DNA of 25,016 nucleotides, from positions 1 to 25,016 of the IMG/VR virus record IMGVR_UViG_3300034198_008077. One strand, written 5' to 3'. Source of the stretch: a virus. Position 1 is the first letter of the stretch, and each line of letters begins with the position of its first letter. A model generated the notes under the pieces. It was given only the letters and a program-made list of their open reading frames with translations. It was not told the origin of the DNA and ran no database searches. Below are positions 1 through 25,016 of this stretch, in pieces. The position numbers were made by a program, and so were the translations under genes.

Positions 1-129
1 ATCGGTGCATACCGTGCCAACTGCACCAAGTATGTGATGCGGTTGGATGCCAAAGATACCCCCTTGCTAAATGCCCAGAAACTGGCGCATTACGCGCAGA
101 AGTTGGTCGAGGTGTTAGAGGAAAGATAG
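1..129 (+). CDS. C-terminal end of a small phage protein (DUF3310-like?)
   Basis: The frame is open from base 1 and ends at TAG 127-129, so only the last 42 residues are present and the start is off the window. The visible part is helical and charged: a YRANCTKYVMRL stretch, then KLAHYAQKLVEVLEER at the end. This resembles the C-terminal half of small phage proteins of the DUF3310 (nucleotide-kinase-annotated) type, which carry a similar N-x-x-K-Y-x-x-R helix followed by a K-A-x-x-Y helix, but the match is from memory and weak. One base separates its stop from the next ATG, so it belongs to the same operon as the nuclease that follows. That the frame is coding is fairly sure; the family is a guess. 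Confidence 0.5.
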   Translation: MGAYRANCTKYVMRLDAKDTPLLNAQKLAHYAQKLVEVLEER

Positions 130-130
130 A

Positions 131-799
131 ATGACAGCGTGGTCGTACAGCAGCATCAAGACTTTCGACCAGTGCCCGAAGAAGTACTACCACCTCAAGG
201 TGGCTCAGGATGTCAAGGACACGGGTAGTGAAGCGTCTGTATATGGGAACGATGCCCATGAAGCTGCTGAACACTACATCAAGCACGGGACGCCGATACC
301 GGATAAGTTCAAGATCATGCGTCCCGTGGTTGAAACGCTAGCCAAGTTTCCTGGGGAGAAGCACACCGAGTTGAAGTTGGGGGTCCGCAAGACGGAGCAT
401 GGTTACGAGCCGTGTGGTTTCTTCAACAAGGATGTGTGGTGGCGCGGTATCGTCGATCTGCTTATTGTGGATGGCGATACCGCCCACATGGTGGACTACA
501 AGACAGGCAAGAACGCCAAGTATGCGGACATGAAGCAGCTAGACCTAATGGCCGGCGCAATCTTCGTGCATCGTCCTGATGTAAAGCGGATCAAGTCTGG
601 CTTGGCCTATGTGGTCAGCAACGAGTTCCCGAAGAAGACCCATTACCGCGAACATCTAGCCGACTATTTGTCCGTGTTCGATACCCAGCTAGACCAGTTA
701 GAAAACGCAATTGATAGCGGTGTATGGAATGCTAAGTCTGGGCCTTTGTGTGGCTGGTGTCCTGTGGTAAACTGTGAACATTATCGTCCTAGGAGATAA
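131..799 (+). CDS. Cas4/RecB-like PD-(D/E)XK nuclease with Fe-S cysteines
   Basis: This 222-residue protein has the layout of the Cas4/AddB-type branch of PD-(D/E)XK exonucleases, which degrade or resect DNA. An N-terminal YSSIKTFDQCPKKYY segment carries Cys15. A GNDAHEAAEHY helix follows (His43, Glu44). The nuclease core is IVDLLIVDG (Asp109) followed by VDYKTGK (Asp122, Lys124) and the Gln136 helix motif QLDLMAGA. The C-terminus has CGWCPVVNC (Cys207, Cys210, Cys215). One cysteine at the front and three at the back is the pattern that binds a [4Fe-4S] cluster in Cas4 and AddB. No CRISPR genes are nearby, so the likely role is phage recombination or DNA processing, alongside the helicase and ssDNA-binding candidate downstream. 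The start is the ATG one base after the preceding stop. The fold is clear; the exact substrate is not. Confidence 0.85.
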   Translation: MTAWSYSSIKTFDQCPKKYYHLKVAQDVKDTGSEASVYGNDAHEAAEHYIKHGTPIPDKFKIMRPVVETLAKFPGEKHTELKLGVRKTEHGYEPCGFFNKDVWWRGIVDLLIVDGDTAHMVDYKTGKNAKYADMKQLDLMAGAIFVHRPDVKRIKSGLAYVVSNEFPKKTHYREHLADYLSVFDTQLDQLENAIDSGVWNAKSGPLCGWCPVVNCEHYRPRR

Positions 800-801
800 C
801 C

Positions 802-1098
802 GTGCCATACAAGAACAAGGCTGATCGCAAGTATGCGAACGCCGCTAAATACGAAGCCCAGCCGCAGCAGGTGAAGAACCGCAGTGCGCGTGATGCCGCC
901 CGCGACAAGCTGATGAAGGCCGGTAAAGTTAAGAAGGGTGACGGCAAGGATGTCGCCCACGTTGTCGCTCTGGACAAGGGTGGTAGCAACAAGCAGGGTG
1001 TGCGGGTGGAGAGTGCGTCAAAGAACCGCTCCTTCAAGCGCGATAGCAAGCACAACCTAGTGTCAGAAACTAGCAAGCGGGAACGCAAGAAGAAGTAA
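802..1098 (+). CDS. Small basic HNH-like protein
   Basis: A 98-residue, very basic protein. The start is GTG at 802, set by an AGGAG Shine-Dalgarno at 791-795 that overlaps the end of the nuclease gene. The second half (residues about 40-86) resembles the short phage HNH-type proteins that read D-x-x-H-x-x-P-L-x-K-G-G-S-N followed by an S-K-x-N-R-S-F motif. Here His53, the KGGSN segment, Asn75 and His84 could form the H-N-H set. The usual acidic residue before the first histidine is replaced (VAHVV), and there is no zinc CxxC pair, so it may be a degenerate or non-catalytic member that only binds DNA. It sits between a Cas4-like nuclease and a helicase with two-base and 20-base spacings. Coding is likely; the HNH label is moderate. 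Confidence 0.65.
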   Translation: MPYKNKADRKYANAAKYEAQPQQVKNRSARDAARDKLMKAGKVKKGDGKDVAHVVALDKGGSNKQGVRVESASKNRSFKRDSKHNLVSETSKRERKKK

Positions 1099-1118
1099 CC
1101 CGCACAAGGAGCAAACTA

Positions 1119-2678
1119 ATGCGGACCGTTGATGATAAAGTCCTCCTCGTGGAGACACGAGACCCTGATGCTATCACATCAGTTATCAAGAAAAGTACCG
1201 TGATGGAGACCCGTCGCGGGACAGCCAAGGTCGCTGTGCACTGGGGGCTGAAGGAAGCTCAGGCGCTGGCGACTCTCGGACATGATGCCCCTTCCCCACT
1301 ATTGCGCGATTACCAGTGGACCGGGAAGTTTTCCCCATTCGAACATCAGAAGACCACATCGTCTTTCCTCTCGCTGCGTAAGCGGGCATTCTGTTTCAGC
1401 GAAGCGGGCACTGGCAAGACAGCCAGCGTGATCTGGTCTGTCGATTATCTCATGAAGCTGGGTAAGGTTAAGCGCGTCCTCGTGCTGTGCCCGCTGTCGA
1501 TCATGAAGGCTGCATGGCAGCAAGACCTGTTTAAGTTCGCCATGCACCGTTCGTGCAGCGTGGCGCATGGGTCTGCTGCCCAGCGCAAGAAGATCATCGC
1601 CGCTGGCTCCGAGTTCGTCATCATTAACTTCGACGGGCTGGCTGTGGTCAAGGACGAGATCGCCGCAGGTGGCTTCGACATGATCGTGGTGGATGAGGCG
1701 ACAGCCTACAAGAACCCGCAAACGACTCGGTGGAAGATACTCAAAGACCTAGTCAAAGAAACAGACCCTTGGCTCTGGATGCTTACGGGTACACCGGCAG
1801 CGCAGTCGCCTATCGATGCTTATGGTCTGGCTAAGTTGGTAAACCCAGAGGGGTGCCCCAAGTACTTCGGTGCGTTCCGCGACTCGGTCATGTACAAGGT
1901 CACGCAGTTTAAGTGGGCGGTGAAGCCGCAGGCTCAGTCTATTGTGCATCGCATCCTGCAGCCGGCAATCCGGTTCGAGAAAAGCCAGTGTCTCGATCTG
2001 CCAAAGGTCACCCATGTGGATCGTGATGCGCCTCTGACATCGCAACAGGCTAAGTACTATAAGACACTCAAAAACCAGATGGTCATGGAAGCGGACGGCG
2101 AACAGATCAGCGCGGTCAATGCGGCGACTAACCTGAACAAGCTGCTGCAGATCAGCGGAGGCGCGGTCTATTCGGATACTGGCGAGGTCGTGCAGTTCGA
2201 CGTCAGCAACCGCATCAACGCCGTGCTGGAAGTGATCAACGAAACCAACCGCAAGGTGCTGGTCTTTGTTCCCTTTACGCACACCATCGAGCTTCTGAAG
2301 GAGGCACTGGAGAAAGAGAAGATCAGCTGCGAGGTGATCAACGGCAAGGTCAACCTCAACAAGCGCAGCCAGATCGTCGCTGACTTCCAGTCGCTGCCTA
2401 ACCCCCGTGTGCTCATCATCCAGCCACAGGCTGCATCGCACGGCCTGACCCTGACGGAAGCCGACACCATCATCTGGTACGCACCTGTGACGAGCGTGGA
2501 GACATACCTACAGGCCAACGCCCGCATCGACAGACCAGGACAGAAGCATCCCATGACCATCGTGCACATCTCCGGCAGTGAGGTGGAACACAAGCTTTAC
2601 ACGATGCTGCGGGGCAACATTGAGAACCACCAGAAGATAATCGACCTGTACCGACAAGAAATTTTACAAACCGCTTGA
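1119..2678 (+). CDS. SNF2-like superfamily 2 DNA helicase/translocase
   Basis: A 519-residue ATP-dependent DNA translocase or helicase. Visible motifs in order: FEHQKT (about 74-79, Q-motif-like), Walker A EAGTGKT (95-101), CPLSIMKAAWQQ (124-135, motif Ia region), Walker B DEAT (192-195) and TGTP (223-226, motif III). The second RecA lobe has VLVFVPF (380-386), the SHGLTLTEAD motif V region (440-449) and motif VI QANARIDRPGQ (465-475). The Q-x-x-x-R-x-x-R-x-G-Q form of motif VI is typical of SNF2-like proteins. It has the length of the two-lobe core with no obvious extra DNA-binding domain. The ATG has AAGGAG at 1106-1111. It probably works on recombination or replication intermediates with the upstream nuclease. 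Its TGA lies within a candidate promoter for the next gene. Confidence 0.93.
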   Translation: MRTVDDKVLLVETRDPDAITSVIKKSTVMETRRGTAKVAVHWGLKEAQALATLGHDAPSPLLRDYQWTGKFSPFEHQKTTSSFLSLRKRAFCFSEAGTGKTASVIWSVDYLMKLGKVKRVLVLCPLSIMKAAWQQDLFKFAMHRSCSVAHGSAAQRKKIIAAGSEFVIINFDGLAVVKDEIAAGGFDMIVVDEATAYKNPQTTRWKILKDLVKETDPWLWMLTGTPAAQSPIDAYGLAKLVNPEGCPKYFGAFRDSVMYKVTQFKWAVKPQAQSIVHRILQPAIRFEKSQCLDLPKVTHVDRDAPLTSQQAKYYKTLKNQMVMEADGEQISAVNAATNLNKLLQISGGAVYSDTGEVVQFDVSNRINAVLEVINETNRKVLVFVPFTHTIELLKEALEKEKISCEVINGKVNLNKRSQIVADFQSLPNPRVLIIQPQAASHGLTLTEADTIIWYAPVTSVETYLQANARIDRPGQKHPMTIVHISGSEVEHKLYTMLRGNIENHQKIIDLYRQEILQTA

Positions 2679-2702
2679 CATTGTATAATGTAAGAATAAT
2701 GT
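2661..2702 (+). promoter_or_regulatory. Candidate promoter with inverted repeat over the -10 box
   Basis: An AT-rich stretch breaks an otherwise ordinary-composition arm. TATAAT is at 2684-2689. TTTACA at 2663-2668 is 15 bp upstream, which is short but possible for a -35 box. TTGACA at 2675-2680 is only 3 bp from the TATAAT and cannot pair with it. The -10 lies inside an inverted repeat, ACATT-GTAT-AATGT (2678-2691), so a repressor could sit on the promoter. The site overlaps the helicase stop codon and is followed by the next gene's start at 2728, where it could start a second transcript for 2728-7547. Confidence 0.4.
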
Positions 2703-2715
2703 GAGCGAACCAACG

Positions 2716-2721
2716 AAGGAG
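2716..2721 (+). promoter_or_regulatory. Shine-Dalgarno deciding the start at 2728
   Basis: AAGGAG ends six bases before ATG 2728. The in-frame GTG at 2701 has no Shine-Dalgarno and lies next to the putative -10 box, so 2728 is the better start. Confidence 0.7.
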
Positions 2722-2727
2722 CCAACG

Positions 2728-3129
2728 ATGACAGATATGAAAGCGGACGAACTCGTCCTTGCCTACCGTAAGATACGCGATGTTATCAACGCAAAGGAAG
2801 AAACGCACAAAGAAGAGATCACCGATCTCAAGGCGCAGCAGGATGTGTTGTCCGCTGCACTTCTCGACTTGTGTAATGAGCAAAACCTCGATAGCATCCG
2901 CACCCCTGCTGGGACTGTAACGCGCACGGTTAGCACTCGCTACTGGACGAACGACTGGGAGTCTATGTACGATTTTATCCGTGAAAATGAGGCCATGCAT
3001 CTGCTTGAACAGCGGATACACAACGGCAACATGAAGCAGTTCCTATCAGAAAATCCGGACGATCTGCCGGTCGGCCTTCAGGCCGATACCAAGTATGTCG
3101 TGCGTGTGCGTAAACCAACAGCCAAGTAA
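2728..3129 (+). CDS. Conserved phage protein, N-terminal coiled coil, function unknown
   Basis: A 133-residue protein with a charged helical N-terminal half (residues about 5-50, rich in K and E, likely coiled coil). It continues with a segment reading SIRTPAGTVTRTV and W-x-x-x-Y-D-F-I-R-E-N-E, and ends in a V-x-V-R-K-P strand. I recognise this layout (helix pair, then a T-x-x-G-T-x-x-R hairpin, then F-x-x-x-x-R-E-N and L-P-x-G) from many small phage proteins found next to recombination and ssDNA-binding genes, but I know of no proven function. It sits between the helicase and the ssDNA-binding candidate, with its own candidate promoter upstream. A role with DNA or as a nuclease inhibitor (Gam-like helices) is only a guess. 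Confidence 0.75.
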   Translation: MTDMKADELVLAYRKIRDVINAKEETHKEEITDLKAQQDVLSAALLDLCNEQNLDSIRTPAGTVTRTVSTRYWTNDWESMYDFIRENEAMHLLEQRIHNGNMKQFLSENPDDLPVGLQADTKYVVRVRKPTAK

Positions 3130-3138
3130 GGAGCAAGT

Positions 3139-3285
3139 ATGGAGGACCAAGATACCTCGCTGCGTAAGGCAGCGTTGGAAAAAGCCATCATCGTAACGGC
3201 AAAGCAGCCGTACCACCTCATTCCGCAGGACGTTGTAAGCGTCGCAGAAGTTTTTTATCAGTTCCTCAAAGGAGAAACCAAATGA
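3139..3285 (+). CDS. 48-residue small protein, unknown
   Basis: A short gene with a clear start: TAAGGAG at 3127-3133, made in part from the preceding stop, precedes ATG 3139. It ends at TGA 3283-3285, overlapping the next gene's ATG (ATGA, 3282-3285), so the two are translationally coupled. The product (MEDQDTSLRKAALEKAIIV at its start) is one or two amphipathic helices with no signal peptide or membrane segment. No family is recognised. The tight packing and overlap on both sides are the main evidence that it is real. It may be an accessory partner of the ssDNA-binding candidate it is coupled to. Confidence 0.65.
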   Translation: MEDQDTSLRKAALEKAIIVTAKQPYHLIPQDVVSVAEVFYQFLKGETK

Positions 3286-4196
3286 GCAACCTAACCATCT
3301 TTAAGCAAGCAGGTGCCGTATCGACGGCAGCTAAGCGTGAACTGTCTGACCTCGGCAAGTCTCTTGCCTCCGTTAGCAACACCCGCCGTATCGCCACAAA
3401 CACCAACGGTACGTTCAAGCGCATCGTCAATGGTGAGCAGATGGGCAAAGCCATCCGTGGTGAGTTCAACGCAATCATCGTTGACGCACTGCCTAAGGTC
3501 AGCCGTACCTTCTATGCCGGCAAGTACGATCCTGATGCCAAGCCGACCCTGCCTGACTGCTGGTCAAACCTGGGGGATAAGCCTGAAACTGCTGCGGGTG
3601 ATCCGCAAGCTACCAACTGCGCCTCATGCCCCAAGAACGTCGTGGGTTCAGGTGAGAACGGTAAGGGTCGCGCATGCCGCTTCCAGCGCCGCATCGCTCT
3701 GATGATCGAAGGTGACGACTCGGGCGACGTCTATCAGTTCAACGTGCCAGCCAAGTCGCTCTTCGGTAAGGGCAGCGGCAATGTGCATCCGTTCGAAAGC
3801 TATGTGAAGTTCCTGATCGCCAATGGCGAAAGCCCTGACACGGTCGTGACCAACATCGCCTACAACCTCGATGCCGAAACGATGGAACTGCAGTTCACCC
3901 CGATGCGCGGCACAACTGATGCAGAACACGAAATGGTTATTGAAGCCCGTAACGATCCGGCTACCCGCCAGATGATCGTGCTGACTGTGGCTGCACAGGA
4001 TGGCGCTAAGGCTGCACCGAAGGAAGAACCCAAGCCTAAGATCACCTACTCTGACGAGCCGGATGATGAGGAAGAGGAAGCAGTCGAAGCCCCGAAGAAG
4101 CGTACGGCTAAGAAGGCTGAGGATGTTGTTCCACCGAAGAAGGACCTTGCTAACGTCCTCGCCGCTTGGGGCGATGCTGACGAAGATGAGGACTAA
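3282..4196 (+). CDS. Putative zinc-containing ssDNA-binding protein with acidic tail
   Basis: A 304-residue protein. Four cysteines (Cys93, Cys113 and Cys116 in a CASC pair, and Cys132) lie in a hydrophilic loop and are spaced to hold one zinc. The flanks look like beta-rich OB-fold material (FKRIVNG, FNAIIVDALPKVSRTFYAG, VYQFNVPAKSLFG). The last 50 residues are a flexible, lysine- and proline-containing acidic tail ending in DADEDED. The acidic tail is the hallmark by which phage and bacterial single-stranded-DNA-binding proteins recruit partner proteins. I recall this family as common in phages next to primase-helicase and nuclease genes, usually unnamed. The DNA-binding role is inferred from layout and context, not from a direct match to gp32, gp2.5 or SSB. 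Confidence 0.72.
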   Translation: MSNLTIFKQAGAVSTAAKRELSDLGKSLASVSNTRRIATNTNGTFKRIVNGEQMGKAIRGEFNAIIVDALPKVSRTFYAGKYDPDAKPTLPDCWSNLGDKPETAAGDPQATNCASCPKNVVGSGENGKGRACRFQRRIALMIEGDDSGDVYQFNVPAKSLFGKGSGNVHPFESYVKFLIANGESPDTVVTNIAYNLDAETMELQFTPMRGTTDAEHEMVIEARNDPATRQMIVLTVAAQDGAKAAPKEEPKPKITYSDEPDDEEEEAVEAPKKRTAKKAEDVVPPKKDLANVLAAWGDADEDED

Positions 4197-4198
4197 GA

Positions 4199-4429
4199 AT
4201 GTCGTACGGCTATAGCCTAAGACTTATTGAACGGAATAGCCAAGCGAGTGAGAACAAGCTGGGCGTACGACTGGGGCGGGTGTGCATTAAGCAGAATGTG
4301 CCCGTCACAGTTGTCGCCGGCAGGTTTGGAGTGACCCGACAGACGGTATATAACTGGTTCAGTGGGACAGGTAATCCTGCTGAACCCCTCCACGGTCTGG
4401 TTACCCAATATATCTCTACGCTCACATAG
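4199..4429 (+). CDS. Small helix-turn-helix DNA-binding protein
   Basis: A 76-residue protein whose middle reads VTVVAGRFGVTRQTVYNWFSG (residues about 36-56, one helix, turn GVTR, recognition helix QTVYNWF). This is a textbook helix-turn-helix of the Cro/XRE or phage-terminase/resolvase small-HTH type. It is probably a transcriptional regulator. The ATG is two bases after the preceding stop. Its own TAG (4427-4429) lies inside a perfect 20-bp palindrome (4424-4443), and the next gene downstream is the primase-helicase. That placement suggests it could bind the palindrome and control the replication gene or itself, but this is inference. Confidence 0.8.
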   Translation: MSYGYSLRLIERNSQASENKLGVRLGRVCIKQNVPVTVVAGRFGVTRQTVYNWFSGTGNPAEPLHGLVTQYISTLT

Positions 4430-4443
4430 GGCTAGCCCTATGT
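4424..4443. promoter_or_regulatory. Perfect 20-bp palindrome, operator or terminator hairpin
   Basis: ACATAGGGCTAGCCCTATGT is exactly its own reverse complement. It covers the stop codon of the helix-turn-helix gene. As DNA it is an ideal site for a dimeric repressor. As RNA it can fold into an 8-bp stem with a CUAG loop followed by a T-rich but interrupted tail (CGTTTCTTCTTTTC), a weak attenuator at best. Both readings would affect the primase-helicase gene that starts about 50 bases on. Confidence 0.65.
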
Positions 4444-4495
4444 CGTTTCTTCTTTTCTAGGCGTTTTTGCGTCTGATGACTGGCGACTATTGCAT

Positions 4496-7372
4496 ATGAC
4501 AAACTTCGATCTTCTCCAGGCTGTTCAACCCGACGATGGCTACTTCGCTATTGTCGGGATCAAAGAGGACAGCTGGACCAAACAGGAACTGGTCGCTACG
4601 CGGGAAGAGGTCGATGCCCTTGCTGAGGAGTATATGGCTGAGGGCCGTAACGTCTTCTTCGGCGTTGCTAAGTACACTACGGATGAGAACCGCAAAAAGG
4701 AAAACGTAGCCGGTCTGAAATCCTTCTGGCTCGACATCGACTGCGGTGAGGCCAAAGCAGAGATCAATGCGAAGACTGGACGTCCTGATGGCTACATCGA
4801 TCAGGCAACAGGGCTGGAGGCACTTAAAGCTTTCCTTGAAACCACTGGTCTGCCCCGCCCTATCCTCGTCAACTCGGGGCGCGGGATACACGCATACTGG
4901 GCGCTGACCGAGAGCATCACCCGCGAGGAGTGGGAGCCGGTAGCAGCACGGCTGCATGACCTGTGCAACATCCACAAGTTCTACATCGACCCGCAGGTCT
5001 TCGAAGTGGCGCGCATCCTGCGTATACCAGGCACCCTTAACTTTAAGGACAATCCCCCACACCCAGTGACCGTGCTGGCTACGACCAAACCGGTGGACTT
5101 CACGGTGTTTTACAAAACGCTAGGGGTGAAAACGCAAGACTTAACCCCCCTTGAAACTCCGAAGCGGGAACTATCGGACCTCGCCAAATCCCTGCAAGAA
5201 AACATAACGTCGCGCTTCAGCAAAATCATGACGCGGAGCGCCAAAGGCACAGGATGCCAGCAGTTGCTGGACTGCTATGAGAACCGCGATACCCTGTCGG
5301 AAGGCCGGTGGTTCAACGCGCTATCGGTGGCTAAGTTCTGCATCGATCAGGACACTGCTATCCATACCCTGTCTGAAGGGCACCCCGACTACGAACCGGG
5401 CAAGACCCTACAGAAGATCAAGCACATCTTGGGGCCGCACACCTGTGATGTGTTCGAGCGCAATAACCCTGGTGGCTGCGAAGGCTGCCCACATATGGGC
5501 AAGATCAAGTCGCCGATCATGCTGGGCCGTGAGGTTCAGGCAGCGACGGATGCCGATAACGTCATCGTTGAAGAACCCAAGATCGAAGGCACCCTGCCGA
5601 CGATCCACCTGATCCCCGAGTATCCCTTTCCATTCTTCAGGGGAAAGGCCGGCGGCATCTACCGCAAGCCGCCATTGGATAAGAACGGTGAGGAGTCCGA
5701 AGAGGGCGACATCTGTGTGTTGCCATACGACATGTACATCCTGAAGCGTATGCGTGATCCGGTCTTGAAAGACGTCGCGGTGATCAAAATCCACAAGCCC
5801 AAGGATGGTGTCGCCGAACTTACGGTGCCCCTTACACAAGCTGTGGAACCTACGGATTTACGTAAGTTGCTGGCGGGGGAGAGCATCCTTTGTAGCAAAA
5901 AGCAGTTTGAGTTCATATCTGAATATATGAGAGCATCAGTATCGATGCTGTCCGACAAAGAGAAGGCAGAAAAAATGAGATTACAATTTGGATGGGCTGA
6001 TAACGACAGCAAGTTTATCGTTGGTGATTCGGAAATCACGGTGGAAGGTGCCTATTACAGCCCACCATCGTCAACCACTTCGGAGATCGCACGGCGCATG
6101 GGGCCGGTAGGTTCACTGGAGAAGTGGCAAGAAGTCTTCAACCTATACGGCACCCCTGGGCTTGAGCCACATGCGTTCGCTGCGCTTACTGGCTTCGGTG
6201 CGCCGATCTTTAAGTTCCTTGGTCAGCGCGGCGCTATGCTCAACGTCATTCACCCTAACTCAGGCACCGGCAAGACAACGATCCTGCACATGGCGAACAG
6301 CATCTGGGGATCACCCGATGGCCTGTGCTGCGTGAAGGAAGATACGCTGAACGCTAAAATCCTGCGGTTGGGCATGTACAACAACCTGCCATACACCGTC
6401 GATGAGATGACCAACATGAAATGGGAAGACTTCTCGGCTCTGGTCTACAACATCACGCAGGGGCGCGGTAAAGACCGCGTTAAGGCATCGGCAAATGAAC
6501 TGCGCCACAACGCAACCTCATGGCAGACGATGGCCCTGTGCTCATCCAACGCATCCTTCTATGAGAAGATGGGTGTCGCCAAGGGTAGCCCAGATGGCGA
6601 ACTGATGCGCTTGGTCGAATACAAAATTGACTACACGACTTCACTCGATCCGTTCGTGGCCAAGGACATGTTCGATCATCAGTTGATGGACAACCACGGG
6701 CATGCAGGTCGCATCTACGCAACATGGCTGGTGAAGAACTACGAAGAAGCCAAGCGCCTTGCGCTTAACACCCAAGCTAAGCTGGATCGTGAACTGCAGT
6801 TGATGCCTCGTGAGCGTTTCTGGTCGTCGGTGCTGGCTGCTAATCTGACAGGTGGCGCTATCGCCAAGAACATTGGTCTGATCGACTGGGATATGCCTCG
6901 TATCTATGACTGGGCTTGCAACATGCTGCTTGGCCTTCGTGAAGATGTAGAGCCACCGCGTAACAACGCCATCGAGGTGGTCGGTGACTTTATCCGTCGC
7001 AACACGCAGAACATCTTGGTGGTCAATGATGGGGTGGACTTGCGTTCCAACATGCATGCCGCCCCGATACTAGAACCCCGTGGTGAACTGACGATCCGCT
7101 GGGAGCCTGACACCAAGAAGATGTACATCGCCGTGGCCCCGTTCAAAAAAGACTGCGCTGCCATTCAGGTCAACTACAAGGAGACCCTTCGCCAGCTTCG
7201 GGAGCAGGGCGTGATGAAAGAGAAAGGCAAAGTGCTTAAGCGGATCAACAAGGGCATGAAGCTGGAAGGGCCGCCGATCTACTGCCTTGAGTTTGATACA
7301 TCAGTCCAGGAGTTCTTTAACGTCAGCACTACCTTGGGCATTGAGATCAACGATGCAGATCGAGGGAGTTAG
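4496..7372 (+). CDS. Primase-helicase fusion (AEP-type primase + DUF927/SF3-like ATPase)
   Basis: A 958-residue replication protein. N-terminal primase-polymerase (about 1-200): FWLDID (Asp80, Asp82, metal-binding), SGRGIHAYW (127-135, the S-x-G-x-H motif) and VARILRIPGTLNFK (171-184). A cysteine/histidine cluster follows (His315, Cys317, Cys328, Cys331), like a zinc knuckle. The C-terminal ATPase has Walker A PNSGTGKTT (587-595), Walker B VDEMT (635-639) and a sensor-like MALCSSN (679-685), in the style of DUF927/superfamily 3 helicases. It would prime and unwind DNA at the phage fork. The start is uncertain: ATG 4496 is chosen, TTG 4490 is in the same frame, and neither has a visible Shine-Dalgarno. 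Translation may therefore be weak or controlled. The preceding palindrome fits that idea. Confidence 0.9.
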   Translation: MTNFDLLQAVQPDDGYFAIVGIKEDSWTKQELVATREEVDALAEEYMAEGRNVFFGVAKYTTDENRKKENVAGLKSFWLDIDCGEAKAEINAKTGRPDGYIDQATGLEALKAFLETTGLPRPILVNSGRGIHAYWALTESITREEWEPVAARLHDLCNIHKFYIDPQVFEVARILRIPGTLNFKDNPPHPVTVLATTKPVDFTVFYKTLGVKTQDLTPLETPKRELSDLAKSLQENITSRFSKIMTRSAKGTGCQQLLDCYENRDTLSEGRWFNALSVAKFCIDQDTAIHTLSEGHPDYEPGKTLQKIKHILGPHTCDVFERNNPGGCEGCPHMGKIKSPIMLGREVQAATDADNVIVEEPKIEGTLPTIHLIPEYPFPFFRGKAGGIYRKPPLDKNGEESEEGDICVLPYDMYILKRMRDPVLKDVAVIKIHKPKDGVAELTVPLTQAVEPTDLRKLLAGESILCSKKQFEFISEYMRASVSMLSDKEKAEKMRLQFGWADNDSKFIVGDSEITVEGAYYSPPSSTTSEIARRMGPVGSLEKWQEVFNLYGTPGLEPHAFAALTGFGAPIFKFLGQRGAMLNVIHPNSGTGKTTILHMANSIWGSPDGLCCVKEDTLNAKILRLGMYNNLPYTVDEMTNMKWEDFSALVYNITQGRGKDRVKASANELRHNATSWQTMALCSSNASFYEKMGVAKGSPDGELMRLVEYKIDYTTSLDPFVAKDMFDHQLMDNHGHAGRIYATWLVKNYEEAKRLALNTQAKLDRELQLMPRERFWSSVLAANLTGGAIAKNIGLIDWDMPRIYDWACNMLLGLREDVEPPRNNAIEVVGDFIRRNTQNILVVNDGVDLRSNMHAAPILEPRGELTIRWEPDTKKMYIAVAPFKKDCAAIQVNYKETLRQLREQGVMKEKGKVLKRINKGMKLEGPPIYCLEFDTSVQEFFNVSTTLGIEINDADRGS

Positions 7373-7547
7373 GTACGACATCAACTGGAAAGCGTTCAAG
7401 AAGGGCACGTCGATCTTCATCCCGTGCCTCGACCCCCCACGGGCTAAGGAAGAAGTCAGAGCCATACTGCGCAGGCTGCGCATCAAGGTGATTATGAAGC
7501 TCGTGATCGAGGAAAATATTAGGGGTTTACGGATTTGGCGTACATGA
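7353..7547 (+). CDS. 64-residue conserved-looking small protein
   Basis: It starts at ATG 7353 inside the last codons of the primase-helicase gene (20-base overlap) and ends at TGA 7545-7547. The product is basic: MQIEGVRYDINWKAFKKG at the front, one FIPCLD strand, then an arginine-rich helix (AKEEVRAILRRLRIK) and an RGLRIWR end. It is similar in feel to small phage proteins found after replicative genes, which may help in DNA or RNA binding, but no function is known to me. It is the last gene before the left-arm terminator. Confidence 0.65.
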   Translation: MQIEGVRYDINWKAFKKGTSIFIPCLDPPRAKEEVRAILRRLRIKVIMKLVIEENIRGLRIWRT

Positions 7548-7553
7548 TATTAA

Positions 7554-7577
7554 GGGAGCGGAAGTTTGCTCCTTCCG
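7554..7577 (+). other. Two competing small hairpins before the terminator
   Basis: GGAGC (7555-7559) can pair with GCTCC (7568-7572), or CGGAAG (7559-7564) can pair with CTTCCG (7572-7577). The two stems share bases and exclude each other. They lie just upstream of the strong terminator. Confidence 0.35.
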
Positions 7578-7590
7578 TTGGTTATCCTAG

Positions 7591-7620
7591 CCCCCAGTGT
7601 TAACGCACTGGGGGTTTTTT
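7591..7620 (+). terminator. Strong intrinsic terminator of the left arm
   Basis: CCCCCAGTG (7591-7599) pairs perfectly with CACTGGGGG (7606-7614) around a six-base loop, followed by six T (7615-7620). It ends the + strand replication transcript. The last two T are part of the stop codon (TTA on this strand, 7619-7621) of the facing structural gene. In the other direction there is no T-run after the stem, so it is a one-way signal. Confidence 0.93.
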
Positions 7621-10600
7621 ATTCGCCCTTTTTCACGCCATTGTAGACGGAATTGAAGGCGCTGTAGAGTTTGTTTTTCTCAGCACGGTAATGATCCAGC
7701 ACGGTCTTCTCCTCTTCATCGGAGTACCCGCCTGATGTGCGCATGTAGCTCATGACCTCGCGTTGTTCCTTGCTGATATTGTCAAGGTTTTTATCGACGA
7801 TCTGGTAAGCCTCGATGATGCGCGGGTCCGTATCCATAGTGAACTCGGCACCTTGCGCTGCGCGCTGTTCAGGCGTTAGCTTGCTCAGCCGGTTCATAAT
7901 CTGCCGGATGTTGCTGGAGTTTTCAAAGTACTTTGTCTGCGGTGCATACTCGCTTCCAGTGCCCACAAAGCTCTTGACGCCGGGAATATCAGCCGCACCT
8001 TCAGCAGCACCAAGACCCCCAAGCTGTTTAGCAAGCTGGTAGGGGCCACCGAGATAGCCTTCCATCAAATGGCGATAGACCTCAGGCTGAAAATCCACGG
8101 CACCTTTAACAGCTTCCGAACCGCCAGTAGCATCATTGATTGTCCGAGCCAGCCACTGCCAACCTTCACCCGTAGTGGGGCTACCAAGCTCAGAACGCGG
8201 TGCGCTATCGAACTGCGATTCCTTGTAGATCGGACTACCGAAGAAGTTCTGGTTAAGGATGTTCTCCATGATGGGCTTGCCCACTAGCGGGGTAAACGCC
8301 ACAGCAACCGAAGGCGCATCGGCTTGCGGAATGCGGACAGGAGAAGCCACACTTGCTGCACCGAGGACGAGATCACCTGTAACATCACCTGGTGTGGCAT
8401 TCCCAAGCATGATATCACCGATGCGGTTCCCGACAAATTTAAAGTAGCCGAGCATGGGATCGATAGGCAGCTTGACGTAGTCGTCTGCCCCCTGTCCGTA
8501 GTACAAGATAGCGCGGCCCATACGCATGGTGTTGTTCTGGTCGAGGTAATTTTCCTGCCCATCATCGTCATCATCGCCACCAATAGCAGCGTTCATCATG
8601 GACTCGACAACACCGTAGGCCATCAGAGCACCCAGAATTTTAACTGCACCCCTGCCATTTGTCAGCATGCGCTTCGTCTTGCGGGTAGCTTCGACACCCG
8701 TCGCAAAGAATGGGAAGATCAGATCAAGCCCACGTGCTTTCTCACCGCGACGTGTGAGGTTGAGTGACGAGTCTAGGGCAAGGCGCGCTGCATCCGCCGG
8801 CTGGATACCAACTTCAATAGCCGCACGATAGGTCGCAAAACGGGCGCTCATGTCCATCATGTCGGCAAGATTATCGACCCAGTGGTTCAGCGCACTCAAT
8901 ACATTAGTACCGCCCTTACCCTGCAACTGCTTAATGGCTTGGTTTGCTGCGTCGGTCTTCTGTTGTACATCCGTAAACCGCGCATGGAGCGGCGCTCCAC
9001 CTTCACGAATAAACTCTTGGAACTGCTTACCAACCTCCGTGTCCATCGGTTTATTGGTGAACACATAACGTGCAATTGTACCCCACGTGCCGGTGAAAGG
9101 CATCGTGTAACGGATCATGTGCGCTGCCAAGTTCTTCTTATATGCAGGAGAACCCTTGAGGTTCTGATGGTGCATGGCCGTCGCAATGGCTGACGAGATG
9201 TCGCGGAACGGGGCCACAAACATGAGGTGCAGCGGGTTCTTGTAGGTCAGCATCCCCTTAAGGAAGTTGTTGACTGCTGCAACGTTCTTGGCCGCACCCT
9301 CCATATCTTTGGGGTTCATGTTCTCGAACATCCGGCGCAGAGCCTGCCCACTCTCAGTAGGGTCAAACTCGACGTAATACGTAACGCCGTTGTCCTTAAC
9401 GATCATGTAGTTTTCGCGGTTCCGGTAATATTCCTTTTCCATACCATCAGGTACAGGTGCATACCTGTTGCCGGCACGGTCATGCCCAACGACTACCTTC
9501 TTGGGGTTGGCATCTGTGTAGACGTTAAGGATACCATCGAATGCAGCGGGACTTTTTTTCCACTGGCGCAAAATAGGTAGCCGAGCCATGTTGAGGACGC
9601 GCCGACGCACACGCTGCTCAGAATCCTGCATGAGGTTAAAGAGCGGGGCAAGCGGCATCGAGCCACGACCGATAGCGCGACGGAATTCTTGGATGCTTCC
9701 ACCAGGGGATGCTGCGCGCATAGCACGCATAGCTTCATCGCGCCGTGCAGTGACAGCATTTGCGTCTTCGCCGATATCTGCCGTCATGATATCATTATCG
9801 GCAGCAAAACCCTTGAGTGGAACGTAGTTCTGGTAGACTTTAAGTAGAGCATCCATCTGCCCTTGGGAAAGTAGCTTTGCCTTCACGTCTTCTTGAAGGT
9901 TATACCGGACTAGCTCCTGCACCTTCTTCTTGAGGATGTTATATTTGGGCATCAACCCTTCGGCCTCAATCTGCTTAAGACCTTCTTGTGCCTGTGCGGA
10001 TGTAATGCCGGCACCACCTTCAGGGAATTGTGGATTTATCTTGGCAACTTCGCGGTTGCGTTCCGCAGCATGATCCAACCACAGAAAATAGTTAAAGTCA
10101 CCGATATCGACACCCATATTGGCAGCGGACTCGATGATCGGGTCAAACATATTCCGCTTAAGGTCGCGCTGCCGCCCCGCCTGCATGGTTTCCACACGCT
10201 CAAGGATAGGGGCTGTCTGAAGCTCAGTTGGGACTGCTTCTTCGCCAAAGATGCTTTTAGCCCAATTATCTGCGAGTTCTGCCTGACCAAACTTATCCGC
10301 AATGTTAATAAGCCAATCGGGCGCAATCTTCATTTCAGGGGCAGGTCTTAGTGTACCCGGCTCCGCATTTGGGCTGACTGTAGGAGAAACAGGAGGTACC
10401 CCACTGACTCCCACTGGCTCTGGCTCAAGTCCTCCAACTTCTCCGACAGTGTCTCCGGCAGGCGTGGGTTCGCTACTAAGCGGAACGCTTGTTCCAACTC
10501 CTTCACCGACAGGTGTTGTAGGTTTTCCAACTCCTCCATCCGGAGCCTCCTGTTGCTTCGCCCGACGTGCAAACTCAGCCTCAATGTCAGCGGCATTATT

Positions 10601-12229
10601 AGCAGCGTATTGCTGCATTTCTAAATCAGCCGCAGTATCCCCACGCCCTTCACCAGCCTGATAGCGGTCAGCGTAAGACTGAGGTGTAAGCGGACGGAGT
10701 GCCCCTTCATCAACCTGCTCTTCACCGTTGATGGTAGTTGATGTCCGGAACGTACCGGGGGCCTCACCTGCGGGCGCACCCTCTTCTACTGGTGCAGCTT
10801 CTAGACGCTTACGCGCCTCAGCCACCATGCGTTTGGCTTCCGCCAAGGCACCTTCCTCGATGGGCTTTCCTGTTTCCTCATCGATATCGGGAGTGCCGTC
10901 ATCCTTAAGCTTTGTACGCAGAAGAGGTTCTGCAACGTCCGGCTCATACTCCATGCCGGTATCAAGCGAGTCTTCCCAGCTTTTGATGTACTCTTCGCTA
11001 CGGGCAAGGCTCTCGGGAGTTGGTGTTGCGATGTCATTGGAAATCTGACGCCCCAACGTATCGATGGCATTTTTAGCGCGTGTAGAAAGGTCTGGCCCAG
11101 CCGCTGCCGCTAGCTGCCCTGTGATATCCTGTTGGAACTTAAAGACATCTGCACGCTCACCAGCAGGTGCCGCTTCACCTTCTGCCCCAGCAACAGGTGC
11201 TTCTTCCGTTGGTGCAACCCGTTTGCCATGTACATCACCGATAGCACCACCAAGAATACCACCTGCAAGACCTTCGAATGCAGCTTGGCCAGCTACACCA
11301 GCCATAAGATCGGTGTCATATCCTGCACGCTGTTCAGCAAGGTTTTGCGAGAAGCGTTCTTGGCCAGCCTGTGCACCTTCAGGTATAGCTTCTTTACCAA
11401 ATGCTGTAGCAGTGCGCCGTGCAAACCCACGCGCAACTTGCTGTTCAGCCGCACCTTCAACGACATCAGCCACTGCACGTTTAGCGATTGCGCGACCTAG
11501 CTGCCCTTCAAGACCCGTAGCACTAGCGACAGCACCAAGTACGGAACCCAATGCAATCTGATCAAGGTTTTTGCCGCCATAAGCCTGAGCTTCCTCAGCC
11601 ATGGTTTTTGCTTGCGCATCGGATACACCAGCTTCTTTTGCGCGTGCGTACACGGCATCGCTAATGCTGCCCTTGATTGTACCGACACCCGAAGCAGCAC
11701 CCAGTGCCAAGGGTGCAAGGCTAGCCCCACCAGTTTCAGGTGCTAGCGCTGCGGCGGCAGCAAACGGAAGTGCTGAACCTACAACATTGGCCGCAGTATC
11801 AAGCGGGTTTATCGCAAAGGATTTGGCTGCAGCCTTAACTTCTTCCCAGATGCCCTTACCTTCTGCCTCCTTACGGATAGCAGCGGCGGCTTTTTCATCC
11901 TTGCGGGACTGGGCAGACGTCAGACTTTCCGCATAGTTAGCAATGGATTGTAGCGCATTAGAAGCCGCATTATTGGCACCAAACACATCGGTGAAAGACT
12001 TTCCCGTGCCAGCCAATCCAGAGACGAGATTAAGCGGGACATCCGCTACGCTAGCCAGTGCGCCGCCTACGACAGGGATTTTTTCGAGAAAGCTCTCTTC
12101 TTCCAAAGGCTGAAGTAGTAACTTGGTGTCGTGACCGTTTGCACCCAGCCTCGAAAGAAGCTGATCTTGCGTAATGCCCTTTGGCACATTTTTAATAATG
12201 GTACCATTAGGCATCCGGACGTCTGGCAC
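7619..12229 (-). CDS. Giant 1536-residue virion/polyvalent protein with LPD38-like region
   Basis: This is the largest gene in the window and the last of the late block. Its GTG start is set by TAAGGAAC (12235-12242). The front (MPDVRMPNGTIIKNVPKGIT) is a short motif I know from the N-termini of large phage proteins. Residues about 140-350 are rich in Ala and Gly with hydrophobic stretches (near 150-185 and 313-331). Residues about 570-635 form a Pro/Gly/Val-rich linker. Residues about 940-1300 resemble the large polyvalent protein-associated domain LPD38: NPLHLMFVAPFRD near 1000, IFPFFATGVEATRKTKRM near 1175, and an acidic GGDDDDD loop near 1220. By size and place it fits a protein packaged in the capsid and injected with DNA, like T7 gp16 or P22 gp16, though with no visible lytic domain of its own. 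Function is inferred from context. Confidence 0.85.
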   Translation of the reverse strand: MPDVRMPNGTIIKNVPKGITQDQLLSRLGANGHDTKLLLQPLEEESFLEKIPVVGGALASVADVPLNLVSGLAGTGKSFTDVFGANNAASNALQSIANYAESLTSAQSRKDEKAAAAIRKEAEGKGIWEEVKAAAKSFAINPLDTAANVVGSALPFAAAAALAPETGGASLAPLALGAASGVGTIKGSISDAVYARAKEAGVSDAQAKTMAEEAQAYGGKNLDQIALGSVLGAVASATGLEGQLGRAIAKRAVADVVEGAAEQQVARGFARRTATAFGKEAIPEGAQAGQERFSQNLAEQRAGYDTDLMAGVAGQAAFEGLAGGILGGAIGDVHGKRVAPTEEAPVAGAEGEAAPAGERADVFKFQQDITGQLAAAAGPDLSTRAKNAIDTLGRQISNDIATPTPESLARSEEYIKSWEDSLDTGMEYEPDVAEPLLRTKLKDDGTPDIDEETGKPIEEGALAEAKRMVAEARKRLEAAPVEEGAPAGEAPGTFRTSTTINGEEQVDEGALRPLTPQSYADRYQAGEGRGDTAADLEMQQYAANNAADIEAEFARRAKQQEAPDGGVGKPTTPVGEGVGTSVPLSSEPTPAGDTVGEVGGLEPEPVGVSGVPPVSPTVSPNAEPGTLRPAPEMKIAPDWLINIADKFGQAELADNWAKSIFGEEAVPTELQTAPILERVETMQAGRQRDLKRNMFDPIIESAANMGVDIGDFNYFLWLDHAAERNREVAKINPQFPEGGAGITSAQAQEGLKQIEAEGLMPKYNILKKKVQELVRYNLQEDVKAKLLSQGQMDALLKVYQNYVPLKGFAADNDIMTADIGEDANAVTARRDEAMRAMRAASPGGSIQEFRRAIGRGSMPLAPLFNLMQDSEQRVRRRVLNMARLPILRQWKKSPAAFDGILNVYTDANPKKVVVGHDRAGNRYAPVPDGMEKEYYRNRENYMIVKDNGVTYYVEFDPTESGQALRRMFENMNPKDMEGAAKNVAAVNNFLKGMLTYKNPLHLMFVAPFRDISSAIATAMHHQNLKGSPAYKKNLAAHMIRYTMPFTGTWGTIARYVFTNKPMDTEVGKQFQEFIREGGAPLHARFTDVQQKTDAANQAIKQLQGKGGTNVLSALNHWVDNLADMMDMSARFATYRAAIEVGIQPADAARLALDSSLNLTRRGEKARGLDLIFPFFATGVEATRKTKRMLTNGRGAVKILGALMAYGVVESMMNAAIGGDDDDDGQENYLDQNNTMRMGRAILYYGQGADDYVKLPIDPMLGYFKFVGNRIGDIMLGNATPGDVTGDLVLGAASVASPVRIPQADAPSVAVAFTPLVGKPIMENILNQNFFGSPIYKESQFDSAPRSELGSPTTGEGWQWLARTINDATGGSEAVKGAVDFQPEVYRHLMEGYLGGPYQLAKQLGGLGAAEGAADIPGVKSFVGTGSEYAPQTKYFENSSNIRQIMNRLSKLTPEQRAAQGAEFTMDTDPRIIEAYQIVDKNLDNISKEQREVMSYMRTSGGYSDEEEKTVLDHYRAEKNKLYSAFNSVYNGVKKGE

Positions 12230-12234
12230 GGTAT

Positions 12235-12242
12235 GTTCCTTA
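12235..12242 (-). promoter_or_regulatory. Stop codon forming a Shine-Dalgarno (TAAGGAAC)
   Basis: Read on the minus strand, the TAA of the 538-residue gene runs straight into AAGGAAC, seven bases before the GTG start of the giant gene. It decides the GTG start and couples the two genes. The same 8-mer does the same job at 21241-21248. Confidence 0.7.
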
Positions 12243-13856
12243 CTTAGGCTGTTTCAGGCTGCTGAAATCTATCACATTACTGCCTGCACCTGTACCCCCA
12301 CGGCCTCCTAGCAACTCCCGCGTTCTTTCTGCGGCGTCAGTCCCAGTCCCACTTGCGGGGTGGTTAAGCTGTAGCCATTCACTGGCCGCTGCCTTAGCCT
12401 CAGGGTTGCCGCTCATAAACATACGGAATGCAATATCAGTGGGATCATATCCCTTAGCCTCAGCAGCCTTCGTCTGGATTTCAAGTTCCTGACGCTTAAG
12501 ATCAAGCTGCTCTTTATCCAGTTCCAACTTCTGACCGAACTGCTGCTGAGCAAGCTGTTGCTGCTGGACATCGACAGCCAACTTAAACTTATCCAAGGCT
12601 TCCCTACGATCCTTGGCACCCATTTCGACCATGAGGTTAAGTGCTTTGTCCTTAAGCTGCTTGCGTTCTTTCTTGTCCGCAATAGCCCCCGGAAGCGCAG
12701 CCGATGCGGCTTCACCCACTGCCTGAAGCAGGTTCGGGGTTTTAGAGCTTGCCATGTTGAACCCAATAGCAGCCAACGTCTCCCACATGGAATCCTTGCG
12801 CTGCTTAGCCTCATATTCAGGTGAGGCCAGTTCCTTAGCCCGAGCGCGCATCGCATCATCAGTAGCTTGGTCTTCAGGGGACTTAGCAAAACGACGCTCA
12901 ATAAGATCAGCAATATCACCAAGGCCGGCTGTAAAACCTTGAGCCGTAGCAGCATTGCGTTCCCGAATAGGCGGTGCATCGCCCTTCATTACGTTTGAAA
13001 TATACTTCTGCGTTTCAGTCGGAAGCTTCTTAGGATCGGCACCGGACTTCAGCCACTTGTCCACATTGCCCGGCCCCCAATTATACGCAGCAAGCGCAGT
13101 GGCTTGGTCGCCATAGCGACGATACATGGCATCAAGATATTGCTGACCAACACGGCGGTTTTCTTCTTCGCTATCGTTACGAGTCGGTTCAATGCCAAAG
13201 CCGGGATCACGACTTGTGCCGTTCATAAGCTGCATAACACCACGTGCACCCTTGGGGCTGGTTGCGCTCTGCTTACCGCCACTTTCCCAATACTCGACCG
13301 AATCGTAGAGGTTAGACATGCCACCGCCACGGGCAAAGGCAACGAGACCACCATTAGCGTAGCCACCATTGTCGGGTTCATCGAACATACCTGCTGGAAT
13401 GGGAACATCAGAAAGCCCACCACCCGAAGCGTAGGGAGGAACCATACCGCCTTCGGCCATACCCACTGGAGCTTCTTCGTCCGACATCTCAGGTTGAGGA
13501 GCTTCAGGCATAGGGGGTACAAGCTGCACCTGCGCAGCTTCTGGCGTAGCGCCAAGACCAGCCGAAGGAGCACCCATGGGGGCAGGAGGTCCCGAGGGCG
13601 CATTAGGACCAGCCGGAGCGCCACCCATAGGTGCAGGAGGAGCGGGGGGAGCAAAGACTTGCTGGGCTACCGTCTGTTGGGGAGCCTGTTCTTGCTGCGC
13701 AGCAGACCGCATCCGGTCAATAAACATACCCGCCAGCGTACCAGCCGTGGGGTCAACGACACCCATCTGCATGGCTTCAGCAATTTTCTGCTTGTTGCCG
13801 CCATAGTCCTTAGCAATCTGCTCTGGGGACTGGATGCTGTACGGTTTGCTTTCCAT
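12240..13856 (-). CDS. SLT-type lytic transglycosylase, putative ejected virion protein
   Basis: A 538-residue protein. A soluble lytic transglycosylase domain lies at about 181-280: VEYWESGG with catalytic Glu191, GVMQLM (206-211) and AAYNWGPGNVDKW (256-268). This cuts peptidoglycan during genome entry. Before it (60-180) is a proline/alanine-rich flexible region holding two GG motifs, AEGGMVPPYASGGG and YANGGLVAFARGGG. After it, residues about 390-480 are a long charged and glutamine-rich helix, likely coiled coil. The gene lies within the block of putative ejection proteins, next to the giant protein, so it is a virion enzyme rather than the lysis enzyme (the GH19 endolysin is at 22719-23330). 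The ATG is in a stop-proximal position, six bases after the preceding stop. The enzyme assignment is strong; the ejection role is inferred. Confidence 0.88.
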   Translation of the reverse strand: MESKPYSIQSPEQIAKDYGGNKQKIAEAMQMGVVDPTAGTLAGMFIDRMRSAAQQEQAPQQTVAQQVFAPPAPPAPMGGAPAGPNAPSGPPAPMGAPSAGLGATPEAAQVQLVPPMPEAPQPEMSDEEAPVGMAEGGMVPPYASGGGLSDVPIPAGMFDEPDNGGYANGGLVAFARGGGMSNLYDSVEYWESGGKQSATSPKGARGVMQLMNGTSRDPGFGIEPTRNDSEEENRRVGQQYLDAMYRRYGDQATALAAYNWGPGNVDKWLKSGADPKKLPTETQKYISNVMKGDAPPIRERNAATAQGFTAGLGDIADLIERRFAKSPEDQATDDAMRARAKELASPEYEAKQRKDSMWETLAAIGFNMASSKTPNLLQAVGEAASAALPGAIADKKERKQLKDKALNLMVEMGAKDRREALDKFKLAVDVQQQQLAQQQFGQKLELDKEQLDLKRQELEIQTKAAEAKGYDPTDIAFRMFMSGNPEAKAAASEWLQLNHPASGTGTDAAERTRELLGGRGGTGAGSNVIDFSSLKQPK

Positions 13857-13862
13857 CTAATC

Positions 13863-14978
13863 TTACCCCGCGAACGTTTTGTACGTGCTATATGCACCCA
13901 ACCCAGCACCAAGAAGCTGCTGACCAATCGACGGCGACGGCGCAGAAGTTGTTTGCGTGGTGCTCGTAGCCTGCGGTACACCGCTCAAGATGTTCATGTA
14001 CTGCTGAAGCCGCTTATACGGATCGTTCTTCTGTTCCAAGAAGTCTTGGTAGTCGAGATCACGCTTCTGCTGCTCAAGTGCCTGCGTCTGCGCCGCTGTT
14101 TGCTGCTGCAATCCAAGGCGCTGTACATCCGCCTGCTGCTGGGTTTGCCCAATATTCGCAAGGGTCTGAGCCATATCGCCGGCAGTCTTGTACTTGTTGA
14201 GGTCCTGTGTGGCCCCAAACTGACGAGACTGTTCACCAAGGCGCTGACCTTCAAGATTATACTGCTGGTTAGCCTGCTGCGCTGCAAGGCTGTTCCTAGC
14301 CCCCAAGTCCTGCACGCCAAGCTTTGCCCTGAGGTTAGCTTCATTGACGCTAAAGCCTGCTGCACGATCCGCATTAAACTGGGCCTGTGCATTCTCATAC
14401 GCAGACTGAAGACCCTTAGCCTCGATGTCACTCAGGTTCTGCCCAAGAGCACGTTCACGACCAAGGCCAGCAAGAAGCTGGCGGCTACCACCATAAGTGC
14501 CCTGACGCGCTGCGCCTAGGTTCTGCATCAACTGCGTACGCTGTGCATCCTGCTGGGCTTCACGCTTCTGGATATCCAGCACATTCTGAACGTAGGGCGA
14601 CATATACTGCTGAGCTTGCTGATTACCAAACTTCTCAGCTTCAGCCATCTGGTACTGCTGTAGCTCTGGGTTATTAACCTGATCTACTTGAAATTGGCCC
14701 GGTGTATAATTACCGGTGTTAAGCACCCCAAGGCCCGCCTGCTGCGCAAAGTTTGTGGCTTGACCAAACTGGCCAGGTGTCTGCATCCCAGCAACTTCGC
14801 CCTGAAGCTTTAGCTGCTGAGGAGTAAATCCTTCAAGACGTTCGCGGTCATATAGGGGGGTCTGAGCGGTAAGTAGACCCTGTGCGGACTGCATTGCAGT
14901 ATTATAAAACGGAAGCTGTGCCGCACCGATGTTCGATGTGGTTTGCTTTACCTCTTGTACAGTCGTCTTAGAAGCCAT
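13863..14978 (-). CDS. Glutamine/alanine-rich helical virion protein, putative ejection protein
   Basis: A 371-residue protein that is almost all helix. Gln and Ala are very frequent, and long stretches between about 100 and 330 look like coiled coil. Landmarks are FYNTAMQSAQGLL near the front, YMSPYVQNVLDIQKREA (about 125-141) and a GTYGGSRQLLAG segment (about 160-171). No enzyme motif or signal peptide is seen. I recognise the YMSPYVQ-V-L-D-x-x-x-R-E-A pattern from phage proteins that sit beside transglycosylase-bearing internal virion proteins. The gene has an AGGGA Shine-Dalgarno (reverse strand, near 14987) and a short gap to each neighbour. Its likely role is as an internal or ejected virion protein, comparable in place to P22 gp7/gp20 or T7 gp15. 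The role is inferred. Confidence 0.75.
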   Translation of the reverse strand: MASKTTVQEVKQTTSNIGAAQLPFYNTAMQSAQGLLTAQTPLYDRERLEGFTPQQLKLQGEVAGMQTPGQFGQATNFAQQAGLGVLNTGNYTPGQFQVDQVNNPELQQYQMAEAEKFGNQQAQQYMSPYVQNVLDIQKREAQQDAQRTQLMQNLGAARQGTYGGSRQLLAGLGRERALGQNLSDIEAKGLQSAYENAQAQFNADRAAGFSVNEANLRAKLGVQDLGARNSLAAQQANQQYNLEGQRLGEQSRQFGATQDLNKYKTAGDMAQTLANIGQTQQQADVQRLGLQQQTAAQTQALEQQKRDLDYQDFLEQKNDPYKRLQQYMNILSGVPQATSTTQTTSAPSPSIGQQLLGAGLGAYSTYKTFAG

Positions 14979-15021
14979 TACAAATCCCTACCATATGAGC
15001 GCTAACGCGTCACTTTATAAA

Positions 15022-16494
15022 TCAAGCTAACCCACGGACTAGCTTGGTGTCCTGCCCACGACCTGCTTTTTTACGTGCCTTATGTGCTTTGTCCATAAGA
15101 GCATAAAGTTTATCTGCACCGCGCTTAGCATCACCTTTACCGATGCGGCGTACAACATCTGCGGGCATAATCACTTCATCCCGAGCGACACGAGCAGGCT
15201 GATGCTTACCAATACGAGCAGGTACGCTATCACTAACTCCATCACCAGGTCCTTGTACTGGGTGGCCACCAATGCGACGGAGAGCTTCCATACCCGCATT
15301 GCTGCTACCATTTCCGATTTCAGATACCGTGCGGGCATCGAGTACAAAAGCTCCATCGGACAATTGAACTTCGCCACCGTGGGCATATCCCGCGTAGCTG
15401 GCGCTATAAGGGTCATTGGGATCGTTAGAATCAACGCCGCCCATGTACGTAGTAGGTACAAAGTCGTACATTGGCTGACCCTTTTTGGCTTTCGGGTTCA
15501 GCACAGGCTGCATGATCTGAGTACCACGGGTAGTATGTGACCCCGGCTGTACAACCTGACCCATGGTGTTGCGAATTTCCGGCATATCCACGGCAAAGAA
15601 CCGACGTTGCTTCGATGTAACTGGGCCATTGGGGTCCATGATCTGCTGACGGTCCTGTGCATAGTACGGACCTTGATAGGAGTTATCGATCTGACCTTCT
15701 GGGCCTGCTGCTCCACCAGATGGAGTAACTGCACGGCTAATACCACCTAGTGCACCTTGGGCAGCTACCATGGGAGCAACTTTACCTACAATCCCTCCAG
15801 GAAGGCCGGCACCCGCTGCTTGGCCAAAACCACTCATAAACCCAGTAGGTTTAGCTGTCATGGCCGCTGCGCGCTGGAATGCCGCATTAGGTGCAGACGT
15901 CATAGTAGCATTCGATCCTAGCGCCGCTGCCTTGTCGATGGCATTCTGAGCAACTGCCGCTGTTGGGTGCATAACTGCAGCCCCAGAACCAGCGAGGTGC
16001 AAGCCTTCCCCAACATGGCCAAGCGCACCGCCAACACCAGCAGCACCAGCAAGTGAAGCGCCACCATAAGCACCGAGGCCGGCCATAAGACCCTTCTTAA
16101 GACTACCCGTAGCCGCTGTGCCACCTACCGCACCAAGCGCACCCATCCAGATCGGGGGGATACCAAAGGCCATGCCAGCTGCGCCAAGGATCGTTGGGAG
16201 AAGCTTACCAAGCCAGCCAGCTTCGGGAAGACCAGTGTGTGGATTGATCGTCAGCGAACCACCATGCGCCATAGCCAGACCCTGAAGGCTGTTAACCTCG
16301 TTGGGTGTCATATGGACAAGCATGGAGTCTTCGCCGCGACCCTGCGACTGTAGCTGCTGCGCCAATGGGTTACCGAGCACAGACAAACCACCCTGCGCCG
16401 GAGATGTACCGGACGTAATGGGGTTATCCGCACCGAGCATCGGGGGATTGCCAGTCGGTCCAGACTGAGGCTGCGTCATCTGCTGAAGGTCCAT
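15022..16494 (-). CDS. Gly/Ala-rich virion protein with C-terminal GG/SD-rich module
   Basis: A 490-residue protein. The first third has a GG motif (AMAHGGSLTINPHTG, about 74-88) and then a strongly hydrophobic Gly/Ala region (about 95-165: LLPTILGAAGMAFGIPPIWMGALGA and more), which may cross or insert into a membrane. The C-terminal third has a second GG motif (YAHGGEVQLSDGAFVLDA), GPGDGVSDSVPARIG and VARDEVIMPADVVRRIG, ending in basic helices. The C-terminal module occurs widely in phage structural proteins of unknown role. The start ATG 16494 has AGGATAAG, part of which is the preceding stop TAG. It probably belongs to the ejection-protein set (membrane-active candidate), by neighbourhood and hydrophobic region. 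Confidence 0.75.
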   Translation of the reverse strand: MDLQQMTQPQSGPTGNPPMLGADNPITSGTSPAQGGLSVLGNPLAQQLQSQGRGEDSMLVHMTPNEVNSLQGLAMAHGGSLTINPHTGLPEAGWLGKLLPTILGAAGMAFGIPPIWMGALGAVGGTAATGSLKKGLMAGLGAYGGASLAGAAGVGGALGHVGEGLHLAGSGAAVMHPTAAVAQNAIDKAAALGSNATMTSAPNAAFQRAAAMTAKPTGFMSGFGQAAGAGLPGGIVGKVAPMVAAQGALGGISRAVTPSGGAAGPEGQIDNSYQGPYYAQDRQQIMDPNGPVTSKQRRFFAVDMPEIRNTMGQVVQPGSHTTRGTQIMQPVLNPKAKKGQPMYDFVPTTYMGGVDSNDPNDPYSASYAGYAHGGEVQLSDGAFVLDARTVSEIGNGSSNAGMEALRRIGGHPVQGPGDGVSDSVPARIGKHQPARVARDEVIMPADVVRRIGKGDAKRGADKLYALMDKAHKARKKAGRGQDTKLVRGLA

Positions 16495-16506
16495 CGTGAT
16501 CTTATC

Positions 16507-17454
16507 CTACCTTATGACTACGCTTATAGTACCAATTTGTCCAAAACCAAAGACCGGAAGTGGTGCAACGTAAGTTGGGTTCGGGAATTTAGCTGAGATA
16601 AACTGCACAGCGACGATAGCTGATGGCGTTGCCGGAATAGCGGGGTTATTACCAGCGCTAAAAGTCTTGGCCGCAAGGGCAGAAAGGCTCGTCGTAGTAG
16701 CAGACGAGTTCCACATAATCTCGACATAGTCGTTGGCTGCTAGGCTAACCATATATGGCGTTACAGCAATAAGCGCTGACGGCACACCCGCACTTTTGCG
16801 TGGGGGCATAGAGAACTGGCTGTTTGAAGCAGCGATGTCCGTACCGTTCTTGCGGAACCAAACGTCAACTAGTTCTGTACTATTGGCGGTGCTTTTGAAC
16901 TGCAAGCTAAACGTAAACTGGTAAATCCCTTCATGCGAAACAACGATCCGCGAAGTGGGGCTTCCAATAGTTATAACATTGGGGAAATCATTGGTAGTGT
17001 AGGTTACTCCTACGGCTACATCGACGGCAGAAAGCGTCTGGTTAGCGTCGCTTTGAAGCACCGTGTACGGAGTAAATATATGCTCGCCATCTCCGTAAAA
17101 GTCGGTAGCGTAGACACTGCCCACCATCATATCTTGCGATACCTGCCGCCCGTTGCGGTGGCCGTAAGAGATAAGCGCATCGGTCCACACGCCGTTGGCG
17201 CGTTCGTAACCAGTTACCGAGCTATGGGATATAAGTAGGTTTGTATCGACGGTGCCGCTGGCAGTGACGTTGGTTCCTGTGAAGCTACCCCCAACGAACC
17301 GATCTGCTGTGTACTGCTGCGCATGGTTGGGCGTGTTGCTGTCCAACTGGGAAAAGTAGTTTTCCAGCACGCGCATAACCTGCCGCATGTACTGCGGGTC
17401 CCACTTTGAAGGGGGGCCGGGTATCGGCGGAAAACGGAACTTGTCCATTGCCAT
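16507..17454 (-). CDS. Virion protein with C1q/TNF-like C-terminal domain (tail tip/needle candidate)
   Basis: A 315-residue protein. The start is taken as ATG 17454, which shares a base with the upstream TAA (TAATG); a longer in-frame start at 17505 would lie inside the upstream gene. The N-terminus (MAMDKFRFPPIPGPPSKWD, then a helix with RVLENYFSQLDS) matches a short attachment-type segment common in phage tail proteins. Residues about 180-300 look like a C1q/TNF jelly roll: GIYQFTFSLQFKS, VDVWFRKNGTDIAAS and NDYVEIMWNSS. Such jelly rolls make trimeric knobs. In P22-like phages the needle gene follows gp10, and Sf6-type needles end in a TNF-like knob. The same position after the gp10-like gene here makes it a candidate needle or spike. 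Confidence 0.72.
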   Translation of the reverse strand: MAMDKFRFPPIPGPPSKWDPQYMRQVMRVLENYFSQLDSNTPNHAQQYTADRFVGGSFTGTNVTASGTVDTNLLISHSSVTGYERANGVWTDALISYGHRNGRQVSQDMMVGSVYATDFYGDGEHIFTPYTVLQSDANQTLSAVDVAVGVTYTTNDFPNVITIGSPTSRIVVSHEGIYQFTFSLQFKSTANSTELVDVWFRKNGTDIAASNSQFSMPPRKSAGVPSALIAVTPYMVSLAANDYVEIMWNSSATTTSLSALAAKTFSAGNNPAIPATPSAIVAVQFISAKFPNPTYVAPLPVFGFGQIGTISVVIR

Positions 17455-19379
17455 TAGCGTGAACCATCCTGACGGGCATCCAGACGCGGCGCACCCAGTT
17501 GCCACTGTACCCCAAGGGTATCTGATTGAATTTTAAACGCCATCTGGCGCGCACGCGCACGCATGAAGACCTGATTGGTGTACTGGTTAGTCGTAGTTTG
17601 AATTACGCGCTGGCTATCCGCAGCATCAGATTGGGCCGAGCCGCCGGGAAAATTGCGTGGGATAACCGTAAGCGTAGCTTCCGCATTTGTTGCTGTCGAA
17701 TCAGTAAAACTAACATCCGGTATAATACGACGGATCAGCATGAAGTTATCACCATCACCAATATCAAAGGGTGATGACTGGATGTAGCTGGTCATTGCGG
17801 CATTATCATCGTTGATGCCGTTCTCATGAGAGTAAAGATAACCACTACCGACTGTGACTGTGCCGTTAGGATTTACTGTAACGGGTGTATTGGTAGCCTG
17901 CGGCCAGTGGAGGATCGGCGTATCTAACCAAGCTGTGCGCTCAATAGACCCATAGTACCAAATGCGCTCAAGGTGGTTATAGACAACATAAGCATTGTTA
18001 TAATTGCTTGTTGCCGTGGGGTAGAACCACCAGATTTCGTTCCACTGCTCATTGGTCCCGCATACAATCTGGTCAGACTGATCGAGGTTAATGTTGTTGA
18101 ACACGTGGTTACGTAGAGTGCATGGCAGCGTCTCAACGCGACCGGTATAGGCATAGAACTTGTCCTGCCCCATCCAGTAGATGACGTTGGCTGCGGATAC
18201 CATGCACCGAGAAGAGGCGACGGAGATATTGTCCGCATACTCCTGAAGCCCAAACACATCTGTGGTGCCAAGGTATTGCAAGGTATAAAGGTGCGTATCA
18301 GTCCAGATCAGGATTTCCTGCCGAGTCGGCATACCACGAATGATGCGCGAACCGCGAGACACGCGAATGTCACCGGCAGAACTAAACTCAGATGGCGTCC
18401 AGTCACCCGGAGAATCCTGAGATGCCCAGCGGATAAGAAGCGGATCAAAATCCGTAGTGCTTGTAGACCCATAAGGCACAGCTCCCAAAGCAAGGAGATG
18501 CTTGTCCTGCTGGGATACCAGCAACTGCATGATCTGCACTGGAACCGCAGCGGGGTCTTTACTTTGAGATGTAGCATACGCTTGTAGCGTTATTGCGTGG
18601 GTGGCTAGCGCAGTTGCAGGGTCATCAGTCGTGCCGCGCTCCCACCAGTAGCCTGCACCGTTACGAATATTCATCACAAGGTCGTTATCGAAGTTATCGA
18701 ACCACCAGTCGCGCTGTGGAAGCAGAAGCTGAGTTACTACAGGCGAACCCCACGTGCTACGTCCCCATGTACTGGTGCCCCAGCCATAGCCGCCAATGGC
18801 AATGGGATTGCCGGGTTCGATTTCGACCTGCACAGTGTAGCCCGCGCCGCTAATGGACGCATTGGACGTAGCATTGGTTGGGCTAGGCGAGGTAAAGGTA
18901 AACGTGTTAGCCCCAGTAACAGTTACAGTCTGGACACCATTGATATAGGTTGCAAGGATACCCCCAACATTGGTTGCACCTGCAATCTGCACGGGTTCGC
19001 CAGTATCAAGCCACGAAGGTAGCGCAGTCGTTGTGGTTACCGTAATCGTCTTAGTGCCATTCGATGTCGCAATCGTGTTCGACCCAGCGAGTGCCGTGTC
19101 AAAGGGTGTGATGTCGTAATAGACGCCGCCTACGTTGATATAGACACGCTCGTTGGTACCGAGTGCAAGGAAGATATCGGAATAGGAAGTGATCCAGTTC
19201 CACATCTGACGGCACACGCCGACGAAAGCCGTAGTTGGGGATTTAATCCAGCCGCCAATCTTCTCTGGGTAGCCAGAGCGAAACCGAATTTTATCGCACT
19301 CGTACCAGCCACCCTCGTTAGAGTAGTCGGTCTGATCGCGGTTCACACCGGGCTTAAACTGGAGCTTGATGAAAGGCAT
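17454..19379 (-). CDS. P22 gp10-like / tail hub or tail-tube protein
   Basis: A 641-residue beta-rich protein. The front (MPFIKLQFKPGVNRDQTDYS, then EGGWYECDKIRFRSGYPEKIGGW) is typical of a group of podovirus tail proteins that I associate with the P22 gp10 packaged-DNA stabilisation/tail hub family and T7 gp12-like nozzle proteins. Repeated beta-propeller-like blades follow (for example ILIWTDTHLYTLQYLG, NVIYWMGQDKFYAYTG, YNNAYVVYNHLERIWYYG). It would sit at the capsid-tail junction or form the tail tube. An insert of about 90 residues (115-205) rich in Thr/Val/Gly looks like an added Ig-like domain. AAGGGG precedes ATG 19379. The next gene starts inside its stop (TAATG). The tail-hub role is likely; gp10 versus gp12 cannot be settled by eye. 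Confidence 0.78.
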   Translation of the reverse strand: MPFIKLQFKPGVNRDQTDYSNEGGWYECDKIRFRSGYPEKIGGWIKSPTTAFVGVCRQMWNWITSYSDIFLALGTNERVYINVGGVYYDITPFDTALAGSNTIATSNGTKTITVTTTTALPSWLDTGEPVQIAGATNVGGILATYINGVQTVTVTGANTFTFTSPSPTNATSNASISGAGYTVQVEIEPGNPIAIGGYGWGTSTWGRSTWGSPVVTQLLLPQRDWWFDNFDNDLVMNIRNGAGYWWERGTTDDPATALATHAITLQAYATSQSKDPAAVPVQIMQLLVSQQDKHLLALGAVPYGSTSTTDFDPLLIRWASQDSPGDWTPSEFSSAGDIRVSRGSRIIRGMPTRQEILIWTDTHLYTLQYLGTTDVFGLQEYADNISVASSRCMVSAANVIYWMGQDKFYAYTGRVETLPCTLRNHVFNNINLDQSDQIVCGTNEQWNEIWWFYPTATSNYNNAYVVYNHLERIWYYGSIERTAWLDTPILHWPQATNTPVTVNPNGTVTVGSGYLYSHENGINDDNAAMTSYIQSSPFDIGDGDNFMLIRRIIPDVSFTDSTATNAEATLTVIPRNFPGGSAQSDAADSQRVIQTTTNQYTNQVFMRARARQMAFKIQSDTLGVQWQLGAPRLDARQDGSR

Positions 19380-19389
19380 CTATTACCCC

Positions 19390-20004
19390 TTAAGTATACG
19401 CAAATTTGGCTTGGCCCGCAGCACCACCGCCACCAGCACCTGATGTTTGGCTACCTGAACCACCGCCGCCCGGTGCTGTACCAGCAGTGCCTGCACCACC
19501 ACCTGTACCACCAGCACCGCCTCCGGGAGAAGCACCTGCGCCACCCGCGCCACCACCAGCAACACTAGTACCAGCGGTGCCAGAAGTATTAACATCGCCA
19601 CCAGACCCAGTACCAGCAGCGCCACCGGTACCGCCAAGATTACCACTCAATCCATTAACGCCACCGCCTGCATTCAACGAAAATGCAGTGCCAAAAGTTC
19701 CCTGTGATGAGGTGCTTGCATTGCCCGTAGTCCCGCCAGCAACACTTGCAGCAACGGCATAGTTAAAGGTTTGCCCCCAATTGCTTGAAGTAAGAGCAAA
19801 AGTTTTTTTGACGTATGCGCCACCGCCGCCACCGCCACCGCCACCAGTTGGGAAAGCACCACCGCCACCGCCGCCACCCCAAATTTCGATGACGACTTGG
19901 GATGCACCGGACGGAATAGTGTCAGTGCCACTACCAGTAGTGTAGGTATTCGTAACAGGAGAAAATCCAGCTGCGCCAAGCAGCGCCATTTGAATACCGC
20001 TCAT
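19390..20004 (-). CDS. Glycine-rich tail adhesin-type protein
   Basis: A 204-residue protein using ATG 20004 in a TAATG overlap. Residues about 35-65 read VVIEIWGGGGGGGAF followed by a second poly-Gly run and YVKKTF. This is the phage glycine-rich domain (Gly_rich-type), which in tail tips and adhesins folds as a poly-glycine sandwich. The rest (about 100-204) is a low-complexity Gly/Ala/Ser/Thr tail in which glycine runs alternate with short spacers. No enzyme motif is seen. It lies between the long fibre gene and the tail hub, so receptor binding or a fibre tip is likely. The DNA is a long purine-poor repeat of GCC/ACC codons, prone to slippage. Which surface it binds cannot be told. Confidence 0.75.
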   Translation of the reverse strand: MSGIQMALLGAAGFSPVTNTYTTGSGTDTIPSGASQVVIEIWGGGGGGGAFPTGGGGGGGGGAYVKKTFALTSSNWGQTFNYAVAASVAGGTTGNASTSSQGTFGTAFSLNAGGGVNGLSGNLGGTGGAAGTGSGGDVNTSGTAGTSVAGGGAGGAGASPGGGAGGTGGGAGTAGTAPGGGGSGSQTSGAGGGGAAGQAKFAYT

Positions 20005-20303
20005 TAGGAGAGACCTCCCCCCGAAATGACACAATCTGTTGCGCTATTAAACCAGATGGTAGCCATACCACGTTGGGCAAGCGTGCGGTTGCCAGTAGTA
20101 GCAGTGCCGACTTGATACATGGTGAGGCCCGATCCCTGTGTGATCGTTATCGAAGAGCTGCTGTTATTATAGATCGAAATAGCATCGCCCGCAGCAAAGG
20201 TGCTGTTCGGGATCGTGATACCCGCAGTTACTGCGATGCACTGGCCGACGTCGCTAACCGTAGCCGTGCCACTTGTGGTTGAGCGAGGGATGCTGCGATA
20301 TCC
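20004..20303 (-). repeat. Fibre C-terminal domain, copy A
   Basis: This region encodes GYRSIP to the stop in the 410-residue fibre. It shares the order of motifs with 24293-24607 (IP, SIYNNS, GTATTGNRTLAQ, VISGG) and an exact 14-bp match, CCAGTAGTAGCAGT, at 20092-20105. Confidence 0.75.
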
Positions 20304-21236
20304 GATGGCAACACCATTGACCGTAGCGTTATTGTTGACCGAGGTAACCGAACCGCCAAGCGTCAGACTGCCAGACGAGGTCACAGTGCCCGTTAATGTA
20401 AGGCCGTTGATCGAACCAGTGCCGCCCACAGAGGTAACGGTGCCACTGCCAGTGCCCGCACCAATCGCAGTACGGAAAGTCGCGGCATCCAGGGCAGATA
20501 CAGTGTTGTCCGCATTAAAGCGTGGGAATGTAATTGCTGATGGGTTAGTAAGCGTAAATACATTTCCGCCAACCGTCGTTGCGCCCAGCGATGTGCGTGC
20601 AGTAGCAGCAGTGTTAGCTCCCGTACCGCCTTGGGCAATGCTAAGCGCGGTGGTAAGACCGGCCAGAGATGTGATGTCGCTATTAGCCCCAGAGGCCGCA
20701 GTACCAAGTGCAGTGCGCGCAGCGGCAGCAGTGTTAGCCCCAGTACCACCGGAGGCAATCGGAAGGGCAGTTGAGAGAGTTAGTGTGCCAGCAACTGAAA
20801 GCGATGACAAAGCAGTAACTACGTCAACAACGTTAGTGCCATCTGCATAAACCCACATGGTTTTGCCGGCAGGGACGGTCACACCCGTACCCGTGGAAGT
20901 TTTTACGGTGATGCTATCTGCGCAGTCATTCTGGATGATGTATGGCTTTTCAAATGCAGCCGAAGCCGTACCCGTCGTTTTTGGGATGATAAGGTTCCGA
21001 GTAGAGCCACCAGTAGTGCCAGTGCAACGCAAGCGCATATTGCGCGTATTCTGTGATGTGTTGAGATTGCTAAGCGTAAGCGTCACATCTGCGCTTGAAA
21101 ACGACACGTCGGCAGACCCGACAATTGCCTCTTCGATAGCAGTACCCAAGTTGGTATTGGTAATGTCACCCCACGTGGTATTGTTATCCCCCGTGCCCAT
21201 CAATTGGATTGCGAGTGTGCTATACGTGCTTGCCAT
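20004..21236 (-). CDS. Tail fibre protein with GGTGANT repeats
   Basis: A 410-residue beta-structured, Ser/Thr/Gly-rich fibre. The middle carries two copies of the phage fibre motif around LPIASGGTGANTAAAARTAL and LSIAQGGTGANTAATARTSL (about 155-215), with LTGTVTSSGSLTLGG-type beta repeats after it. The last 100 residues are a domain also present at the end of the other fibre (24293 onward). It contains a NNSSSS loop and GTATTG-R-TLAQ-G-AT near the end. This would be a trimeric fibre binding the host surface. The start ATG 21236 has AAGGAAC made partly from the preceding stop. Its TAA overlaps the glycine-rich gene's ATG (TAATG), suggesting joint production of two receptor-binding parts. No chaperone gene is seen. 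Confidence 0.85.
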   Translation of the reverse strand: MASTYSTLAIQLMGTGDNNTTWGDITNTNLGTAIEEAIVGSADVSFSSADVTLTLSNLNTSQNTRNMRLRCTGTTGGSTRNLIIPKTTGTASAAFEKPYIIQNDCADSITVKTSTGTGVTVPAGKTMWVYADGTNVVDVVTALSSLSVAGTLTLSTALPIASGGTGANTAAAARTALGTAASGANSDITSLAGLTTALSIAQGGTGANTAATARTSLGATTVGGNVFTLTNPSAITFPRFNADNTVSALDAATFRTAIGAGTGSGTVTSVGGTGSINGLTLTGTVTSSGSLTLGGSVTSVNNNATVNGVAIGYRSIPRSTTSGTATVSDVGQCIAVTAGITIPNSTFAAGDAISIYNNSSSSITITQGSGLTMYQVGTATTGNRTLAQRGMATIWFNSATDCVISGGGLS

Positions 21237-21240
21237 CTTT

Positions 21241-21248
21241 GTTCCTTA
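21241..21248 (-). promoter_or_regulatory. Stop codon forming a Shine-Dalgarno (TAAGGAAC)
   Basis: On the minus strand the TAA of the repeat protein is the start of AAGGAAC, placed before ATG 21236. It is identical to the site at 12235-12242. Confidence 0.65.
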
Positions 21249-22196
21249 CGTTGGGATTTGCACCCAAGTCACTGTATTGCCGTCTGCTACTTGAACCCAT
21301 GTTACCGTTTGAGCATCGTTAACCGCTACCCAGTTAGGTGTTTGTGCGTCGGATATAGCAGACCAACTTACGCTTTGCGAGTTATTTACATCTACCCAGT
21401 TGGGTGTCTGATTGTCGTTTATAACCCCCCAGACAAGCACGCTGGTGATCGACCCAGTGGCTGAAACCCCAGTTACCGATACCTTAGCACCAGCAGAAAT
21501 GGTCACACTGCCAAGGCTAACCGACGCTGAAACGCCTGTGACGTACACAGGTATGACGACTTTGCCTATAGACCCAGTAGCCGAGACTCCTGTTAGGGTC
21601 GTGTTAGCCTTGGCAGTTACGGTAACTGTACCTACTGCACCTGATGCTTCAATGCCTGTGGGGGTGGCATTAGCCTTGGCAGCTACGGTTGCTGTACCGA
21701 TAGAGCCACTAGCCGAGACACCTGTCAGGGTAGTGTACGCAAGACCCGTAACCGTTGGAGTACCAAGAGAGCCGGTAGCCGAGACGCCTGTCAGGGTAAC
21801 AGCTACAGAGTTGCTGCCGACTACAGTAACAGTACCAAGAGAGCCACTAGCCGAGACACCTGTTAGAGTGGTGTACGCAAGGCCCGTAACCGTTGGAGTA
21901 CCCAGCGTTCCTGAAGCGGAAACACCTGTCAGGGTGATGTTGGCTAGACTTGCAACAGATACAGTGCCCAGCGTCCCTGAAGCTGAAACACCAGTTAGAG
22001 TGGTGTTGGCTTTAGCTGCTACAGTAGCTGTGCCCAGCGTCCCTGAAGCGGAAACACCAGTGAGCGTAACATTAGCCAGACCTGTAACAGATACAGTGCC
22101 GAGCGTACCTGAAGCTGAAACATCCGTAAGCGTTACAGATGCAGTAGCTATATCACCCGCAAAAGGGGCGGTAGCGAAGGGGACAAAACCAAACAT
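21246..22196 (-). CDS. Two-level tandem-repeat protein, unknown (virion surface candidate)
   Basis: A 316-residue protein. The front is MFGFVPFATAPFAGDIATAS, a short hydrophobic start I know from marine-phage virion proteins. About 11 copies of a 22-residue unit follow (residues 17-260), each like ANTTLTGVSASGTLGTVSV; most are 22 residues and one is 24. Five units of 11 residues then end the protein (261-316), each centred on W: DAQTPNWVAVN and relatives. Both parts look like beta-strand repeats of a decoration, fibre or adhesin protein. It is flanked by the Rz1-like gene and the fibre gene, and has AAGGGGG before ATG 22196. Function is unknown. The antisense frame is long only because the repeat makes it so. 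Confidence 0.8.
   Translation of the reverse strand: MFGFVPFATAPFAGDIATASVTLTDVSASGTLGTVSVTGLANVTLTGVSASGTLGTATVAAKANTTLTGVSASGTLGTVSVASLANITLTGVSASGTLGTPTVTGLAYTTLTGVSASGSLGTVTVVGSNSVAVTLTGVSATGSLGTPTVTGLAYTTLTGVSASGSIGTATVAAKANATPTGIEASGAVGTVTVTAKANTTLTGVSATGSIGKVVIPVYVTGVSASVSLGSVTISAGAKVSVTGVSATGSITSVLVWGVINDNQTPNWVDVNNSQSVSWSAISDAQTPNWVAVNDAQTVTWVQVADGNTVTWVQIPT
21249..21416 (-). repeat. Five 33-bp repeats coding Trp-centred 11-mers
   Basis: Units begin DNQTPNWVDVN, NSQSVSWSAIS, DAQTPNWVAVN, DAQTVTWVQVA and DGNTVTWVQIPT. The Trp is at place 7 of each. Confidence 0.7.
21417..22148 (-). repeat. About 11 tandem 66-bp coding repeats
   Basis: The repeats encode the 22-residue unit with core TLTGVSASGTLGTVSV. 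The middle units are nearly alike in protein but vary in codons, and the last units are more diverged. Copy number may vary between relatives. Confidence 0.8.
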
Positions 22197-22217
22197 ATGT
22201 AAGCCCCCTTCCCTATG

Positions 22218-22562
22218 TTATTTTACAGCTACTGCGTCTTCCCATGCTTTAACCGTCAAGCGATGCTTTACACTACAATCCGTGTATTTTGCAATGATAT
22301 CGGCTTCCCAGATAGAGCGCTCAGGGTCAATTAAAGATATTGGTGGGGCTGGAAGTGTTGGACACTTCGACGCTAGGTTTGCCGGTGGAAGCGGCATTGG
22401 CATCACGGACACTGCCTTCGAGCAGCCTGCGCACAGCGTCAGGAGCAGAGCAATCAACAGGAACGGCAGGAGCCGTTTTATATATTTCACGTATGGTGTT
22501 GATGCGCTCGGTTGCCATGACATTGGCTTGATCTCGTTGGGCTTCGTACGTTTGCGAAACAT
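22218..22562 (-). CDS. Rz1: o-spanin lipoprotein (Rz1-like)
   Basis: A 114-residue protein whose start at 22562 has AGAGGT upstream (a second start at 22523 is possible). After a basic stretch (KYIKR), a hydrophobic run LLPFLLIALLLTL ends in CAGC, a signal-peptidase II type lipobox with Cys47 to be lipidated; the -3 place is Cys rather than the usual Leu. The mature part is short and proline-rich at first (MPMPLPPANL, CPTLPAPP). As an outer-membrane lipoprotein it would join with the inner-membrane partner to fuse the two membranes in the last step of lysis. It starts inside the Rz-like gene in another frame and runs on beyond it, an arrangement known in many phages. Confidence 0.85.
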   Translation of the reverse strand: MFRKRTKPNEIKPMSWQPSASTPYVKYIKRLLPFLLIALLLTLCAGCSKAVSVMPMPLPPANLASKCPTLPAPPISLIDPERSIWEADIIAKYTDCSVKHRLTVKAWEDAVAVK

Positions 22563-22728
22563 TATCTACTACCTCTTGCTTTTTGACCCGCGACTTCTCA
22601 GCCTTTTCCAGAGCCTTTGCATATGCCGCATCGCACTGCCAATCACGAACTTTATACCCTGCGGCTGCGCCAATAACCAGCGCACCTGCCGTTGCGTAGA
22701 GCATCAATGGGTTAGGAATTAGGCCCAT
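22327..22728 (-). CDS. Rz: i-spanin (Rz-like)
   Basis: A 133-residue inner-membrane spanin. The N-terminus has a single membrane segment (about 8-24, LMLYATAGALVIGAAAG) followed by a periplasmic part with a charged helix (about 35-85, KALEKAEKSRVKKQEVV and onward) likely to form coiled coil, and a tail with CSAPDAVRRLLEG. It overlaps the endolysin gene by 10 bases at its start, and the lipoprotein spanin starts within it in another frame. With that partner it would complete lysis after the holin and the endolysin. Confidence 0.85.
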   Translation of the reverse strand: MGLIPNPLMLYATAGALVIGAAAGYKVRDWQCDAAYAKALEKAEKSRVKKQEVVDNVSQTYEAQRDQANVMATERINTIREIYKTAPAVPVDCSAPDAVRRLLEGSVRDANAASTGKPSVEVSNTSSPTNIFN

Positions 22729-23330
22729 GATGCAAACTTGTATGTCTTGGTGCGCCGGTCATCCAGACCGTGCGTACCGCCATTGATGCGCTTTGTTAAC
22801 GCGAGGATAGCAGCATCGTTGACGCCTTGGTCGCAGATAGACCATAGCTTATTTTTGTCGAAGAACCAAAGGGCACTTTCAAAGCAAAGTTCCCCAGACA
22901 CGAGATCGGGGTTTGTCATTACATCTTGTCGTCCAATGTAGTTTGCGAAGGCTTGGTAATTCGACCGCCCGGTAAGTTGGAGGGCACCCCTGCCTCGAAA
23001 AAGCCACCCGTCGCCAGATGCTTCATCTCCATTACCCATGCGGTTCGCATATACGCGGTTGGCAATTTTCTGTGGCTTGCGTTCGTAGGCACGAGCCATT
23101 GCGTCGGTCGGGAAGTACTTGCCGAATATCTTGCGAAGTCCGGCAGTGCCGTAGTTCAGGTTTTCGCTGAACGCCTTGAAGCCGCCCGACTCATGCGCCG
23201 TTTGAGCAAAGAAATGCGCAGCACGAGCAGGTGAAAGCTTATAGTAAGCCGCAGCTTTCTTAAGAGTCCCCGGACCGAACGCACCATCTGCATCGCACCC
23301 ACATTTCTTCTGGAGTTCAATCAAGCTCAT
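22719..23330 (-). CDS. GH19-type endolysin
   Basis: A 203-residue peptidoglycan hydrolase of the chitinase-like glycoside hydrolase 19 fold, common in phages of Gram-negative hosts. Visible features: AQTAHESGGF with catalytic Glu47, FSENLNYG with Glu56 as second acid, YANRMGNGDE-x-x-G-DGWLFRGRGALQLTG (94-121) and NY-x-x-F. The first 30 residues (LQKKCGCDADGAFGPGTLKKA) look like the remains of a peptidoglycan-binding repeat. There is no signal peptide, so it needs a holin. It has an AAGGAC Shine-Dalgarno, an ATGA overlap with the small membrane gene before it, and the spanins after it. Confidence 0.93.
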   Translation of the reverse strand: MSLIELQKKCGCDADGAFGPGTLKKAAAYYKLSPARAAHFFAQTAHESGGFKAFSENLNYGTAGLRKIFGKYFPTDAMARAYERKPQKIANRVYANRMGNGDEASGDGWLFRGRGALQLTGRSNYQAFANYIGRQDVMTNPDLVSGELCFESALWFFDKNKLWSICDQGVNDAAILALTKRINGGTHGLDDRRTKTYKFASWA

Positions 23331-23497
23331 TTATCGTCCTTCCGGCTATTCCACAATTCAAATAGCGTCTTGATCTTCTCTTCCGCCATACCCAGACGCA
23401 CATCCATCTTAGCTAAGATGATGGTCAGCGAGATGAACGCCAGAACAATGGGCCAAAGCTGGCCGATCAATTCAACGGTAGAGAGATTGCCGGCCAT
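23327..23497 (-). CDS. 56-residue single-helix membrane protein (holin or holin partner)
   Basis: A small protein starting at ATG 23497, which shares a base with the TAA of the preceding gene (TAATG); its TGA overlaps the endolysin ATG (ATGA). One membrane helix (about 11-29, LIGQLWPIVLAFISLTIIL) is followed by a charged amphipathic helix (AEEKIKTLFELWNSRKDDK). Size, topology and place (between a two-helix protein and the endolysin) suit a small holin, pinholin-like or accessory lysis protein. No family was recognised with certainty. Confidence 0.7.
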   Translation of the reverse strand: MAGNLSTVELIGQLWPIVLAFISLTIILAKMDVRLGMAEEKIKTLFELWNSRKDDK

Positions 23498-23964
23498 TAT
23501 GCCCCCAGATTACGCCAGTCAGGGAAGTCGTTTTCATCAACCACGCCGTCGCCATTAGCATCCCAGCGCAGGTCATGGCGGTGCTTCTCCCACGGGGCCA
23601 TGTCGTCATCATCGTCTTCTGTTCCCACCATGGGAACCAATGCAGGTGCTTCCGGCTCAGGTTCTGGTTCTGGCTCCGGTGCAACCCCTGTCACTTCCAG
23701 CGGTTCTTCAGGTTTGGCGTTGATGTTATTAAGGCTCAAACCACCAAGCAAGCCAACAAATGCACCGACGATGGTGTTGAAGGCAGGGCCGACCAGTTCA
23801 AAGATTTTGTCGTTATCGACTCGGTCGTTAAATAGGCCAAACATCAATGCGCCAACAACGGCTATCATGAGCAGAGACAGCGTCATCACCGTGACGCGCA
23901 AAATCCACTCGACTGTATCTAAAGGCGCGGGGCGCTTAGCGGTAAATCTGTCCCAAAAGCTCAT
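23497..23964 (-). CDS. Two-helix membrane protein with EF-hand-like loop, putative holin
   Basis: A 155-residue protein, start ATG 23964 in a TAATG overlap; a longer frame upstream has no support. Two membrane helices lie at about 20-45 (EWILRVTVMTLSLLMIAVVG) and 56-80 (LVGPAFNTIVGAFVGLLGGL). A flexible acidic/proline part follows: PEPEPEPEPE (96-105) and DDDDD (117-121). The last 25 residues hold DANGDGVVDEND (135-146), which fits the 12-place Ca-binding loop (D1, N3, D5, G6, D9, D12) of EF-hand or dockerin type. The two helices and the place at the head of the lysis genes suggest a class II-type holin. The tail and Ca loop are unusual for one. The holin role is inferred. Confidence 0.7.
   Translation of the reverse strand: MSFWDRFTAKRPAPLDTVEWILRVTVMTLSLLMIAVVGALMFGLFNDRVDNDKIFELVGPAFNTIVGAFVGLLGGLSLNNINAKPEEPLEVTGVAPEPEPEPEPEAPALVPMVGTEDDDDDMAPWEKHRHDLRWDANGDGVVDENDFPDWRNLGA
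23527..23562 (-). other. EF-hand/dockerin-type Ca-binding loop (coding)
   Basis: These bases encode DANGDGVVDEND, residues 135-146 of the two-helix membrane protein. Acidic residues occur at loop places 1, 5, 9 and 12, Asn is at 3 and Gly at 6. Confidence 0.6.
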
Positions 23965-24293
23965 TATGCACTCCAAGGTAGGTCTGGGGTTACGACAGGC
24001 GGGTCGATCTGGTTTTGGATTTGCTCCGCCACATTTGCTTCGTAGCTTGCTACTTGTTCTGCACCCATAGCAGATTGTACCCAACCAATCACCTGCGTTT
24101 CGGTGAGGTCGGCGTAAGGTGTGAAAGGTGCGGTTGGATCGACAGCTACAGCCTGCGTACCGTATACGTTGCCGCTAAACCCAGCTTCAGTACCAGTAAG
24201 CGTCCAGTGGACGTTGAAGACCACATTGGTCTCACTGCCTTCCTGCGGGTAGCAGTCCATCTGAATGACCGTCCATGTGTATGTTGTTGCCAT
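23964..24293 (-). CDS. 109-residue phage protein of unknown function
   Basis: It starts at ATG 24293, overlapping the TAA of the fibre gene (TAATG), with GGAG about 8 bases upstream. The front reads TYTWTVIQMDCYPQEG, the middle NVVFNVHWTLTGTEA-x-x-x-G-N-VYGTQ, and the end PYADLTETQVIGWVQ-x-x-x-G plus a helix, closing with LPWSA. I recall short phage proteins with this same pattern (W-x-V on one strand, V-x-V-x-W, F-x-P-Y-x-x-L-T-E-x-x-V-x-x-W) that sit after fibre genes, classed as a domain of unknown function. A fibre-associated or assembly role is only suggested by position. Confidence 0.75.
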   Translation of the reverse strand: MATTYTWTVIQMDCYPQEGSETNVVFNVHWTLTGTEAGFSGNVYGTQAVAVDPTAPFTPYADLTETQVIGWVQSAMGAEQVASYEANVAEQIQNQIDPPVVTPDLPWSA

Positions 24294-24607
24294 TAGGTTA
24301 CTCCGGCTCCTGAAATGACCCACACTGTTGCGGTGACTTTAAGGCATGTAGCAACACCATATTGGGCTAGCGTACGTGACCCAGTAGTAGCAGTACCAGC
24401 AAGGCGTAGTGTATCGGTCGTAATGCTGATCGTCTGGCTGCTGCCACTGTTATTAAAGATGGACACCGCTGAGCCGATTGGAAACGCTACAGAGCCGTTT
24501 GCTGGGATGACAACACCGCCAGTCGTAATGCTAATGTGCTTACCCATGTCGGTCAAAGCTAGCGTATATGAGGCAGTCTGGCTGTTCTGCGGAAGGCCTT
24601 TATAGCC
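24293..24607 (-). repeat. Fibre C-terminal domain, copy B
   Basis: This region encodes GYKGLP to the stop in the edge fibre. It is similar in protein to copy A; the exact 14-bp match lies at 24381-24394. Confidence 0.75.
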
Positions 24608-25016
24608 AAAAGCAGCTGCTTGGTTAGCACTTGTGATCTGCCCGACATCATCAATGATAATCCCATTGGTCGAGAAGCCTACGCCTTGGTTGATGCGCCA
24701 ACGGTTGCTAGTATCAACACCCCATGACCACCAGAGATCGACACTACTGCCGTTCTTTGCCGCCAAAATGTTAAAGCCTTCTTTACTAGCAGCGTTGGGG
24801 GACATCTGGGTTAAACGATCATAACCACCGTAAGAAGATTGGATGTGCAGTGCGGCATCGGTTCCCGTACCACCAATAGCAACACCGCCCCCTGATCCGA
24901 TACGCATATGTTCGGTACCAGTGGTTGAAAACCGCAAAGCGGCTGCACCAGCAGCGTTAAGGGTAAAATCACCAGTTCCTGAATTAACGATGTCAAACGC
25001 ACCATTAGCCCCGCCA
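24293..25016 (-). CDS. Tail fibre protein, C-terminal part (cut by window edge)
   Basis: The frame is open to the right edge, so the start lies beyond 25016; about 240 residues are seen. Ser/Thr/Gly-rich beta repeats include GTEHMRIGSGGGVAIGG, a common phage fibre motif of the RIDSSGNVGIG type, followed by a WSWGVDTSNRWRI segment. The last 105 residues (from GYKGLPQNSQ) form a domain also present at the end of the second fibre (20004-20303). It would bind the host surface or attach to the tail. Its stop overlaps the next gene's start (TAATG), and it heads the late block seen here. The domain content of the missing front is unknown. Confidence 0.85.
   Translation of the reverse strand, partial: GGANGAFDIVNSGTGDFTLNAAGAAALRFSTTGTEHMRIGSGGGVAIGGTGTDAALHIQSSYGGYDRLTQMSPNAASKEGFNILAAKNGSSVDLWWSWGVDTSNRWRINQGVGFSTNGIIIDDVGQITSANQAAAFGYKGLPQNSQTASYTLALTDMGKHISITTGGVVIPANGSVAFPIGSAVSIFNNSGSSQTISITTDTLRLAGTATTGSRTLAQYGVATCLKVTATVWVISGAGVT

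Follow-up and report, generated by a model that had tools for sequence, protein, structure and literature searches.

Results

A repeat gene within a tail gene block

The window, a 25,016-nucleotide stretch of viral DNA (IMG/VR record IMGVR_UViG_3300034198_008077, positions 1 to 25,016), encodes a protein made of an N-terminal tag (MFGFVPFATAPFAG), a tandem array and a C-terminal strip of regularly spaced tryptophans (Table 1). Its gene is preceded by those for endolysin and Rz and is separated by 10 bases from a tail-fibre gene downstream, which agrees with the original prediction that it stands between lysis and fibre genes. It belongs to the tail gene block, with adaptor and fibre genes for neighbours. 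A near-twin of the protein, with one residue different, is encoded in IMGVR_UViG_3300032216_000455.

Table 1. Features of the repeat gene and of the tail genes downstream of it
Feature	Coordinates	Strand	Basis
Whole gene, 316-aa modular repeat protein	21246..22196	-	ORF, ATG start
N-terminal tag, residues 1-14	22155..22196	-	Family consensus MFGFxxFAxxPFA
Array, 11 units of ~22 residues, residues 19-256	21429..22142	-	Lag identity, AlphaFold2 model, structure neighbours, unit profile, TRF period 66
C-terminal Trp strip, residues 256-316, six Trp	21249..21431	-	Spacing and alignment of relatives
Tail-fibre gene, directly downstream	20004..21236	-	PHROG tail-fibre matches; MASTYS... N-terminal domain
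Virion structural protein phrog_3287, "stabilization protein" type	17454..19379	-	PHROG E 4e-57; downstream in many relatives

Against PHROG, the repeat protein gave a weak match to phrog_11583, of unknown function (E 1.6e-4), and no match to a tail-fibre family, while Pfam and NCBIfam returned nothing above cut-off. The original prediction was open to refutation by a single known domain confidently covering both repeat parts; none was found in these three libraries. A Pfam hit to the copper chaperone PCuAC (E 0.046) lies below cut-off and was attributed to chance. An open reading frame on the plus strand opposite the gene (21412-22722) was put down to codon composition, and no tRNA or Rfam match was present in the window.

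The neighbouring tail-fibre protein shares its C-terminal module with the tail fibre of a Sphaerotilus phage, at 62% across 97 residues. A similar module (...GTATTGxRTLAQxGxAT...) occurs in a further fibre-like protein at 24293-25015 (minus strand). Elsewhere in the window (7619-12229, minus strand), a 1536-residue protein with an LPD38 domain has an SLT-domain protein and a DNA-ejection-protein match as neighbours; these are probably internal virion proteins.

The array and the Trp strip share one frame

The array had been predicted to hold about 11 units of 22 residues, and 11 were found, starting at residues 24, 46, 68, 90, 112, 136, 158, 180, 202, 220 and 242 (for example TGVSASGTLGTVSVASLANITL). 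Successive starts are 22 apart, except for one step of 24 and another of 18. At lag 22 the array has an identity of 0.53, and 500 shuffles reached at most 0.23 at any lag. Tandem repetition is visible in the DNA as well, in copies 66 and 132-138 bases long (TRF period 66).

The six tryptophans of the strip stand at residues 256, 267, 278, 289, 300 and 311, each exactly 11 from the next, with the consensus W-x-x-[IV]-N-D-x-Q-T-x-x. The five 11-residue Trp units proposed originally are therefore correct as Trp-to-Trp steps, but the count passes over a sixth tryptophan, W256, which lies inside the last 22-residue unit and places array and strip in one register. This register is shared across the family: in 87 of 100 relatives the first Trp falls 13 residues past the Gly of the last 22-residue unit. 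Within the Trp part of the window protein the best lag is 22 (0.43), followed by 11 (0.40, equal to the shuffle maximum of 0.40). Over 32 proteins with six Trp, likeness between Trp units is 0.52 at lag 22, 0.40 at lag 11 and 0.38 at lag 33. When Trp regions are clustered, which removes kinship in part, 52 of the 62 clusters have an even number of Trp.

Because the two parts are commensurate and in register, show likeness at lag 22 and carry even Trp counts, they are related in frame. The claim of two unrelated repeat systems is thereby not supported, and the Trp part is best seen, from its sequence, as one to three extra two-strand 22-residue units with a Trp in each half.

The strip is also the most conserved part of the protein across more than 100 phages, with D, Q and Trp nearly invariant; pairwise identity is 0.62 there and 0.46 in the last array units. 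Variants whose middle repeats are 20 residues long (L160, L181, L209, L221 and L245) have their Trp 10 apart, again a ratio of 2:1. In five relatives (L014, L017, L020, L023 and L056) a further tag copy (FFGFGSFGETPFASLAFDD) interrupts the Trp units, so that the tag can be C-terminal too.

A predicted beta-solenoid with an uncharged core

AlphaFold2, run with 30 relatives, modelled residues 21-190 at pLDDT 90-97, falling to ~60-90 towards residue 256, with one strand per 11 residues and hence two per 22-residue unit. The tag and the Trp strip had low pLDDT in the same model (~40 at the Trp end). When the last 119 residues were folded on their own, with 25 relatives, they reached pLDDT 55 and pTM 0.17 with zero strands, and a structure search with the model of the strip found nothing. 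Of the stacked beta structure with a Trp-lined end that was originally suggested, the stacked array is thus upheld by prediction, with beta-solenoids as its structural neighbours, and the end has no predicted fold; "Trp-lined end" is a statement about sequence only.

The best solved neighbour of the array model is the curli subunit CsgA of Pontibacter korlensis (8c50; VIA-align Z 23.2 over 257 residues, rmsd 8.0), and the runners-up are other beta-solenoids at Z of at most 17.4. Foldseek alone found no significant match to the array model in the PDB, and a profile search of PDB sequences returned only an LRR chain (E 0.56).

Confident but unrealistic solenoids are a known failing of AlphaFold2 on near-perfect repeats, for which buried charges serve as a warning (PMC11795689). 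In a profile of 398 units from 47 proteins, positions 3, 5, 9, 12, 14, 20 and 22 are hydrophobic with 0-3% charged residues, and charges are found at positions 4, 8, 13, 15, 17 and 19. The profile also reveals a unit that is nearly reverse-palindromic. That the repeats are imperfect and the predicted core uncharged speaks for a real core, short of proving the fold. On this model, the array is likely a beta-solenoid.

Constant ends around exchangeable middles

A scan of viral contigs returned at least 160 relatives, with about 5 to 31 units each (a regular-expression count) and N-terminal modules of several kinds. The tag stands at the start of most of them, although it was not part of the query; its residue frequencies are partly a product of sampling, many rows having been drawn by the DNA pattern of the tag. 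A DNA search for the tag gave at least 119 matches. Among 77 tagged proteins that were read, 32 contain the 22-residue repeat and 45 have other bodies, including middles built on ITETLxLTD (period 20), GQ (22), IDGVA (20), TNTFY (23), NALAxVSC (20) and, in one case, ITPxxGAVxL (22). The MFGFxxFAxxPFA sequence therefore heads at least six unrelated repeat middles, whose units run to 20-24 residues, as well as one non-repeat protein of ~120 residues. The latter (L170, L187, L190, L197, L199 and L204) is encoded among structural genes, with fibre-like or small genes upstream and probable scaffold and capsid genes downstream.

Complete repeat types usually end in the Trp strip, the exception being TNTFY, which has the tag without the strip. 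Querying with the strip itself recovered proteins with the same ends and other middles, and also proteins with at least 10 Trp steps.

On the question of copy number, which the original prediction had raised, relatives differ by whole units. In two pairs of phages whose flanks are 96-99.8% identical, one array is longer than the other by exactly 66 residues, which fall in a single 66-residue gap or in three 22-residue gaps, and the ends are unchanged or nearly so. Such whole-unit change between fixed ends supports reading the middle as a modular spacer. Comparison of L226 with L250, whose flanks are nearly identical, shows three separate 22-residue gaps together with many substitutions, all confined to the middle, a pattern that recombination reshuffling the units could give.

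Pelagibacter phage HTVC023P gp68, DSL-LC04 WJZ48131 and the uncultured Caudovirales protein A0A6J5P871 are sequence relatives without an assigned function, and differ from the window protein in unit number and N-terminal module. Searches of cultured phages with the other tagged variants gave nothing, or weak matches with uninformative names. In bacterial genomes, 180 pattern matches included no true relative. A literature search for peptide strings of the family found nothing relevant, and we found no virion mass spectrometry, proteome or structure of any member. The libraries and papers that we searched appear to contain no description of the family.

Genomic association with the adjoining tail-fibre gene

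A single tail-fibre N-terminal family accounts for the gene immediately downstream in 139 of the 180 loci that could be read, a total in which some contigs count twice. The same gene pair is found in HTVC023P, where gp68 is followed by gp69, a "putative tail protein". In DSL-LC04 the repeat gene is followed by a fibre with an intramolecular-chaperone domain and then by a lectin, with the adaptor upstream. Family loci encode an adaptor of the type found in phage SU10 (Pfam E 5e-28).

The spacing of the tryptophans is correlated with the type of fibre next door. The MASTYS fibre family adjoins 84 of 98 proteins with Trp spacing 11, whatever their middle, and none of the eight with spacing 10, all of which adjoin other fibre families (Fisher p 1e-6, a value that ignores kinship). 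Phage lineage alone may account for this link.

Discussion

Sequence comparison establishes constant ends, an exchangeable middle of variable length, a 2 x ~11 frame through both repeat parts and a fixed position directly ahead of a tail-fibre gene. Phages are known to have repeat-built tail appendage proteins, and these features support placing the repeat protein among them, as an appendage or a scaffold of the tail. We consider it probable that the protein is associated with the tail in the virion; that it serves there as a modular accessory protein of the tail-fibre apparatus is a proposal to which we give about an even chance. In the mechanism we propose, the MFGFxxFAxxPFA peptide would plug the protein into the tail. 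The 22-residue units would stack into a narrow two-sheet beta-solenoid, a rod setting a distance, and at ~0.5 nm per unit this rod would measure ~5 nm here and roughly 2.5-15 nm across the family. At the far end of the rod, the C-terminal Trp strip would be a surface for assembly; in the simplest case it would dock the adjoining tail fibre.

For the tag, a parallel exists in K1-5/SP6-like and Klebsiella phages, where receptor-binding proteins dock to another tail protein through a conserved N-terminal peptide, 7-11 residues long in K1-5 (PMC6872550). The resemblance lies in one short conserved N-terminus joined to otherwise different bodies; the tag differs in sequence, being Phe-rich, and its attachment is putative. 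By this analogy we lean towards reading the tag as an anchor.

For the strip, the closest parallel is the nozzle protein gp17 of phage SU10, in which dock-loop Trp 839, 847 and 857 grip the trimeric short tail fibre (PMC9509320). Both have spaced Trp, and the family loci also carry the SU10-type adaptor. However, the strip differs in its exact spacing of 11 (or 10), its usually even number of Trp and its position at the C-terminus of a repeat protein rather than in a propeller loop. A simple dock with three Trp per trimer is disfavoured by the mostly even Trp counts (2, 4, 6). That the strip is conserved above the last array units would suit an assembly surface better than a host-range tip, and we tentatively prefer a protein dock to a sugar binder, though at somewhat less than even confidence.

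The same strip can be read differently. Exposed aromatic ladders are a common means of binding sugar chains, and the gene lies among fibre and lectin genes, so the rod might instead be a receptor- or polysaccharide-binding tip that bears the strip outward, its regular Trp rings binding cell-surface or matrix sugars. The near-invariance of D, Q and Trp in what is the most conserved part of the protein is unlike a host-range tip, and no carbohydrate-binding family was matched in PHROG, Pfam or NCBIfam; we regard this alternative as doubtful. Another reading concerns the fold. Most phage fibres are trimers, the Trp end is unfolded in the monomer prediction and a nearly reverse-palindromic unit also suits beta-hairpins, all of which would fit 22-residue units forming an intertwined three-chain beta fibre with the strip as its trimer-forming end. 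A confident monomer model of the array with an uncharged core, and whole-unit insertions and deletions that keep the frame and would be easily tolerated by a solenoid, make a trimeric fibre unlikely.

The likeness to CsgA raises a third alternative, that of a secreted or cell-surface matrix protein which, like phage-borne curli, glues infected cells together. Curli operons are indeed carried by pelagiphages (PMC9599517), and CsgA resembles the array in having a ~22-residue repeat with two strands 11 residues apart, predicted strands in the case of the array. Nevertheless, likeness of fold to CsgA does not show a common function. The array units lack the curlin core motif N-x5-Q / Q-x10-Q, and Gln is absent from the core positions of the unit profile. 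Pfam PF07012 (Curlin_rpt) matched neither the 316-residue protein nor any of 15 records (the window and 14 related ones), with an E. coli control positive, and CsgG (PF03783) was likewise absent from these 15 records, several of them maybe incomplete, with positive controls. We reject a curli system on the missing motif and on the CsgG and curlin-repeat genes missing from these 15 records. Together with the position of the gene among tail genes, this leaves a matrix protein highly improbable.

Returning to the modular tail accessory, we speculate that the family represents an undescribed tail-building kit of environmental phages, in which exchangeable beta-solenoid rods would be capped by a plug rich in Phe and a docking strip of Trp, with unit number setting the stand-off of the fibre and Trp pitch (10 or 11) matched to the N-terminal family of the fibre. 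We put this well below an even chance. Environmental phage contigs often carry the family, which has neither a name nor a Pfam or NCBIfam model and occurs in more contigs by the tag alone. Tag and strip offer a handle to recognise unannotated fibre partners in uncultured phages, and the natural series of rods differing by whole units lets one ask whether repeat number tunes tail-fibre reach. One contig (L264) apparently encodes two such proteins, with middle periods of 20 and 22.
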